DNA of 64,000 bases, taken from positions 1 to 64,000 of the forward strand of contig DXAT01000060.1 of the NCBI GenBank assembly GCA_019116965.1. Reading direction: 5' to 3'. This DNA comes from Candidatus Coprenecus pullistercoris (GTDB taxonomy: Bacteria; Bacteroidota; Bacteroidia; Bacteroidales; UBA932). Numbering within the stretch: the stretch's first letter is position 1; each line of letters begins with the position of its first letter. Made by a program: the position numbers and the translations under genes. Shown here one piece after another: positions 1-64,000 of this stretch. A model generated the notes under the pieces. That model was given only the letters and a program-made list of their open reading frames with translations, was not told the origin of the DNA and did not search any database.

Positions 1-549
1 AATCACCTCCACCCGACGCTGCAGGGGGAAGATGTGCTCCATCATATAGTTGAACACCCGGCCACCGCGCAGGTCCATCAGGGATTTCTTTCTGGAACCG
101 ACTATCTTTCCATCCTCTATGATCTGCAACGGAGTGTTGCGCACTATATCCAGCACCTGTTCAGAGCCGGGGAAAGGTCCGTACTCAAGAATATCCCTCT
201 CAAGTCCTTCCCAGTCCACACCTATGCTTACAGTATCATCAAAGGCCTTTATATATTCTGCGAAGTTTTCCGTTCTACGCTCAGACAGCCATTGGTTGAA
301 CTTCTGAGTTCCGTCAGGAGACGATGTTCCTTTAATGGAAAGACTGAATCCAGGCCTGCGGGAATAACGGGAGATTAAGGCATTCAGGCTGTCCAGCACA
401 CCGGCATTCCCACCGAAGGATGAATCCACCTGCGAGAGGGCCGAGCCGAAATACACCGATACCGTATCTCTGCGAAGACCCGTCTGGGCCGACACTACCG
501 TACAACCCATAAACAGAGCCACAATAATTATAGTCAGTTTCCGCCTCAC
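1..549 (-). CDS. Secreted OmpA-like fimbria-associated protein, 5' part only (runs off the left edge)
   Basis: A GTG start at 549 gives MRRKLTIIIVALFMGCTVVSAQ, a good signal peptide; the frame has no upstream ATG before a stop, so GTG is preferred. About 183 residues are visible. Residues about 70-105 carry an OmpA-like pattern (SSPDGTQKFNQWLSERR). The segment near 165-180 (SLMDLRGGRVFNYMMEHIFP) matches the N-terminal half of the protein at 53152-54429, which ends in a DUF3575 barrel; by inference this gene does too beyond the edge. Likely role: an outer-membrane or periplasmic protein linked to fimbria-type surface structures. Function is not proven by the sequence. Confidence 0.75.
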   Translation of the reverse strand, partial: MRRKLTIIIVALFMGCTVVSAQTGLRRDTVSVYFGSALSQVDSSFGGNAGVLDSLNALISRYSRRPGFSLSIKGTSSPDGTQKFNQWLSERRTENFAEYIKAFDDTVSIGVDWEGLERDILEYGPFPGSEQVLDIVRNTPLQIIEDGKIVGSRKKSLMDLRGGRVFNYMMEHIFPLQRRVEVI

Positions 550-595
550 TAAATAAATGTTCGTTTAGATTTTAGGCTTTAAAGGTTTTGAAAAA

Positions 596-603
596 CAAAG
601 GTA
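596..603 (-). promoter_or_regulatory. Bacteroidota-type promoter, -7 element TACCTTTG
   Basis: On the minus strand TACCTTTG matches TAnnTTTG exactly and lies 47 bases before the GTG start at 549. No clear -33 TTTG is seen at the usual spacing. Confidence 0.55.
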
Positions 604-660
604 TGAAAAATTTCCTACGGTTTTGCCTCTTTGGTTAAAACGACATACATGAAATAATAG

Positions 661-780
661 TTTCCGTGCCACTCCAGAGGCATCATCTATGCCTCGTCCT
701 CCGAGGATTTCGCCACCGCAGCAGGAGAAGCTGCGGCAGCGATGGCTTCTCAGATGCAGGCTATTCTGCAGCGGATTTAA
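661..780 (+). pseudogene. pyrF: Broken C-terminal remnant resembling pyrF (orotidine 5'-phosphate decarboxylase)
   Basis: The plus-strand frame ending in TAA at 778-780 reads SRGIIYASSSEDFATAAG and then an alanine/methionine-rich helix ending AILQRI. This is very like the end of long-form Bacteroidota PyrF (an SRxIIYAS motif, then an ADFAEAA-like helix). Immediately upstream in the same frame are TAA and TAG (655-660), and no further PyrF sequence is recognisable. The last 20 bases overlap the 3' end of prfA on the other strand. I infer a scar of a rearrangement that removed most of pyrF. The match is from memory of the family, not a search. Confidence 0.55.
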
Positions 781-1846
781 GACGCTCCGCGTTCTCGGCG
801 ATAGTCAGCTGGTCTATGACCTCCTGGATATCGCCGTCCATGAACACGGGCAGATTGTACATCGTATAGTTGATACGGTGATCCGTTACCCTCGACTGAG
901 GGTAGTTGTAGGTCCGTATCTTGGCCGAACGGTCTCCCGTAGAGACCATCGTCTTGCGTTTCTTGGACATCTCGTTGAGATACTTCTCGTACTCCATATT
1001 GTAGATACGGGTACGCAGTTCGGCGAGAGCCTTGTCGAAATTCTTGAGCTGGGACTTCTCATCCTGGCACTGTACCACTATACCGGTAGGAATATGGGTC
1101 AGACGGATAGCCGAATATGTCGTGTTCACGGACTGTCCGCCGGGGCCAGAGGAACAGAATGTATCCTTACGGATATCGTTCATGTTGATTTCCACATCGA
1201 ACTCGTCAGCCTCCGGCAGCACGACCACCGAAGCGGCCGAGGTATGCACCCTGCCCTGAGTCTCGGTCTGCGGCACGCGCTGCACGCGGTGTACTCCGCT
1301 CTCATACTTCAGAGTACCGTAGACGCCCTGACCGGACACCTTGAAGATAACCTCCTTATATCCGCCGGCAGCACCCTCGGACTGGCTGTTTATCTCTAAT
1401 TTCCAGCCCTTGCGCTCACAGTACTTGGCATACATGCGGAAGAGGTCTCCTGCAAATATGGCAGCCTCGTCTCCGCCTGTACCGCCGCGGATCTCCACGA
1501 TAGCGTTCTTCTCGTCCTGTGGATCCTTCGGTATGAGCAGCAGCTTGATCTCCTCCTCCATGCCCGGCAGCTGTCCCTCTATGGAAGACACCTCCTCCTT
1601 GGCCAGCTCGCGCAGGTCCTCGTCCTTCTCCTTGGCAAGGATGTCCTTGGCCCCTTCCAAATCCGAGACCATCCTGATGTACTTGTCCCCGGCAGCCACT
1701 ATCGGCTCCAGTTCCTTATACTCACGGTTGAGCTGTATATACTTCTTCATGTCCGACATCACATCAGGTGCCGACAACTGTCCGGAGAGTTCCTCGTATT
1801 TCTTCTTCAGTTCCTGTAATTTCTCTGTTAAGGGATATTCACTCAT
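761..1846 (-). CDS. prfA: Peptide chain release factor 1
   Basis: Release factor 1 reads UAA and UAG stop codons and triggers peptidyl-tRNA hydrolysis. The ATG at 1846 gives 361 residues, the usual RF1 length; the frame stays open to a TTG at 1870, but that lies in the promoter -7 element. The GGQ catalytic motif (GPGGQSVNT) is at about residues 236-238, and the RF1 codon-recognition loop reads VPQTETQGRVHTSAA (PQT near 192-194). The C-terminal end is normal. It has its own promoter (TATCTTTG at 1868-1875) and stands apart from the biosynthetic cluster upstream, although the strands agree. Confidence 0.97.
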   Translation of the reverse strand: MSEYPLTEKLQELKKKYEELSGQLSAPDVMSDMKKYIQLNREYKELEPIVAAGDKYIRMVSDLEGAKDILAKEKDEDLRELAKEEVSSIEGQLPGMEEEIKLLLIPKDPQDEKNAIVEIRGGTGGDEAAIFAGDLFRMYAKYCERKGWKLEINSQSEGAAGGYKEVIFKVSGQGVYGTLKYESGVHRVQRVPQTETQGRVHTSAASVVVLPEADEFDVEINMNDIRKDTFCSSGPGGQSVNTTYSAIRLTHIPTGIVVQCQDEKSQLKNFDKALAELRTRIYNMEYEKYLNEMSKKRKTMVSTGDRSAKIRTYNYPQSRVTDHRINYTMYNLPVFMDGDIQEVIDQLTIAENAERLKSAAE

Positions 1847-1867
1847 ATCTGCATTGCTATAGACTTG

Positions 1868-1875
1868 CAAAGATA
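1868..1875 (-). promoter_or_regulatory. Promoter -7 element for prfA (TATCTTTG)
   Basis: The minus strand reads TATCTTTGC, an exact TAnnTTTG match, 22 bases upstream of the prfA ATG. It lies between the stop of the acyltransferase gene (1886) and prfA, so prfA can be transcribed independently of the long cluster. No -33 box at ideal spacing is evident. Confidence 0.6.
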
Positions 1876-1885
1876 GTAAAAATCA

Positions 1886-3013
1886 TCAAACTGAGCTCCT
1901 GTTGTCCACCGGACCGGCATATATGCGCAAAAATATATCCCTCAGAGTCCTGCTGTCGTATCCTGGATACCCGTCCAGAGCCCTCAGATGCTCCTCGAAC
2001 ACCTTCCGCTCCTGCGCGGAATATCTGTCCGCGAACCTGTGCGACGAGCTGAGCATATCGTGGGCTATGAAATTGTTGGGGCGCAGCATGAATCCGTCCC
2101 TGATTCTGCGGTCTATCATTCCGGCCACTGCGGCACAGAACCCGTTTCTGGACATATCCGGCACCGCTCTGAGCTCATCTTCCGTCAGCTGAGCACAGAA
2201 ATGCATATGCACCCGTCCCTTGCGCTGGGTGATGCCGGTGAGTATGCTGTGAAGATCCTCTCCCGGCTTTTTCAGATATGGTCCGGACCGGGAGACATAC
2301 AGTTCGAGTGCCTTGAGCACATCGCACGGCTCCCACTCATAGGAGATGGAAAGCGGCACGACATTGAGCTCGGACAATGCCAGCACCATATCGTCCCTGC
2401 GGCTCATGCAGAACATATTGACGATGCCTTTGTCCGTGACATCGTTTCCGTCCTTGGTGCGACCGCCGCGCTGGGCTATCCAGATGGACGAATGCTTCTG
2501 CGTGACGGTGTACCTGATGTACTCCGATAGATGCATCGAGTTGTTGTACAGGTCCTTGATGTTGCCTCCCCGGATGACCTTGAACATCTTGTTGGACTTG
2601 CCTATGTCTATCAGCAGCTGACTGCTCATAAGGTTGGAGCCGAAGGTTATCTCGGAGCTGTTGTGGCCGCTCGTCAGAAGTGCATACTGCAGAAGCGTCG
2701 AGTCCAGCATGATATCCCTGTGGTTGGAGACGAACAGATAGGCTGAGGATGTGTCCAGAGCCTCTATCCCGGAGAATGTGAACCCGTCCGTTGTATCATG
2801 GATTATCCTTTCGGTCAACGGCTTCATCACCCGGAGCTGAAGCTCGAGGGTGCTCCTTATCCCGCGGATGAAAGCCCGCACCTCCTCCACCGGCCGGTCG
2901 GGGAAGATATACGAGGCAATATCGGGGAAATGCCCGTCCTCAGTAATCCTGCCGAGGGCCGCCGGCAACTCGGCGTCAGTATAAGGCCGGAGATCGTCAA
3001 ACTTATTTTCCAT
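1886..3013 (-). CDS. PlsC/PlsB-superfamily acyltransferase, last gene of the aryl-polyene cluster
   Basis: 375 residues. Residues 96-104 read SNHRDIMLD, the NHR-D block typical of a Bacteroidota glycerol-phosphate-type acyltransferase group. The second block follows around IAQRGGRTKDGND. The spacing is H-x5-D rather than the classic H-x4-D. It has no signal peptide or obvious membrane span, so a cytosolic or membrane-edge enzyme is likely. It overlaps the ligase gene by 11 bases (ATG at 3013) and is the terminal gene of the operon. By context it may transfer an acyl or polyene chain to a lipid acceptor; a housekeeping phospholipid role cannot be excluded. Confidence 0.8.
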   Translation of the reverse strand: MENKFDDLRPYTDAELPAALGRITEDGHFPDIASYIFPDRPVEEVRAFIRGIRSTLELQLRVMKPLTERIIHDTTDGFTFSGIEALDTSSAYLFVSNHRDIMLDSTLLQYALLTSGHNSSEITFGSNLMSSQLLIDIGKSNKMFKVIRGGNIKDLYNNSMHLSEYIRYTVTQKHSSIWIAQRGGRTKDGNDVTDKGIVNMFCMSRRDDMVLALSELNVVPLSISYEWEPCDVLKALELYVSRSGPYLKKPGEDLHSILTGITQRKGRVHMHFCAQLTEDELRAVPDMSRNGFCAAVAGMIDRRIRDGFMLRPNNFIAHDMLSSSHRFADRYSAQERKVFEEHLRALDGYPGYDSRTLRDIFLRIYAGPVDNRSSV

Positions 3014-4313
3014 TTTTCCGTTCGTCTATGATTGTCATCGGTTTTCTGCTTTTGGCCGGAAGGGTAAGGCCGCTGATCTCATCCATGGGCAGTATTTCCA
3101 CCTCGGGCGCGACCCTGAGCCTTGAGCGGAAACGGTCCTTGAGATCCTTGACCACATCGAACTCGGGGAAACGGCACAGACCGGCCTTCACCAGCACATC
3201 GTCCGTTCCGGTATCGTTGCTGCGTATGATGATTGCGAAATTACCGACATAGTCCGTCCCGTCGAGCACATCCTTTATGGCCGGAGGATAAAGTGTCGTT
3301 CCCTTGAGCTTGATCATATTGTGCCTGCGTCCGTAGAGCGGACTGAGACGGTATGACCAGCGTCCGCAGCGGCAGCGCTCAGTGAACTTGGCTGCGATAT
3401 CTCCAGTCCGGAACCTCAGCAACGGCATGCCCTCCACACCCAGCGTGGTGATCACCACCTCGCCGGGCTCACCGTCCGGCACCTCCCTGCCGTCCTCGCC
3501 GATAATCTCGACTATTATGAGTTCCGGATGCACATGACCGCCCATACCGTACTCGCATTCCGAGAAAGTGGCGCTCATCTCCGTAGAAGAGTAAGTGGAG
3601 AACAGATGCACATTCTCCCACTGCTCCTGTATCCTGCGGCCTAAGAGATTGAGCTGAAGGTTGTGGTCGCGCAGGGCCTCACCGATGCCTATTATGCGCC
3701 TGATACTGCTTGAACGGTAGTCTATACCGTGCTCCTCGGCATACTGTATCAGACGGAGGATAAACGACGGGACGCACATGATGGTGTCCGGCCTCAGTTC
3801 CCTGATGGAATCCCACTGAAGCTCCGGGATGCCGTTACCCACCCTTATCACTCCCACGCCCATCTTCCTTACTCCTAAAAAATACGCCAAGCCGGCCATG
3901 AAGCGCTTGTCCATGGTCACCATCAGCTGCAGCCGGTCTCCAGCCCTGAGCCCCGCGCACTCGAAGGACTTCTGCTCGTTGTATGCCAGACGCTCCAGAT
4001 CCCTGTCCGTACAACAGAAATTGACGGGCTTGCCCGTCGTTCCCGAAGTCGTCACGAAATCCGCTATCCTGTCCTTGGGACAGCACAGAAAGTCCTCATT
4101 GTGGCCGCTCAGGTCATTCTTGTCTGTAAAAGGCAACGAGGCCAGATCCTCCAGACACCTTATTCCGCGTATATCGATACCGTTGTCGGCGAACATCCGG
4201 CGGTAAAACGGAGAATGCCCGGCGATGTACTCTAAGTCCCGCCTGAGCAGTTCCTCCTGAAACTCCTTTATCTCCCGTGGAGACCTAAATTCTATATCCA
4301 TAATTACTTTCAT
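3003..4313 (-). CDS. PaaK-like adenylate-forming ligase (probable 4-coumarate activation)
   Basis: 436 residues, the size of phenylacetate-CoA ligase. Residues 89-96 are TSGTTGKP, the AMP-binding loop; STYSSTEMSA and LRFRTGD follow as the later adenylate-forming motifs. Such enzymes activate an aromatic acid as acyl-AMP and pass it to CoA or a carrier protein. In a cluster that starts with a tyrosine ammonia-lyase, the obvious substrate is 4-coumarate, which would load the polyene starter (inference). An alternative ATG at 4301 would shorten the overlap with the upstream oxidoreductase gene. Phenylacetate degradation is unlikely, because no paa genes are nearby. Confidence 0.85.
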   Translation of the reverse strand: MKVIMDIEFRSPREIKEFQEELLRRDLEYIAGHSPFYRRMFADNGIDIRGIRCLEDLASLPFTDKNDLSGHNEDFLCCPKDRIADFVTTSGTTGKPVNFCCTDRDLERLAYNEQKSFECAGLRAGDRLQLMVTMDKRFMAGLAYFLGVRKMGVGVIRVGNGIPELQWDSIRELRPDTIMCVPSFILRLIQYAEEHGIDYRSSSIRRIIGIGEALRDHNLQLNLLGRRIQEQWENVHLFSTYSSTEMSATFSECEYGMGGHVHPELIIVEIIGEDGREVPDGEPGEVVITTLGVEGMPLLRFRTGDIAAKFTERCRCGRWSYRLSPLYGRRHNMIKLKGTTLYPPAIKDVLDGTDYVGNFAIIIRSNDTGTDDVLVKAGLCRFPEFDVVKDLKDRFRSRLRVAPEVEILPMDEISGLTLPAKSRKPMTIIDERKNGK

Positions 4314-5802
4314 TGATTTTATCCACTATTACTCCGTCCCCGAGCACGGCCTCCGCCGTCTCTATTGCCGTAAGGGGCACTCCGCAGATACCGTGCAGGT
4401 TGATATTCTGACCCGTCAGCAGCAGGTTCCTCACTTTCGTGAATACCGGCAGATAGGATACGGCAAGATTGTCGCAGTCATGGACATAACCGTAGAGACT
4501 GCCGTCCTTAGTCCCGTAGTAGTCCCTTATCGTCAGAGGCGACGCTCCGAATACATACTCTATGGAACTCCTTATATCCGGGAACTTACGCTCCAACTTC
4601 GACAGCACCCTCTCCACATGTCCGGCCTTCCACTCCCTGTACTCATCTCCCCTGTGCCCCACCACGGTGTCCTCCCACCGGCGCACCTGACCGAAATCCA
4701 TGATGCAGTTGACTATCATCTTGTCCGCCCACGGTCCCTGATTCTTCTCCGGAGGAGTGATGGCCATGAATCCGGACGGCCACACGGCGCTGTCATAGCC
4801 GGCATGACTCCATATCTGACCATAGTCGTCCTGACAGTACACAGGGCAGTTGATATAAGGGAAACTGCGCTCCCTGAACTTTATGAATACGACAAAGGCC
4901 GAATAGGAATTCTCAATCTCGCACAATCTGCGGCAGTAAACAGGCGAGAAAGCCCCCTTGTCCACAAGAGAGACCAGCAGGGCCGGATGAACGGATGAGA
5001 TGAATACATCTCCGCTCACCTCATCCCCGTCCTCCGTCACAGCCGAGACGGCCATGCGGTCCCGGACTGCCACCCGGCACACTTTCTTTCCGGCAAGGAC
5101 CTTGCCTCCGGCATCTTCTATGACCGATACCAATGCATCGGCAAGCTGCTGGCTGCCTCCGGCAAATTTCGTGGGCCCGTCTATATACAGCGAATTGATC
5201 ACCGCATGCTCATAGGCCGGTGTATGCCCCTTGACTCCGCCGTACATCAGATTCATGTATGCGAGGATCTCCTGCAGTTTGGGATTCCGGACATACCTGG
5301 CGATGAACCTGTCGGCCGGCATGTAAAAATCATCCCTGGCCGGAGGCGTCCTGCGTCCCTCATTGCGCAGATTATACAGCGCAATGTCGCCGGTAAGGCT
5401 GTAGAGATCCTTCACATAGGCACGGAGTCCGTCCCTTTCATCCGGGAAATACTCCGACAACGAGTCCGCGAATCCATCCCTTCCCGAAGAGAGCACATAA
5501 GTGCGTCCGTCCGAGAAAAAGGTAATCGAGTCCATTGCGTCCGGATCATTGTCCTTTAGGCTTAGCCTGTCCATGACTCCCAGCCAGGAGCATATCCTCC
5601 TCATCGTCCCCCCTTCATGGAAACCGCCGATTATATGCATTCCCGTATCATACGAGGTGCCCCTATAGACAAAATTCTGAAGGCCTCCGCCGATTATCCT
5701 GTTCTTTTCCAGCACAGTCACCCGGCATCCCTCCTTGGCGAGCATGGCTCCTGTGAAAAGTCCCCCCAGGCCGCCACCTATTATCACTACACTCTTATTC
5801 AT
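4285..5802 (-). CDS. CrtI-like FAD-dependent oxidoreductase (first of two paralogues)
   Basis: The ATG at 5802 overlaps the stop of the upstream paralogue as ATGA, which fixes the start; the protein has 505 residues. The N-terminus is an FAD dinucleotide fold (VVIIGGGLGGLFTG, then VTVLEKN near residue 35), and the C-terminal GQNINLHGICGVPLTAIETA block is typical of the phytoene desaturase/retinol saturase family. The family oxidises, reduces or isomerises polyene chains. With no phytoene synthase in the window, a carotenoid substrate is unlikely; action on the aryl polyene is inferred from context. Confidence 0.88.
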   Translation of the reverse strand: MNKSVVIIGGGLGGLFTGAMLAKEGCRVTVLEKNRIIGGGLQNFVYRGTSYDTGMHIIGGFHEGGTMRRICSWLGVMDRLSLKDNDPDAMDSITFFSDGRTYVLSSGRDGFADSLSEYFPDERDGLRAYVKDLYSLTGDIALYNLRNEGRRTPPARDDFYMPADRFIARYVRNPKLQEILAYMNLMYGGVKGHTPAYEHAVINSLYIDGPTKFAGGSQQLADALVSVIEDAGGKVLAGKKVCRVAVRDRMAVSAVTEDGDEVSGDVFISSVHPALLVSLVDKGAFSPVYCRRLCEIENSYSAFVVFIKFRERSFPYINCPVYCQDDYGQIWSHAGYDSAVWPSGFMAITPPEKNQGPWADKMIVNCIMDFGQVRRWEDTVVGHRGDEYREWKAGHVERVLSKLERKFPDIRSSIEYVFGASPLTIRDYYGTKDGSLYGYVHDCDNLAVSYLPVFTKVRNLLLTGQNINLHGICGVPLTAIETAEAVLGDGVIVDKINESNYGYRI

Positions 5803-7283
5803 ACGCTCTTGATCTGTTTGAAAATATTGTCCATTCCCACCAGTTCGGCCGCACACATGATCGAACCGACCAGCACGCCGAGTGTCCCGTGCGAGTTGAC
5901 GCTCTGCCCGCACAGGAAGAGATTGGGTATGCGTGTACGGTGGGATACCCTGCCGGATATTCCTGCCCTCACATCCCGCTCTATCCCGTACATGGAGCCG
6001 TCCACGGTTCCGGTATAGTCCCGGTATGTCAGGGGAGTGGATGTCCAGTAATCCTGAACGCACGATCCGAGTCCCGGGAAATCCCTCTCCACGGCCGACA
6101 TCAGCCTGCGGGCTGCGGCCTCCTTGAAGTCCCTGTAATCCTGCGGACGGCGGCCGGTCAATGTGCCGCTCCAGCGTTCAACATCCCTCATCCACATATA
6201 GGACAGAATCACTCCGGAACGGGCCGCGCCCATCTCTTTCCCGTCGCAGAAATGCATGTACAGATAACCCTTGGGCCATGACTGCCTGTCATAATCCTCA
6301 CACCCCCAGCAGGAATCCGCCAGATATCCGAAATGATTGGTATTCATGTACCTGCACGCACCCTCCTTAAAGCGGAGATAGACTGCGAAGCATGACACGG
6401 TATTGGGTATCGCCGCCACTCTTTTTCTATAAGACGGACGGATAAGCGGAGTATCCAGAAGTGACAGCGTAACCGAGGGATGAACCGAGGATATCACATA
6501 ATCCGCCATCACTCTCTCACCCTCACTGCTTTCGACTCCCGTACAGTGTCTGTCGTCACAGAGGATACGGCTTACCTTGAATCTGTTCCGCACCGTTCCC
6601 CCCAGGCTCTCTATGGTCCTGCGCATCGACTCCGCTATGGTTCCGCTGCCTCCAGCCACACGGAAAGCGCTCCTGTTGTAGAAATTGAAGATGAATGCAT
6701 GGGTCATGAACGGCGTCATGTCTCTCCGGGCGGCATACAGGGGCTGGTCCCCGCTGAGCACCTCCCTCAACAGGGGATCGCGCACAAGAGAGTCTATCAC
6801 CGAGCTCATGCTGCCGCTGACACCCTCCTCCGGAAGAAACATTCCCTCACTGTCGAACTTATAGAACGGTGAGGACTCAGCCACGGCGGTAACAGTATCG
6901 TAATACCGGGCTATGTTGTCCTTTTCGGCGGGAAAATCCTCCCCGAGCCTCTCGATAAAGGCTTCCCGGCCGTTAGGTATCCTGAACCTGTGCCCCGAGA
7001 CGGAGACAGTATTGTAACCGTCCGGATCCAGCCGGCTGAGCCTGATGTCGCGCATCACCCCCAGATAGTCGAGCATCCGGTAAAGCTGCTGTCCCGGATC
7101 CGCGCTCCCGATATAATGCAGTCCTGTCTCGAACATGGCCCCGCCGCGCACGAAGCACTGCAGACAGCCGCCAGTGACCGGACTCTGCTCAAGCACGGTC
7201 ACCCTATAGCCGTTGCGTGCGAGGATGACTCCCGTGGAAAGCCCACCGAGACCCGAGCCTATTATCACTACACTTTTTTCCAT
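5799..7283 (-). CDS. CrtI-like FAD-dependent oxidoreductase (second paralogue)
   Basis: 494 residues, beginning MEKSVVIIGSGLGGLSTG with VTVLEQS after it, an FAD-binding fold of the phytoene desaturase/retinol saturase type. The C-terminal CGQSVNSHGTLGVLVGSI block matches the family signature and its neighbour. The two proteins are clearly related along their length (shared SSVHP and TPLT-RDYxGTxDGSxYG stretches), so they probably arose by duplication and may act as a heterodimer or in successive steps. Translationally coupled to the downstream paralogue by an ATGA overlap. The substrate is inferred to be the polyene or a lipid precursor, not a carotenoid. Confidence 0.88.
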   Translation of the reverse strand: MEKSVVIIGSGLGGLSTGVILARNGYRVTVLEQSPVTGGCLQCFVRGGAMFETGLHYIGSADPGQQLYRMLDYLGVMRDIRLSRLDPDGYNTVSVSGHRFRIPNGREAFIERLGEDFPAEKDNIARYYDTVTAVAESSPFYKFDSEGMFLPEEGVSGSMSSVIDSLVRDPLLREVLSGDQPLYAARRDMTPFMTHAFIFNFYNRSAFRVAGGSGTIAESMRRTIESLGGTVRNRFKVSRILCDDRHCTGVESSEGERVMADYVISSVHPSVTLSLLDTPLIRPSYRKRVAAIPNTVSCFAVYLRFKEGACRYMNTNHFGYLADSCWGCEDYDRQSWPKGYLYMHFCDGKEMGAARSGVILSYMWMRDVERWSGTLTGRRPQDYRDFKEAAARRLMSAVERDFPGLGSCVQDYWTSTPLTYRDYTGTVDGSMYGIERDVRAGISGRVSHRTRIPNLFLCGQSVNSHGTLGVLVGSIMCAAELVGMDNIFKQIKSV

Positions 7284-7286
7284 AGT

Positions 7287-10200
7287 CTAATCTATACATC
7301 CCATATCCAACACCATATCCGGGACGGGTGCGCCGGCCGGCATATCTCCGCGCACAAAATGAAGATTCGACGGCACCGCCGGAGTATTGGCCGCTATCAG
7401 ATACCTGTCCTCATCCTCCACACACGCATACACCTGCACATGGCCGTGCACCAGCGCCGTAAGCCAGGCCGTCTCGCCCTGACCGCACCTGTCGAGCCTC
7501 AGCGTACGGACATTCCCGGGGATATTCTCTATCACATCCCGCCGGAGCAGCGCCGCCCTGAGTTTTCTGTCGCATTCCGATGCGACAGCGCGTCCCTTGT
7601 ATATGTACTTATGACGTACATAATCCATAAAATACGGTACATTCTCCCTCTCGGCGCATATCTCCCCGTACCTGGCCGCGAAAAGCCCGCGCACATACGA
7701 TGTCAGCTTCACGGATGAGGGGAACGAGGCTGCCTCCGAATAGGGTATCCGGCCTCCCACCTCCACATGGATGCTTCCGCGGCGGAGCACCGGGGACTTC
7801 TTCGGGAGCACATGTCCGGCTCCGTGGATATACACCGGCACGATATCCAGTCCGCACTCCTTGGCTATGTGGAAAGCGCCTTTGTGAAAGCGTCCCAACG
7901 AGCAATCAGCGCTTCTGGTCCCCTCAGGGAACACCATCACCGAATATCCGTTCCGCACGGCCTCCCTGATACGGGGCATTATGTTGTCTATGCCCTCGGC
8001 CACGGACAGAAATCCCAAGCGGTGTATTATCCAGCTGTATAACGGATTTCTGTAGACCCTGGCGTTGGTGAGGATTATCATCCTGGATGTAAGCATCATC
8101 ACGCACATCAGATCCAAGTCGGACTGATGGTTGGCTATGATGACCGCCGGACGGTCGAATGTCTCCCCGGCCGGATTGCTCAGCGAGAAGCCTGCTCCGG
8201 GCACCCGCCTTATCACAAACCCGCACACCCTCCTCATAAGGCTGTGATATCTCATCACAGTACGGCTGCTGCGCCCGCTTACTAAAAAATAGAACCATGT
8301 CAGCGGAAGCAATACGAAGAACGAGGAGAAAAGATAGAACAACAGGGCCCAGGCCGAATACAGCAGGCTCCTCAGCGTTATCGGCACATCCATACTGCGG
8401 CCGTGCCTCTGCGTCAGCCAGCGGAACATCAGAGGGGGCAGGTAGAAAGCCATGAGCACCACGACCGCCATGCCCGCCGCCGTGACCCCGGCCAGCGACC
8501 TCAGCGCCGGATGCTCCGCCAGCACGAGCATGCCAACTGCCACGAACATGATTGCCGCCGACAGAAGCACGCTGTCCTTGTACGGCGCGAGAATCTTCTT
8601 TCCGTAGGTATACTCATGCATAAGTCCGTCTGTGACGAAGATGGTATAGTCGTCGCCCTGCCCGAATATGAAGGCAGCGAGTATCACATTGACTATATTG
8701 AACGACATGCCGGTCAGGTCCATTATCCCGAGAATCCACACCCAGCCCGTGGCGAGCGGAACAAATGCTATGACAGCCGTCTCTATCCTGCCGAATGACA
8801 TGCACAGGAATATGAACACCACTATGCTGCACACAGCGCCCACGAAATCGAAACTGCCCGAGAGGACACTGACCAGACGGTTGCCCACATCGTCCGATGA
8901 GAACACCATGGCTCCGGGCACACCGGACTTCTCCACCGCCGCCCTCATGGCATCCACCTCGTCCCCACCGGCCCGCAGCGTATTGACGATCCTGACCAGA
9001 CTGTCGGACTCCAGGACATAAGTGCCGCGGAACTGCGCGAGCAACGGCTCGAAATAATCCTCTTCCACGACCTGTGGCACGGACTCGAGCAGATCTGAAA
9101 ACGGCTTTATCGTAACCGCGGGAAGCCCTTGAGCCGCAGCAGCATTCCTGAGTCTTTCGGCCAGATCGGGATGACGGCCGGACAGTTCACTCCATATCCG
9201 CAGGGTCTCTCTCTGCCTCCGCTGCGATGGTATGAGACCGTACAGTCCCCTGACAGAGACTGCCGTATCGGTGTCCGACAGTACCCCGACCATGCGTTCA
9301 TTGGCCTCCAAGGCCTCATCCAGACTGCGTCCCTGCGCCACGGCAAAAACACTCAGCAGACTGTCATCCGGAGCCACGGCCGACGCCAAAAGCTCCATGT
9401 CTTCCTTCTGGGAAGGAGTCATATAATTGATATTCATCAAGTCCGAATCGAACGGGACATGTCTTCCTCTTATTGCGAAAAACACAGTCAGCAGCACCAC
9501 CGCCGCGAAGACAGCCCGGCGTACCGCCGCAGGCAGACGCAGATTGCCCCGGATGAAGAGAGGCCGCGCGGTCTTCCGGGAAGATTCGGCGGAAGTAAGG
9601 ACAGGCATGAATATAAGCACGAACAATATCGTACCGACAAGCGTCAGTGCCCCGAACAGTCCGAGATCGCGCATTGCCTCTGCCTTCAGGAACAGCAGGC
9701 ACAGAAACGCGCTTACGGTAGTGATATTGCCGGTAAGCAGAGGCGCCGTGATGTCGCGCAGTACATCACGGCCTGTCGGAACATATTTCAGATAGTCGAG
9801 ATAGTGCAGCGGATAATTGACGGCAATGCCCACCACCACAGTTCCTATGCCTATGACCACCAGCGACACGGAGCCCTTGACGAGCGCCATGATTCCGACA
9901 GCGAAACAGAGTCCGAAAGCCACCGGAATAAATGTCCACAACACATATCCGGGCTTACGGAACGATACGGCCAGCAGCAGGAGTATCACAGCCATGGCTA
10001 TCGATGCGGACAGCCAGGTATCCTTCCGGATCCTATCGGCGTTGGCCACGGCTATCAGCGGAGCGCCTGCCGCAGAGACCCGTACCGCCGGACACTTCTC
10101 CGCCGTACTGTCCATAGCCCCGTCTATCAGGGCTGCCAAGGCCTTGTTGTGCCCTGTCTCACTGCCCCCGAACGGAGAATCCACGAAGACCAGCACACTG

Positions 10201-10820
10201 CCGTCGGAAGCCGTAACAAATCCGTCCACCACCTCGAATCCCCCATCAGGAGCCATGGCCCTTAGGCGCATGAGAGCCGGAGAGAACATACGCAACGGGT
10301 CATGACGGACAAATCCGGCTGCAGTCCCGCTTCCGGGAAGCATCATCATCAGGCGCAGATTCTCCATGCAGGCGTCTATATACGCACTGTCCTCGAGCAG
10401 GCTGTCCAGACCGACAAGCTCGTCCGGAGCCGTCATATACAGCAGGCTTGACGCCGCGAAATCAATTATCGCACCGGCGGAGGCATCCTGACGCACCTGC
10501 ACACCGGCTACAAGCGAGGCCGTATCCATCCGGCTCAGTTCCCTGCCGAACACTTCGGCAGCCCTGTACAGGCTGTCAGCAGGCACATCTGCCTCTGCCC
10601 TGAAAACCACGGCGATCCTTCCCTGATCCGACAGTTCTTTATAGACAGAGGAATACCTGTCACTCTGAGGATCAGACGGCAGGAAATCCGAGATATCCTC
10701 CTCATAACGCATACCTGCGGCAGAGAGGCAGAGCAGCCCGACTGTCACGGCAAGAATAAGCCATGCCAGAGTCCTGTGTCCGCTCAGACGGTCGTAGATA
10801 TATAAAAACAGCCTGTTCAT
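7287..10820 (-). CDS. MMPL/RND-type exporter fused to a PlsC acyltransferase and a C-terminal methyltransferase-like tail
   Basis: The ATG at 10820 overlaps the glycosyltransferase stop (ATGA) and gives 1177 residues. A membrane span lies at about 18-37, then a periplasmic loop and two clusters of helices in the duplicated RND plan; GQGDDYTIFVTDG is the conserved intramembrane acidic motif. From about residue 840 a new segment contains NHQSDLDL (about 897) and FPEGTRS (about 964), a complete acyltransferase catalytic pair. The last roughly 90 residues (VRTLRLDRCGQGE, then YACVEDEDRY) resemble a degenerate SAM-binding fold. Likely role: moves the polyene lipid across the inner membrane and acylates it. 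Separate exporter and acyltransferase genes are the usual arrangement. Confidence 0.88.
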   Translation of the reverse strand: MNRLFLYIYDRLSGHRTLAWLILAVTVGLLCLSAAGMRYEEDISDFLPSDPQSDRYSSVYKELSDQGRIAVVFRAEADVPADSLYRAAEVFGRELSRMDTASLVAGVQVRQDASAGAIIDFAASSLLYMTAPDELVGLDSLLEDSAYIDACMENLRLMMMLPGSGTAAGFVRHDPLRMFSPALMRLRAMAPDGGFEVVDGFVTASDGSVLVFVDSPFGGSETGHNKALAALIDGAMDSTAEKCPAVRVSAAGAPLIAVANADRIRKDTWLSASIAMAVILLLLAVSFRKPGYVLWTFIPVAFGLCFAVGIMALVKGSVSLVVIGIGTVVVGIAVNYPLHYLDYLKYVPTGRDVLRDITAPLLTGNITTVSAFLCLLFLKAEAMRDLGLFGALTLVGTILFVLIFMPVLTSAESSRKTARPLFIRGNLRLPAAVRRAVFAAVVLLTVFFAIRGRHVPFDSDLMNINYMTPSQKEDMELLASAVAPDDSLLSVFAVAQGRSLDEALEANERMVGVLSDTDTAVSVRGLYGLIPSQRRQRETLRIWSELSGRHPDLAERLRNAAAAQGLPAVTIKPFSDLLESVPQVVEEDYFEPLLAQFRGTYVLESDSLVRIVNTLRAGGDEVDAMRAAVEKSGVPGAMVFSSDDVGNRLVSVLSGSFDFVGAVCSIVVFIFLCMSFGRIETAVIAFVPLATGWVWILGIMDLTGMSFNIVNVILAAFIFGQGDDYTIFVTDGLMHEYTYGKKILAPYKDSVLLSAAIMFVAVGMLVLAEHPALRSLAGVTAAGMAVVVLMAFYLPPLMFRWLTQRHGRSMDVPITLRSLLYSAWALLFYLFSSFFVLLPLTWFYFLVSGRSSRTVMRYHSLMRRVCGFVIRRVPGAGFSLSNPAGETFDRPAVIIANHQSDLDLMCVMMLTSRMIILTNARVYRNPLYSWIIHRLGFLSVAEGIDNIMPRIREAVRNGYSVMVFPEGTRSADCSLGRFHKGAFHIAKECGLDIVPVYIHGAGHVLPKKSPVLRRGSIHVEVGGRIPYSEAASFPSSVKLTSYVRGLFAARYGEICAERENVPYFMDYVRHKYIYKGRAVASECDRKLRAALLRRDVIENIPGNVRTLRLDRCGQGETAWLTALVHGHVQVYACVEDEDRYLIAANTPAVPSNLHFVRGDMPAGAPVPDMVLDMGCID

Positions 10821-11554
10821 CTCCCGCAGATCCATCTGATCAGCATCATAGGATAGCCATAAAGCACCGCGCCCCCGCACAGCAGGGTATTGAGCACGCT
10901 TATCCGTAAAAAATCATAAAAAGGTCTGAAATGGGATATCCTTTCCCCTGCGGGAGGATACCAGACCCTTACCGGCACAGGACGGACCTTTATTCCGGCC
11001 CATGCGGAAAAGACCAGCAGTTCCAGTTCCGACTCGTATCTTGATGTCAGCATTCTTATTCCGCGCATCCGCCACAGGGGGTACAGCCTGAAACCGCACT
11101 GAGTATCCCCCACACACGCTCCCGTCTGCACAGCGTACCAGAAATTGGAAAAACCGTTGGCGAACCTCCTTCCTCCAGGCACGGTTCCGGCTTCGAGGGT
11201 ACGCTGTCCGGTTATCAGGTCTTCCGGCCACTTTCCCGACGCCTCCAACAGCAGCGGGATGTCCTCCGGATAATGCTGTCCGTCGGAGTCTATGGTCAGG
11301 GCATAGCTGAACCCATGCTCCGCGGCAAACAGCAGCCCCCTGCGCAGGGCATAGCCCTTTCCCCTGTTCCGTCCGTACTGTATCACATGCAGCCCGTCCT
11401 CAGTCATCGAGGACAGTATCTCGGCCGAAGCGTCGGTACTGCCGTCATTGACGACCACGACATCCCTTACATACCTCATCGTCCTGCGTACGATATCCTC
11501 CAATGTCCCGCAGTTGTTGTATGTCGGAATCACTGCACAGATACGGTTAGACAT
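10817..11554 (-). CDS. Family 2 glycosyltransferase
   Basis: The ATG at 11554 (MSNRICAVIPTYNN) gives 246 residues; upstream ATGs in frame lie further inside the dehydratase gene. GT-A features are clear: IPTYNN at the start, VVNDGSTD, and the metal-binding DSDGQHYPEDI block. There is one possible membrane-associating stretch near the C-terminus. Such enzymes transfer a sugar from a nucleotide-sugar to a lipid or polyprenyl phosphate. Aryl-polyene clusters commonly carry a GT2 gene, thought to help attach the polyene to a lipid glycan; the acceptor is unknown. Overlaps both neighbours, so translation is coupled. Confidence 0.9.
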   Translation of the reverse strand: MSNRICAVIPTYNNCGTLEDIVRRTMRYVRDVVVVNDGSTDASAEILSSMTEDGLHVIQYGRNRGKGYALRRGLLFAAEHGFSYALTIDSDGQHYPEDIPLLLEASGKWPEDLITGQRTLEAGTVPGGRRFANGFSNFWYAVQTGACVGDTQCGFRLYPLWRMRGIRMLTSRYESELELLVFSAWAGIKVRPVPVRVWYPPAGERISHFRPFYDFLRISVLNTLLCGGAVLYGYPMMLIRWICGR

Positions 11555-11897
11555 AGGCATACACCAAAGACATCTTCGCAAACACCTTATCCCCGTCCTG
11601 CACCGTGGCCTTCACCGCCTCGTCCTGTATTCTCAGGCTGACACTGAGCGAGGATGTCTCTTTAGGAGACACCACGGCTATGAACTTCACATTCCTGGCT
11701 GTCCTGAGACAGGCATTCCTGCCGAGAGCACGCTCCACGCAGTCCGAAACCATCTGCAGCAGACACACACCGGGGGTTATGGGCTCCTCAGGGAAATGAG
11801 CCTTGTATATCACGCTGCCGGGATTGAGCTCCACAAGGCACTCAAACTCCCCGTCACTGCCAGAGACCGACTGTATCACATAAAGATCTGTATCCAT
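11547..11897 (-). CDS. FabZ-like 3-hydroxyacyl-ACP dehydratase (single hot-dog domain)
   Basis: 116 residues, one hot-dog fold. The catalytic block reads AHFPEEPITPGVCLLQM, with His34 in the position of the FabZ catalytic His and the PGVCLLQ helix behind it. It would remove water from 3-hydroxyacyl-ACP to make the double bonds of the polyene. It is shorter than housekeeping FabZ (about 145 residues), as cluster dehydratases often are. A second dehydratase-type domain is found in the fusion at 17138-17971. Confidence 0.88.
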   Translation of the reverse strand: MDTDLYVIQSVSGSDGEFECLVELNPGSVIYKAHFPEEPITPGVCLLQMVSDCVERALGRNACLRTARNVKFIAVVSPKETSSLSVSLRIQDEAVKATVQDGDKVFAKMSLVYAYV

Positions 11898-11909
11898 ATC
11901 AGCTGTGTT

Positions 11910-12515
11910 TTATCTTAATTCAAATACATCAGTGCCGAGAGCCTCGTTCAGGCGGACACCGTATATGTCTATCCTGGTTCTGTCCCCGTTCTTCTCCTCC
12001 ATCTCGAGATAGCGCAGCAGGCAGGTGGACCGGTCGAAATACAGAGTCACCCTGCTTATTACCCTGCGCAGGTCCCTGTCCTTAGGAGTCAGCTCAGCTA
12101 CCGTCATGCCGTCCCGTATCGAGCTCCCGCAGTCGAAATCCCCGTCCGGAGCAAGACATCTGCCGCTGACAGTCTCCGCCAGAAGCTCCGATATCCGCCT
12201 GAACATATTGTCGGCAGGAGCCCTGGACACCTGGCCGTCGCCTGAGCGCATCGTCACCTTACCGCCGGATATGACCACCGCGAACTCTATCGGAGATATG
12301 TACTCCCACCTCAACGAGCCCCCGCTGTCGTAGACCATATAGCCCTCCGATTCCATCCCGCTGCCGATAGCCTCGATGTACTTGGTCTGACGGAAGCCGC
12401 ACTGCAGAGTCCTTATCGAGGATGACACCTCCATGATACGGTCCAGGTCCTGTCCGGCTACGGAAAGCGGACAGACACACAGTACCGTAAGAATTATATA
12501 CAGGACGCGCTTCAT
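11910..12515 (-). CDS. LolA-like periplasmic lipoprotein/lipid carrier
   Basis: 201 residues with a signal peptide (MKRVLYIILTVLCVCPLSVAG, cleaved near 20). The mature part follows the LolA pattern: LQCGFRQTKYI near the start, GSLRWEYISP in the middle, and a TLYFDRSTCLLRYLEM strand late. LolA-type proteins carry hydrophobic cargo across the periplasm. LolA-like genes accompany many aryl-polyene clusters, consistent with moving the polyene lipid to the outer membrane. Lies 4 bases downstream of the EamA transporter gene. Confidence 0.85.
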   Translation of the reverse strand: MKRVLYIILTVLCVCPLSVAGQDLDRIMEVSSSIRTLQCGFRQTKYIEAIGSGMESEGYMVYDSGGSLRWEYISPIEFAVVISGGKVTMRSGDGQVSRAPADNMFRRISELLAETVSGRCLAPDGDFDCGSSIRDGMTVAELTPKDRDLRRVISRVTLYFDRSTCLLRYLEMEEKNGDRTRIDIYGVRLNEALGTDVFELR

Positions 12516-12519
12516 ATCA

Positions 12520-12885
12520 TTACTTCATAATCATGACACAGCCGGCTATGATGAACAGTACCCCGAGCCATCTGACCATAGAGACATGCTCGTGAAACAC
12601 AAACATGGCCGCCAACAGGCCGAGAACATAGCATATGCTGGAAAGCGGATGCGCGATACTGAACGGCACATGCTTGAGTATATACATCCACAGCAGGCCT
12701 GCGATGCCGTAAGTCGTGGCACATACTGTCATCCAGCCTATGAAACGCCAGTTGGAAAAAGAGCCGAACCAGTACTCGCGCGACCAGCTGAACTGTCCCG
12801 CCGCCATGGTCGCCAGCTTGAGGGACACATGTCCCATCGTCAGAAACGCGCTCTGCACTACCGCTATCAGAACTATCTTCCACAT
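12520..12885 (-). CDS. Small EamA/DMT-type membrane protein
   Basis: 121 residues with four predicted helices: about 3-20, 44-68, 72-93 and 100-119. The helix after PFSIAHPLSSICYVLG and the ending WLGVLFIIAGCVMI are typical of single-EamA-domain proteins such as the ArnE/ArnF lipid-sugar flippase subunits. Such half-size transporters work as dimers. In this cluster a role in flipping a lipid-linked sugar or polyene lipid across the inner membrane is plausible but unproven. It lies 3 bases downstream of the ketosynthase-like gene. Confidence 0.8.
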   Translation of the reverse strand: MWKIVLIAVVQSAFLTMGHVSLKLATMAAGQFSWSREYWFGSFSNWRFIGWMTVCATTYGIAGLLWMYILKHVPFSIAHPLSSICYVLGLLAAMFVFHEHVSMVRWLGVLFIIAGCVMIMK

Positions 12886-12888
12886 ATT

Positions 12889-13866
12889 CTATATCCTTGT
12901 CAATAATACGAGGGCAACATTGTCCTCGGCTGTGTGATTGAGAAACAGTATCCTGTCCGGAGCTTCCTGGACTCCGGGACACAGCGTCCCGGGTATGCGT
13001 CCCTGCCCTATGCACACCGCAGCAGCATAGACTCCGAGAGCCGATGCCGTATAGCATTCCCCGAAGATATGCTTGTACCGCAGCTGAGGCACTCCGGGCA
13101 GCATCCGGTCCGCTATCGGATCAGGCTCCGTCATCACCGCATCCGGCCGGATGCCGCCGCACACGGCATGAAGAGCCTTTTCCAGCTCCTCCTCCGACGG
13201 CCGGTGCAGTATCCGCACGGCCTCTACCCTGCATATCCCGTTCCCCGTCAGGCAGGGTCCGGAAAGCATCATCGCCACGGCCGCCTCGGAGCACACATAC
13301 GTACCGGGAAGGACAAACCCGCATTTGCGGAGCAACACATAATACGACGGAGTTATCTCATCGAAACCTCCGACGAGCACCGTCTCCGCTTCTTTTCCCC
13401 GTATCTGCAGATACGCGTCATACAGAGCACTCTCAAATGACACGCTCCCGTGCGAGTAAGTGGAGTTGTATCCATGACAGCCGAACCTTATGGCAAGGGC
13501 CGAGGCTATGGTATTGTGGGTGGATTGCATGAAATAAGTAGGCTTGAGCATCTCCTCACCGTCACATACCTCATTGAGAAATGCCTCGGTATTCTCTATG
13601 CAGCCTAAGCCGGTAGCCGCGATTACGGCATCCGGGCATGTGATTCCGGACGCTGCCATAGCCTCAGAAGTCACTGCCACGGCCCTTTTCAGCAGGCGGC
13701 CCATGCGGCGGGCCTGCATACCCGGCACATAAGGCTTGAAATCCGGGTCCACCGAGACTGCAAAATCCTCCGTACCGTATGGCAAAGGAGTGTCCATCCA
13801 GCTTTCCGACAGGGGATTCTGGATAGATATCTGCTTTACGGCCCGTATGATAACATCTCTACTCAT
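12889..13866 (-). CDS. Ketosynthase-like protein without catalytic cysteine (chain-length-factor-like)
   Basis: The ATG at 13866 (MSRDVIIRAVKQ) overlaps the upstream ketosynthase by 8 bases and gives 325 residues. The thiolase fold is recognisable (ATGLGCIENTEAFL, THNTIASALAIRFG), but the nucleophile loop reads NSTYSHGSVSFESAL, with no Cys where active ketosynthases have TACS. Its adjacent position to a complete ketosynthase suggests a KS-CLF heterodimer, as known for ApeO/ApeC in Escherichia coli aryl-polyene synthesis. The C-terminal third is shorter than in a full KS. Confidence 0.8.
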   Translation of the reverse strand: MSRDVIIRAVKQISIQNPLSESWMDTPLPYGTEDFAVSVDPDFKPYVPGMQARRMGRLLKRAVAVTSEAMAASGITCPDAVIAATGLGCIENTEAFLNEVCDGEEMLKPTYFMQSTHNTIASALAIRFGCHGYNSTYSHGSVSFESALYDAYLQIRGKEAETVLVGGFDEITPSYYVLLRKCGFVLPGTYVCSEAAVAMMLSGPCLTGNGICRVEAVRILHRPSEEELEKALHAVCGGIRPDAVMTEPDPIADRMLPGVPQLRYKHIFGECYTASALGVYAAAVCIGQGRIPGTLCPGVQEAPDRILFLNHTAEDNVALVLLTRI

Positions 13867-15064
13867 CTTCTGCATATTTTGACAGCAACAGCGCGGAGTC
13901 ATTGCCTCCGAATCCGAAAGAGTTGCACAGGACATGGGACAACGGCCTGTACAGAGTCGAGGTTACCGGCACTATCCCGTCCTCCATAGGCGCAGACCAA
14001 CGCAGATTGGCCGGCACGAAACCATGCCGTAGGGCCAGTATGCTTATCACCGCCTCAACTCCGGCCGAGGCACTGGTGGTGTGCCCGGTAAACGCCTTTG
14101 TGGAGGACACATACGGAAGCCGGTCCCCGAACAGACGCCTGATGGCCGCCGCCTCGGTGGCATCGTTGTTCTCCGTCGCCGTACCGTGAGCGTTGACATA
14201 GTCCACGGCATCCGGACTGAGACCGGCCTTCCCCAACGCCCTGCTCATGGCCAGATACGGGCCCTCGCCTGAAGGCGATGTGGCCGTCTGATGATATGCG
14301 TCACAGCTGTTGCCGTAGCCGGAAAGCACGGCTAAAGGACGCGCCCCGCGTCTCAATGCACTGGAACGGGACTCGAGCACCACATATCCAGCTCCCTCCC
14401 CCAAATTGAGACCGGCCCTGCAGGCGTCGAACGGACGGCAGGGCATGCGGTCGAGAATCATCAGTGACCTGAATCCGTTGAAATGGAACTTGCTCAGGCA
14501 CTCGCTTCCTCCGGCCACCACGATATCGGTTTCTCCTGACTCTATCATCCTGGCGCCCATGATTATGGCATTCGCCGCCGAAGAGCAGGCCGTCGACACC
14601 GTAGTCACCGTTCCGAACCGTCCGGCATAGGCGGCTGTCAGCTCAGTGCAGCTGCGGCAGTCGTGAAAGGCTATATAGCCGTCACGGCTGTCATCGGCAA
14701 GATAGTTGCGGTAATACTGCTCGCTGCGGTCCATGCCGCCCACCGTTGTCCCGGATATAAAGGCACATCCGCCAAGCATCCCGGCCTCGAGCGAGGCATC
14801 CCTCAGGGCTTCCCTCAGAGCCAGCATCCCGAGCAGGGCCGTCCGCGGCAGTACGGGCTCCCTGAGCTCAAGTCCGAGTGCCCCGTAAAGCTCTTCGTCC
14901 GACATACCGACCTCTCCCACCGGCATATCACGGTGAACTGTCCTGAGATACCTCACCGGTCCTATACCGCTGGCCTCAGAGCGCAGTGAATGCAACACCT
15001 GCCCACAGTCCGTGCCTATGGCACAGACCACGCCCATTCCGGTTATATAGACGGCTCCGTCCAT
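13859..15064 (-). CDS. 3-oxoacyl-ACP synthase, FabF type (complete active site)
   Basis: 401 residues. The Cys-His-His triad is intact: VSTACSSAAN (Cys160), VNAHGTATEN (His293) and KAFTGHTTSASAG (His328). It opens with VYITGMGVVCAIG as in FabF. It condenses malonyl-ACP with a growing acyl chain. One of three complete ketosynthases in the cluster and paired with the cysteine-less homologue just downstream. Lies 12 bases downstream of the ACP at 15077-15337. Confidence 0.93.
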   Translation of the reverse strand: MDGAVYITGMGVVCAIGTDCGQVLHSLRSEASGIGPVRYLRTVHRDMPVGEVGMSDEELYGALGLELREPVLPRTALLGMLALREALRDASLEAGMLGGCAFISGTTVGGMDRSEQYYRNYLADDSRDGYIAFHDCRSCTELTAAYAGRFGTVTTVSTACSSAANAIIMGARMIESGETDIVVAGGSECLSKFHFNGFRSLMILDRMPCRPFDACRAGLNLGEGAGYVVLESRSSALRRGARPLAVLSGYGNSCDAYHQTATSPSGEGPYLAMSRALGKAGLSPDAVDYVNAHGTATENNDATEAAAIRRLFGDRLPYVSSTKAFTGHTTSASAGVEAVISILALRHGFVPANLRWSAPMEDGIVPVTSTLYRPLSHVLCNSFGFGGNDSALLLSKYAEDE

Positions 15065-15076
15065 TCCAGTTCCGGA

Positions 15077-15337
15077 TTATTTTGTCCTGTTGTCGGTTAT
15101 AAACCGGGCCATACTGTCCACCGAGGCGAATATCTCCCTTCCCTTGGCGGGATTGTCCAGCTTGATTCCATACTTCTTCTCCATAAGGACTATCAGCTCC
15201 AAGGCATCGATGGAGTCGAGGCCGAGGCCCTCGTCCCCGAACAGAGGCGCGTCCGACACTATATCCTCGGGGTTCACATCCTCGAGATTGAGTGCCGAGA
15301 CGATCTCCCTTTTAAGTTCCTGTACCAATTCTTCCAT
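15077..15337 (-). CDS. Acyl carrier protein (first of two)
   Basis: 86 residues, acidic, with the phosphopantetheine site LGLDSIDALEL (Ser42) at the start of helix 2. It carries the growing polyene as a thioester. DSID instead of DSLD, plus a longer loop before the site (SDAPLFGDEG), marks it as a cluster-specific ACP rather than the housekeeping one. Lies between a ketosynthase-like gene upstream and a complete ketosynthase downstream. Confidence 0.92.
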   Translation of the reverse strand: MEELVQELKREIVSALNLEDVNPEDIVSDAPLFGDEGLGLDSIDALELIVLMEKKYGIKLDNPAKGREIFASVDSMARFITDNRTK

Positions 15338-15356
15338 ATCAAATATATTATTTTGC

Positions 15357-15998
15357 TTATTGTATTATTCCTATTGTCTTCGCCGCTTCCGATATCCACC
15401 CGGCCAAGACCTCGGTGCCTGTCTCTCCCCTGCGGACAGTGAGCATCAGGGCCCCGAAGTCATCATCGGCACGGCAGTCTATCCAGCCTCCCGTCACCGC
15501 CGAGGTCACCGGATCGTCAAAGGCTTCCGTCATGCAGGCAGCCAATGCCCGCGGGTCCGGACAGTCCGAAAGGAAGCACGATGTCTCTCCGCACCATCCG
15601 TTACTTATGGCTATCTCCCCGTTGACTATATTGGGGAGAGTGTATACAAACACCGCCGGTGACGGATAGAACTCCGAGCGGTCCTGTATAGTGGACTGGA
15701 ACTTCCGGTCAGTGAGCAGTGAGCCGCTGCATCCGCAGATCACCAGCGCCATATCCTCCCTCAGGGTCTCAGGCCTGCCCTTGTCCCCGTAGACCGGAGT
15801 CTCTCCCGCTGCCTCAACAAGCAGCCTCGAGGCTATGAAGCCCAGTTTTGAGAGAAGGTCCATCTTGAAAAACTTCGGATACTCAGGCCGGATCATCTCC
15901 CTGTACAGGGCTGTCAGCATCCGCTCCCCGCGTTCTTCCACGGAGAGACGCCGTCCGTCCACCATTGTCATGTCCGATGTTATGCCCACCCAGTTCAT
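15357..15998 (-). CDS. Short ketosynthase-like (thiolase-fold N-terminal half) protein
   Basis: 213 residues, about half a ketosynthase. Stretches such as ALVICGCSGSLLTDRKFQST and VYTLPNIVNGEIAISN resemble the N-terminal thiolase-fold part, and GETSCFLSD aligns near the position after the nucleophile. No TACS motif and no HGT or GH histidines are present, so it cannot be a normal condensing enzyme. The frame is clean, with a proper start and stop, so it looks like a retained gene rather than debris. Possibly a structural partner of the flanking ketosynthases. Recognition of the family is moderate. Confidence 0.65.
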   Translation of the reverse strand: MNWVGITSDMTMVDGRRLSVEERGERMLTALYREMIRPEYPKFFKMDLLSKLGFIASRLLVEAAGETPVYGDKGRPETLREDMALVICGCSGSLLTDRKFQSTIQDRSEFYPSPAVFVYTLPNIVNGEIAISNGWCGETSCFLSDCPDPRALAACMTEAFDDPVTSAVTGGWIDCRADDDFGALMLTVRRGETGTEVLAGWISEAAKTIGIIQ

Positions 15999-16004
15999 AT
16001 CGTT

Positions 16005-17153
16005 CTATAACTTTTTACTAAACAACATAGCCGCATTGCATCCTCCGAATCCGGAAAGCACCTTCATAAAGGAGCTGCGCGATGTATTCCTTACTGACGG
16101 GGAGACGGACAACGGATGTCGTACACCCAGCTCGGCAAAGCCTCTCGTGGCCGGCACCACACCTGCGTCCACCGCCTTCATCGAGAGTATGGTCTCCATC
16201 ACTCCCGCGGCGCCCATTGTATGACCGTAGTAGCCCTTGAAGCCCACTACAGGCACATCTGTCAGTCCAGCGCGCCATACTGCCTCCGCCTCCATGGCGT
16301 CATTGTAATCCGTGGCCGTACCGTGCAGGCTGACAAAAGCCAGTTCTTCTGCCCCCGTGTCTCCGAGAGCTCTCATGATAGCCCTGTAACTGCCCTCGCC
16401 AGTCCTCGACGGAGCCGAGATATGACAGGCGTCGTTGCGTATGGCCTCTCCCGCCACGGTCCATTCCCCTGGAGCGATACGGCTCCCGGTCCTGGACTCG
16501 AATACTATGGTCGCTGCAGCCTCGCCCGGATTGAGTCCGCGGCGGTTCCTGTCAAACGGTCTGCACTCATCAGGCGATATGGCCATGAACGACTGGAAGC
16601 CCGAGATGATGAACGGAGACTGCTCGTCCGCCCCGGTCACGACCACATGATCATACATACCGGAACGGATGCAGCGGTCTGCCTTGATACAGGCACACAG
16701 ACCGGACACACATGCGTTTGACACCACTACCGGAGGATTGACACAGCCGAAATGCCGGGCCACAGCCTCCGCTGCACCGCTCAGAAGGACTCTTCCGTCC
16801 GGAAAGTCCTTCCCGTCCTCCAATAAAGAGACATTGCCTTTTGTGGTGGAGACCACCAGCAGTGTCCTCGGAGAAGCCATGTCCACCCCCGCCTGCGAGA
16901 TAGCCCTGGATACGGACAGTATCAGCAGCTTCTCGAAAAATGTATGACCGTCCAGCCCCGCCTCCGCAGCCATGTCCTCCACGGCATTGCGGTCGATAAG
17001 AGAAGCCGTGAACCCAAACGGCAGTCCCATATATCCCTCATACCGCCTGAGTCCCGAGCGTCCGGCAAGCACCGACGCGAGGTTCTCCGACGAGGTATAT
17101 CCCACCGGGGAGATGATGTTGTCGGCCACAGGAACTGTCAGAGTATATTCCAT
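16005..17153 (-). CDS. 3-oxoacyl-ACP synthase, FabF type (complete active site)
   Basis: The ATG at 17153 (MEYTLTVPVADN) gives 382 residues and a 16-base overlap with the upstream fusion gene. The triad is present: VSNACVSGLCA (Cys148), SLHGTATDYND (His277) and KGYYGHTMGAAG (His311). It diverges from the other two ketosynthases (NACVSG rather than TACSSA), suggesting a separate step, such as starter-unit or late elongation. Ends 7 bases upstream of the short ketosynthase-like gene, another possible KS/partner pair. Confidence 0.92.
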   Translation of the reverse strand: MEYTLTVPVADNIISPVGYTSSENLASVLAGRSGLRRYEGYMGLPFGFTASLIDRNAVEDMAAEAGLDGHTFFEKLLILSVSRAISQAGVDMASPRTLLVVSTTKGNVSLLEDGKDFPDGRVLLSGAAEAVARHFGCVNPPVVVSNACVSGLCACIKADRCIRSGMYDHVVVTGADEQSPFIISGFQSFMAISPDECRPFDRNRRGLNPGEAAATIVFESRTGSRIAPGEWTVAGEAIRNDACHISAPSRTGEGSYRAIMRALGDTGAEELAFVSLHGTATDYNDAMEAEAVWRAGLTDVPVVGFKGYYGHTMGAAGVMETILSMKAVDAGVVPATRGFAELGVRHPLSVSPSVRNTSRSSFMKVLSGFGGCNAAMLFSKKL

Positions 17154-17971
17154 CTCTTTTTCCACTCTTCGTAAAACGGCGGGTTGGTCCACACTAATTT
17201 ATAATCCTTATCAAGGAACACCTGCACAGAGTGCCCTGTCGCGGCTACAGACCCGTCCTCAGCGTCCCTTATCTCGTAGTCAAACACTATCTTGGCCGCC
17301 TCCGTAGGACGATAGTAAACCGTCACATAAGGCTTTGAGCCGTAAACAAGCGGCTTCTTGTACCGGAAGTCCAGCTCCACTAACGGAGCATAATATCCCT
17401 GGCCGAAGATATCCATATATCCTAAACCGTACTTGGCTCCGAACGCCTCCCTGGCGTCTTCGAAATACTTCGCATAGGAGCCGTGCCAGACTATCGACAT
17501 GGAGTCCACTTCCGAAAAACGCACTTCAAGGCTCTTCCCGGCCGACAGGACGGTGTCCTGACGCAGGGCGATTTTCAACTCGGCCCTCGCAACTACTCCT
17601 GACGGGCCGCATACCTCGGCATCAGCCATCGTCATACCCATCACGCTCTCCCTGTCCGTCACCGTAGTGCGCAGCACATCCCCGACGCGGGGCGAGCCGA
17701 GAACCTCGAACCCCTTCACGGCGCCTATCACACCTATCATGACCTTACTGTGCAGGTTGATGTAGCCGATACGGGCCGCACATGTCTGGGCCATATTCTC
17801 TATGAGACCATAGGGAGTAAGCCCGCCGTCTTCCACAAAGAGGCAGTCCTCCCTGACGGCAAACTCAGTCACGGCCGTCTTTTCGTCCACTGACAGCAGC
17901 CGGTCCACCATCACGAAGGGCGGCCGCTGCGGTATAAGTCTCAGTATCGGTATGTCTCTAATCTCCGGCAT
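17138..17971 (-). CDS. Fused ApeP-like dehydratase and 4HBT thioesterase
   Basis: 277 residues made of two hot-dog domains. Residues about 1-140 resemble the ApeP/FabZ dehydratase group (PQRPPFVMVDRLL, then YGLIENMAQTCAARIGY). Residues about 143-277 are a YbgC/FadM-type 4HBT domain (SEVDSMSIVWHGSYAKYFEDAREAF), with the Asp of the family position conserved. The first half would dehydrate 3-hydroxyacyl-ACP, the second would hydrolyse or release the finished acyl chain. These two activities are separate genes in the Escherichia coli aryl-polyene cluster, so the fusion is a notable local arrangement. Confidence 0.88.
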   Translation of the reverse strand: MPEIRDIPILRLIPQRPPFVMVDRLLSVDEKTAVTEFAVREDCLFVEDGGLTPYGLIENMAQTCAARIGYINLHSKVMIGVIGAVKGFEVLGSPRVGDVLRTTVTDRESVMGMTMADAEVCGPSGVVARAELKIALRQDTVLSAGKSLEVRFSEVDSMSIVWHGSYAKYFEDAREAFGAKYGLGYMDIFGQGYYAPLVELDFRYKKPLVYGSKPYVTVYYRPTEAAKIVFDYEIRDAEDGSVAATGHSVQVFLDKDYKLVWTNPPFYEEWKKRWNIL

Positions 17972-17974
17972 ATA

Positions 17975-18853
17975 TCAGTATCTCCAAAAATCATAAAAAT
18001 TAAACCACTGCTCAGGAAACTTCCTGACCACTTTCTCCAGCTCGGCCACAAAGGCACCGGCAAGTGCCTGCTTTCCGCCAGCGCCGTCCGGAGAAAGCCT
18101 TCTGACAAGGATACGGTAAGTCTTTACCGCCTCCTTGACCACGAATATCGCAAGTACGGGCACCTGACGGCTCGCCGCAAGGGCAAACGGGCCGACCGGA
18201 AACGCCGCCGGCTTTCCTAAAAACGGCAGATGCACCGTTCTCGTACCGGGCGTATATCTGTCCGCCGACATCGTCACTATCTCTCCCGAGGACAAGGCGG
18301 CACTCAATTCAATGAGGCAGGACAGATCATGTGACATCCTTACGATCCTGACATTGGTGCGGGAAAACATCCCTTCCCTGCCCGACATCACCGTCTCGTT
18401 CTCCTCTCCATAGACCAGGGCGTTGATCCTCTTCCTCTCCGAACGCAGGGTATATCCTGCAAGCTCGAAACTACCCACATGGCTGTTGAGTATCATGAAT
18501 CCTCCGTCCGCCTCGTTGAGCGCGGCGAAATCAGAATATCCGTCCACCTCCACGCGGAACCTGCGGCCCGCATACATGGCGAAACGGTCCACTATCACCT
18601 GAGCGAACCTGTAATGATTGAGCAGCACATTGAAAAACGAGCGTAAGCGGGAGCGGCCCAGCCTTTCGTGAAAAAGCCTGTACGAGGCCCTGTATCCTTC
18701 AGGATTGGCGAGCATGTAAAAAGGCAATGCACACGCTGCGAAAGGATATATCAGCCTTACATCCACTCTTCGGAGCAAGCCGGTCAGGCGCTTGAGCATC
18801 ATGGGACTTCCGTCCGTGGTTCCTTGCCAAAGCTGCTTTTCTTCCTTGCCCAT
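17975..18853 (-). CDS. LpxL/HtrB-like lysophospholipid/lipid A-type acyltransferase
   Basis: 292 residues from the ATG at 18853; a TTG at 18871 overlapping the ACP stop is an alternative start. The HX4E catalytic motif is present as NSHVGSFE (His125, Glu130), and the N-terminal LWQGTTDGSPMM stretch is typical of the acyltransferases found in aryl-polyene clusters. A hydrophobic segment at about 33-49 may hold it on the inner membrane. It would transfer the polyene acid from its ACP to a lipid acceptor. Lies directly downstream of an ACP gene, which fits a dedicated donor. Confidence 0.9.
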   Translation of the reverse strand: MGKEEKQLWQGTTDGSPMMLKRLTGLLRRVDVRLIYPFAACALPFYMLANPEGYRASYRLFHERLGRSRLRSFFNVLLNHYRFAQVIVDRFAMYAGRRFRVEVDGYSDFAALNEADGGFMILNSHVGSFELAGYTLRSERKRINALVYGEENETVMSGREGMFSRTNVRIVRMSHDLSCLIELSAALSSGEIVTMSADRYTPGTRTVHLPFLGKPAAFPVGPFALAASRQVPVLAIFVVKEAVKTYRILVRRLSPDGAGGKQALAGAFVAELEKVVRKFPEQWFNFYDFWRY

Positions 18854-18867
18854 CAGGTCAGCGGTAC

Positions 18868-19110
18868 TCAAGCCGTTTTTTTCTCAATATAGTCGCAGAA
18901 ATCCTTGAGCGTCTTGACATCAGCCATCTCCTCCGGCTTGATCTTGAAACCGAAGTTCTTCTCCACTATCACGACTATATCCACAAAATCAAGACTGTCG
19001 ATTCCAAGATCCTCCTTAAGCAGGGCTTCGGGAGCGATTACATCCTCTTCGACCTCCAGGTCCTCTATCAGGAAAGTCCTGACCTTTGACTCTATTTCTT
19101 CTCTTGTCAT
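18868..19110 (-). CDS. Acyl carrier protein (second of two)
   Basis: 80 residues, acidic, with the phosphopantetheine site LGIDSLDFVD (Ser39) and the preceding LLKEDLG, close to the standard ACP pattern. The pair with 15077-15337 suggests separate carriers for separate steps, for example chain extension and delivery to the acyltransferase just downstream (inference). Confidence 0.93.
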   Translation of the reverse strand: MTREEIESKVRTFLIEDLEVEEDVIAPEALLKEDLGIDSLDFVDIVVIVEKNFGFKIKPEEMADVKTLKDFCDYIEKKTA

Positions 19111-19120
19111 ACTATTTGTT

Positions 19121-20203
19121 TTATTTAATTTTACATTCTAAAACACTGTGTCCGAGACCTATGTGGTCATATATGCGGACCACCTCGAAACCGGCGTTCC
19201 GGATAGCCTCAGTCAGGTCCGCGGAACTGTACATCTTGCTGCATCCGTTGGCCAGCGCGGTGAAATACGGACTTATCTGCGTCAGACAGAATGCCGCTGT
19301 CTCATAACGCTGACGGTCCCACAGGGTCTCCATCACATAAAGTCTGGCGTTGCCGTCCAATACTCTCGACGCCTTGCCGAGTATGCTCTCTATCTCCCGG
19401 AGCGAGAAACAGTCCAGAAACTGCGACATCCACACAGCATCATACCGGGGCTCCGACGGCAGTTCGGCCGAAGGCTCCAGCACATTGACCGGCCATGCGT
19501 CTATGCGCTCCGCCCCGGGCCGGCCGGCAGTCTCCCTGCGCATCATCTCTATCTGAGGCGGCAGGTCAGCGATGGTCACTCTCACATCGGGATCGTACTC
19601 CACGCACTTGAGCGCCCACGCTCCCAAGTTGCCTCCTACATCCAGTATCCGGTGCGGCTTACGGGAGAACACTATCTCCAGAGCCTCGCCGAAAGAGTTG
19701 TCCGAATAGAAATGATCGAAGGCGAACCAGCTCAGCTGTACCTGCTCCGGCAGTTGCGAGAGACCCTCGTATATCGTCTGCCACTGTCCGAAATGCCTCA
19801 GGCCAGACGGCTTGCCGGTCTTCAGGGCGCTGTCCAGATCGAACATGCCGATATAGTTTACATCGTGATTGAAATCCATGTTGACCCTCACCATCTCATC
19901 CGTAAGCAGAAACCAGCCCGTCTTGCCGAGAGAGTATCTTCCGGTCTCGAAATCATAGAGTACCGTTCCCAATGTAAGGGAGGATTCCATGAGCACCTTG
20001 ACAGCATAGACGGAGTATCCGGAAGCATCCGATATCTCCTGCGCGGTCATGCCGTACTCACTGTCCCTAAGCATCCCGAGAATGCCCGATTTGAGCATGA
20101 TCCTCGATATCTGGAACACCACTGGGCCGAACGCTATGATCTCGGCCATCTTCTGGGCCTCTCCCGCGGAGAGCCTGTCCTTTGAATAATCCTTATAGTC
20201 CAT
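19121..20203 (-). CDS. SAM-dependent methyltransferase of the O-methyltransferase (dimerisation-domain) type
   Basis: The ATG at 20203 gives 360 residues; the frame stays open upstream into the ketosynthase gene, but that part is not protein-like. Residues about 15-110 form the winged-helix dimerisation region. The SAM-binding motif is ILDVGGNLGAWALK, followed by VTIADLP and DAVWMSQFLDCFS. In related clusters a methyltransferase modifies the aromatic head group; which atom is methylated here cannot be told from sequence. It overlaps the ketosynthase stop by 11 bases. Confidence 0.85.
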   Translation of the reverse strand: MDYKDYSKDRLSAGEAQKMAEIIAFGPVVFQISRIMLKSGILGMLRDSEYGMTAQEISDASGYSVYAVKVLMESSLTLGTVLYDFETGRYSLGKTGWFLLTDEMVRVNMDFNHDVNYIGMFDLDSALKTGKPSGLRHFGQWQTIYEGLSQLPEQVQLSWFAFDHFYSDNSFGEALEIVFSRKPHRILDVGGNLGAWALKCVEYDPDVRVTIADLPPQIEMMRRETAGRPGAERIDAWPVNVLEPSAELPSEPRYDAVWMSQFLDCFSLREIESILGKASRVLDGNARLYVMETLWDRQRYETAAFCLTQISPYFTALANGCSKMYSSADLTEAIRNAGFEVVRIYDHIGLGHSVLECKIK

Positions 20204-21422
20204 TGCCGTTGCGCAGTACAAGCGCGCTGTTCGTTCCTCCAAAACCGAAGGAATTGGACAGCACGGTGTCAATCTTCATATTAACCGTCTCGGGTATGAT
20301 TCTCAGTCCCGATGAATACTCGTCCGGATGCTCGAAATTGATGTTCGGAGCAGCGAACGAGTTCTGCATCATGATGACCGAGTACACCACCTCGCTCGCC
20401 CCCGCCATCCAGCACTCGTGTCCTGTCATGGACTTCGTAGAACTGATGACAGCCTTCTGACCGGAGAACATCTGCTTGAGCGCTATAGCCTCGCACATGT
20501 CCCCCTGAGGCGTCGATGTAGCGTGGGCATTGATGTAGTCCACATCAGATGTCCTGATTCCGGCATCCCTGAGCGCCCTCGACATGGCTATGACAGAACC
20601 CTCGTCATTGGGCTGGGATATGCCCTTGCCGTTGGAGGAGAATCCGTAGCCGGTTACCTCCGCGAGAATCCTGGCACCCCTTCTCTTGGCGCTCTCATAG
20701 CTCTCGAGCAGCACGGCGCCGGCGCCGCCGCTCGGTATCAGACCGTCCCTGGACGCGTCAAATGGTCTGGACGCCTTCTGCGGCTCGTCCATGCGTACGG
20801 AGAATGACGACAGGGCGTCAAATGTAGCCATCGAGTAATAATTGGTCTCCTGGGCTCCTCCGCACAGCACCATATCCTGCAGTCCGTTGCGGATGAACAT
20901 ATAGCCCAGGCCTATGGAATGGGAACCGCTGGCGCAGGCCGCACTGACCGTGAAATTGATGCCGCGTAGCCTGAATATAGTGCTCAGGTTCATGTTGACC
21001 GTGGAATTCATCGACTGGAATATCAGTCCTGAGCCAAGCATCGCCGAGTCATGTTTCTCGTCCATGATCCTGGCGGCCTCTATGACCGGCCTGGCCGACG
21101 AGTCATTGCCGAAAAGGATGCCGACCTCATGGGCATCGAGAAAGTCTCCGTCCACGCCGGCCATGTCAAACGCCTCCTTCGCGGCCATGAAGGCATACTC
21201 CGCCTCCTCAGAAAGGCCTATCCTCTGCCGCCTGTTGAGAAAGGCCTTCAACTCCGGCTTAGGCACTATCCCGGTAAGGGAAGAACGGTATCCGTATGTG
21301 ATTCTCTCAGGCTCGACTCCGATTCCTGAACGCCCCTCGTAGAGGGACTGCCTGACCTGCTCGACATTCTGGCCGATACAGGACCAGATGCCGATGCCCG
21401 TTATGACTACTCTATTGTCCAT
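20193..21422 (-). CDS. 3-oxoacyl-ACP synthase, FabF type (ApeO-like, complete active site)
   Basis: 409 residues. The triad is intact: FTVSAACASGSHS (Cys163), YINAHATSTPQGD (His300) and KSMTGHECWMAG (His335). SAACASG and NAHATST, instead of TACSSS and NAHGTST, mark it as a divergent subfamily also seen in aryl-polyene and flexirubin clusters. It is the first ketosynthase of the operon, placed next to the ketoreductase and the ammonia-lyase, so it may handle the first extensions of the coumaroyl starter (inference). Confidence 0.93.
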   Translation of the reverse strand: MDNRVVITGIGIWSCIGQNVEQVRQSLYEGRSGIGVEPERITYGYRSSLTGIVPKPELKAFLNRRQRIGLSEEAEYAFMAAKEAFDMAGVDGDFLDAHEVGILFGNDSSARPVIEAARIMDEKHDSAMLGSGLIFQSMNSTVNMNLSTIFRLRGINFTVSAACASGSHSIGLGYMFIRNGLQDMVLCGGAQETNYYSMATFDALSSFSVRMDEPQKASRPFDASRDGLIPSGGAGAVLLESYESAKRRGARILAEVTGYGFSSNGKGISQPNDEGSVIAMSRALRDAGIRTSDVDYINAHATSTPQGDMCEAIALKQMFSGQKAVISSTKSMTGHECWMAGASEVVYSVIMMQNSFAAPNINFEHPDEYSSGLRIIPETVNMKIDTVLSNSFGFGGTNSALVLRNGNGL

Positions 21423-21426
21423 AGAT

Positions 21427-22152
21427 CTAATATATTCCTCCGTTTACAGATATTGTCTGCCCGGTTATGTACGCCGCATCGTCCGACACCAAAAAAGCCA
21501 CGGCTGCGGCCACTTCCTCGGGTCTGCCGAAGCGTCCGGCAGGTATCATCTTCTTCAGTTCCTTCTCATCCAGATCCTTTGTCATATCAGTGGATATGAA
21601 CCCGGGCGCCACACAGTTGACTGTCACCTTGCGCGGGGCCACCTCCTGCGCCAGAGCCTTCGTAGCTCCTATAAGACCTGCCTTCGCCGCCGAGTAGTTG
21701 CACTGCCCCGGCAGTCCTTTCAGACCTGACAGCGAGCTGATGTTGACTATCCTTCCCCAGCGGCCGGTTATCATGTTCTTAATCACCCTGCGGGTAACAT
21801 TGAAGAATCCGCCGAGAGTAGTGTCCAGCACACTGTGCCACTGCTCATTCTGCATGAACACGAGCAGATTGTCCCGGCGTATGCCGGCATTGTTGACCAG
21901 TATGCCTATATAGTCATCGGGATGCGAGGCCTCCCACTCTCCGAGCGCAGCATCCACCGCGTCCACATCCGACACATCGAAACGCATCAGCTCCGCCCTT
22001 CCTCCGCCGGACACTATCATGTCCATGGTCTCACGGGCCTTCTCCTCGTTGGATGTATAGTTGACAATCACAGGGATGCCCTCTTGGGAGAGCTTCATGC
22101 AGACGGCCCGTCCTATTCCTCTGGAGCCGCCGGTTACCAGGGCGTATCTCAT
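21427..22152 (-). CDS. FabG-like 3-oxoacyl-ACP reductase (short-chain dehydrogenase)
   Basis: 241 residues with the full SDR set: VTGGSRGIGRAV cofactor loop, NNAG, catalytic Ser in ISSLSGLKG and YSAAKAG with Tyr and Lys. The C-terminal VNGGIY ending is typical of FabG. It would reduce the 3-oxoacyl-ACP with NADPH before dehydration. Only one ketoreductase is seen in the cluster, which matches repeated use in each cycle. Confidence 0.93.
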   Translation of the reverse strand: MRYALVTGGSRGIGRAVCMKLSQEGIPVIVNYTSNEEKARETMDMIVSGGGRAELMRFDVSDVDAVDAALGEWEASHPDDYIGILVNNAGIRRDNLLVFMQNEQWHSVLDTTLGGFFNVTRRVIKNMITGRWGRIVNISSLSGLKGLPGQCNYSAAKAGLIGATKALAQEVAPRKVTVNCVAPGFISTDMTKDLDEKELKKMIPAGRFGRPEEVAAAVAFLVSDDAAYITGQTISVNGGIY

Positions 22153-22164
22153 ATTATGCCAATA

Positions 22165-23709
22165 TTATAGTTTATACTGTTCTACTGTCTTCTCTCTCAG
22201 GTAACGCTCTACCATGGCGATCTTCTCATAGAAAGGCTCGTCTTCCTTGAAAGCCGGGAACATGGAGCGGATATTGGCGTACTCGGCGCGGGTGGCCGGA
22301 GCCAGTGAATCCCGGATACCGAGACAGTCCGTGGCCTGCGCCAGAGCCATGTACAGAATGGATACCACCTGATAGGCATTGTCCACCACTCTGCGGCAGA
22401 GCAGGGCGGAATTGGTGCCCATGCTCACGATATCCTGATTGTCGTTGTTGTTGGGTATGCTGTGTACATAATTGGGCATCGCCAGTGTCTGGCACTCGGC
22501 CGTAGTAGAAGTGGCCGTGAACTGGCAGGCCTGCATACCGTAATTGAGACCCAGCCGGCCCAGATTGAGGAATGGCGGCAGTATACCGTTGATCCTGTCG
22601 TGGAACAGGTAGTTGAGCTGCCTCTCGGCCGTCATGGCCAGACGGACCATGGCTATCTTGGCCTTGTCCTCCTCCAACGATATGTAGTCTCCATGGAAAT
22701 TGCCCCCATGATACACATTGCCGGAGACCGGATCGACTATGGGATTGTCGCTTGCTGAGTTCAGCTCGTCCTCGAGCACCTTCCCGGCAGCCATGACAGT
22801 ATCGTACACCGGTCCTATGACCTGCGGCACGCAGCGCAGCGAATAATATGGCTGGACCTTATGGTCAAACACTTTGTCCGCGGCGTGAGAATTGTCATAC
22901 AGGTCATGTTCCCTCTTCAGCAGGCACCTGCTGCCCTCGCTGAAGGCGCGCATCATGGCCGCCACCTTCTGCTGACCGGGATGCCTGCGGCACTCGTTGA
23001 GTCCCTCTGACATCAGGTCGTCGAACGACGAGGCCACCTCGTTGGCCCATACAGACGCCAGCACGAAAGCGTAAATCAGCCTCATCATATAGATGTGGCT
23101 GACCACTCCTATACCTGTCATCACAGAAGTGCCGTTCGTCAGCGCCAGCCCCTCGCGGATATGTATCTCCACAGGCTTCAGACCGCACTCCCGGAGCACA
23201 TCAGAGGCATCTCTCCATTCTCCGCGATAATGTACCTTTCCCTCTCCTATCATCGCAAGCGAGATATGGGCCAGCTGCACGAGATCCCCGCTCGCTCCCA
23301 CACTGCCGTGCTCAGGAATCATCGGACATATTCCGAGATTGATGAAGTTCAGAAGCAGACGCACCGCATCGGGATGGACTCCCGAACGCGCCTGCACGAA
23401 AGTACCCAAGCGCGCCATCATGGCCGCCTTTACGCACACATCGTCCAACGGCTTGCCCGCACCGGTGGAATGGCTGCGGATAATGTTGTACTGCAGCTCC
23501 TTAAGACTGGAATCATCCACCCGCCACTGTGCCATGGGGCCGAAACCGGTATTTATACCGTATATTACTTTGTCCGTCGAGAAGCGTTTCAGAAACTCAT
23601 AACAGTCCTCAACATCTTTCATGACAGACTCCGGAATCTCAAGAGTCCGTCCTCCGAAAAGGCATGCCTCAGCATCCTCCAATGTCATGACCGTATATCT
23701 ATCTTTCAT
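22165..23709 (-). CDS. Tyrosine ammonia-lyase (HAL/PAL family), first gene of the aryl-polyene operon
   Basis: 514 residues. The MIO prosthetic group forms from Ala-Ser-Gly at 139-141 (EHGSVGASGDL). Tyr50 is in VIYGINTGFGPMAQ, and the substrate-selectivity region reads LQYNIIRSHSTGAGKPL. Together with FHGDYISLE and SIPNNNDNQDIVSMG this closely resembles the characterised Flavobacterium johnsoniae tyrosine ammonia-lyase. It would convert L-tyrosine to 4-coumarate and ammonia, the starter of the polyene. A histidine-utilisation role is unlikely, because no hut genes lie nearby. Its promoter is at 23767-23774, about 58 bases upstream. Confidence 0.92.
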   Translation of the reverse strand: MKDRYTVMTLEDAEACLFGGRTLEIPESVMKDVEDCYEFLKRFSTDKVIYGINTGFGPMAQWRVDDSSLKELQYNIIRSHSTGAGKPLDDVCVKAAMMARLGTFVQARSGVHPDAVRLLLNFINLGICPMIPEHGSVGASGDLVQLAHISLAMIGEGKVHYRGEWRDASDVLRECGLKPVEIHIREGLALTNGTSVMTGIGVVSHIYMMRLIYAFVLASVWANEVASSFDDLMSEGLNECRRHPGQQKVAAMMRAFSEGSRCLLKREHDLYDNSHAADKVFDHKVQPYYSLRCVPQVIGPVYDTVMAAGKVLEDELNSASDNPIVDPVSGNVYHGGNFHGDYISLEEDKAKIAMVRLAMTAERQLNYLFHDRINGILPPFLNLGRLGLNYGMQACQFTATSTTAECQTLAMPNYVHSIPNNNDNQDIVSMGTNSALLCRRVVDNAYQVVSILYMALAQATDCLGIRDSLAPATRAEYANIRSMFPAFKEDEPFYEKIAMVERYLREKTVEQYKL

Positions 23710-23766
23710 TTTTCAACAAAATCGAACATTTTAACTTGCAAAATAAAGCAATTTCCGCGTGTTTTG

Positions 23767-23774
23767 CAAAAATA
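23767..23774 (-). promoter_or_regulatory. Promoter -7 element for the aryl-polyene operon (TATTTTTG)
   Basis: The minus strand reads TATTTTTG, an exact TAnnTTTG match. It is the only good -7 box in the 116-base gap before the ammonia-lyase, implying a 5' leader of about 50 bases. It lies inside the U-tract of the upstream hydrogenase terminator. No TTTG at -33 spacing is seen, since that position falls in the hairpin. Confidence 0.5.
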
Positions 23775-23804
23775 AAAAGGTGGCCCCGCCGCAGCGGAGC
23801 CACC
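23767..23804 (-). terminator. Rho-independent terminator of the hydrogenase operon
   Basis: On the minus strand GGTGGC-T-CCGC, loop TGCG-type, GCGG-G-GCCACC forms a strong stem, followed by TTTTTATTTTTG. It lies 22 bases past the stop of the NuoE-like subunit gene. Confidence 0.8.
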
Positions 23805-23825
23805 CATGATATCGGATACCGACGA

Positions 23826-24302
23826 CTATTCGTACTGGGCGAGGATGCCCTTGATCTGCTTGGGCTCCAGACGACCGTAGACCTTCTCGTCCACGAGCAT
23901 CACGGGAGCCAGACCGCAGGCGCCCACGCAGCGCAGGCACTCTAAGGAGAATTTCCCGTCCGGGGTAACTCCGCCCACATCGATCCCGAGCTCCTTCTTG
24001 ATCTCCTCCAGCACACCCTCCGCTCCGCGGACATAGCAGGCCGTACCCATGCACACGGATATGGAGTGGCGGCCCTTGGGCTGCATGGTGAAGAAAGAGT
24101 AGAAGGTTACCACTCCGTAGACCTTCGCCACGGGGATATGGAGATTGCGGGCTATCTCGCGCTGCACCTCCTCGGGCAGATAGCCGAAGTGTCCCTGAGT
24201 CTTGTGCAGGACATTGATCAGCTCACCGGGAGAGTTGTGGAACTCGGCGCAGATCTCGGCGATCTTGTCTTTCTGACATTTGTTCAATTCTATCTTGTCC
24301 AT
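23826..24302 (-). CDS. hydC: NADH/ferredoxin [FeFe] hydrogenase, NuoE-like subunit
   Basis: 158 residues, a thioredoxin-like [2Fe-2S] protein. Ligand cysteines fit the NuoE pattern: Cys84 and Cys89 in SVCMGTACY, Cys125 and Cys129 in CLRCVGACG. It passes electrons between the flavin subunit and the cluster relay of the hydrogenase. It is the last gene of the operon, 18 bases after hydA, which follows hydB. The gene order B-A-C differs from the C-B-A order common in Thermotoga and many Clostridia. The terminator follows at 23767-23804. Confidence 0.9.
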   Translation of the reverse strand: MDKIELNKCQKDKIAEICAEFHNSPGELINVLHKTQGHFGYLPEEVQREIARNLHIPVAKVYGVVTFYSFFTMQPKGRHSISVCMGTACYVRGAEGVLEEIKKELGIDVGGVTPDGKFSLECLRCVGACGLAPVMLVDEKVYGRLEPKQIKGILAQYE

Positions 24303-24320
24303 AACTGATGTCTCTAAGAA

Positions 24321-26081
24321 TTAGTCGTGTTTGTCGAAATAGTGAGTATGCAGCAGGTGATGCGCCTTCTCGCTCAGAGGCTTTCCGAGGAACTCCTCGT
24401 AGAGCTTGATGATGTAGGGGTTCTCGTGCGACTTGCGCAGAGCCTTGCCGGCGTCCTCGCGGTAGATGGCGTCCATACGGGCCTTTATCACGCTGCTGTC
24501 CCCGTGATGGAAGGGCTGGCCGGCACCGCCGATACAGCCTCCGGGGCAGGCCATGATCTCGATTGCGTAAAAGTTGTACATGCCGGCGCGGATACCGTCG
24601 AGCAACTTGCGGGCATTGCCGAGGGTATGGGCTATGCCGATGTTCACGGGCAGACCGTTGAAGTCGATCGTGGCATGACGGATGCCCTCGAGCCCCCTGA
24701 GCTCATTGAAGTCGATACGGTCCAGCTTCTTGCCGGTGTGGAGCTCGTAGGCAGTACGCACTGCGGCCTCGATCACGCCTCCGGTAGCTCCGAAGATGAC
24801 AGCCGCACCCGTGGACTCACCTAAAGGAGCGTCGAAGTCCTCGTCGGGCAGCGAGAGGAAGTCGATGTTGGCCGACTTGATCAGCGATGCCAGCTCGCGG
24901 GTGGAGATGGAATAATCCACATCCGGATTGCCGTCCACCTTGAACTCGTCCCTCTGGCACTCATACTTCTTGGCCAGGCAGGGCATCACGGACACCACCA
25001 CTAAGTCCTTGCGGTCCACGCCTATCTTCTCGGCGAAATATGTCTTGGCTATGGCGCCGAACATCTGCTGGGGAGACTTCGCAGAGGAAGGCACATCCAG
25101 CATGTCGGGATAGTTGTGCTCGAAGAAATTGACCCACGCCGGGCAGCATGAGGTAAGGATAGGCAGCTTGACACTCTTGTCCCCTTCCAGGAAACGTCCG
25201 AGACGGTCAAGCAGTTCGGAACCTTCCTCCATAATGGTCAGGTCGGCTGCGAAATCAGTGTCAAATACCTCGTCGAAGCCGAGACGGCGCAGGGCGGCCA
25301 CCATCTTGCCTGTAACCAAAGTTCCCGGCTCCATGCCGAATTCCTCACCGAGAGCGGCACGGACAGCCGGTGCTGTCTGCACGATGACCTTCTTGGTGGG
25401 GTCCATAAGGGCCTGGATTATCTTTCCGGTATGGTCTACTTCTGTAAGTGCGCCGGTAGGACACACCGCCACGCACTGACCGCAGAAAGTACAGTTGCTG
25501 TCAACTAATCTCTGCTCGAAAGCCGGAGCCACTACGGCCATGAAGCCTCGGTTCACTGCGCTCAGGGCGCCCACTGTCTGCACATCGTTGCACATGGTCT
25601 CGCAGCGGCGGCACATGACGCATTTGTCCATATCCCTTTTGAGAGAAGGAGATGTATCCTTCTTGTATGTGGAGACAGCCGCATTCTCCACGGAATGTAT
25701 CTCCCTGATGCCAAGACGGGCAGCCAAGTCCTGCAGTTCGCAGCGGCCGTTCTTGGGGCAGACCAGACAGTCCTTGGGGTGATCCGAGAGAATCAGCTCG
25801 AGGACGGTCCTGCGGGCGTTGATGACTCTCATGGTGTGAGTATGCACCACCATTCCGGGGGTGCAGACCGTCGAGCAGGAGGGGGCTAAGTTCCTGCGGC
25901 CCTCGACCTCCACCACGCAGATGCGGCAGCCGCCCGGACGGTTCTCTACTCCGAGGTTGTCCAACTTCATGTAGCAAAGAGCCGGGATATCTATTCCCAT
26001 CTGCTTGGCAGCCTGGAAGATAGTCGTTCCCTTCTCAACCTCGATCTCTCTATTGTCTATTGTAAGTCTAATTGTATCCAT
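24321..26081 (-). CDS. hydA: [FeFe] hydrogenase catalytic subunit
   Basis: 586 residues. An N-terminal [2Fe-2S] domain (Cys36, Cys52, Cys55, Cys69), a His-Cys [4Fe-4S] site (DHPKDCLVCPKNGRC) and two [4Fe-4S] motifs (CVMCRRCETMC, CTFCGQCVAVC) precede the H-cluster domain. Its three signatures are intact: TSCCPAW, MPCLAKKYE and MACPGGCIGGAGQP. It makes or consumes H2, and with the B and C subunits is expected to couple NADH and ferredoxin oxidation to H2 evolution (electron confurcation). The HydE/F/G maturases are not in this window. Confidence 0.96.
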   Translation of the reverse strand: MDTIRLTIDNREIEVEKGTTIFQAAKQMGIDIPALCYMKLDNLGVENRPGGCRICVVEVEGRRNLAPSCSTVCTPGMVVHTHTMRVINARRTVLELILSDHPKDCLVCPKNGRCELQDLAARLGIREIHSVENAAVSTYKKDTSPSLKRDMDKCVMCRRCETMCNDVQTVGALSAVNRGFMAVVAPAFEQRLVDSNCTFCGQCVAVCPTGALTEVDHTGKIIQALMDPTKKVIVQTAPAVRAALGEEFGMEPGTLVTGKMVAALRRLGFDEVFDTDFAADLTIMEEGSELLDRLGRFLEGDKSVKLPILTSCCPAWVNFFEHNYPDMLDVPSSAKSPQQMFGAIAKTYFAEKIGVDRKDLVVVSVMPCLAKKYECQRDEFKVDGNPDVDYSISTRELASLIKSANIDFLSLPDEDFDAPLGESTGAAVIFGATGGVIEAAVRTAYELHTGKKLDRIDFNELRGLEGIRHATIDFNGLPVNIGIAHTLGNARKLLDGIRAGMYNFYAIEIMACPGGCIGGAGQPFHHGDSSVIKARMDAIYREDAGKALRKSHENPYIIKLYEEFLGKPLSEKAHHLLHTHYFDKHD

Positions 26082-26092
26082 CTCAGTTACGA

Positions 26093-27883
26093 TTATTGAA
26101 CGATTACCGCATTGAATTTACATTTGTCGAAGCATGCGCCGCAGCGTATACACTTCTCCGTGTCGATGACATGAGCCTGCTTTACCTCACCCTTGATGGC
26201 TCCGGCGGGACATGCCCTCGCACAGGCCGTACAGCCCTTGCAGCGGTCAGGATCGATAGCGTAGACCCTGAGGGCGCGGCACTTGTGGGCCGGACATCTC
26301 TTGTCCACGATGTGGGCCACATACTCATCGTAGAAGTTGTCGAGAGTGGAGAGCACTGGGTTGGGCGAGGTCTGTCCGAGACCGCAGAGGGCTGTGTCCT
26401 TGATGACCTTGCTGAGGTTCTTGAGGTAATCCAGATCCTCCATCGTACCCTTGCCTTTGGTAATCTTGTCGAGAATCTCCTCCAGACGCTTGTTGCCGAT
26501 ACGGCAGGGGGCGCATTTTCCGCAGGATTCGTCGACGGTGAACTGAAGATAGAACTTGGCCACCGACACCATGCAGTCATCCTCGTCCATGACTATCATA
26601 CCTCCCGAGCCCATCATCGAGCCGGCGGCGGTAAGGTTGTCGTAATCTATAGGTGTGTCGAGATGTTTCTTGGTCAGACAGCCGCCCGAGGGGCCTCCTG
26701 TCTGGACGGCCTTGAACTCCTTGCCGCCCTTGATGCCGCCTCCGATGTCGTAGATGACCTCGCGCAGGGTCGTACCCATAGGCACCTCGATAAGACCCAC
26801 ATTGTTGATCTTGCCGGCTAAGGCAAATACCTTTGTGCCCTTGGACCTCTCGGTACCGATGGACGCGAACCACTCGGGACCCTTGAGGAAGATCACCGGG
26901 ATGTTGGCGAAGGTCTCCACATTGTTGACATTGGTCGGCTTGCCGAGATAACCGCTCTCCGCCGGGAAAGGAGGCTTGACCGTAGGCTCGCCCCTCTTGC
27001 CCTCCATGGAGTGGATAAGGGCCGTCTCCTCACCGCAGACGAAGGCACCTGCTCCGTAACGGATCTCTATGTCGAAATTGAATCCCGAGCCGAGGATGTC
27101 GTCTCCCAAAAGGCCGTAGTCGCGGGCCTGCTTCATGGCTATCTGGAGGCGCTTGACAGCCAAGGGATACTCGGCGCGGATATACACCAAACCCTTGGAG
27201 GCTCCGATACAGTAACCGCAGATGGCCATGGCCTCGATCACCGAGTTGGGGTCGCTCTCGAGGATGGAACGGTCCATGAACGCGCCGGGGTCGCCCTCGT
27301 CGGCGTTGCAGACCACATATTTCTCCTTGCCTGGGCTCTTGGATGCTATCTCCCACTTGAGACCGGTGGGGAACCCTCCGCCGCCGCGTCCTCTCAGGCC
27401 GGACTTCTTGACAGTCTCTATGGCCTCCTGGGGCGTACCCTGAAGCACCTTTGCCAGGGCCTCGTAACCGTCACGGGCTATGTACTCGTCGATATTCTCG
27501 GGATTGATGAATCCGCAGTTACGCAGAGCGATACGCAGCTGCTTCTGATAGAAGCCCATGTGCTTCGAGTCGCTGATATGCTTCTTGGTGTCGGGATCCT
27601 CATAGAGCAGTCGGGTTACCTTACGGCCCTTGACCACATGCTCCCGTACTATCTCCTCGGCATCCTCAGGCTTCACATTGGTATAGAATGTATTGTCGGG
27701 AATGACCTTGACGATGGGACCCTGCTCGCAGAATCCGAAACAGCCTGTCACGACCACCTGGACATCGTTGTCCATGCCGGCAGCAGCTATCTCCTCCCTA
27801 AGTCTTTCCACTATCCTCACGCTCTCGGACGCACGGCATCCCGTACCTCCGCAGCACAGTAAACTCATCTTGTAGTTCGGCAT
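26093..27883 (-). CDS. hydB: [FeFe] hydrogenase flavin subunit, NuoF-like
   Basis: 596 residues. The N-terminal domain (about 1-100) is a thioredoxin-like [2Fe-2S] unit. The middle holds the FMN/NADH site (RGRGGGGFPTGLKWE, ADEGDPGAFMDR) and the NuoF [4Fe-4S] motif ESCGKCAPCRIG. The C-terminus has two ferredoxin motifs (CKGCTACARACP, CIRCGACFDKC). This domain order is that of the flavin-based bifurcating HydB, where NADH and ferredoxin electrons meet. Lies 11 bases upstream of hydA. Confidence 0.95.
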   Translation of the reverse strand: MPNYKMSLLCCGGTGCRASESVRIVERLREEIAAAGMDNDVQVVVTGCFGFCEQGPIVKVIPDNTFYTNVKPEDAEEIVREHVVKGRKVTRLLYEDPDTKKHISDSKHMGFYQKQLRIALRNCGFINPENIDEYIARDGYEALAKVLQGTPQEAIETVKKSGLRGRGGGGFPTGLKWEIASKSPGKEKYVVCNADEGDPGAFMDRSILESDPNSVIEAMAICGYCIGASKGLVYIRAEYPLAVKRLQIAMKQARDYGLLGDDILGSGFNFDIEIRYGAGAFVCGEETALIHSMEGKRGEPTVKPPFPAESGYLGKPTNVNNVETFANIPVIFLKGPEWFASIGTERSKGTKVFALAGKINNVGLIEVPMGTTLREVIYDIGGGIKGGKEFKAVQTGGPSGGCLTKKHLDTPIDYDNLTAAGSMMGSGGMIVMDEDDCMVSVAKFYLQFTVDESCGKCAPCRIGNKRLEEILDKITKGKGTMEDLDYLKNLSKVIKDTALCGLGQTSPNPVLSTLDNFYDEYVAHIVDKRCPAHKCRALRVYAIDPDRCKGCTACARACPAGAIKGEVKQAHVIDTEKCIRCGACFDKCKFNAVIVQ

Positions 27884-27889
27884 GGCAGA

Positions 27890-28291
27890 CTATTTTTTAT
27901 CCTGGATTGTTTGATAGTTGACCGGAAGCACGCCGTCCACGAGCTCGCCGTGAAGGACATACTTATCCACGATCTCCATAGCCCTGTCGGTGTTGACATG
28001 ACCGAACACGACAGGATCCTCGCCCGGACGTCTTACCTCGATCGTGGGTTCGGCGTAACAGTAGCCCATGCATCCGCCCTGGGTGACGATTACGGGCAGC
28101 TTCTCCCTCTCGACCCGGTCTATGATGGCGTTCATCACGGTACGCGCACCTGCGGCGATACCGCATGTGGCCATGGCCACGCGTATCTGGACCAGATTCT
28201 CGGGATTGTTGCTCTTCTCCCGGATGTCCATCTCGCTCTCGAGCCTGGCCTTCATTTGACGAAGTTCGTCAAGAGACTTTATCTTACTCAT
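27890..28291 (-). CDS. Thioredoxin-like [2Fe-2S] ferredoxin of the hydrogenase operon
   Basis: 133 residues. The pattern MATCGIAAGAR followed by GGCMGYCYAEP is that of small [2Fe-2S] proteins found in bifurcating hydrogenase operons; three conserved cysteines are visible (one in the first block, two in the second), so a further ligand is not obvious. Probable electron carrier or redox sensor. 6 bases upstream of hydB, so co-transcribed. The N-terminal about 30 residues form a charged helix. Confidence 0.85.
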   Translation of the reverse strand: MSKIKSLDELRQMKARLESEMDIREKSNNPENLVQIRVAMATCGIAAGARTVMNAIIDRVEREKLPVIVTQGGCMGYCYAEPTIEVRRPGEDPVVFGHVNTDRAMEIVDKYVLHGELVDGVLPVNYQTIQDKK

Positions 28292-28342
28292 ACAGTTTGG
28301 TTAATAAATTAGTGTTGTAATATGCAAATTTTATGAAAATAT

Positions 28343-28888
28343 TTAACAATTCCTAATCTCCCGCATATTATCTTTAATCATTTCCTCTATATTTCTGACA
28401 ATTGTTAAATCTCTCAGCGCGTCCTTCCCGAAAACCTCCCTGACATCGGCGGTGTCCAGCACATACTCCTCTCCGTCGTAGCGGTAAGTGAAAAGAAAAT
28501 CCATATCCGGATTGGAGGAGACCAGCAGCATCAGCGCATTGGCCACATCCCCCAAAGGAGGGCGGTCTATATTGGAATAACCGAAAACCGCCGTCACCTC
28601 CGTTCCCCTTCCGGGTTCCGAGGTTATCCTGACCTCTCCCCCGCTCTGCTCCGCGGACTGCTTGAGCAACGGTATGCCCATGCCTACTTTCCGGGTAGTG
28701 CGGGATGTGAAGAACGGGTCGGCCAGACGGCTCACCTGCTCCGCCGTCATGCCCTTGCCGTTGTCGCCGATCACGATGGTCAGCATGTCGGTTGCGGGAG
28801 CCTCGTCCACGGTCAGGGTCACCCGCGTTGCCCCTGCGCTTACCGAATTCTGGACAATGTCCAGTATGTGCATCGAAAGATCATTCAT
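28343..28888 (-). CDS. HATPase (anti-sigma/histidine-kinase-like ATP-binding) protein
   Basis: The ATG at 28888 overlaps the PHP gene stop as ATGA and gives 181 residues; a longer open frame upstream is not used. GHKL ATPase motifs are visible: N box (LDIVQNSVSAGA), IGDNGKGM and VGMGIPLLKQ. No His-phosphorylation, receiver or membrane domain is present, so it resembles a free HATPase module. Such a gene sits near bifurcating [FeFe] hydrogenases in several anaerobes; a regulatory role is inferred. A 51-base AT-rich gap separates it from the ferredoxin gene. Confidence 0.82.
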   Translation of the reverse strand: MNDLSMHILDIVQNSVSAGATRVTLTVDEAPATDMLTIVIGDNGKGMTAEQVSRLADPFFTSRTTRKVGMGIPLLKQSAEQSGGEVRITSEPGRGTEVTAVFGYSNIDRPPLGDVANALMLLVSSNPDMDFLFTYRYDGEEYVLDTADVREVFGKDALRDLTIVRNIEEMIKDNMREIRNC

Positions 28889-29628
28889 ATCACTACGCTT
28901 CGTCCGTCCTCTCCGTGAAGAGCCTTGCGTATCTCTCCGAACGATCGGCACGGCATATTGAAATATGTAACCGCCCGGCAATAGTCCTCCTGATAGTGCG
29001 CGTCCGACGAACGGACAAATGTCGGGTCGAGCCTTCTGAGCCAGGGATTGGAATCGAGAAAACGCTCCGCATCGCATCCCGCCGAGAGCTCCAGCGCATC
29101 GAACGGCAGGCCCGGAGGGATAAAGCCCAACTGCGAGATGACCGAGTTGTGCGGCTTGTCGATATGCGCGGGGATAAATATCCCACCTATCGAGGCAACG
29201 AAGGCAGCCACTTCGTCGATACCCTTGTCGATGGCCGATATCAGCAGATAAGGCGCCTCGTAGATTACATCCTCCGCCTCATTGACAGCCAACTGATACC
29301 CGAACACCTCCTCGTCATTGGGTATCTTCGGAAGATTGTCATCCAAGAACCTCTGCAGCTCATCCAGACTCTCCTCCGAATCGGCGAATGCCAGGCAGTG
29401 CGCCTCCTCCCGGGTCGTTATCTCCGCTCCGCAGAGAATATACGGCTCACCGTCTCCGACCATACGGCGTATCTCCCTGGCCTGAACGGTCGTATTGTGA
29501 TCGGTTATGCCTATTATATCATAACCATTCCTCAGGGCAGCCTCCACTATGAACGACGGCACCATCCCGATGTCCCCGCACGGAGACAGGAAAGTATGCG
29601 TATGGAGATCCGCCCTGAATGCATCCAT
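28885..29628 (-). CDS. PHP-domain phosphoesterase
   Basis: 247 residues. The PHP metal motifs are evident: DLHTHTFLSPCGD at 7-19, GITDHN at about 40-45, an IPAHIDKPH block and a late SSDAHY. The family hydrolyses phosphoesters with a trinuclear metal centre; the substrate here is unknown. The gene is translationally coupled to the HATPase downstream (ATGA) and almost abuts the DRTGG gene upstream, so it belongs to the hydrogenase-linked signalling set. Confidence 0.88.
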   Translation of the reverse strand: MDAFRADLHTHTFLSPCGDIGMVPSFIVEAALRNGYDIIGITDHNTTVQAREIRRMVGDGEPYILCGAEITTREEAHCLAFADSEESLDELQRFLDDNLPKIPNDEEVFGYQLAVNEAEDVIYEAPYLLISAIDKGIDEVAAFVASIGGIFIPAHIDKPHNSVISQLGFIPPGLPFDALELSAGCDAERFLDSNPWLRRLDPTFVRSSDAHYQEDYCRAVTYFNMPCRSFGEIRKALHGEDGRSVVI

Positions 29629-29630
29629 GA

Positions 29631-29969
29631 TCAGCCGTTTCTCAGAAGATTGTAGATTTCCCCTGCGAGCTCGAATGTCTGCTCACCGGCACCGAGGATA
29701 GGGATGCCCTCCTCATCGGACACCTCGCGTGCATCCTCCTCCGGCTCAAGCCCCTTGACGATGACTACCGCCGCCAGATCCTTCAGCGTGGCTATTGCCA
29801 TCACATTCTTATGCGTCTGGAGAGTAACCCAGACCGAACCCTCCCTGGCAAATCCCATCACATCCGACAGCAGGTCGGACACATATCCTCCCGTCACCTC
29901 GCGGTCCAGTCCGGATGCGCCTGAAAACACCCTCAGGCCCAGTCTATCCGTTATTTCCCTTACAGTCAT
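29631..29969 (-). CDS. DRTGG-domain protein (first)
   Basis: 112 residues, a single DRTGG-type domain: DREVTGGYVSDLLSDVMGF near residue 21, then VWVTLQTHKN and a late Rossmann-like strand. DRTGG domains are found next to CBS and PHP proteins and in phosphotransacetylases and are thought to sense a small ligand. No catalytic motif is recognisable. Immediately downstream of the HsfB-like gene and upstream of the PHP gene. Paralogous to 31755-32099. Confidence 0.82.
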   Translation of the reverse strand: MTVREITDRLGLRVFSGASGLDREVTGGYVSDLLSDVMGFAREGSVWVTLQTHKNVMAIATLKDLAAVVIVKGLEPEEDAREVSDEEGIPILGAGEQTFELAGEIYNLLRNG

Positions 29970-29971
29970 GA

Positions 29972-31333
29972 CTATTCTGTTTTAGATTGTTCCTTATTGA
30001 TGAAACGGTCCTTGCCCCACACCTTCTCCATCAGGTCTATGGCCTCGCCCACCAGCAGCGAGCCCTCCTTCTCGAAACGGGCCTGCATGAAGATGCAGTT
30101 GTTCAGCGTGGCGTCATCCCGCACGATATCAGCGGCCAGAGCCTCGCAGCTCGGAGCCCCGCAGGCTCCGCAGTCTATGTCCGGCAGAATCTTCCGCAAC
30201 ATACCGGCCATCTCCATCTTCTTTATGGCCACATTGATATCCCTGTCATACTTGACCATCGAACGGGGCTCCACGGCATCCATCTTTATATGCGCGGAGC
30301 ACAGACGCCTGTACTCCTTGGCAAGACTGTGCCGGTCCTGTGCCGAAGCGGCCGAGCAGCGGATATTGTCCGCGACCAGGAAACGGTTGCCCTGCACAAG
30401 TATGCCGCCGGCACACGACTCATCGCATCCGCGCAGTTCCAGATAGTCCACCGTATCCTCGATCTCCTCGTCCTCCAACTTCTCGAGAAACTCTATCACA
30501 TTGCTCATCCCGTCTATCGCCAGCGCCCTGCCCTCCACGAGGGACGCCTCCCCTCCGGTAAGCGGCCAGCGCAGTCCCTTCGACGATATGGCGTCATTGA
30601 CCACCTCCGTCCCGCTTCCGGGTGCCGGGAAATTCTTGTTCTTATAGGCGTACAGCACTTTGTTGTACACATAGTCCATATTGATTACACCGCTGATGGG
30701 CGACTCGTACCCGCCCACGGGAGACTTCACCGCAGCTATCTTGGCGATGCACGGGGTCAGGTAGAACACTCCGAGCTCCGACGGGTCTCCGCCACCGTTC
30801 ACCCACTTCCGGACATAATACTGAGCCGTCACCTCTATCGGCGGCAGAAGCAGCATGATATGGTCTATAAGCGATGGAAAGCGCACCTGAATAAGCCGGA
30901 TGACAGCGGGGCAGAACGACGATATCACCGGCCTGACCGATGCTCCGCGCACATAGGCGTTTATCTCGTCGGCCAAAGTGTCCACGCTCTGCTCGACAGT
31001 ACACACCTCGGAGAAACCCATCTCTCCGAGTATGTCGTTGACTGCCTCCGAAGGCACTTTCTTCTCAAACTGGGCATAGAACACGGCCGGCACCAGCAGC
31101 ACCCTGTACTTATAGGAGAATATATCGGCCAAGTCATCGTCCACCACCCTGATGGCCCGGTTCGGACACACTCTGAAACACCTTCCGCAGTCGATGCACC
31201 AGTCCGCGTACAGCAGGGCCTTGCCTCCCGACACCCTGAGCGCCTCGGTCGGACAGACCTTGATGCAGTGCGAGCAGCCGATACACAGCTCCGGCTGTAT
31301 CTCCAACGCTTTATGAAAAGTATTGTGCTCCAT
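29972..31333 (-). CDS. HsfB-like [FeFe] hydrogenase homologue, probable redox/H2 sensor
   Basis: 453 residues. The N-terminus has two [4Fe-4S] motifs (CIGCSHCIKVCP, CIDCGRCFRVCP). The hydrogenase-like core keeps cluster cysteines in SSFCPAVI, TPCIAKIAA and GCDESCAGG, but the proton-transfer Cys of TSCCP is Phe and the Glu of PCxxKxxE is Ala, so normal catalysis is unlikely. The C-terminus carries a CGACGAPSCEALA [4Fe-4S] motif. Known relatives (HsfB/HydS group) are thought to sense H2 or redox state. Placed among HATPase, DRTGG and PHP genes upstream of the catalytic hydrogenase. Confidence 0.88.
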   Translation of the reverse strand: MEHNTFHKALEIQPELCIGCSHCIKVCPTEALRVSGGKALLYADWCIDCGRCFRVCPNRAIRVVDDDLADIFSYKYRVLLVPAVFYAQFEKKVPSEAVNDILGEMGFSEVCTVEQSVDTLADEINAYVRGASVRPVISSFCPAVIRLIQVRFPSLIDHIMLLLPPIEVTAQYYVRKWVNGGGDPSELGVFYLTPCIAKIAAVKSPVGGYESPISGVINMDYVYNKVLYAYKNKNFPAPGSGTEVVNDAISSKGLRWPLTGGEASLVEGRALAIDGMSNVIEFLEKLEDEEIEDTVDYLELRGCDESCAGGILVQGNRFLVADNIRCSAASAQDRHSLAKEYRRLCSAHIKMDAVEPRSMVKYDRDINVAIKKMEMAGMLRKILPDIDCGACGAPSCEALAADIVRDDATLNNCIFMQARFEKEGSLLVGEAIDLMEKVWGKDRFINKEQSKTE

Positions 31334-31342
31334 CTCTCCGAA

Positions 31343-31753
31343 TCAGAACTTTATGAATATATGCAGTGTGGTGCCCTTGCCCACCTCGGTCTCGATTCTC
31401 AGCTCATCCGCGTTGTCCTTGATGTTAGGAAGCCCCATCCCCGCGCCGAATCCCATCTCGCGCACTTCCTTCGACGCAGTGGAGAATCCTTTCTGCATGG
31501 CCTTCTCCACATCCGGAATACCGGGTCCGGTATCGGCCAGAGTCACATTGATACCCTCCGGCTCTATATCCGCGGTTATTCTGCCGCCATAGGAGTGAGC
31601 CACTATATTGACCTCCGCCTCATATACGGCTATCACCACCCTCCTGACCACGACCGGAGAGACGCCGAGCTGCTTCAGTGTCTTCTTTATCGCAGAGGAG
31701 GCATAGCCCGCACGGGTAAAATCCCCGGCCGCCACATCGTACTCGGCTCTCAT
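31343..31753 (-). CDS. RsbW/SpoIIAB-like HATPase (anti-sigma-type kinase)
   Basis: The ATG at 31753 gives 136 residues, placed 1 base after the DRTGG stop. The GHKL motifs are clear: EAEVNIVAHSYGG (N box), VTLADTGPGIPD (G1) and GFGAGMGLPNIK (G2). The size and order fit RsbW/SpoIIAB-type serine kinases, which act on an anti-anti-sigma or related partner; no such partner is seen nearby. In this position it may pass the signal of the HsfB-like sensor to transcription (inference). Confidence 0.85.
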   Translation of the reverse strand: MRAEYDVAAGDFTRAGYASSAIKKTLKQLGVSPVVVRRVVIAVYEAEVNIVAHSYGGRITADIEPEGINVTLADTGPGIPDVEKAMQKGFSTASKEVREMGFGAGMGLPNIKDNADELRIETEVGKGTTLHIFIKF

Positions 31754-31754
31754 A

Positions 31755-32099
31755 TCAATACACCGGTTTGAGCCCGGCACCGTAAAGAATACCGGAAGTC
31801 TTGAAGATCGAGTAATCCGTCTTTATCACCACCATGCCGTTGTCCTCGGCCAGGGTCCTCATCTCCCCTGTCACTTCCTTGCCCCTGGCAAAAAGCAGGT
31901 AGCGCACATCCGACATCTCCGCCGTCCGTACCGACTGCACATTGGCCAGTCCCGTGATAAGCAGAAAACCGTCGATCTTTATCGTCAGCACATCGCTCAT
32001 CAGGTCAGATGCAAACGCATATTCCACATTCTCATCCAGACGGTCCGCCCCGCAGACCACCTCGCCGTGTACGGCGCTTACTATCTCCCGTATTGTCAT
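31755..32099 (-). CDS. DRTGG-domain protein (second), first gene of the hydrogenase operon
   Basis: The ATG at 32099 (MTIREIVSAVHG) gives 114 residues; the frame is open upstream, but that part overlaps the promoter. ASDLMSDVLTIK matches the DRTGG core, with the same VSDLLSDV-like block as its paralogue at 29631-29969. Likely a small ligand-sensing domain. It leads a ten-gene, tightly packed minus-strand array ending at 23826. Confidence 0.8.
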   Translation of the reverse strand: MTIREIVSAVHGEVVCGADRLDENVEYAFASDLMSDVLTIKIDGFLLITGLANVQSVRTAEMSDVRYLLFARGKEVTGEMRTLAEDNGMVVIKTDYSIFKTSGILYGAGLKPVY

Positions 32100-32125
32100 A
32101 GTCAAGTCTTTTCTCAAAATCCTCT

Positions 32126-32156
32126 GCAAGTTACGAAAAAGCGCCGACAAACCAAA
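32126..32156 (-). promoter_or_regulatory. Promoter of the hydrogenase operon: TTTG (-33) and TAACTTGC (-7)
   Basis: On the minus strand TTTG (32156-32153) is followed after 19 bases by TAACTTGC (32133-32126), a slightly shortened TAnnTTTGC box. The start ATG is 26 bases further on. The -33 box lies in the U-tract of the neighbouring terminator. The same TTTG/TAACTTGC pair, with 20-base spacing, occurs at 53079-53110. Confidence 0.5.
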
Positions 32157-32189
32157 AAAAAGCAGGGCAACCGCCACCGGCTGCCCTGC
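32154..32189 (-). terminator. Rho-independent terminator of the lipoprotein gene at 32233-33834
   Basis: The minus strand reads GCAGGGCA, a 12-base inner part that extends the stem (CCG/CGG), then TGCCCTGC and eight T residues. It starts 44 bases past the lipoprotein stop. Confidence 0.88.
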
Positions 32190-32232
32190 ACATGTCTCAC
32201 AAAACGGACTTATCTACCACTCATAGAATGAA

Positions 32233-33834
32233 TCAGAACTCATGGAATGAATCAGAAGTGTACGAGCCCGTAAAGTTATGTCCCAAGTCATCGTACAGGT
32301 CGAAGGAGAGGGTATAGGTTCCGTCACCGTTTTCGGTAAAGGTTACAGTACCGCTCGATGCGGGGCAGTACACCTTCTCTCCGTTCTCATTGTAGTATAT
32401 AAGGCCTGTACCGCCGTTGTAGTCATCGATGTTGTTGCCGACACTGTTGACCTTTCCGGGAATCCATGTATTGTACTCCTCAGCCCCCGCCGTATTGACC
32501 TCGAATGTACCGGTAGGCACCGCATTGGGCTCGCAGTACACGAATGCCTGGAAATCATTGACCTTCGCAGACGATGATGAATTCTTCAGCTGGAATATCA
32601 CATAGCTGCCATCAAATCCCGAAGCAGAGCCCTTGTAATAAGTAGATGCGCGGAACAGGTCAATACCTTCGAATGTCACATCAAGGATGTCTTCGGTCAT
32701 GGTTGAGCCCGTTACGGAAGTGGTGTTCTTAAGGTCTCCTGCGAATGATCCGGTAAGGACGAAGTCTGTATCAAATGTGAAATCAAATGCGATATTGCCT
32801 GCGGCTACAGTCATGGAGCCGTACACCACGCCTGAAGCCTCTTTCTCTCCGGCCTTGGCCACTGTTCCCTCATTGCCGCTGAGGATGTGCTCGTCGAACC
32901 ATACCGCACCGGGAACCACATTGCCAGCATCTTCGGTATCGGACACGCTGTACTCGCCGGCTGCCACCATATTGTTCTCATCAAAATTGCAGAAGAAATT
33001 CACGCTGAGAGTATCGGTTCCTTCATTGGTGAAAACAGCCGTCACTTCCATCAGACCGTTTCCGGCAGAAGAGGCGGTCATGTCCACATCCGTGTAGACC
33101 ACATCCACGAGGTCGCGGTCGATGACATCGTCCTTGAGAGTCTCGAATGTCTCGGAGACAGCATCGGAATATTCGTCACTGTTGGCTGCGGCCACTACGA
33201 GATAGTACATCTGCTCGGACTCGCATCCCTCGACCCTGATTTCCGAAACAGAGAGGTCGGTGACCTCAGTACCGTTGGCAAACACATCCTCTGCAGTCAT
33301 GGGAGCATACTCGGCCTCCTTGACAGCGATGTAGGCTATCTTCTCGGCGTTGGTCTGGGTGAAGGTAAATGACACTCCGGTCTTGGTACCCCTGAGCTGG
33401 TCGAGTGTAACCGAAGGTCCGCCGGTCACAGGCTCCTCGCCCTCCTTGACAGTCTTGAACGATTTGGAATCAACTGCACTGAAAACATCCTCCGAAGCCG
33501 CTGCGGCAGCGACAGTGTACTGTGTCTCGGGTGTCAGCCCCTCGAGAACCACGGGTTCTGTGGATGCGACATCGACTGTAGTTCCCTCGGCGAAGATAGT
33601 CTCGGCAGTAGGAACGGCCTCACCATCAGCCACAAGCATATAAGCCTGACGGTCAGCGTTTGTGGAAGCGAGTGTGAATGATGCCGTTGTGCTTCCCACC
33701 TCACTCATGGTAATGGTTACGGTAGGAGCAGCACCGGGTTCTTCTCCTTCATCCGGCTTATTACAAGACACGGCAGCGGTCAGCGCCACTGTGGACAGGG
33801 CTACTGCAGCCCAACTGAAAAAGTTACTTCTCAT
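32233..33834 (-). CDS. Surface lipoprotein with two tandem fibronectin-III-like repeats
   Basis: 533 residues. A lipoprotein signal (ALTAAVSCNK, lipidated Cys near 24) is followed by an acidic linker, as in lipoproteins exported to the surface of Bacteroidota. Two tandem repeats of about 95 residues (starting PTVTITMSEVG and PSVTLDQLRG) share a TxxxxxFxxxxTNAxxxAYxxV and PETQY-type pattern. The remaining about 300 residues are beta-rich, ending in a domain with repeated FNE/YYN strands; no enzyme motif is seen. A binding or adhesin role is possible but not shown. Codons and composition match the neighbours. Confidence 0.8.
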   Translation of the reverse strand: MRSNFFSWAAVALSTVALTAAVSCNKPDEGEEPGAAPTVTITMSEVGSTTASFTLASTNADRQAYMLVADGEAVPTAETIFAEGTTVDVASTEPVVLEGLTPETQYTVAAAAASEDVFSAVDSKSFKTVKEGEEPVTGGPSVTLDQLRGTKTGVSFTFTQTNAEKIAYIAVKEAEYAPMTAEDVFANGTEVTDLSVSEIRVEGCESEQMYYLVVAAANSDEYSDAVSETFETLKDDVIDRDLVDVVYTDVDMTASSAGNGLMEVTAVFTNEGTDTLSVNFFCNFDENNMVAAGEYSVSDTEDAGNVVPGAVWFDEHILSGNEGTVAKAGEKEASGVVYGSMTVAAGNIAFDFTFDTDFVLTGSFAGDLKNTTSVTGSTMTEDILDVTFEGIDLFRASTYYKGSASGFDGSYVIFQLKNSSSSAKVNDFQAFVYCEPNAVPTGTFEVNTAGAEEYNTWIPGKVNSVGNNIDDYNGGTGLIYYNENGEKVYCPASSGTVTFTENGDGTYTLSFDLYDDLGHNFTGSYTSDSFHEF

Positions 33835-33881
33835 AATATAAAAATTTTATTAATAGATAGTTTGCTTTCCATTTCAAACTG

Positions 33882-33889
33882 CTAAAGTA
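33882..33889 (-). promoter_or_regulatory. Possible promoter -7 element for the lipoprotein gene (TACTTTAG)
   Basis: Minus-strand TACTTTAG differs from TAnnTTTG at one base and lies 48 bases before the ATG at 33834. The 33835-34049 gap otherwise holds only AT-rich sequence and an 8-base inverted repeat (33964-33971 with 33990-33997). Confidence 0.35.
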
Positions 33890-34049
33890 CATATTTATGC
33901 TGAAAAATCCTAACCTTTTCCAAAAATTTTCACACACCTTTCATCATTTCCCTCCACTCACCACAACGGCAGTGTCTCCCTCTTTTCCATGCCGTTGCAG
34001 AAGGGGTGAACATCCCTACGGCAGAATGGCGGATGAGGCAGGTCGGCGA

Positions 34050-34805
34050 TCAGTGACGGGCGAGAAGATGCGTGACGGCGGCCTGAGCGCAGACACATCC
34101 GAAGACGGCGGGGATGTAGGAGATGGTGCCGACCTGGGACTTCTTGTTGCGCTCGCCCTCCGTCGGGACAATGGCGTCACGGTCGGGCAGTTCCTCCGAG
34201 AACACCACGGGAAAGCCCTTGCTGATGCCTATCTTGCGGAGTTTCTTCCGGAGAATGAAGGCCAGGGGGCAGTTGTAGGACTTCGAGATGTCAGTCAGAC
34301 GGACCTTCGTGGCATCTAATTTGGCCCCGGCTCCCATCGAGGAAACAAGAGGAATACCGCTGTGGACGCAATGGGCGATAAGGGCAATCTTCGGAGCCAG
34401 GGTATCGATCGCATCGATGAGAAAATCCGGGCGGGCGACTCCCGCCTCGGCGCAGGAGCGTTCCAGCACCGCAGCTATATTGTCCTCAGTCAGATATTCT
34501 TCCACCTTGATTATCTGCAATTCCGGATTGATGTCCAGAAGCCTTTCCGCCATAACCTCCGTCTTGGGCCGTCCTATGGTCGAGCAGAGTGCCAGCAGCT
34601 GCCGGTTCCGGTTGCTCTCCGAGACTTTGTCCGAGTCTATGATTATCATCCGCCCTACCCCGGCGCGGGCCGTCATCTCCGCGGCGTATGCCCCTACCCC
34701 GCCCAGACCGGCGACCACTACGGTCGCGTTTTTCATGGCCTGCAGGGACTCCTCACCCACCAACAGGGCGGTGCGCTCGAGCCAGGCAGGACTATTTTCC
34801 GGCAT
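34050..34805 (-). CDS. tcdA: tRNA threonylcarbamoyladenosine dehydratase (TcdA/CsdL)
   Basis: 251 residues of the E1-like ThiF/MoeB family. The ATP loop is VAGLGGVGAYAAE at 32-44, followed by IIIDSDKVSESNRNRQ with the conserved Asp and Arg/Gln. It lacks the zinc cysteines of MoeB/ThiF. The length and the FLIDAIDTLAPK and LVSSMGAGAKLDATKVRLTD stretches fit TcdA, which cyclises t6A37 in tRNA. The start overlaps the mazG end by 14 bases. Confidence 0.92.
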   Translation of the reverse strand: MPENSPAWLERTALLVGEESLQAMKNATVVVAGLGGVGAYAAEMTARAGVGRMIIIDSDKVSESNRNRQLLALCSTIGRPKTEVMAERLLDINPELQIIKVEEYLTEDNIAAVLERSCAEAGVARPDFLIDAIDTLAPKIALIAHCVHSGIPLVSSMGAGAKLDATKVRLTDISKSYNCPLAFILRKKLRKIGISKGFPVVFSEELPDRDAIVPTEGERNKKSQVGTISYIPAVFGCVCAQAAVTHLLARH

Positions 34806-35634
34806 TGTCCTCAGAATTTTTCTCTAAGGCCTTGGCCTCATCCCAGATGGCGTCCATCTCCGCCAGCGTCATGTCCTTCAGAGACCTGCCCTGACGGATG
34901 GTATGCTCCTCGAGATAGGTGAAGCGGCGACGGAACTTGGCACAGGTCATCTCCAGAGCCGTATCCGGATTCAGGTCGTACAGACGGGCGGCGTTGACTA
35001 TCGAGAAGAGGAAATCACCGAGCTCACCCTCGGCCCTTTTCACCGACTCAGGGTCCGACTTGTCCATCCGGCCCAGCTCCTCGCGGAACTCCCCGAGCTC
35101 CTCGGCCACCTTGTCCCAGACCTGGGAACGCTCCTCCCAGTCGAAGCCCACGGCGCGGGCCTTGTCCTGCATACGGTAGGCCTTGAGCAGCGGCGGCAGC
35201 GAGACAGGCACTCCCGAAAGCACCCGCTTGTTTCCGTCCTTTTCCTTGGTCTTGAGCTCCTCCCAGTTCTGTACCACCTGGTCGGCACCGTCCACATGGA
35301 CCTCGCCGAAGACATGCGGATGACGGTAGATGAGCTTGTCGCACAGACGGTCGATTACGTCTACGATATCGTATTCGCCCTTCTCGGAGGCTATCTTGGC
35401 GTAGAAGACTATATGCAGAAGCACGTCGCCCAGCTCCTTGGAGACCTCCTTGCCGTCTCCGCGCAGGATGGCGTCGCTCAGCTCGTAAGTCTCCTCAATC
35501 GTCTGAGGACGCAGCGACTCGGTGGTCTGCTTGTGGTCCCAGGGACATTTTTCCCTGAGCTCGTCCATTATGTCCAGAAGGCGGCCGAAAGCCTCTAACT
35601 TGGCCTGCCTCGATGTCATCTCGTTTCCGCTCAT
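34792..35634 (-). CDS. mazG: Nucleoside triphosphate pyrophosphohydrolase MazG
   Basis: The ATG at 35634 (MSGNEMTSRQAK) gives 280 residues; the upstream open frame runs through the promoter. The MazG fold is clear: LREKCPWDHKQTTESLRPQ, the EExxE-type metal site EETYELSDAI, and the second copy near ELGEFREEL and GELGDFLFS. It hydrolyses non-canonical or excess NTPs to NMP and pyrophosphate. Transcribed with tcdA from a perfect -7 box at 35658-35665. Confidence 0.94.
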   Translation of the reverse strand: MSGNEMTSRQAKLEAFGRLLDIMDELREKCPWDHKQTTESLRPQTIEETYELSDAILRGDGKEVSKELGDVLLHIVFYAKIASEKGEYDIVDVIDRLCDKLIYRHPHVFGEVHVDGADQVVQNWEELKTKEKDGNKRVLSGVPVSLPPLLKAYRMQDKARAVGFDWEERSQVWDKVAEELGEFREELGRMDKSDPESVKRAEGELGDFLFSIVNAARLYDLNPDTALEMTCAKFRRRFTYLEEHTIRQGRSLKDMTLAEMDAIWDEAKALEKNSEDNAGK

Positions 35635-35657
35635 ATTTCTGTCAGTTTTACGGGCGG

Positions 35658-35688
35658 CAAAGATACGGATTTTAATTTGGCTTACCAA
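35658..35688 (-). promoter_or_regulatory. Promoter of mazG-tcdA: TTGG and TATCTTTG
   Basis: TATCTTTG (35665-35658) is an exact TAnnTTTG box, with TTGG (35688-35685) 19 bases upstream on the minus strand. It is 24 bases before the mazG ATG and divergent from the maeB promoter. Confidence 0.65.
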
Positions 35689-35709
35689 TAAGTAAATTAT
35701 GTATATTCG
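35676..35709 (+). promoter_or_regulatory. Promoter of maeB: TTTG and TATATTCG
   Basis: TTTG at 35676-35679 and TATATTCG at 35702-35709 (one mismatch to TAnnTTTG, 22-base spacing) lie 20 bases before the maeB ATG, overlapping the divergent mazG promoter. Confidence 0.45.
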
Positions 35710-35729
35710 CAACCTCATTCAACACCGAT

Positions 35730-38063
35730 ATGTCAAATAACATCAATAAGAAAGCGGCCCTGGACTATCACCGCCTCGGCCGTCCGGGCAAGACAGAGAC
35801 CCTGCCCACCAAACCGTACTCATCCCAGCACGACCTTTCCTTAGCCTATTCCCCGGGCGTGGCCTATCCCTGCCTGGAAATCAAGGACCGAACTGAGGAC
35901 GCTTACGAATACACCAACAAGGGCAACCTCATGGCCGTAATCTCCAACGGCACGGCCGTCCTCGGCTTAGGCGACATCGGAGCCCTCGCCGGCAAGCCCG
36001 TGATGGAGGGGAAAGCCCTCCTGTTCAAGATATTCGCAGGACTGGACTGCTACGACATAGAGCTGAACGAGAAGGATCCGGAGAAATTCATCGCCGCCGT
36101 CAAGGCCATCGCCCCGACTTTCGGAGGCATCAACCTCGAGGACATCAAGGCACCTGAGTGCTTCGAGATAGAACGCAGGCTCAGGGAAGAATGCGACATC
36201 CCCGTGATGCATGACGACCAGCACGGAACTGCCATAATCTCGGCCGCAGGCCTGCTCAACGCCATAGAGCTGCAGGGCAAGAAAATAGAGGATATCCGCT
36301 TAGTGGTCAACGGCGCCGGTGCCGCGGCCATCGCCTGCACCAATCTATATATAGAGCTCGGTGTACGCAGGGAGAATGTAGTCATGTGCGACAGCAAGGG
36401 CGCCATCACGGAATCCCGCACCGACCTCAGCGACATGAAGCGCCCGTTCGCCACACGCCGCGATGTACACACCCTCGCAGAGGCCCTTGTCGGAGCAGAT
36501 GTATTCTTAGGTCTGTCCGTGCGCGATGTCCTGACCAAAGAGATGATACGCACGATGGCCGACCGGCCCGTGGTATTTGCCCTGGCCAATCCGGACCCCG
36601 AGATAGAATACTCCGAGGCCATGGCCTCCCGCGACGACCTGATCTTCGCCACAGGCCGCTCTGACTACCCCAACCAGATCAACAATGTCCTCGGCTTCCC
36701 CTATATCTTCCGCGGAGCCCTCGATGTACGGGCCACGGCCATCAACGAAGAGATGAAGCTCGCCGCCGTCCATGCCATAGCGCGTCTGGCCAAGCAGCCG
36801 GTACCGTCCGTGGTCAATACCGCATACAACCTCGAGAACATCCGCTACGGCCGTCACTATATCCTGCCCAAGCCTCTCGACCCCAGGCTGCTCTCGGCAG
36901 TAGCCCCGGCCGTGGCAAAGGCCGCCATGAGCTCAGGAGTGGCCCGCAGGCCGATTACCGACTGGGACGGATACGAGGAGCACCTGCAGGAGATGATGGG
37001 ATATGACAACAGGCTCGTGCGCCGTTTCGCCGATGTGGCACGCTGCCAGCCTATGCGGGTGGTCTTCGGAGAAGGCAACACTGACAACATGTTGGAAGCC
37101 GCCGTACAGGCCGGCGCCGAGGGACTCTGCCGTCCAGTCCTGCTCGGTAACGCCGAGCTGATCGGGAAGAGGGCCGCGGAACTCGGACTCTCCCTTGACG
37201 GAGTGGAGGTGGTCAATCCAAGACATCCAGACGAGAAAGCCCGCAGGGAACACTACGCCCAGACATTGGCCACCAAACTCGCCCGCAACGGATACACCCG
37301 GCAGGACGCCTACGAGAAGATGTTCGACCGTAACTATTTCGGCATGATGATGGTCGAGAGCGGAGACGCAGACGCCTTTATCGCAGGCACATACACCAAC
37401 AATGCGGCAATAGCCTCCATCGCCCGCGACATCATCGGCATCAGAGAGGGATTCAGCACATTTGCCACGATGCACATACTCAACACCAAAAGAGGCGTAT
37501 TCTTCCTGGCCGACACCATGATCAACGAACGCACCGATGCCTCCACCCTCGTGGACATAGCCCGCCTTACCGCCGGCGCCGTACAGTACTACGCATTCGA
37601 TCCCGTAATAGCCATGCTCTCCTACAGTAACTTCGGCTCCAATCTGCAGAATGGCGCAGCATCGTCCCTAAACGACGGCGACTGCGGCACTCCGTCCGCG
37701 GTCCATCAGGCCGTGGACATCCTGCACGGACGCTGCCCGGAGATGACGGTAGACGGAGAGATGCGCATCGACATGGCCCTTAACCGGCAGCTGCGCGACC
37801 GCACATACCCGTTCAACCGCCTGTACGGCAAGGAGGTCAACACCCTCATCTTCCCGGACCTCAACTCCTCTTCCGCGGCCTGGCGCATGATGCTTGAGAC
37901 TGGCACCGGAGAGGCCATCGGTCCTATCCAGATCGGCCTGAACAAACCCGTACACTTCATCTCGGTGGAAGCGCCCGTCCGGGAAATAGTCAATCTGGCC
38001 ACCGTCGCCTCCATGGATGCCGCCATCTACCTCAAGGCCGGCAACTGCCGTCTTGACAGATAG
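35730..38063 (+). CDS. maeB: NADP-dependent malic enzyme with C-terminal phosphotransacetylase-like domain
   Basis: 777 residues, the standard length of the MaeB hybrid. Residues about 1-420 are malic enzyme: [22 protein letters not shown] with the metal-binding Asp pair, and the dinucleotide loop [12 protein letters not shown]. Residues about 440-777 are the phosphotransacetylase-like half, which in this family binds regulators such as acetyl-CoA. It decarboxylates malate to pyruvate with NADP+. A single-gene unit with a divergent promoter shared with mazG. Confidence 0.97.
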
Positions 38064-38074
38064 GATTTTTTTAT

Positions 38075-38082
38075 TATTTTCG
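38075..38082 (+). promoter_or_regulatory. Possible promoter -7 element for the DUF4293 gene (TATTTTCG)
   Basis: TATTTTCG has one mismatch to TAnnTTTG and lies 38 bases before the ATG at 38121. It is in the T-rich stretch just after the maeB stop. Confidence 0.35.
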
Positions 38083-38120
38083 CGACCTGTTACAACTTTT
38101 AGGAATAAAAAAAGACCGAC

Positions 38121-38570
38121 ATGATACAGAGAATACAGACTCTTTTCCTCGCCATAGCGGCAGGACTCCTCATATCCATGTTCTTCACGCCCATGGTACG
38201 GCTCGGAGAGGACACCACCATACCCTTCGTGGCCGTCGCCGCCGCAAAGGGATTTACCCTCACCACCATCTTCCAGATAGTATGCTCCGTCCTGAGCGTT
38301 GCCGTAATCTTCATGTACAGGAACCGTATCCGCCAGATCCGCCTGTGCAATCTCAACTCACTGATTCTGATTGGATATCAGGTAATACTTGCCGTATATT
38401 TCTTCCAGAGGTCATCCAAGCTCGGAGAGGACGCCCTGTTCACAGTACCGTGCATCTTTCCGATATGCGCGGCCATCCTCACATTCATCGGCATGAGGTA
38501 CATCGCCCGTGACGAGGCGCTCGTGATGGCGTCAACCCGTCTACGCACATCTAAAAAGGCGAAACGGTAA
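38121..38570 (+). CDS. DUF4293-family inner-membrane protein
   Basis: 149 residues beginning MIQRIQTLFLAIAAG, the typical DUF4293 start. Four hydrophobic helices are visible (about 5-23, 37-66, 78-95 and 109-128), followed by a basic tail (STRLRTSKKAKR). The family is confined to Bacteroidota and has no known function. A monocistronic gene between maeB and the fimbrial operon. Confidence 0.85.
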   Translation: MIQRIQTLFLAIAAGLLISMFFTPMVRLGEDTTIPFVAVAAAKGFTLTTIFQIVCSVLSVAVIFMYRNRIRQIRLCNLNSLILIGYQVILAVYFFQRSSKLGEDALFTVPCIFPICAAILTFIGMRYIARDEALVMASTRLRTSKKAKR

Positions 38571-38609
38571 AAAGGCAACAACTTTTTCGACGACTTTTAC
38601 AACTTTTTG

Positions 38610-38639
38610 TTGTCGCTGCAGATATAATTACTATCTTTG
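38610..38639 (+). promoter_or_regulatory. Promoter of the fimbrial operon: TTG and TATCTTTG
   Basis: TATCTTTG at 38632-38639 is an exact -7 box; TTG at 38610-38612 is 19 bases upstream. The operon's first ATG (38679) is 40 bases downstream. The preceding stretch holds short repeats (CAACTTTTT twice) and a weak ACAAC/GTTGT hairpin that could end DUF4293 transcription. Confidence 0.65.
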
Positions 38640-38678
38640 CAGTCCCGACAACTAAACGACCTTTACCTTTAAACTTTG

Positions 38679-39266
38679 ATGAAACCACTCATACATAGAT
38701 TATTGTATGCCGTATCGGCATGTATTCTGCTGACCGTATCCACTACGGCCTCGGCTCAAAGGATGGCCGTTAAGACCAACCTTCTGTCAGATTTAACCAC
38801 GACCATCAATCTCGGGGTCGAGGCGTCGCTTGCACCCCGTTGGAGCCTTGACATCTCCGGCAACTACAATGCCTGGGACTTCAATGACTACCGCAAACAG
38901 AAGCAGTGGATGGTGCAGCCGGAAGCCCGCTTCTGGTTCTGCGAGTCGTTCAACGGTCATTTCCTCGCCCTGCACGCCATCGGAGGCGAATTCAACATGG
39001 CGGATCCTTTCTTCCCCTTCTCTCTCAACAAGGAGCTCAAGGACTACCGTTATGAAGGCTGGATGTACGGAGCCGGTATCGGCTACGGCTACCACTGGAT
39101 ACTCTCTCCGAGATGGAGCATAGAGGCAGAGATCGGAGTCGGTTATGTGGGCACCACGCATGAGCAGTACGAGTGTATCCGCTGCGGAGCCCTCCTCGCC
39201 GAGGGATGCTCCAACCGCTTTTCCATCACAAAGCTGGCAGTAAGTCTTGTTTTCATGATATTTTAA
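38679..39266 (+). CDS. DUF3575 outer-membrane protein, first gene of the fimbrial operon
   Basis: The ATG at 38679 is chosen over an in-frame TTG at 38676; 195 residues with a signal peptide ending near STTASAQ. The mature part shows the DUF3575 pattern (AVKTNLLSDLTTTINLGVEASLAPRWSLDIS) and alternating beta strands, consistent with a small outer-membrane barrel. DUF3575 genes regularly open FimA/Mfa-type fimbrial loci. The C-terminus ends in the hydrophobic VSLVFMIF strand typical of outer-membrane proteins. Ten bases before the DUF3868 gene. Confidence 0.88.
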   Translation: MKPLIHRLLYAVSACILLTVSTTASAQRMAVKTNLLSDLTTTINLGVEASLAPRWSLDISGNYNAWDFNDYRKQKQWMVQPEARFWFCESFNGHFLALHAIGGEFNMADPFFPFSLNKELKDYRYEGWMYGAGIGYGYHWILSPRWSIEAEIGVGYVGTTHEQYECIRCGALLAEGCSNRFSITKLAVSLVFMIF

Positions 39267-39276
39267 CATAGACGCG

Positions 39277-40776
39277 ATGAGAAGATTTATTTTAAAGATA
39301 TGTCTTATTCTTCTGGCCGCACCCGCTGCGACCGCCCTCAGGGCACAGGCCCAGACATCTTATCTGGACAGGATAGAATGGGTGCTGTCGGATGTCACCA
39401 TGGTATCCGACTCCGCCGGAGGTGAGCGCACCGCCAAGATTGACTTGGCCATCAAATGGAAGGACAAGCCGCATGCTTCCACCCAGCATGCCGTAAGCAT
39501 AGTTCCGGCACTTATATCCAAGGATTCCACTGAGGAGTTCTATTTCTCACCTATCTATATATACGGGAAAATAAGGGAAAAGGCAACCGAGCGCGAGGCC
39601 GTACTCAACCGCAGGGACACCTCCGTTACAGACCTCGATTCAGTATTCATACTCGAGACAGGCCGCAAGGCTCCGTCCACTGTTCGCTATGTGGGCGAGA
39701 TTCCCTACAACCCCGCCATGCTCGACGGCTGCATGGCCCTGTATGAGACAGTACACGGCTGTGCTGACTGCCTCGAGGGCACCGATACGATGTACCTCGC
39801 TGAAGTGCTTCCTCCCTACCAGCCTCAGTGGTCCGCAGCTCCAGACTTCATTCAGAGCCCTTCCGGCAACGACAAGCACCGTGAGAGAAGGCACAGGGCC
39901 AACCTGAACTTCATCATCAACAGATACGAGATCCGTCCCGACTACATGGACAACGCCGAGGCTCTCGATGAGATAGTAGAGTCCATCCGCACGGCGATGA
40001 ACGACACCCTGTTCACCGTAAAGGCCGTACGCTTCCTCGGTTTCGCATCTCCCGACGGACCTGAGAGATTCAACATCTCCCTTGCCCGCAACAGGGCCGC
40101 CGCACTGGCAGACCATGTCAAGGGTATGGACACATCTATTCCCGACTCGCTCTATGTTGTGGAAAACGGCGCCGAGAACTGGGACGGCTTCTTCAAGGCC
40201 GTCGCAGCCGACCCTGAGCTCGCATCCAACGAGACTGTTCTCCGCGTGAGGAACCTGCTCCGCGAGGACAACCGCGACAGCTGCGAGAGGATACTCAAGC
40301 AAGACAAGGCTCTCTACGAGAAACTGAAAACCGACATTCTTCCCGACCTGCGTCTGACCGAATATGTCATCGAGTACAACCTCAGGGACTTCTCGCCCGA
40401 AGAAGCCGAGGCCCTTTGGGAGGAGCATCCCGACTGGCTCAGCATCAACGAGATGTACTCTGTGGCAGAGCTCTACGGTGAGGATGATCCCAGATACCTC
40501 GATGTACTCTTCGAAGCCGCGACCACCTATCCCACCGATGTCGCAGCCGTACACAACGCCGCCATAGCCCTCTACCGCAAGGGCATGACCGACGAGGCGT
40601 TCTCCCTGCTGACCGACCGCTATGAGCCCGAACTGCTCAACACCCTCGGTATACTGTATGCCTCAGAGGACATGAACCAGGAGGCCTTCAACGCCTTCTC
40701 CCTCGCCGCCAAAGCCGGCCATGAGGGCGCAGCCCACAACCTCGAGGAGCTTCAGAAAGTAATGGAACAACTATAA
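39277..40776 (+). CDS. DUF3868/OmpA-like fimbrial accessory protein with TPR-like tail
   Basis: 499 residues with a signal peptide (cut near RAQAQ). Residues about 27-115 form a DUF3868 domain (LSDVTMVSDSAGGERTAKIDL). An OmpA-like segment follows near 245-275 (LGFASPDGPERFNISLARNRAAA), the same ASPDG subtype as the proteins at 1-549 and 53152-54429. The last roughly 100 residues read as TPR-like helix pairs (AAIALYRKGMTDEAFSLL, AFNAFSLAAKAGHEGAA). Usual companion of DUF3575 and FimA genes, probably a periplasmic assembly or anchoring factor. Function inferred. Confidence 0.85.
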   Translation: MRRFILKICLILLAAPAATALRAQAQTSYLDRIEWVLSDVTMVSDSAGGERTAKIDLAIKWKDKPHASTQHAVSIVPALISKDSTEEFYFSPIYIYGKIREKATEREAVLNRRDTSVTDLDSVFILETGRKAPSTVRYVGEIPYNPAMLDGCMALYETVHGCADCLEGTDTMYLAEVLPPYQPQWSAAPDFIQSPSGNDKHRERRHRANLNFIINRYEIRPDYMDNAEALDEIVESIRTAMNDTLFTVKAVRFLGFASPDGPERFNISLARNRAAALADHVKGMDTSIPDSLYVVENGAENWDGFFKAVAADPELASNETVLRVRNLLREDNRDSCERILKQDKALYEKLKTDILPDLRLTEYVIEYNLRDFSPEEAEALWEEHPDWLSINEMYSVAELYGEDDPRYLDVLFEAATTYPTDVAAVHNAAIALYRKGMTDEAFSLLTDRYEPELLNTLGILYASEDMNQEAFNAFSLAAKAGHEGAAHNLEELQKVMEQL

Positions 40777-40807
40777 AACTAATCAATAACACTTCATTAA
40801 AACAAGC

Positions 40808-42301
40808 ATGAAAACTTTAAGATTCTTTCCGCTTGCTGCCCTCTGCGTGGCAGCAGCTCTGACTTCCTGCCAGAAGGAAGAACAGGCAGGCATCGTGACC
40901 GATGACGGCAACAAGTCCATCGTCCTGAGCCTCAACTTCGATGCTGACACCAAGGCCGTCATGACTCCCGGTGATCAGTGGAATACCGAGACACCTGATT
41001 TCACAACCATCGATGTTTACTTCACTGACGCAAACGACGGCATCAAGTATGCTTTCAGGGGTGAGGCAGACGGAGACGCTGACGCACAGGCCATCTTCAA
41101 CAACATCACCACTGCCAACGGAGTCCGTTTCCTCGGTATGAAAGGCATCAGCCGCGTATATGTGGTAGCCAACGGATCTATGATCGATGGTCTCACATAC
41201 GGCCAGCTTTCCGAAGAGGGCAAGAAGATCGGTGATCTCAACGCTCTTCTTCTGAAAGATTTCAATCCCGCTATTGCGCAGAACGCCGTTCCCTTCATCG
41301 GCGGTGACATCAAGCTCGAGGCTGCCGAGAGTGTAAGCGAAGAGGGCGGCGAGGTCATCGTTGACGCAGAGGCTACAGGAGGCCGTTACTATCTTGCAGA
41401 CATCGTCATCCGTCCTGTACTCTCCCGCATCGAGGTTACCGGCGTTTCCATTGCCAAGGAAGGTACCGTATACTTCGAGCAGAACGAGAGCGGCTCTCTT
41501 GTTCCCACCACCGAGGCCAACGCTACCTACAGCGTACAGTACCGCAACTTCGACGCTACTCTCACCGGTGTATACATGAGCTCCGTTTACGAGCAGGCCC
41601 AGCTTCTGCCTGAGGTAACACTCAACACCTGGGGACTTTTCGAGACACCCACCTTCTCCGGCTCAGCCGCTCCTATCGCACAGGGCAACTGGAGCATCCT
41701 CGCAACAGACAAGGCTGACTTCAACAATGCCATAAGGCACAGCAACTATGCGGGCAATGCCTACGCATCTCTCGTTCCCGCTGAGTACACCCACGACAGC
41801 TTCCTCTTCGACGGCAATGTAAACAGCCAGAACAAGGTCATCCCCTTCAACTTCTTCTATCCCTACAATGCAGTTGAGGTAGGCGAAAGCAATGCAGCCA
41901 TCGTCACCGATGGTGCCGCTGCTCCCAAGCTGCACTTCCAGTTCCAGCCCAGCGGGACAGGCGTTGAGATCGTTGCCATCCAGCAGAAAACCGATGGCGC
42001 ATGGAGCGCTCTGGACCAGAGCAACTCACTGTACTCCGCTCTTGAGGCTGCCGTTAAGTGGCCTGTAACCCCCGGCTCCGAGAATGTGGCTTATGTCAAT
42101 GTTATCGGATTCGGAAGCACAGCTGGTCGTGAGGAGGCTGATGTTACCATTAATCCCGGTAAGATATACAGAATGGAGAACTTCACCATCAACCCCGCAC
42201 TCCTCAGCGTTGACACCGAGACAACTGACGCTACCAACATCATCGTAACCGTAGAAGTTGTCAACTTCATTGTTGAGAATGTATACCCTGTATTTGAATA
42301 A
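40808..42301 (+). CDS. Major fimbrial subunit (FimA/Mfa1-type fimbrillin lipoprotein)
   Basis: 497 residues with a lipoprotein signal (AALTSCQKEE, Cys near 21). The mature protein has the two-domain transthyretin-like fimbrillin plan: an N-terminal strand with IVLSLNFDADTKA, a LGMKGISRVYVVANG strand typical of the family, and a conserved C-terminal strand (VEVVNFIVENVYPVF) that serves as donor strand. Such subunits are lipidated, reach the outer surface and polymerise after proteolytic removal of the first strand (established for Porphyromonas FimA/Mfa1). Codon use looks strongly adapted, consistent with high expression. Confidence 0.9.
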   Translation: MKTLRFFPLAALCVAAALTSCQKEEQAGIVTDDGNKSIVLSLNFDADTKAVMTPGDQWNTETPDFTTIDVYFTDANDGIKYAFRGEADGDADAQAIFNNITTANGVRFLGMKGISRVYVVANGSMIDGLTYGQLSEEGKKIGDLNALLLKDFNPAIAQNAVPFIGGDIKLEAAESVSEEGGEVIVDAEATGGRYYLADIVIRPVLSRIEVTGVSIAKEGTVYFEQNESGSLVPTTEANATYSVQYRNFDATLTGVYMSSVYEQAQLLPEVTLNTWGLFETPTFSGSAAPIAQGNWSILATDKADFNNAIRHSNYAGNAYASLVPAEYTHDSFLFDGNVNSQNKVIPFNFFYPYNAVEVGESNAAIVTDGAAAPKLHFQFQPSGTGVEIVAIQQKTDGAWSALDQSNSLYSALEAAVKWPVTPGSENVAYVNVIGFGSTAGREEADVTINPGKIYRMENFTINPALLSVDTETTDATNIIVTVEVVNFIVENVYPVFE

Positions 42302-42328
42302 TCAGTTTCAACTTTAAAATTTAAGCCG

Positions 42329-43261
42329 ATGGCAAGGACAAGACAGATATGGATACTGGCAATCCTGTTCCTGTGCGGTGCGACAGCCTGCATCAGGGAG
42401 AACATAGATGATTGCGAGACTCCCGTTACATTGGATTTCCTCTATTTCGGAGATGAGCCTGTGGACATCTTCTCCCAGAGGATAAAGACCGTAGATCTTT
42501 TCATCTACGGCCAGAACGGAGATCTCGTCCAGACTGTCACATGCTCCGAAGCCGACCTTGCCTCCAGGCAGGGCGTCGACCTGAGGCTCCTCGAAGGCGA
42601 ATACCGTATCGTCTGCTGGGGCAACGCGGGAGAGAATACCCACATCGAAGCTGAGGGCAGTACTCCCCGTATCGGCGAGACATCCTGGTTTGAAGGCACC
42701 GAGTGCTCGGGCATCGACCCCTTGTACTTCGGCGAGAAGACCATTACCGTACCCCGTACCCTCAGACCGGTACGGGATACGGTAATTTATAATTCCTCGC
42801 ACATCACCATCGCTGTCAACATGATAGGCTTCGCCAACGCGGACAATTTCGACCAGATGAGTACATCCACGGCCGTTCCTGCATCGTCGGATGCCATCGT
42901 CACCCTCTCCCATGAGGATCTGAGCGCATGGATAGACTTCACCCATGTCCCGTCCGAGGAATTGACAGACTATGTACCCGAGCTCTCGGTAAGCTCCGAG
43001 ACCGAGGACACCTATACCACTCTCTACAGAGTACCCAAATTTCCCAACTCCACAGTAAGCGAGCTTGCAATACGCCGCAATGACACCGGAGAACAACTAT
43101 ACAGACGCTCTTTCGCCGACATACTCGAAACTCTCGGAATAGATGTCACCGAAAGAGACGAGCTTACCATCAAGCTCGACATACGGATATCCAACATGAA
43201 CGGCATCGTACAGATCGATGTCATCGGCTGGAGCAGCGAGATTGTGTACCCTATCGTATAA
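42329..43261 (+). CDS. FimB/Mfa2-family fimbrial anchor lipoprotein
   Basis: 310 residues with a lipobox (CGATACIREN, Cys near 21). The segment CETPVTLDFLY, then RIKTVDLFIYGQNGDLV and LLEGEYRIVCWGN are characteristic of the Mfa2/FimB family, which anchors the fimbria in the outer membrane and limits its length. It follows the fimbrillin by 27 bases, its usual place. Ends with a beta-rich region and a VIGWSSEIVYPIV strand. Confidence 0.9.
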   Translation: MARTRQIWILAILFLCGATACIRENIDDCETPVTLDFLYFGDEPVDIFSQRIKTVDLFIYGQNGDLVQTVTCSEADLASRQGVDLRLLEGEYRIVCWGNAGENTHIEAEGSTPRIGETSWFEGTECSGIDPLYFGEKTITVPRTLRPVRDTVIYNSSHITIAVNMIGFANADNFDQMSTSTAVPASSDAIVTLSHEDLSAWIDFTHVPSEELTDYVPELSVSSETEDTYTTLYRVPKFPNSTVSELAIRRNDTGEQLYRRSFADILETLGIDVTERDELTIKLDIRISNMNGIVQIDVIGWSSEIVYPIV

Positions 43262-43280
43262 CTATTACTATACCAAACCA

Positions 43281-44639
43281 ATGAACATCTCACGCTACAT
43301 ACGAGAATTTATAAAACTGACGGTCCTTTCCGCAGCTGTATGTGCTGTGGGATTACTTATGCCCTCATGCAAGGGCATGAACGAAAGCATACAGGACCGC
43401 ACTGGTGATATCAATGCCGTAGTACGCATCATCACCGGAGCCCCTGAGACCAAAGCCGTAAAAGATACGGACATCAACTCGATAGCCATCTTCGCATTCA
43501 AGGGAGACGCCCTTGTCGGCTATGTCTACGAGACCGGCCTGACCGCTTCAGGCGAGAATGTATTTCCGATGAACCTCAGCGACGAGGGAGCCATCGACTT
43601 CTACGCCATCGCCAATCCCGACCCGGGCTTTTTCATCCTGAAGCAGGACAGCGGCGAGACGATAGACCTTCGCGGAACATCCACCGCCGATTACCCGGAC
43701 TACATCACCCCTGATATACTCGAGGCCTCACGCGTGACACTCAACCCCGAGCGTCCCGCCGAGAGCTCCGACTGGTACACCCCGATGACCAACCTGCCGG
43801 GAGCCGGCCGCATCAACATGCGCTACACCGTAGATGGACCCGGCTGGACCGAGATCCCCCTTGAGCTCACCCGCGCCGTCTCCAAGATAGAGGTATGGTT
43901 CCGCTCGAGGGGCGATGTAAAAGGTACTACACCTACCAATACTACAACAGAAACAGAACGCATTTACGATGGCGACCCAATGCCCGACCCTAATGGTTAC
44001 AAACCGAGTGTTTCAGGCTCACTCAGCAGCTACTACAATATAGACGGGATGACGCTCAGCATGCCCGTATCGGATGCTGGACTCTATTCCGAAGATTCGG
44101 GATACGACGGAACATCCGTCACCACTGTATCCGGTCCGTTCAACTTCAGGACGGAGAACGACAACACTCTCTTCAAGGACTACCCCATAGGCAGCATCCC
44201 CAACAACTTCTACTCCGATGAATATTTCGTCCACATCTGGACTTACTATATATTTCCCAACACTTTCGGTGGCAACATGGCCGGAGAGGACGCCTCCTCC
44301 GGCGGCAAGGGCACAATCCTGACCGTCGACTACGCCCACCGTCAGGACAGCGGTGAATATGTTTACGATCGCTACGAAGACCATCATGGAACTGAAGGTG
44401 CGTTGTGGTGGGAAAAATCGTACATAGTATATGAATTCTACTGGAACTGGGTCTGGAGTGATCCTGTCCTGTACCCCTCGGCGCAGCAGCAGAGCAAGGA
44501 TGTCTACCTGCCCGCCTGCGAGCGCAACACCGCCATCCGCGTATGGTGCGCCCTCAACGACAACACAGACCGCACATTTACATACACAGTCTCCGACTGG
44601 GACGAGACCGTAAGCGTCAATGTTCCGGATTTCGAATAA
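43281..44639 (+). CDS. Minor fimbrial subunit lipoprotein (FimC/Mfa3-like)
   Basis: The ATG at 43281 gives 452 residues with a lipobox (GLLMPSCKGM). INAVVRIITGAPETKAVKD, VFPMNLSDEGAIDFYAIANPD and LTRAVSKIEVWFRS are typical of accessory fimbrillins, and the C-terminus (YTVSDWDETVSVNVPDF) is the donor-strand-type ending. Accessory subunits such as FimC and Mfa3 sit near the tip. The frame upstream stays open into the anchor gene, but the lipobox fixes this start. Twenty bases after the anchor gene. Confidence 0.85.
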   Translation: MNISRYIREFIKLTVLSAAVCAVGLLMPSCKGMNESIQDRTGDINAVVRIITGAPETKAVKDTDINSIAIFAFKGDALVGYVYETGLTASGENVFPMNLSDEGAIDFYAIANPDPGFFILKQDSGETIDLRGTSTADYPDYITPDILEASRVTLNPERPAESSDWYTPMTNLPGAGRINMRYTVDGPGWTEIPLELTRAVSKIEVWFRSRGDVKGTTPTNTTTETERIYDGDPMPDPNGYKPSVSGSLSSYYNIDGMTLSMPVSDAGLYSEDSGYDGTSVTTVSGPFNFRTENDNTLFKDYPIGSIPNNFYSDEYFVHIWTYYIFPNTFGGNMAGEDASSGGKGTILTVDYAHRQDSGEYVYDRYEDHHGTEGALWWEKSYIVYEFYWNWVWSDPVLYPSAQQQSKDVYLPACERNTAIRVWCALNDNTDRTFTYTVSDWDETVSVNVPDFE

Positions 44640-44654
44640 CACTATAATTCAGGT

Positions 44655-47600
44655 ATGAACATGAAACAGCATATACATCACATAATTCTCGGCATCGCAC
44701 TCCTCTCTGCGGCAGTTCTGAGCTTCAGCTGCTCCCGCAGCGACGAGGACCGTCTGCAGCCCGTAGAGCAGGTACCACTGTCCGATTTCTCCCTCAGCTT
44801 CGGAGTGGACGACATCGATGTATTCACCAAGGCCGGCCAGTCCGTCCGTCAGGAGAACAGGGTCACCGGCCTCTACATCCTGCTTTTCAACGCACAGGGA
44901 GAGCGCGTACACGGCAAAAGCTACTTTGTCGGCGGCGGTCAGAAACCCGACAGATACGATGACCAGATAACCAACTACACCGAGAAAGACTCGGAGACGG
45001 CCGGAGCCTCCATGGGTATCATCGAGAGATTCTTCGACAACTTTACCGGAAGCGCCTCGGACCTCTCCGGAGAGCTCACATTCTACGCCGTGGCCAATTA
45101 CAATACCACCATCGAATCCCAGCTCAAGGCAGAGAATCTGACCGAGGCCCAGCTTCTCGACATGCAGGTCAGCTTCGCCACTCAGGGCAATGTGTTCAGG
45201 ACCAACTTTCTGATGATAGCCAGTCAGGACGGCGTGACTCTCAACGCCACTGACTCGTACAACGGAGTCACCGTAGACCGTATCGGTGTCAACCTCCAGC
45301 TCAGACGCATCGACGCCAAGATATCGTTCCATGTATCGGTCAATATCCCCGGTGCAAGCAATGTGGCTTTCAACGACATGATCTACCGCGTCCACAATGT
45401 GCCCAATGTCACATACCTCTTCGAACAGCCTAAAGGCAGCAGCGGAAACAACACCTGGGACGCAGCTGCAGTGGCGCAGGCAGCCGGACAGACCGGATAC
45501 TCCTGCATGATGGACGACACCTACGACACTTTCGACTCCACATACACCGACCGCGTCGGAGGCGAGTTCTCCTTCTACCTGAGAGAGACGAGGCCTCTGC
45601 CGAAAAAGGAGATTACACCCGAGGAACAGGGCCACTGGTCTTCCCTTTACGCCATGCGCGAGGCCTGGGAAGGACAGTCCCCCGACAAGAAGACCCCGGT
45701 ACACAACCGTCAGTTCATCTACGCTCCCGACTACGGCACATTTGTCGAGATTACAGGCAATCTGTCCTATACCCGCAGAAACTCAAACGGAGAGACCGAG
45801 GAAGTCTACGGCGATGTGACCTACATCATCCACCTCGGTGAGACCGGTTACGATGCCAACAACCAGGAGGCCGTAAACAACTACGATGTGCGACGCAATG
45901 TCAGCTACATCTACAATGTCCGCATAACCGGAGTCAACAATATGGAAGTCGAGGTCGACACCCAGACCGAGGAAAGACCCGGAGTAGAGGGAGACCTCAC
46001 CATCTCCACCAACCGTCAGGTAACCTTTGACGCACACTACGGCCGCGTCCTTCTCGAGCTGGACAAACGGAACCTCTCGGAGGCAGGGTGGAGTGCGGAG
46101 ACTCCTCTCGGCACCATTGAGTATAATCCTGAGACAGGTCTCATCAATCGCCCCTACGACTACAAATGGGTACTCTTCGCCATCAACAGACATTTCGACA
46201 GCGACAACAACGGCCGCACTATGGTAAAATTCCCCGGCATACAGGCCTACGACGGAGGCATCAAATTCTTCGATCTGACCGGTGAAGATCAGATCAGGGA
46301 AGCTATAAAGAACGATTTGGGCAACAATCTCGACGGAAACGGACTTACTTTTAAAAACTATGTCCGCAATTACGATCACAACAACTACTACTATACAAGG
46401 CTCACTGAACTGGACGAGGACGCTTGTCTGATGGATATCAACCAGCTCATCAACTATCTCAAGTACAAAATGACCGAAGAGCCCGACTCCTACATCTTCG
46501 ACGGCAACCTCGTATACATCACCGCATTCGTGGATGAGTATACCTATCTTTACGACCCCAGGGAAGAGGACTACATCCATCCGGGAGAGCCAGCGCATGA
46601 ACATTCAGGTGCGGAAGAAAGACTGGCTCTGTGGAAAGAGTACACCAATGTGGGCAACCGTACCCTCAACATCCTGCCCATGACCAACATCAACTATAGT
46701 CCTGACCACAACACCTCGATTACAAATGCTTATATCACACTCACTCAGAGTTCGATAAAAACCATATACAACACGGATGACCCCAATATTTCCACAGCCT
46801 GGGGGCTGGAGACTGTAAACGAAACAGGCAAACTCACATATCTTGCCTCACACGGCGCTGTCGGTACCCGCACCAACACTACAAACAACGGCAGAACGAA
46901 CTTTATCAACTTCTGGATAGGAGGCAACAACAACTACGACAACGATGGGCAGATTCAATGGACATCTGTAATGACTGTCACTGAAAGGGTTGAAAACGCA
47001 AATGCACTGCAATCAAGCTATCGTGACGCATATCATGCATGTATCACGCGTAACCGCGACCTCAATGGTAATAATATCATTGACAAGAATGAAATCTACT
47101 GGTTCCTCGCATCCAAAGACCAATTAGCAGGCCTATGGATTGGTCAGCCCGCCCTGGAGCAAAGCGCCTGGATGTATCAGGGAAATGGTGATACGACAAA
47201 CCATCTCGTTACCAGTAGCTACTATTCCGGAAATAGTTACAATACCACAAACTTCTGGGTTCTTTGGTCTGAGGAAGGCACTGCATGGAGCCAGATTCAG
47301 GAATCTGGAGACGAAAAAGAAGATACCTATGATTACAGGTGCATAAGAAACCTCGGTATAGATATTGCCATGTCGGACGAAGCTCCTACCCATTACGCAT
47401 CCGTTTCTGGTATACATTATGATTCAAACGGAGACAGTTATTACACAGTAAGTACCTTACCCATAAACAGCCGAGCACTTCGTACCTCACAGGATGACGG
47501 TATCAATCTGCCTCTTGACAACGAGCGCAGTCAGAACAACCGTCCTTACCGCCGTTTTGATGTAAAGATTGGTGATGTCACAACAAACAACAACTCATGG

Positions 47601-47915
47601 GTATGGAATAACAACCTCATGGGCGAAAAAATCCAGGAAAACCAAAATCCCTGCCCTGAAGGGTGGCGTATTCCCAATCAGCGCGAGTTCCTTATAATGA
47701 TGTCCACTGTCACAGACTTGACATGGGGCGGTGGTATAGGAACATACGGTATCAACACATCATTCTCATTCAACGGACAAAGCGGTACTGAATACGCAAG
47801 CGGACAGCGCTATGGATTCGGATACGACGGTAATGTATTTCTCGTTGGAGGTAATGGATACGGACTTACCGCAAACCTTAAATTCCGGTGTGTGCGCGAC
47901 AACACCACGAACTAA
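44655..47915 (+). CDS. Large DUF4906-type fimbrial tip lipoprotein
   Basis: 1086 residues with a lipobox (AAVLSFSCSRSDE). The N-terminal third is fimbrillin-like (FSLSFGVDDIDVFTKAG, LTFYAVANYNT, LRRIDAKISFHVSV). A long beta-rich middle follows, and the C-terminal part ends in a region rich in Asn and Tyr with the CPEGWRIPNQREFLIM motif and a final CVRD, as in tip adhesins of these loci. Last gene of the operon, followed by a terminator at 47962. About 16 bases after the minor subunit. GC content drops in the last kilobase (Asn-rich stretch), a hint of a variable, possibly exchanged tip domain. Confidence 0.85.
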   Translation: MNMKQHIHHIILGIALLSAAVLSFSCSRSDEDRLQPVEQVPLSDFSLSFGVDDIDVFTKAGQSVRQENRVTGLYILLFNAQGERVHGKSYFVGGGQKPDRYDDQITNYTEKDSETAGASMGIIERFFDNFTGSASDLSGELTFYAVANYNTTIESQLKAENLTEAQLLDMQVSFATQGNVFRTNFLMIASQDGVTLNATDSYNGVTVDRIGVNLQLRRIDAKISFHVSVNIPGASNVAFNDMIYRVHNVPNVTYLFEQPKGSSGNNTWDAAAVAQAAGQTGYSCMMDDTYDTFDSTYTDRVGGEFSFYLRETRPLPKKEITPEEQGHWSSLYAMREAWEGQSPDKKTPVHNRQFIYAPDYGTFVEITGNLSYTRRNSNGETEEVYGDVTYIIHLGETGYDANNQEAVNNYDVRRNVSYIYNVRITGVNNMEVEVDTQTEERPGVEGDLTISTNRQVTFDAHYGRVLLELDKRNLSEAGWSAETPLGTIEYNPETGLINRPYDYKWVLFAINRHFDSDNNGRTMVKFPGIQAYDGGIKFFDLTGEDQIREAIKNDLGNNLDGNGLTFKNYVRNYDHNNYYYTRLTELDEDACLMDINQLINYLKYKMTEEPDSYIFDGNLVYITAFVDEYTYLYDPREEDYIHPGEPAHEHSGAEERLALWKEYTNVGNRTLNILPMTNINYSPDHNTSITNAYITLTQSSIKTIYNTDDPNISTAWGLETVNETGKLTYLASHGAVGTRTNTTNNGRTNFINFWIGGNNNYDNDGQIQWTSVMTVTERVENANALQSSYRDAYHACITRNRDLNGNNIIDKNEIYWFLASKDQLAGLWIGQPALEQSAWMYQGNGDTTNHLVTSSYYSGNSYNTTNFWVLWSEEGTAWSQIQESGDEKEDTYDYRCIRNLGIDIAMSDEAPTHYASVSGIHYDSNGDSYYTVSTLPINSRALRTSQDDGINLPLDNERSQNNRPYRRFDVKIGDVTTNNNSWVWNNNLMGEKIQENQNPCPEGWRIPNQREFLIMMSTVTDLTWGGGIGTYGINTSFSFNGQSGTEYASGQRYGFGYDGNVFLVGGNGYGLTANLKFRCVRDNTTN

Positions 47916-47961
47916 AGTACGGCACGCGTCTCGACAGCAACATCTATTCATTACATACAGC

Positions 47962-47995
47962 AGCTCCGATGCCAGCAAGCACCGGAGCTTTTTCT
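47962..47995 (+). terminator. Rho-independent terminator of the fimbrial operon
   Basis: AGCTCCG at 47962-47968 pairs with CGGAGCT at 47983-47989, followed by TTTTTCTTT. It lies between the fimbrial tip gene and the convergent TPR gene. Confidence 0.75.
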
Positions 47996-48009
47996 TTCCC
48001 TCCAGCAAT

Positions 48010-50076
48010 CTATTCGGGATCGCAGTACTTGTTGATGACACTGTAGGCGTCCACGATGCCGAGCTCACCTGCCTTGCTCAGGTCGATACAGCCTTTCTCG
48101 CGGTCATTGACATAGATAAGCACCAAGCCTCGGTTGTAATAAGCCTCGGCCAAACCGGGATACAGGTCTATGGCCTTGGTGTACTGGACTATGGCCTCAG
48201 GCATATCGTTGGACAGACAGTACAGGTTGCCTAAATTGTAATATACATACGGAAAAGACGGATACAGCGAGGCTGCCGTACGCATATCCTCCACTGCCGC
48301 AGAATAGTCATAGGTCATGGACGAGCCGTCCCGGACCCTGGCCCTGGCAGTGCCGGCGTTGTCCAGCGTCAGGACCTGCACATTGCTCTCTATCGATGAC
48401 AGGAAGTCGATCATCTCCGCCCTCAGCGCACCGCGGTTGATATAGTAGAACACCTCGCCGGGTGCCGCCGCTATAGCCTCGTCGTAGCAGGACAGGGCCG
48501 CATTGAAACGCTTGCTGTCGCTCTCTATCAAAGCCTTGGCAAAGAGCACACCGTCATCGCCGGTCCGTTCAGCCTCCTTTTCCACCGCTTCCATAAGCCT
48601 GGAATTGTCCACGGCCTTCACCGTAGAGGGCCTGCAGGAGAGCTCCACTCCGACCGGCATGCGCCCGATAAACTCCTCAAGTCCCGCATCCCTGTAATGG
48701 TTGCTGAGCAGCAGCGGCATGGTCTCCCCATCCCTGTCTTCCATGTCCGGACCGTATCCGGTTTCATGGCCGTCCGCCAAAGACACGGACACGGACGGAG
48801 AAGACGCCACGACGAACCTGAACATGGGCCTGAGATCGATATCCACATTGCGTTCCTGCAGCAGGGCGTCGTTGAAATCACTGCGGGCAAAATCCGAGTC
48901 CAGGGCCAGCAGCCTGTCGTACTTGCGGGATGTGTCCGCAAATGCCGCCCTGCCCGCACTGTCCGCCGTAAGGCTGCGGTAACGCTCTATCTTTTCCTGG
49001 GCCGTCTCGTAATCCTGCTCCGCCGAGGCATACTGGCCGAGCATGTTCCTCACATACGAACGGTTCATATAGGCCTTGGCGAAATCCGGATACAGCTCTA
49101 TCGCCCTCGTAAGGTCATCCACGGCGTCCATGTACCGCCCTGTCTCGGTAAACAGTATCGAGCGGTTGAAATACGCCAGCACATTCTCAGGATTGATGTC
49201 GAGCACCCTGTCGTAATCCTCGAGAGCTCTGTCGTAGTCACCGAGCTGGGAGCGTATCAGGGCGCGGTTGTACAGCGTCAGCGAATTGTCCGGCTCCCGC
49301 GAGAGTACCTCGTCCAGATCTCTCAGCGCTCCCGTGTAGTCCTTCATCTCGTAACGCATCAGCGCTCTGTTGAAATAGGCGAATGTATTGGCCGTATCTA
49401 TCGCTATGGCGTGGTCCAGGTCCGAGACCGCCTCGCCGAGCATGTGGCGGGCATAGTATATCCTCGAACGCCGGATATATCCCTCCGGATCGAACGCGTC
49501 CAGCGTGATGGCACGGTTGTAGTCCTTCATCGCGGCCGCCGTGTCCCCGAGAAAGAGATACGAGGCGCCACGGTTGAGATAGGCGTCTGGAGCATTGGGC
49601 TCGCGGATGATGAAGCGGTTGAAATCCTCCACCGCCTTCTCGAACTGCTGCGACAGGAAATAGGTCACTCCCCTGCTGAAATACAGCCCGTAGTAGCTTG
49701 GCCGCAGCTCCACTGCCGTCTCCAGGTCGGCTATGGCCTCGTCGTACCGCCCCGTACGGCTGCGCGTGATGGCTCTGTAATGATAAGCCAGGGTGTACAC
49801 GGGATTGAGCTCTATGGCCTTGTCGAAATCGGCCTCGGCCCCCTTGAAGTCCCCTAAGTTGTATTTCGCTATGCCTCTGTAGAAGTACGCCTCGTACAGT
49901 GACGGATCTATCCGGATGATTATGTTGCAGCTGTTGACAGCGTCCGTGTACCGCCCCTCGCTGAGAGCCATCTGCGCCCTGAAAAAGAAATGGTCGACAT
50001 CATACTGCGCCCTCAGGCTCCAGGCTGAGGCCATCAGGAAAAGTACCGCAGCCGTTATCTTTCCTATTGTCCGCAT
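48010..50076 (-). CDS. Secreted TPR-repeat protein
   Basis: 688 residues with a signal peptide (SAWSLRAQ, cut near 24). At least ten tandem tetratricopeptide repeats of 34 residues fill about 28-370 (repeated AYFNRALMRYEMKDYTGALRD-like units). A non-repeat segment of about 170 residues follows (VVASSPSVSVSLADG), then more TPRs near the C-terminus (YVYYNLGNLYCLSNDMPEAI). A periplasmic scaffold for protein contacts is likely; the partner is unknown. Divergent from the OmpA-GldLM genes, with 51 bases between starts, suggesting joint regulation. Confidence 0.88.
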   Translation of the reverse strand: MRTIGKITAAVLFLMASAWSLRAQYDVDHFFFRAQMALSEGRYTDAVNSCNIIIRIDPSLYEAYFYRGIAKYNLGDFKGAEADFDKAIELNPVYTLAYHYRAITRSRTGRYDEAIADLETAVELRPSYYGLYFSRGVTYFLSQQFEKAVEDFNRFIIREPNAPDAYLNRGASYLFLGDTAAAMKDYNRAITLDAFDPEGYIRRSRIYYARHMLGEAVSDLDHAIAIDTANTFAYFNRALMRYEMKDYTGALRDLDEVLSREPDNSLTLYNRALIRSQLGDYDRALEDYDRVLDINPENVLAYFNRSILFTETGRYMDAVDDLTRAIELYPDFAKAYMNRSYVRNMLGQYASAEQDYETAQEKIERYRSLTADSAGRAAFADTSRKYDRLLALDSDFARSDFNDALLQERNVDIDLRPMFRFVVASSPSVSVSLADGHETGYGPDMEDRDGETMPLLLSNHYRDAGLEEFIGRMPVGVELSCRPSTVKAVDNSRLMEAVEKEAERTGDDGVLFAKALIESDSKRFNAALSCYDEAIAAAPGEVFYYINRGALRAEMIDFLSSIESNVQVLTLDNAGTARARVRDGSSMTYDYSAAVEDMRTAASLYPSFPYVYYNLGNLYCLSNDMPEAIVQYTKAIDLYPGLAEAYYNRGLVLIYVNDREKGCIDLSKAGELGIVDAYSVINKYCDPE

Positions 50077-50103
50077 AAGATGCGAATATACACAATATTT
50101 AGT

Positions 50104-50111
50104 TATATTTG
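50104..50111 (+). promoter_or_regulatory. Promoter -7 element of the GldLM operon (TATATTTG)
   Basis: TATATTTG is an exact TAnnTTTG match 16 bases before the ATG at 50128. The leader would be only about 10 bases. On the other strand TATATTCG (50092-50085) could serve the TPR gene. No clear -33 box is seen. Confidence 0.5.
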
Positions 50112-50127
50112 CGCTTTCTTGAAAACT

Positions 50128-51210
50128 ATGAGCACACTTTTAACCCGGGGCCTCATCAGGGCCGCAGCGGCGTCTGCCGTCATATTCACCGTACTATGCA
50201 CATCGATAACCAATGCCCGCGCGCAGCAGGGCACCGTGCCGCCAGACAGCAGGAACTTTTCCTCCGCCAACTGGTATCTGTCGGTGATGGGAGGCGAACA
50301 GATTCTGCTCAAAGGCAGCGCCTCAGGCAAATATTTCGTCGGTAAGATACACGGAGGCACCTGGTTCGACTCCTGGTCCGGACTCAGGTTCAACTTCCAG
50401 GCCGGCATGAAACGCCTCGGCATGAACAGTTCCTCGCGATACTACAGTTTCGGAGCCGATTACAATCTCAATCTGGTACGGCTGTTCAACCCCAGGTCCT
50501 ACGACCCCGAAAGCCCGTTCTCGTTCAGCTTCTCCGCCGGTCCGTCCATGAACTTCGTACGGTATCCGTACCACGGCTGCGAATACACCCCGGCCGTGTC
50601 GCTCAACATCGGAGCGCAGATGGGCTACGACTTCTCACCGAGATGGGGCATCTACGCCGAGGTCATGTCATATACGATGGAGAGATTCTATACTCCCGGA
50701 TTCAATCTGTTCTTCGGCTTCGACTGCTCCATAGGCGTACGGTTCAGGATCACACCGCACAAGTACGGACACAGGGACAGCGACAGGCAGTACTACGAGT
50801 CACGCATCGAGGAGCTCTCCCGCCGGGTAAAGGAATTGGAAAGGCGTATGGAGAAGGAAGATGAGGACAGGCAGGTGATTATCGCGCCTGAGACCGAGGA
50901 CCTCTCCATAGACATCTACTTCGACGAGTTCAGCACATTCATCAGCCAGGAACAGCGCAGGAAGATTGACGGCATAGGCCAGTGGATGAGCGAGAACCCG
51001 GATTTCAATGTGAGAATAATCGTATTCAGCGACAATCTGGCGGACCGGAAGGCAGGCGAACGGCTCATGCACGGCAGGGCCGAGGTACTCGAGAAGCTTC
51101 TCGTGGACAAATACGGAATCGACCCGGAACGCATCGAGTCATTCTGCTCTGAAGAGGCAGGATACCGCAACTTCACCGGATGCAATGCCAGAATAATCTT
51201 TTTAAGATAG
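50128..51210 (+). CDS. Outer-membrane barrel protein with coiled coil and OmpA C-terminal domain, upstream of gldL/gldM
   Basis: The ATG at 50128 gives 360 residues; a longer frame from 50080 would cover the promoter. A signal peptide ends near SITNARAQ. Residues about 40-215 alternate in the manner of an outer-membrane beta barrel (many Tyr/Phe/Gly strands). Residues about 220-250 form a charged coiled coil (RIEELSRRVKELERRMEKE). Residues about 265-360 are an OmpA-type peptidoglycan-binding domain with conserved Asp and Arg (VFSDNLADRKAGERLMHGRAEVLEKLL). It precedes gldL by 14 bases, the place held by GldK in a standard type IX locus. Probable outer-membrane partner of the motor (inference). 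Confidence 0.82.
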   Translation: MSTLLTRGLIRAAAASAVIFTVLCTSITNARAQQGTVPPDSRNFSSANWYLSVMGGEQILLKGSASGKYFVGKIHGGTWFDSWSGLRFNFQAGMKRLGMNSSSRYYSFGADYNLNLVRLFNPRSYDPESPFSFSFSAGPSMNFVRYPYHGCEYTPAVSLNIGAQMGYDFSPRWGIYAEVMSYTMERFYTPGFNLFFGFDCSIGVRFRITPHKYGHRDSDRQYYESRIEELSRRVKELERRMEKEDEDRQVIIAPETEDLSIDIYFDEFSTFISQEQRRKIDGIGQWMSENPDFNVRIIVFSDNLADRKAGERLMHGRAEVLEKLLVDKYGIDPERIESFCSEEAGYRNFTGCNARIIFLR

Positions 51211-51224
51211 CAAGACAGAGAGCC

Positions 51225-51737
51225 ATGAATCTGAAAAAATTCCTCAAGAGCAATGCAGGCAGGAAATTCTACAATTTCGCATACTGCTGGGGAGCCTGTC
51301 TGGTAATCCTCGGCGCCGTATTCAAGATAGCGCACATGCCTTTCGACAGCGTGCTGCTGATGGTGGGCCTCTTCACTGAGGTTTTCATATTCTTCATATC
51401 AGGTTTCGACACCCCGGACGAAATCTACGAATGGGAGAAGGTCTTCCCTCAGTTGAAAAAGTCCGGAGAGGGAGGCAAGGGCACCGCCCAGGACGCCGTC
51501 GAACTCGCCCGGAAACAATATATGCAGGGACTTGAGACCATGAGGGAACGCGTGGACAGCCTCAACCGCATATATCTGGAACAGGAGGAGCGCATGAAGG
51601 CCGTCAGCGGCTCCATTGACCCCGGGACCATGGCCAGGATGAAAGAAGAGACCGCGAGGATGACCCGCCTGCTGGAAGAGCTCAATTCCAGATACAGCGA
51701 CATGCTCGACGCCTTGGGAACCAAACGCGGAAAATAA
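51225..51737 (+). CDS. gldL: GldL/PorL-like inner-membrane motor subunit
   Basis: 170 residues from the ATG at 51225. FLKSNAGRKFYNFAYCWGAC, a first helix at about 17-35, FKIAHMPFDS and a second helix at about 42-60 with GLFTEVFIFFISGF match GldL. Glu52 within helix 2 is the residue required for proton use in GldL/PorL. A coiled coil at about 95-160 completes it. It is shorter than typical GldL (about 215 residues). The TAATG overlap couples it to gldM. GldL forms the pentamer around a GldM dimer in the type IX secretion and gliding motor. Confidence 0.88.
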   Translation: MNLKKFLKSNAGRKFYNFAYCWGACLVILGAVFKIAHMPFDSVLLMVGLFTEVFIFFISGFDTPDEIYEWEKVFPQLKKSGEGGKGTAQDAVELARKQYMQGLETMRERVDSLNRIYLEQEERMKAVSGSIDPGTMARMKEETARMTRLLEELNSRYSDMLDALGTKRGK

Positions 51738-53077
51738 TGGCAGGATACAGACTACCTCCGCGTCAGAAGATGATAAACTTGGTTTACATCATTCTGATCG
51801 CAATGCTCGCCATCAATATCTCCGCCGATACTCTCGACACATACTCCCTTTTAGACAGAGGGCTGAAAACGCGTATCGGACAGATGCATTCTTTCAGCGG
51901 CAGTCTCCGCTCGGACATCGCCAAGGCACATCCGGCTACGGACAGCGCCATGATAAGGATAGATTCTATGACCAATGACCTACTCGCATACATCGACGGT
52001 CTCAAGGAGGACATCGCAAGGGCTGCTGACAAGAAAAAATACATCTCCGCCGACTCGCTCAGGAACATGGAAGAGCTCAACGCCGTCCCGGATGTGATGC
52101 TCTCAGCCGTCAACCCGAGAGGCGCCATACTGCGGGAGCGGCTCACCGCATACCGCGACACCCTCCTCGCCTCTGTCTCCGACCCGGATGTCCGCAGTCT
52201 CATCTCCTCCTGCCTGAGCATAGAGCACGACCGCAGGCTCACCTCCTGGGAGAAAGCCACATTCACCAGCATGCCGGCCATAGGTGGCATGGTGTATCTC
52301 AACACCCTGAAGGAAAACATACTCATATCGCAGACCGAAGCTTTCCGCGACATAGCCTTCTCCGTCATCTCCAGGCAGCGCAGCTCCGGGCCGGACACTG
52401 CCGGGACCGAGTCCAGATATGTGCTCATCAACAGCGACCAGAAAATAGTGGACAAGGACGGAACCATCGAAGTGCCCGTGGTCAGCGCATATCCCTACAT
52501 GGAGCGGATACTGTACTCGGAATATGACAATCCAGTCGAGATCATGGCCATAGGCATCATGCCCGATGCCATAGACTACCGGGTGGAGGGAGGCAGCGGC
52601 GGACTCAGGCACGGAAGGTACTACATCTGCCCCGATGCCGGAAGCTCCCGGGTACGCCTGCACATGAGCTGCGTCCGCAACGGAGAGAGGAAAGACCTCG
52701 GTTCCCAGACTTTCAGGGTAAAGCCGCTTCCGACTCCCTCGCCCTACATACTCCTGCAGGGCGGAGACAGATACACCGGCAATGTCCCTGTAGAGAAAAG
52801 CCGCATCGCTTCCGCCTTCAGAATAGGAGCAGGAATCTCTGAGCCGGTCGCCATCGACTATCAGGTCATCCGTTTCGAGACCGTGCTTATCCGAAGCGGC
52901 AACAAGGACATCATGTCCGCCGCATCCGACGGTCCGGAGCTCACAGACGCGCAGAAAAAACTTCTTCTGTCAGCGGAGAACGGAGACAAGATATACTTCA
53001 CCGGCATCACCGTCCGCAGTCCGAAGGGCAGCGCCACCTACGAGCTTCCTCCGGTCAGCGCCCCCGTATACGAATAA
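51737..53077 (+). CDS. gldM: GldM/PorM-like motor subunit
   Basis: 446 residues, somewhat shorter than typical GldM (about 510). The N-terminal PPRQKMINLVYIILIAMLAINIS block is the cytosolic stub and single membrane helix of GldM, followed by a long periplasmic region of several domains (helical about 35-220, then beta-rich). It would sit as a dimer inside the GldL ring and transmit rotation across the periplasm. No gldK or gldN and no SprA/PorV-type genes are in the window; the following genes are fimbrillin-like. Start fixed by the TAATG junction with gldL. Confidence 0.87.
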   Translation: MAGYRLPPRQKMINLVYIILIAMLAINISADTLDTYSLLDRGLKTRIGQMHSFSGSLRSDIAKAHPATDSAMIRIDSMTNDLLAYIDGLKEDIARAADKKKYISADSLRNMEELNAVPDVMLSAVNPRGAILRERLTAYRDTLLASVSDPDVRSLISSCLSIEHDRRLTSWEKATFTSMPAIGGMVYLNTLKENILISQTEAFRDIAFSVISRQRSSGPDTAGTESRYVLINSDQKIVDKDGTIEVPVVSAYPYMERILYSEYDNPVEIMAIGIMPDAIDYRVEGGSGGLRHGRYYICPDAGSSRVRLHMSCVRNGERKDLGSQTFRVKPLPTPSPYILLQGGDRYTGNVPVEKSRIASAFRIGAGISEPVAIDYQVIRFETVLIRSGNKDIMSAASDGPELTDAQKKLLLSAENGDKIYFTGITVRSPKGSATYELPPVSAPVYE

Positions 53078-53078
53078 A

Positions 53079-53110
53079 TTTGGACTTCTCGGTAAAGTTT
53101 CATAACTTGC
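53079..53110 (+). promoter_or_regulatory. Promoter before the OmpA/DUF3575 gene: TTTG and TAACTTGC
   Basis: TTTG at 53079-53082 and TAACTTGC at 53103-53110 are 20 bases apart, the same pair as upstream of the hydrogenase operon. The ATG at 53152 is 41 bases downstream. It lies inside the inverted repeat at 53092-53139. Confidence 0.45.
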
Positions 53111-53139
53111 AGACAATTAAACTTATTATGAAACTTTAC
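53092..53139 (+). repeat. Perfect 14-base inverted repeat around the internal promoter
   Basis: GTAAAGTTTCATAA (53092-53105) is matched by its exact reverse complement TTATGAAACTTTAC (53126-53139) with 20 bases between. The left arm covers the first bases of the -7 box and the right arm lies after the expected transcription start. No T-run follows, so it is not a classic terminator. It could be an operator for a dimeric regulator. A six-residue open frame (MKLYNH) starts in the right arm. Confidence 0.75.
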
Positions 53140-53151
53140 AATCACTGACAG

Positions 53152-54429
53152 ATGAGCTTGAACTATCATTTCCGAACCCTTTTCACGGCGGTTCTCGGGA
53201 TGATGATGTGCTCTGTGCCACCGGCATCAGGTGCCGGTGACGGTTCATTGCATCATACCATCACCACCGCCACAGACTCAATGTCCGTCTACTTCCATTA
53301 CGGAGACTCCGATGTCAGCCTGCGCATCAGCGAAGACCCTGCGGTGATGGAGGAGTTCCTGAGCATCCTGCGGCAGACCCACGCCTCAGGACAGCTCAGA
53401 CAGATTGAGATATGCGCCTGGTCATGTCCTGCCGGAGACTTCAGTACCTCTCAGAGAATAGCCAGACAGAGAGCACGGAATCTGGCCGACTACATCACCG
53501 CCCGCTCAGACATCCCCTCCGATATGATCAGTATCAAGGAGACCGGAATCGGATGGGAAGAGCTTGCCGCCTTAGTGGAGGCAGATCCCGATGTCCCCGG
53601 ACGCGAGACCGTCCTCGGGATTCTCGTAAACACCGATGTCTGGATCTTCGACAGTCAGAACAGGGTCGTGGACGGCCGCAAGAGACAGCTTATGAATGTA
53701 GCCGGAGGACGCAGCTGGTGGTATATGCGCGAGCATCTCTTCCCCAAGATCCGCCTGGCAGAGGCTCTCGTCCTGAGTGAGAAACCAGTCGAGGATACAG
53801 ACAGCGTGATGACCTCCCTGCCGGATACCACGACTGTTCCACCCGTCACACCTCAGGACACAGTCATCACCGACACCGCGCTGACGGTGCCTGCGGAGCC
53901 GGTCATCGTTCCGGAGAACGCAGCAGACGAGTTCACATGGGACGGCTCGAAAGTACTGCTGAAGACCAACATACCTTTCTGGGCCATAGTCGTGCCCAAC
54001 CTCGGAGTCGAAGTCAGGCTGGCCGACCACTGGTCTCTCGACATACCGGTATACTACAGTCCGTTCACGGTAGACCGCTGCTACAGGTTCAGGACATTCA
54101 CGATGCAGCCCGGCGTAAGATACTGGCTCAATCCGGCCATGAGGGGACACTTTTTCGGAGTACATCTCACAGGCGGAGCGTTCAATATCTCCGTCAATGA
54201 CCGCGAAAGATTCCAGGACACCGACGGTGTATGGGGTGCCGGCGTGGACTACGGTTATGCGCTTCCATTCAACGAGCACTGGGGCATGGAATTCAATATC
54301 GGTGCCGGCTATATGTGGACGCGCTACCAGACTTTCTACAACATCGACAACGGGGCCGCCTACAGCACCGGCATCAAGAACTATTTCGGAATCACCCGTC
54401 TGGGCATATCTCTAATATATAAATTATAG
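53152..54429 (+). CDS. OmpA-like/DUF3575 fusion outer-membrane protein
   Basis: 425 residues with a signal peptide (cut near PPASGAG). Residues about 60-200 hold an OmpA-like fold (CAWSCPAGDFSTSQRIARQRARN) and the block RQLMNVAGGRSWWYMREHLFP, shared with the left-edge protein. A Pro/Thr/Val-rich linker spans about 215-260. Residues about 268-425 are a DUF3575 barrel (LLKTNIPFWAIVVPNLGVEV) ending in ISLIYKL. It combines in one protein what is split into two genes at 38679-40776. A likely outer-membrane base for the two lipoproteins downstream. Confidence 0.85.
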   Translation: MSLNYHFRTLFTAVLGMMMCSVPPASGAGDGSLHHTITTATDSMSVYFHYGDSDVSLRISEDPAVMEEFLSILRQTHASGQLRQIEICAWSCPAGDFSTSQRIARQRARNLADYITARSDIPSDMISIKETGIGWEELAALVEADPDVPGRETVLGILVNTDVWIFDSQNRVVDGRKRQLMNVAGGRSWWYMREHLFPKIRLAEALVLSEKPVEDTDSVMTSLPDTTTVPPVTPQDTVITDTALTVPAEPVIVPENAADEFTWDGSKVLLKTNIPFWAIVVPNLGVEVRLADHWSLDIPVYYSPFTVDRCYRFRTFTMQPGVRYWLNPAMRGHFFGVHLTGGAFNISVNDRERFQDTDGVWGAGVDYGYALPFNEHWGMEFNIGAGYMWTRYQTFYNIDNGAAYSTGIKNYFGITRLGISLIYKL

Positions 54430-54434
54430 GAGGG
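54428..54434 (+). promoter_or_regulatory. Strong Shine-Dalgarno AGGAGGG
   Basis: AGGAGGG overlaps the TAG stop of the preceding gene and sits 6 bases before the ATG at 54441. Canonical Shine-Dalgarno sequences are uncommon in Bacteroidota, and nothing as strong was noticed at the neighbouring genes. Confidence 0.6.
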
Positions 54435-54440
54435 TCAAGT

Positions 54441-55448
54441 ATGGACAGAATATCACGATTCACATCAGTTCTGACGGCCGCAGGCATTATCCCGGCCATA
54501 CTCCTGCTTGCCGCGGGATGCGTTCACGAGTATCCTGAGGAAAACGCCGCTGTCGACCCGACCGAGATTGCGCTCAATATCGGACTCAGCACACCCGCAC
54601 CTCTGACGCAGAGCCCGTCCGGATATGTTTATTTCACAGCCTGGCTCTACAAAGGAGACAATACCGGGACGCCTGTCGCATGCTACACCGCCTCAGCGGC
54701 ACGCGGCTCCGACGGCATCGCCTCCGTCAGCTTCGATGCATCGCTGCACGCCGGAAAGTACACCTTGGCCGTATTTGCGGCAAGCTCTCCCGACAGCACA
54801 GGAGATGGCTGCGTCTACGATGTGTCCGACCTCAGCGGCATAGTCTTCAAGGACAATGCCTACACCGGGTCAGACGACCTGAAGGAATGCTATGACCTGC
54901 GCATGGAGATAGACCTCCCCTATGACAGATGGTTCGGCACCGACTCCGTAGAAGGTATCCTCGAATACCCTGTAGGACGGGTAGAGATCATATCGGAGGA
55001 CGCGGCCGAATTCGCCACGAAGCAGCTTGCAGGCAGACTTGACGCTGTCCCGGAAGTTCTCAGCGACGAGTTCTGGCAGGCCTACCGGATACGCTGGGAC
55101 TATGCACTGTACAGCCCCGTAGGCTACAATGCCGTAACCGGTGTGCCCAACCTCACCGACACAGGTGTAGGCTTCCTTACTGACCTCACTCCGATTTCTG
55201 AGGACGAGACCCATTTGGGATTTGACTATATCTTCGTCAACGGAGAATCCACCACCGTCAACATCTCGCTCAGCCTCTACGAACAGGCTACCGGAGAGCG
55301 CATCAATACATATTCCGGCATCAAGGCCGATATTTACAAGGGCCGCGTCACCGTCATCCGCGGGGACTACCTCACCACAGAGCAGGGCTCCGGCGTCGGC
55401 ATCGATCCCGGTTTCGAGGATGACATAGAAATCGTCCTCCCCGATTAG
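54441..55448 (+). CDS. DUF6562-like fimbrillin-type lipoprotein (shorter)
   Basis: 335 residues with a lipobox (LLLAAGCVHEY, Cys near 29). The mature protein has the fimbrillin-like plan: ALNIGLSTPAPLTQSPSGY, LHAGKYTLAVFAASS, and a final RVTVIRGDYLTTEQ...GIDPGFEDDIEI block. That ending is shared with the N-terminal domain of the next protein (VRGNFLTKG, DINPGFNE), so the two are related. DUF6562 proteins occur in fimbrial loci of Bacteroidales. Probable anchor or base subunit of a surface fibre. Confidence 0.78.
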   Translation: MDRISRFTSVLTAAGIIPAILLLAAGCVHEYPEENAAVDPTEIALNIGLSTPAPLTQSPSGYVYFTAWLYKGDNTGTPVACYTASAARGSDGIASVSFDASLHAGKYTLAVFAASSPDSTGDGCVYDVSDLSGIVFKDNAYTGSDDLKECYDLRMEIDLPYDRWFGTDSVEGILEYPVGRVEIISEDAAEFATKQLAGRLDAVPEVLSDEFWQAYRIRWDYALYSPVGYNAVTGVPNLTDTGVGFLTDLTPISEDETHLGFDYIFVNGESTTVNISLSLYEQATGERINTYSGIKADIYKGRVTVIRGDYLTTEQGSGVGIDPGFEDDIEIVLPD

Positions 55449-55490
55449 AAACACTAACCTCAATTCATTAACATTTAATACCAAACGATC

Positions 55491-58166
55491 ATGAAAAACA
55501 GACTTTCGTTCATCCTGTTGCTTCTGGCGGCTCTGACAGTCAGCCTGTCATCCTGCCAGAGAGAGGAGGAGCTGTCCGGCACAGGACTTCCCTCCGATGT
55601 CACACTGTCAGTCGCCATCCCCAGCGGAATCAATGTTAAAAGCGCCGAGAACCCGGGTGACGGCACGCTTGTCAACCGCTGTATCCTCGAGATCTATGAG
55701 AACGGCACTCTCGTCGGAGAACCTCACTACGCCGACATTGCAGGTCTTCAGGCCACATTCTCTGTCCGTTTGGTGACAGGCCGCTCCTATGACTTCGTAT
55801 TCTGGGCTGACTGCGCCGAAGGCTCGGCAACCGAAGGATTCACCGATGTCTACTACAACACCGCTGACGGTCTTGCCGACATAACTCTCATCCCCGAGGC
55901 TTACATCAACAGCAATGACGGGATCGACGCATTCTACGGCAGCTACAACGAGACCATCGAAGAAGGCGGAGCACTCAGCTTTACCCTCTATCGTCCGTTC
56001 GGCCAGGTCAATCTCTACACTCTCGATGTCAATGCCCTGCCCGCAGGCACTGACCTCACAGGCGCTGTAGCGAGAGTAAGCTATGCCGAGATTCCCGCCG
56101 GCTTCAACGCCCTCGAGGAGACCATCAGTACCGAGCGCATAGCCATAGCTCCCGCTGAGTTCGCCGAGGTCAACTTCCCCGCAGTGGGCCAGGCGCCCGA
56201 GGATGGAGTACGCATCAGCTTCGACTACATCTTCGCATCCCCCAACGAGGACGAGACACTTGTCAACTTCACCCTTGAGCTCGACCAGAACGGTCAGGAG
56301 CTCTGCGCTGACTTCGAGGCTTCCAACATACCCGTACGCCGGAACTACCGTACCAATGTAAGGGGTAATTTCCTCACCAAGGGCATGGACATCACCGTCG
56401 ACATCAACCCCGGCTTCAACGAGCCTGACAACGAAGTGCTCATCGAGGACTCTGAAGTAGCCGACAACCTCGTAATCAACTCATTGGAATCTGCCGACAT
56501 CACCTACGACAGCTTCACCATCAACTACTCCTACACCTACGAAGGCACTGATCCCATTACCGAGACCGGAGTTTCCTACCGTCCAGCCGGCTCCGATGCC
56601 GAATACATCAGCGTGCCCGCCGAACTTGCCACCAACGCAGAGCCCGTAGAACTGTCCGTAACTGTCTACGGACTTGAGCCCGGCACCGAATACGAGATCG
56701 TATGCTACTTCGTCATCAACGGAGAGCGCCTCAACAGCGAGCCTGTCACAGTCGCCACAACCGAGGCTGTTGCCCCTGACTATGTACTTGTATTCGAGGG
56801 TATCACATTGCCTCAAAGCATAGCTTTCGAAGGCACCGGATCCTCTTTCCAGCAGTTATTCAACTATACATACCCCGACCAGGTTCCCGGCTTCGGATAC
56901 CTCTATTCAATAACCGGCCCTGAAGGATGGTTCGTCGATGCATTTGCCGGCACACTCACCATCTATCCCACAGCCAATGCCGTAGCATCAGGCGATATCA
57001 AGGCCGTCTTCACTTCCAGCGAGGAGGCCACTGAGGGTGAGCTTCTGAACGAGCAGGTGCTCTTCAATGTCTCCGTCGACCTGCCCGTAGAATACTTCTT
57101 TACGGTAGCGGATGTCACTTCCCCCGTCAGCTTCGAGGCCGCTCAGAGCCAGGTCTTCACATACACCACCAACACAGCTCAGGAGCTTGAGGGCATCACC
57201 GTCGCATTCACCGTTCCCGAAGGCTGGAGCGCAGATGCTGCTGACGGTTCCCTGACCGTCACAGCTCCCGCTGACGAGAACTCGGGAGTAGCCGAAGGTT
57301 CGGTCTCCGTCACATTCACCGATGCTGAAGGCGTCTCTGTCTACTCAGCCGACCTCTTCACCGTCAGCGTGACATTCTCCACCGGCGGCGGCGAGGACCC
57401 TGCCGGTCCCAATATCGGTGACTATTACTATTCCGACGGCACATGGAGCACGAACCTCAATGCAAGCAAGACAGTAGTCGGAGTCGTATTCTGGACTGGT
57501 GACCCCACCGCTAACGATTCCAAGCTCGCCGCTGACCATCCGGAGTGTACCAACGGCCTCGTAGTCGCCCTGAACGCAATCAACAATGTTGCCTGGGGCG
57601 TTACAAAATCAGGTGCAGACTGGATGCCTGATCCTGCTAACTGCGTCAGCATATGGGCAGAAAGCAATATCAGCTATGAGCAGTCACTTGCATTCAATCA
57701 AAATATAAGCTCTACACTCTCTGATGATCATTTAGCGTTGAATAGGAACAAACACGGATATGCCAATACTCAGACCCTCCTGGCATTTAATGAAGCCAAT
57801 CCGGATCTGGCGACTTTGGCCCAATACATTTCAACATATTCCACTTCTGCTCCTGAAGGAACAAGCGGATGGTTCATCCCCTCTGTCAACGAATTCACTT
57901 TATTCCTCAATCCGGAGAATGAGGCCGTCGCTCATTTCGGACCCTACTATAACGGCGAATCCTTTGACCATGTCGATAACCTGAGCACCCTTCTCCAGAA
58001 CGCAGGCGGAGCATCCCTTGCAGCCGACACATGGCTTTCAAATGAGGTATCCGTCGGAAGTACAAACAACGCACTGTTCGCTAAATATTGGAGAAATGAT
58101 GAGTACTGTTACAAGTCCAACTCGAAAGCAGACTCGTTTGACCTTCGTCTCATTCTGGCGTTCTGA
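55491..58166 (+). CDS. DUF6562-like large lipoprotein with Ig-like repeats and a C-terminal adhesin-type domain
   Basis: 891 residues with a lipobox (VSLSSCQREE). Residues about 30-310 form the DUF6562-like domain (VTLSVAIPSGINVKSAEN; RRNYRTNVRGNFL). Fibronectin/Ig-like domains follow at about 330-430, and two BACON/PKD-like repeats at about 430-640, each opening F...VTFE and ending AVFT or VTFT. The last about 240 residues (DYYYSDGTWSTN, GWFIPSVNEFTLFL) resemble the FISUMP-type C-terminal domains of tip adhesins. Terminator at 58213. Likely the distal, ligand-facing part of the second surface structure (inference). Confidence 0.8.
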   Translation: MKNRLSFILLLLAALTVSLSSCQREEELSGTGLPSDVTLSVAIPSGINVKSAENPGDGTLVNRCILEIYENGTLVGEPHYADIAGLQATFSVRLVTGRSYDFVFWADCAEGSATEGFTDVYYNTADGLADITLIPEAYINSNDGIDAFYGSYNETIEEGGALSFTLYRPFGQVNLYTLDVNALPAGTDLTGAVARVSYAEIPAGFNALEETISTERIAIAPAEFAEVNFPAVGQAPEDGVRISFDYIFASPNEDETLVNFTLELDQNGQELCADFEASNIPVRRNYRTNVRGNFLTKGMDITVDINPGFNEPDNEVLIEDSEVADNLVINSLESADITYDSFTINYSYTYEGTDPITETGVSYRPAGSDAEYISVPAELATNAEPVELSVTVYGLEPGTEYEIVCYFVINGERLNSEPVTVATTEAVAPDYVLVFEGITLPQSIAFEGTGSSFQQLFNYTYPDQVPGFGYLYSITGPEGWFVDAFAGTLTIYPTANAVASGDIKAVFTSSEEATEGELLNEQVLFNVSVDLPVEYFFTVADVTSPVSFEAAQSQVFTYTTNTAQELEGITVAFTVPEGWSADAADGSLTVTAPADENSGVAEGSVSVTFTDAEGVSVYSADLFTVSVTFSTGGGEDPAGPNIGDYYYSDGTWSTNLNASKTVVGVVFWTGDPTANDSKLAADHPECTNGLVVALNAINNVAWGVTKSGADWMPDPANCVSIWAESNISYEQSLAFNQNISSTLSDDHLALNRNKHGYANTQTLLAFNEANPDLATLAQYISTYSTSAPEGTSGWFIPSVNEFTLFLNPENEAVAHFGPYYNGESFDHVDNLSTLLQNAGGASLAADTWLSNEVSVGSTNNALFAKYWRNDEYCYKSNSKADSFDLRLILAF

Positions 58167-58212
58167 CATATGAGATATCAGCAGAGGCCCAAAGCCCCTG
58201 CACACACCATGG

Positions 58213-58245
58213 CACAGCAGCTTCCCGGCTGCTGTGTTTTTTTTC
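58213..58245 (+). terminator. Rho-independent terminator of the GldLM/DUF6562 region
   Basis: A perfect 9-base stem (CACAGCAGC, loop TTCCCG, GCTGCTGTG) is followed by eight T residues. Confidence 0.93.
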
Positions 58246-58279
58246 TCCGACAAGCAGACAGACGGGATGGAAGTGCCGC

Positions 58280-58317
58280 AAAAAAACAGCGCCGCGGTCC
58301 GATAAAGACCGCAGCGC
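58280..58317 (-). terminator. Rho-independent terminator of the lipoprotein pair
   Basis: On the minus strand GCGCTGCGGTC pairs with GACCGCGGCGC (one U-G pair) across a 7-base loop and is followed by seven T residues. It ends transcription 27 bases past the stop at 58344, facing the terminator at 58213-58245. Confidence 0.9.
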
Positions 58318-58343
58318 CGTTTGATTTTCAGGGAAAGCAGTTC

Positions 58344-60095
58344 TTAAAAAAGATCGAATGAGTACGCTGCCTCGTGAGGCTCGCCGAATGTGACATTGTT
58401 ACCTTCCACTGTCACAGGGGCGGCCACCATATAATACACATATCCAGAGGCTACATGCACCGTTCCTTCCCAGTAACCGTAATGCGCAATAGAGTTGATG
58501 TACTCGGCGAAAGTACCGTCGTAGGCGGCAGCCTCATACTGGGCCTTGAAATAACCGGCCAGATCTGAAGGATAATAGGTATTGTAATCGTCCTCATTGA
58601 TGATTGCGAACACATAAGGCACGCCGCCCACACCGGGGTCTATCTGCACGCCCATCTCGTCCATGTCATTGCTCCAGAACTCAAACCAGGGGAAGGTCAG
58701 CTCGGGAAGCCCGCCGGAGCCGCCTATAGGCTCAGTGTGAACTATCTCGCTGAACTGAGGCGTAAAGAATGTCACATCATTGAACTCTATCTCCATGCCC
58801 ACTGCGAAGAGTATGTAGTCCGTATCAGGCTCGAGCTGATCGTACTCCTGAATCTCCTTGCCCACCGATGCGAACTGGCCGAAATATCTCGAAGGCGAGA
58901 GTCCCCAGGTCTCGCACACATCAAGACAGTACTGAACCATGTCGTCCTTGTACTTCTCGTATGTGGCCATAGGGATGAGGTCGAAGAAATACATCGCCTC
59001 GTCGTTGGACGGGTCCACCTCCATATACACCATCTGGGGACCGGTAAGTTCCACATACAGTTCGAAGGTGAGTTCCTCGTCTACCGAAGCCTCCTTGGTC
59101 GTGACCTCATGGACAAACACATCGGTGGTGATGACGCCGTCATCGTAACCGTAGACCAGTATCGAATAGGATGTCGCGGGAGATAGATTGTCCCAACGCG
59201 CCGTCTCCGCAGCCGTGGACACCTCCTCCGGATTGGTCTTGGGGAGTACGGCCCTGCGCAGCTCGGCCTGGCCCATACCCTCTATGCTCTTGGAGTCGGT
59301 GAGGATGAATGTATAGGGGTCGCTGTTCGAAGGAACCACCGATACCGTGACGCTCGTCTGAGTCACCTCATCGTCGCTTACGACAAAGGTATTGGATGAA
59401 GTATTGATGTCGAGACTGACCTCCTTGACAGTCACTTCGGTAGTCAGGCCGAGATTGTCGTCAATACCGGCCAGGAGCACAAAGTAATTGAGCTCGCCGT
59501 ACTGGGCCAGGTCCACACGCCAGGTGGTGTCTCCCCTGTATGCTATGATGTCGAAAGCGCTGGTGCCGTAGTTCTCGACAGCCACATCAAGTATGCCGTC
59601 AAACGCCGCGTCCTTGTCCGAGTTGAAATCCTTCACATAATAGGACTCGGGCAGTACATCGAAGAAATACGGCATCTCCTTGTCACCGGGCCTGATTGTC
59701 AGTGTAAGCTTTGTACCGTCGGTCTCGGCAGTCAGTTCAAAACCGTCCTCACCGCTTACGCCACTCTCGGAAAGAGTCACGGACACTTCGGCCCACTGCG
59801 ACTCCGACTGACCGGCCACAGCCTTTACCCTAACCGTATAATCGCCTGTCTCCAGCTCGGTAAAGCTGACTGAAGTAGCCTCCGTGGCATTCTCCTCCGA
59901 GCCGTTGAGAGTATACACATACGAGTCCGCACCTTCTACGGCAGCCCAGGTCACATCGAATGAAGAGGCTGTCTGATTCCGGACTGTCAGTTCAGGGGCG
60001 GAGAGCACTGCCGGCTTCTCCTCCTTCTGCTCACACGATACAGCCGTCATCACGGCCGCCGCAAGCACTAATGATACAATCTGTCTAATTTTCAT
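58344..60095 (-). CDS. Fibronectin-III-containing surface lipoprotein (first of a pair)
   Basis: 583 residues with a lipobox (MTAVSCEQKEEK, acidic after the Cys). Residues about 30-110 form a fibronectin III domain (APELTVRNQTASSFDVTWAAVEGADSYVY). The rest contains repeated beta domains with the block DIIAYRGDTTWRVDLAQYGE, which matches AMHGDDYWQVEYEYEE in the upstream paralogue. No catalytic motif is seen. Probable cell-surface binding protein. Forty-two bases separate it from the upstream gene, so they are likely co-transcribed. Confidence 0.82.
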   Translation of the reverse strand: MKIRQIVSLVLAAAVMTAVSCEQKEEKPAVLSAPELTVRNQTASSFDVTWAAVEGADSYVYTLNGSEENATEATSVSFTELETGDYTVRVKAVAGQSESQWAEVSVTLSESGVSGEDGFELTAETDGTKLTLTIRPGDKEMPYFFDVLPESYYVKDFNSDKDAAFDGILDVAVENYGTSAFDIIAYRGDTTWRVDLAQYGELNYFVLLAGIDDNLGLTTEVTVKEVSLDINTSSNTFVVSDDEVTQTSVTVSVVPSNSDPYTFILTDSKSIEGMGQAELRRAVLPKTNPEEVSTAAETARWDNLSPATSYSILVYGYDDGVITTDVFVHEVTTKEASVDEELTFELYVELTGPQMVYMEVDPSNDEAMYFFDLIPMATYEKYKDDMVQYCLDVCETWGLSPSRYFGQFASVGKEIQEYDQLEPDTDYILFAVGMEIEFNDVTFFTPQFSEIVHTEPIGGSGGLPELTFPWFEFWSNDMDEMGVQIDPGVGGVPYVFAIINEDDYNTYYPSDLAGYFKAQYEAAAYDGTFAEYINSIAHYGYWEGTVHVASGYVYYMVAAPVTVEGNNVTFGEPHEAAYSFDLF

Positions 60096-60137
60096 GGTAA
60101 TAAAAGGTAAATAAAGTGTTGTGTTGATTATCCTGTT

Positions 60138-61604
60138 TTACTCCGCGGGTGTGGTAATCGCATCGGGATAGACCGTAGGTTCGTAGAATATCACGTCCTC
60201 GCCGTCCACATCGGTTCCGACAGCCCACAGCATATAGGAAACGCCGGGTTCTATGCCGTGGTCGAACCAGTCGAAGACCATCTCCTTCTCCCCTATCATG
60301 CCGAACATATCCAGATACTGCACGACCGTTATGGGATTCATCGAATTGCTGCAGATGTCATAGACATACTGGGGAAGGTCCTCCTTATACAGTTCATAAT
60401 CGGCAAGCGGCATAGGGAAACACAGGTATCTGGCATCATCCTTAGACGGAACTATCCGGACTGTTATCTCGTAGGGATGGACGCCGAGCACATTGAAGTC
60501 AAATGTCATGCCCTCGCTGGAAGAAGGTGTTCCGGTGGTGAACTCGAACTTGAAAATCTCGGTGCTCGGCAGGGTGTTCCAGCCGAATACGAGCAATGTG
60601 TATGATGTGCCGGGATCCAGTGTGCCGTCCCTGTATGTCATGCTCATCTCGCCCGAATATACCCGTCCGTCCTCGATATAATCCTTGTATCCTACCTTCA
60701 CGAGCTCCAGCAGGTCCTCCTGCGAATAATCGGATATCGCACTGCTCTCAAGCATCAGCACACTGTAGCTCTCGGTATCGGTGGAGGGAGTGATATAGGC
60801 CACTGCTCCAGAAGAGGTGACATCCCGGAAGTCGACTTCGAATGTCATGTCCGACTCCGGTACCGTCCCGGCATAGAACACCTGCATGGACATGTCGGTT
60901 ATCCTCTCCAGATTCATATTGACTCCGGCCACGAGGATGTAGAGGTGCTCCTCGTACTCATACTCCACCTGCCAGTAGTCGTCACCGTGCATGGCCAGCA
61001 TATTGAAAGCCTCGGAACCGAACTGCATCTCATAGGACTCCTTCGCGGCAGTCCACACATCCACGGCATTGCCTCCGAGAAGATCGAAATACTCATCGTC
61101 GAATGTCTCCCTGAAATAGTACATCTCAGGATCATCCGGATAGACATAGCAGTGAAGCATACGCCTGCTGTCCTCCGGCTCATACTCTATGGTGAACATC
61201 GGGCCCTCTCCTATATAGTTCTTGTCATTGTCATATTCCGGGCCGGCGGATTTGAGAACCACCTGTATCTCCTCCCACCATGAGGGCTGGAACAACATGG
61301 TATCAGAAGGCATACTCCTGACACTGACCACATATGTGGAGTCAGGGGCCAGTCCGGTATAGACCACGGCCGTATCCTTGACAAGTCTTACCTCGCCGCC
61401 GGACTCGCACTCATACATGCCTGCACCGGCTACCATGTCCCAGGATATGGTGAAGGATGATGTATCCTGCGCCGCAACCCTGAGCACAGGCGTGGGAAGC
61501 TGTTCCCTGTCCGCAGGCTCCACGCCCTCTCTTTCCTCACAGGACATAAACAACGACAGTGCCGCCATAAATGACAGCACTGCTATAAATGACAATTTTT
61601 TCAT
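60138..61604 (-). CDS. Fibronectin-III-containing surface lipoprotein (second of a pair)
   Basis: The ATG at 61604 gives 488 residues; the open frame reaches further upstream but covers the leader. The lipobox is LSLFMSCEER. A fibronectin III domain fills about 35-115 (LPTPVLRVAAQDTSSFTISWDMVAGAGMYE). The remaining part has the same domain order as its downstream paralogue (FNMLAMHGDDYWQVEYE, VAGVNMNLERITD, LLVFGWNTLPSTE). First gene of the pair, read from the promoter at 61635-61666. Confidence 0.82.
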   Translation of the reverse strand: MKKLSFIAVLSFMAALSLFMSCEEREGVEPADREQLPTPVLRVAAQDTSSFTISWDMVAGAGMYECESGGEVRLVKDTAVVYTGLAPDSTYVVSVRSMPSDTMLFQPSWWEEIQVVLKSAGPEYDNDKNYIGEGPMFTIEYEPEDSRRMLHCYVYPDDPEMYYFRETFDDEYFDLLGGNAVDVWTAAKESYEMQFGSEAFNMLAMHGDDYWQVEYEYEEHLYILVAGVNMNLERITDMSMQVFYAGTVPESDMTFEVDFRDVTSSGAVAYITPSTDTESYSVLMLESSAISDYSQEDLLELVKVGYKDYIEDGRVYSGEMSMTYRDGTLDPGTSYTLLVFGWNTLPSTEIFKFEFTTGTPSSSEGMTFDFNVLGVHPYEITVRIVPSKDDARYLCFPMPLADYELYKEDLPQYVYDICSNSMNPITVVQYLDMFGMIGEKEMVFDWFDHGIEPGVSYMLWAVGTDVDGEDVIFYEPTVYPDAITTPAE

Positions 61605-61634
61605 CAGAATCTGTTTTAACATTACTACTGTAGG

Positions 61635-61666
61635 CAAATATACGCAGAAGCCGAGAGCAATGCAAA
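61635..61666 (-). promoter_or_regulatory. Promoter of the lipoprotein pair: TTTG and TATATTTG
   Basis: On the minus strand TTTG (61666-61663) and the exact -7 box TATATTTG (61642-61635) are 20 bases apart. The ATG at 61604 is 31 bases downstream. The best-formed promoter in the window. Confidence 0.75.
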
Positions 61667-61697
61667 TTTATTTGATATTGCCGAGGCGATATATACC

Positions 61698-63017
61698 CTA
61701 CGACAAGGTACCGGCGAAGCGGCTGATTCTTTCCTGCGCGTATGCGGCCGTTATCCTGAAAGTCCTGCGTCCGCTGCCCGGCAGCTCGTACATGGCATCC
61801 ATCATCACAGCCTCGCAGATGGAGCGCAGTCCACGGGCCCCGAGCTTGTATTTGAGAGCAGTATCCACTATCAGGTCCAGCACCTCGTCCTCTATGACAA
61901 GCTTGATTCCGTCCATTCCGAACAGATGCACATACTGCTTGACAAGAGCGTTCTTCGGCTCGGTGAGAATCCTCCTGAGCGCATCCCGGTCCAGAGGATC
62001 GAGATATGTGACAATCGGCAGACGGCCTACTATCTCGGGAATCAGTCCATATGAACGCATATCCTGCGGAGCGATATACTTGAGCAGGTTCTCCATGTCG
62101 ATATGTCCCTTCTTCTCCTGAGCACCGTAGCCTACCACACGGGTGTTGAGCCTTTGGGCAATCCTCTTCTCTATCCCCTCGAAGGCTCCTCCGCAGATAA
62201 ACAGGATGTTGGTGGTATTGACCGGTATCATCTTCTGCTCGGGATGCTTGCGTCCTCCTGCGGGAGGGACATTGACGATACTGCCCTCCAGGAGCTTGAG
62301 CATGGCCTGCTGCACACCTTCTCCGGAGACATCCCGGGTAATGGAAGGGTTGTCGCTCTTGCGGGCTATCTTGTCTATCTCGTCTATGAACACTATGCCT
62401 CGCTCTGCCCTGGACACATCGTAGTCAGCAGCCTGCAGCAGGCGGGACAGGATGCTCTCCACATCCTCGCCCACATAACCCGCCTCGGTCAGTACCGTAG
62501 CGTCCACTATGGCGAAAGGCACATTGAGCATCCGGGCGATGGTCCTGGCTAAAAGAGTCTTGCCCGTACCGGTAGGACCCACCAGCAGGATATTGGACTT
62601 TTCTATCTCCAATGCCTCCAATGCCGATTTCTCAGCATCAAGCACTTTCTGGGCCTCTGACTTTTTCTTTTTGGCCTCCGCCTCCTTCCTGCTGAAAGCC
62701 TCATTGATTCTCTTATAGTGGTTATACACGGCAACCGCCAAAGACTTCTTGGCAGCATCCTGACCTATCACATACTGGTCCAGGAAAGCGGTTATCTGCC
62801 GTGGTGTAAAATTCAATGTCTCGCAGGACTGTGTGCCCGGTTTCGGCTCCTGCCGTCCATCGAACACCTCGTCTCCGAAAATCGAATGCACATATTCCGA
62901 CACCCTTATGGCGCAGTCCACGCAGATGGAGCTGCCGCCTCCCTGCAGGAGCATCTCCACCTGATCGGAGGTCCGGCCGCAGAAAGCGCATTTGTCCACT
63001 TTCTTCCTATCGCTCAT
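61698..63017 (-). CDS. clpX: ATP-dependent Clp protease ATP-binding subunit ClpX
   Basis: 439 residues. The N-terminal zinc-binding domain has Cys10, Cys13, Cys32 and Cys35. Walker A is GPTGTGKT at 147-154 and Walker B is VFIDEIDK. The [18 protein letters not shown] stretch at about 110-127 is a charged insert of the kind seen in Bacteroidota ClpX. An AAA+ unfoldase that feeds substrates to ClpP. The start overlaps the clpP end by 11 bases. No terminator is visible between its stop and the downstream lipoprotein promoter. Confidence 0.97.
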
Positions 63018-63681
63018 CTTTCTTCTGCAGTATATTGTCCACCATCCCGTAGGCCAATGCCTCTGATGCCGTCATCCAGTAATCACGGTCCGCATCCTTG
63101 GCAATCTTCTCCACAGTCTGCCCGGTATGTACGGAAAGTATGTCGTAAAGCTCGCCCTTGAGCTTGCGGATCTCGGCCGCGGCAATCTCGATATCCGATG
63201 CCTGTCCCTCGGCTCCGCCCATAGGCTGGTGTATCAGCACCCTGGAATGAGGAAGCACGGAACGCTTGCCCTTTGCTCCGGCGGTTAGCAATACAGCGGC
63301 CATCGAAGCGGCCATGCCGGTACAGATAGTGGCCACATCCGGACCCACGAGCTGCATGGTGTCGTAGATTCCTAAACCGGCGTAAACCATTCCCCCGGGA
63401 GAGTTGATATAGATCTGGATATCGGCCGACGAATCCGTAGATTCCAGGAACAGGAGCTGGGCCTGCACGATATTGGCCACATCGTTGTCGATACCCACTC
63501 CGAGGAAGATGATACGGTCCATCATCAGACGCGAGAACACATCCATGGACGCCACATTGAGCTGACGCTCCTCGATGATGGTGGGGTTGATATAACCGGA
63601 ATACACCTTGGAATATGAGTCCAGACGGGCTGAGCTCATTCCAAGGTGTTTCACTGCATATTTCTCGAACTCAGAAGCCAT
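63007..63681 (-). CDS. clpP: ATP-dependent Clp protease proteolytic subunit ClpP
   Basis: 224 residues. Catalytic Ser126 is in [11 protein letters not shown] and His151 in [10 protein letters not shown]. Length and motifs are standard; the N-terminal about 30 residues include the propeptide-like segment seen in Bacteroidota. The tetradecameric protease chamber works with ClpX, encoded just downstream, while the trigger factor gene lies 4 bases upstream. Confidence 0.97.
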
Positions 63682-63685
63682 GGGA

Positions 63686-64000
63686 CTACTGGTTCATCTT
63701 GCGGAGCTCAGCCGAGCTGATCTCCTTGTTGTCCAAAGTGACGGTTTTGCGCACGAAGTCCAGGACCACATTCTCCTGAGCCTTCTCAGCGATACGGCGT
63801 CCCTGCTTGTCATCAGCCATGATGTTGGCGGCATAGCCCTTGAGATGCTCCTCGGGCACATTGCTGAGACCGTACATGGCGAACTGATAGCGGGCCAGTT
63901 TCAGGGCCTCCGCATTCAGGTCATCCTTGGTAACCTCGAGTTTGTTGTCTGCCATGATGCGGCCCTCTACGGTCTGCCACTTGAAGTCCTTGATGAACAT
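63686..64000 (-). CDS. tig: Trigger factor, C-terminal part (runs off the right edge)
   Basis: 104 residues of the C-terminal chaperone region are visible (FIKDFKWQTVEGRIMADNKL, VPEEHLKGYAANIM). The visible Met at 64000 is internal, since trigger factor is about 450 residues long. The position just upstream of clpP is the conserved tig-clpP-clpX order. Recognised by family pattern and synteny. It binds nascent chains at the ribosome. Confidence 0.88.
   Translation of the reverse strand: MFIKDFKWQTVEGRIMADNKLEVTKDDLNAEALKLARYQFAMYGLSNVPEEHLKGYAANIMADDKQGRRIAEKAQENVVLDFVRKTVTLDNKEISSAELRKMNQ

Follow-up and report, generated by a model that had tools for sequence, protein, structure and literature searches.

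An OmpA-type protein, a short GldL and a GldM without domain D2 recur as a three-gene unit in Bacteroidales

The window analysed here, a 64,000-nucleotide stretch of Candidatus Coprenecus pullistercoris (contig DXAT01000060.1, assembly GCA_019116965.1), comes from a genome of 1.97 Mb in 91 contigs that is 91.7% complete. Three genes of the forward strand are at issue, encoding an OmpA-type outer-membrane protein, GldL and GldM, and their features are as follows:

50080..51210, forward strand: OmpA-type outer-membrane protein, 376 residues as called; first gene of the trio
50893..51207, forward strand: OmpA-like domain of this protein; across the aligned members, Arg333 is retained and Asp318 is retained or conservatively replaced
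51225..51737, forward strand: short form of gldL, 170 residues from the ATG at 51225; two transmembrane helices and a short cytoplasmic tail
51378..51380, forward strand: codon of GldL Glu52, which aligns with Glu49 of Flavobacterium johnsoniae GldL (PDB 6ys8)
51737..53077, forward strand: gldM without domain D2, 446 residues; start codon and gldL stop codon share one base
52382..52480, forward strand: linker that replaces GldM D2; SRYVLINxDQKIVxxDGTIEVP is conserved in the window's group

The protein encoded by the first gene comprises a signal peptide, an eight-stranded barrel (residues ~64–224), a coiled coil (~232–259) and an OmpA-like domain of the peptidoglycan-binding type (~272–376). 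The Pfam OmpA profile matched it below the cut-off (E 8e-5) and matched the homologues at loci L071 and L106 over the cut-off. An AlphaFold2 model of low confidence (pLDDT 59) contained the signal peptide, eight strands, a 28-residue helix and an OmpA fold. In Foldseek searches with this model, the best matches were E. coli OmpA, OprF and the A. baumannii OmpA domain, and the matches included OmpA-like domains solved with diaminopimelate. The model thus points to a protein of the OmpA/OprF type, with an eight-stranded barrel and a C-terminal OmpA domain. In an alignment of this domain from 13 members, Arg333 was invariant and position 318 was Asp in 11, Asn in L106 and Glu in L111. We take these positions to correspond to the diaminopimelate-binding Asp and Arg of the OmpA family.

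The trio was found at 14 loci in two families, in the order OmpA–gldL–gldM in the window's group and gldL–gldM–OmpA in the other family. Used as a profile, the outer-membrane protein identified six of 399 genomes of the window's family and, in a named collection, five loci, one of them additional (L044, Candidatus Cryptobacteroides intestinavium). At every locus of the window's group found with this profile, gldL and gldM directly followed the OmpA gene. The three genes occupy three unrelated chromosomal sites in this group, and their proteins share about half to two thirds identity between species. A divergent TPR gene flanks the unit in the window and in genome G014; in genus g23 an arginine-decarboxylase-like gene precedes it and an RNA-methyltransferase-like gene follows; at L044 the flanks are other housekeeping genes (genes named by eye). 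A profile of the D2-less GldM led to G870, in another family of the same order, and 399 genomes of this second family yielded six further examples (G1246, G969, G1054, G1178, G1233 and G988), a total of seven. Each of the seven loci combines a short gldL and a D2-less gldM with an adjoining OmpA protein. At these frequencies, the unit is rare among the sampled genomes of both families.

In the second-family proteins, the coiled coil and OmpA part aligned (E 1e-36), while the barrel had diverged. Since the one part is conserved and the other has drifted, the periplasmic part seems to be what selection holds. The type IX gldL loci examined had no OmpA neighbour, except for a weak barrel-only match in G107. 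The initial annotation had described the upstream barrel with its periplasmic coiled coil and OmpA domain, and the model, the Foldseek matches and a homologue at each of the 14 loci bear it out on this point. It had also asked whether a larger set recurs, in which an OmpA/DUF3575 gene and two DUF6562 genes follow the trio. The OmpA–gldL–gldM part of that set recurs; the downstream genes are real (DUF3575, E 2e-45; DUF6562, E 8e-60 and 4e-30) but were seen beside the window's copy only and at none of the other 13 loci. The conserved unit consists of three genes only: those of the OmpA-type protein, gldL and gldM. Thirteen copies are intact; the gldM of G014 is frameshifted and lies outside the intact set.

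The window's GldL matched TIGR03513 over the NCBIfam equivalog cut-off (E 7e-40) and PF22827 (E 6e-26), and aligned with the solved structures of PorL (PDB 7sat, E 1.5e-26) and GldL (PDB 6ys8, E 8e-20). Tyr13, Lys27, His30, Glu49 and Glu59 of F. johnsoniae GldL correspond to Tyr20, Lys34, His37, Glu52 and Asp62. In F. johnsoniae, Glu49 is essential and Glu59 is required for gliding only (PMC8986121). The position of Glu52 was Glu in 13 of 13 unit rows of the alignment and in 32 type IX or other rows. GldL thus has the two-helix domain and the conserved glutamate of the second transmembrane helix that mark the GldLM/PorLM family. Tyr20, Lys34 and Glu52 of GldL, together with Arg9 of GldM, are invariant across the 13 intact members.

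GldM matched TIGR03517 over the NCBIfam equivalog cut-off (E 4e-69) and has the Arg9 and helical D1 of the GldLM/PorLM family. It comprises a transmembrane helix and helical D1 (residues 1–215), a linker (~216–247), D3 (249–330) and D4 (335–446). Both motor genes had been recognised in the initial annotation, including the retained Glu52, and the profile and alignment results agree. According to Pfam, the window's GldM contains GldM_1st, GldM_3rd and GldM_4th; GldM_2nd, corresponding to D2, was detected in none of the unit GldMs scanned, and two control GldMs showed all four domains. Thus, the unit GldMs depart from the four periplasmic domains, D1–D4, of the family by the loss of D2. PorM aligned to the window's GldM in two stretches (20–227 and 321–514), and the alignment contained 13–41 residues at the D2 position in unit GldMs as compared with 77–105 in type IX or other GldMs. 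A low-confidence AlphaFold2 model (pLDDT 66) comprised helical D1, the linker and two β domains, and matched PorM in Foldseek (7cmg, E 5e-21). The differences extend to length: unit GldMs have 414–454 residues versus 514–546 in type IX, and unit GldLs have 151–191 versus 239–413, neither pair of ranges overlapping.

Phylogenetic analysis separated the unit from the type IX motors. A first tree combined the unit motors of one family with type IX motors from 14 genomes of that family. Here the unit emerged as a single, long-branched clade that lay apart from the family's type IX clade (p-AU 0.026 against joining). In a second tree, comprising both families and omitting D2 and the GldL tail, the 13 intact unit motors were divided from all type IX motors by a branch with 100/100 support; a quick version gave the same separation. 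The motor does not fall among the type IX GldLM but forms one side of this branch. The tree is unrooted, so that the unit may be a sister of the type IX motors or may derive from them, and its long branches call for caution. Kinship of the unit with G107b, weakly suggested by the first tree (90/74), was dropped, as the grouping disappeared once the second family was added. The proposal that the 170-residue GldL and 446-residue GldM represent a specialised form is upheld by the non-overlapping lengths, the missing D2 and a clade apart from the type IX motors, including those of the same families.

SprA and GldN of the type IX system were sought at the genome level. Neither gldK nor gldN lies on either side of gldLM within the window, as had been noted at the outset. 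Whole-genome searches found no SprA in seven unit genomes of the window's group, including those of the window and L044, or in G080; a positive control from the same family gave a full-length match. Likewise, no GldN was found in the window's genome (G000), in the unit genomes G014 and G088, or in G080. The earlier reading of a motor that stands apart from type IX secretion thus agrees with a 91.7%-complete genome in which neither gldN nor sprA was found. Among 149 relatives, GldL was present in 88, GldN in 84 and both in 83; GldL alone occurred in G000, G014, G088, G080 and, as a weak match, G087, and GldN alone in G026. Because G088 and G241, two of the seven SprA-searched unit genomes, are 99% complete, incompleteness does not explain the missing SprA and GldN. 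TIGR04183, the C-terminal sorting domain of cargo proteins, had two weak matches in G000 and also matched in three control genomes, so it is not diagnostic. T9SS components are present in a minority of Bacteroides according to a review (PMC7872030). In the second family, G870, G969 and G1054 encode, besides the unit, another GldM that resembles the type IX form and, like it, was matched in two pieces, so that a T9SS-linked role is possible in these three genomes. The D2-less GldM is the only one in G1246, G1178 and G1233 at E 1e-10.

The loss of SprA and GldN, together with the frameshifted gldM of G014, would also suit decay of a former type IX system, with gldLM left over from a lost gldKLMN operon and on its way out. 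We find this scarcely credible: the same trio stands at different sites and in two gene orders, the motor residues are invariant, the proteins retain the between-species identity given above, and both the AU test and the 100/100 branch set the clade apart from type IX motors found in its own family.

The genes around the unit were inspected for a possible target. In the window, these include:

44655-47915: FimA-like protein
54441-58166: DUF6562 proteins, downstream of the unit

The initial annotation had suggested that the motor acts on an outer-membrane or fimbria-like surface structure. In the fimbrial form of this idea, the target would be the surrounding pilus genes of the FimA/DUF6562 type, and G014 has a fimbrillin-like gene downstream of its unit as well. 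Recurrence with fimbrillin genes was not observed, however: fimbrillin-like neighbours occur at two of the 14 loci, both in genomes of the window's genus, and no such genes were seen at the other 12. Moreover, gldM is separated from the DUF3575 gene by a perfect inverted repeat of 14 bp. Fimbrillin genes are also common in Bacteroidales. A fimbria-linked motor is accordingly very improbable. What stands of that earlier interpretation is a shortened GldLM that is not part of a type IX locus and lies beside an outer-membrane barrel bearing a coiled coil and an OmpA domain; the DUF3575 and DUF6562 parts and the fimbrial target do not. Separately, a viral-contig scan returned two short matches of 35%.

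The neighbours in the second family differ. YjbH-like genes and a lipoprotein directly precede the unit at L106, L109 and L110, three of the seven loci and all in genomes without a type IX-like GldM match, and a Wzi-like gene lies beside it at L107, L108 and L109 (three of seven). A GDP-mannose dehydratase-like gene, named from the sequence by eye, is near the unit in two genomes. From this neighbourhood evidence, the motor might power the export, placement or movement of capsule or exopolysaccharide via outer-membrane proteins of the YjbH/Wzi type. No polysaccharide neighbours were seen around the loci of the window's group, which have housekeeping genes or a TPR protein instead, and we regard this specific form of the explanation preferred below as a rather doubtful possibility. 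A link to the export or arrangement of envelope polysaccharide is the best lead, not a result.

On the observed gene content, recurrence, missing D2, retained motor residues and separate clade, we consider that the locus probably (roughly 0.6) belongs to a distinct, T9SS-independent GldLM subfamily: a three-gene module of OmpA-type protein, short GldL and D2-less GldM, in which the shaft would act on, or be braced by, the OmpA protein. In the known structures, GldL5–GldM2 is a proton-driven motor with a GldM arch of ~180 angstrom. By analogy with these motors, the GldL5–GldM2 of the unit would use the proton gradient to rotate the GldM dimer. The shortened shaft, D1-D3-D4, may then extend to its partner's coiled coil or OmpA domain, at the height of the peptidoglycan or the inner face of the outer membrane. 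Given that D2 is missing and PorN was not found, the arch would stop lower down, close to the wall, which is the expected position of these parts of the partner. The OmpA protein would replace the PorKN/GldKN hub and couple the motor with the outer membrane or the wall. In PorM, D4 alone suffices for PorN binding, whereas binding to PorK was observed only when D2–D4 were present (PMC5790014); the PorM tip has been modelled inside the PorN ring (PMC12635249).

The same partner could instead serve a stator similar to MotAB. Held against the peptidoglycan by the OmpA protein, GldM would be fixed, and the GldL pentamer would turn in the inner membrane and act on a cytoplasmic or inner-membrane target. 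Consistent with this, the OmpA domain is of the peptidoglycan type, and in it Arg333 is invariant and Asp318 retained in most members; MotB is anchored to peptidoglycan in this way (PMC9389320), and the anchoring of GldLM, which lacks a peptidoglycan-binding domain, is unexplained according to a review (PMC9127263). By contrast, the partner is an integral outer-membrane protein and not a domain of GldM, which ends in D4 and carries no OmpA domain as an axle subunit would. Further, D4, the distal domain through which PorM contacts its hub, is retained, and the short cytoplasmic tail of GldL leaves less for cytoplasmic targets. We judge a stator of this kind to be unlikely.

To our knowledge, descriptions of GldLM are confined to its role as the motor that drives type IX secretion and gliding. 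In the literature searched, we found no description of a GldLM–OmpA module, and an earlier mention is possible in work outside it. A T9SS-independent subfamily suggests that the motor was reused, and tentatively, the unit may represent a further GldLM machine of Bacteroidota besides secretion and gliding: a minimal motor–OmpA module that energises outer-membrane or surface-polysaccharide processes without type IX parts, its short axle touching a peptidoglycan-bound outer-membrane protein. This would suggest an unrecognised route of energy delivery to the bacterial cell surface. The field has yet to explain how GldLM is braced against the wall and transfers force to the outer membrane (PMC9127263), and a minimal motor with one constant partner cuts this question to three genes. 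In addition, a genome whose proteins are annotated as 'type IX secretion motor PorL/PorM' need not have a type IX system, as both proteins of the window pass those NCBIfam cut-offs.

The unit shares with the type IX GldLM/PorLM the two transmembrane helices and essential glutamate of GldL and the Arg9, helical D1, D3 and D4 of GldM. It differs in the absence of D2, the short GldL tail, the lack of any gldN or sprA found, its separate clade and its pairing with OmpA. PorG, an eight-stranded outer-membrane barrel disulfide-linked to the PorKN hub, is thought to transmit force (PMC12635249). In architecture, the barrel of the unit resembles PorG as an eight-stranded outer-membrane barrel that would work with a GldLM-driven chain; unlike PorG, it is followed by a coiled coil and an OmpA domain, and no PorN was found through which it could bond. 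At a second gldKLMN-type locus of G107 (L034), a barrel weakly similar to that of the unit (E 1e-6) is fused to a GldK-like domain, and this fusion is another case of a barrel joined to the motor chain; in contrast to the unit, L034 retains the GldK-like domain, GldN and a four-domain GldM. With OmpA and OprF, the unit protein has in common an eight-stranded barrel and a C-terminal domain of the peptidoglycan-binding type, but it possesses a coiled coil between the two and a constant linkage to gldLM. Finally, MotAB, TolQR-Pal and ExbBD-TonB are likewise ion-driven inner-membrane motors that work with peptidoglycan or outer-membrane proteins, whereas the unit belongs to another motor family and bears its peptidoglycan-type domain on a separate outer-membrane protein.

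Both flanks of the unit, which comprises the OmpA-type outer-membrane protein, the short GldL and the D2-less GldM, carry fimbrillin/FimA-like, FISUMP-like, DUF3575 and DUF6562 genes (window 43218-47915 and 53152-58166). These flanking genes look like a fimbrial gene cluster, with the unit lying inside or beside it. Placed between gldM and the DUF3575 gene is an inverted repeat:

Window 53092-53139: perfect inverted repeat GTAAAGTTTCATAA, 14-bp arms, 20-nt spacer

No other copies of the arms occur within the window. The repeat may represent a transcript boundary or an operator.

Among the loci that carry the unit, gldM of genome G014 is frameshifted at a run of A (locus L031, about 4655), reflecting either a sequencing error or early decay. 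In genome G1233, a second OmpA-barrel protein (locus L110, 4910-5986) is encoded immediately before gldL and the motor of this locus therefore has two OmpA-type neighbours.

The type IX core of genome G107 is divided over two loci:

L034 8091-13760: outer-membrane-barrel–GldK fusion (729 aa), gldL, gldM and a divergent gldN
L063 2942-6469: porP-gldK-gldN, without gldLM

Genome G080 possesses a second kind of GldLM, different from that of the unit (locus L033, 1512-9912); a search of this genome found neither SprA nor GldN. The gene order is gldM-gldL, the GldM has four domains, and the pair stands behind a series of genes for small secreted proteins. Judged by eye, these proteins and one of 898 aa, likewise encoded ahead of the pair, look chaperone/usher-like. 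In the tree, the GldLM of G080 was placed with the type IX motors.
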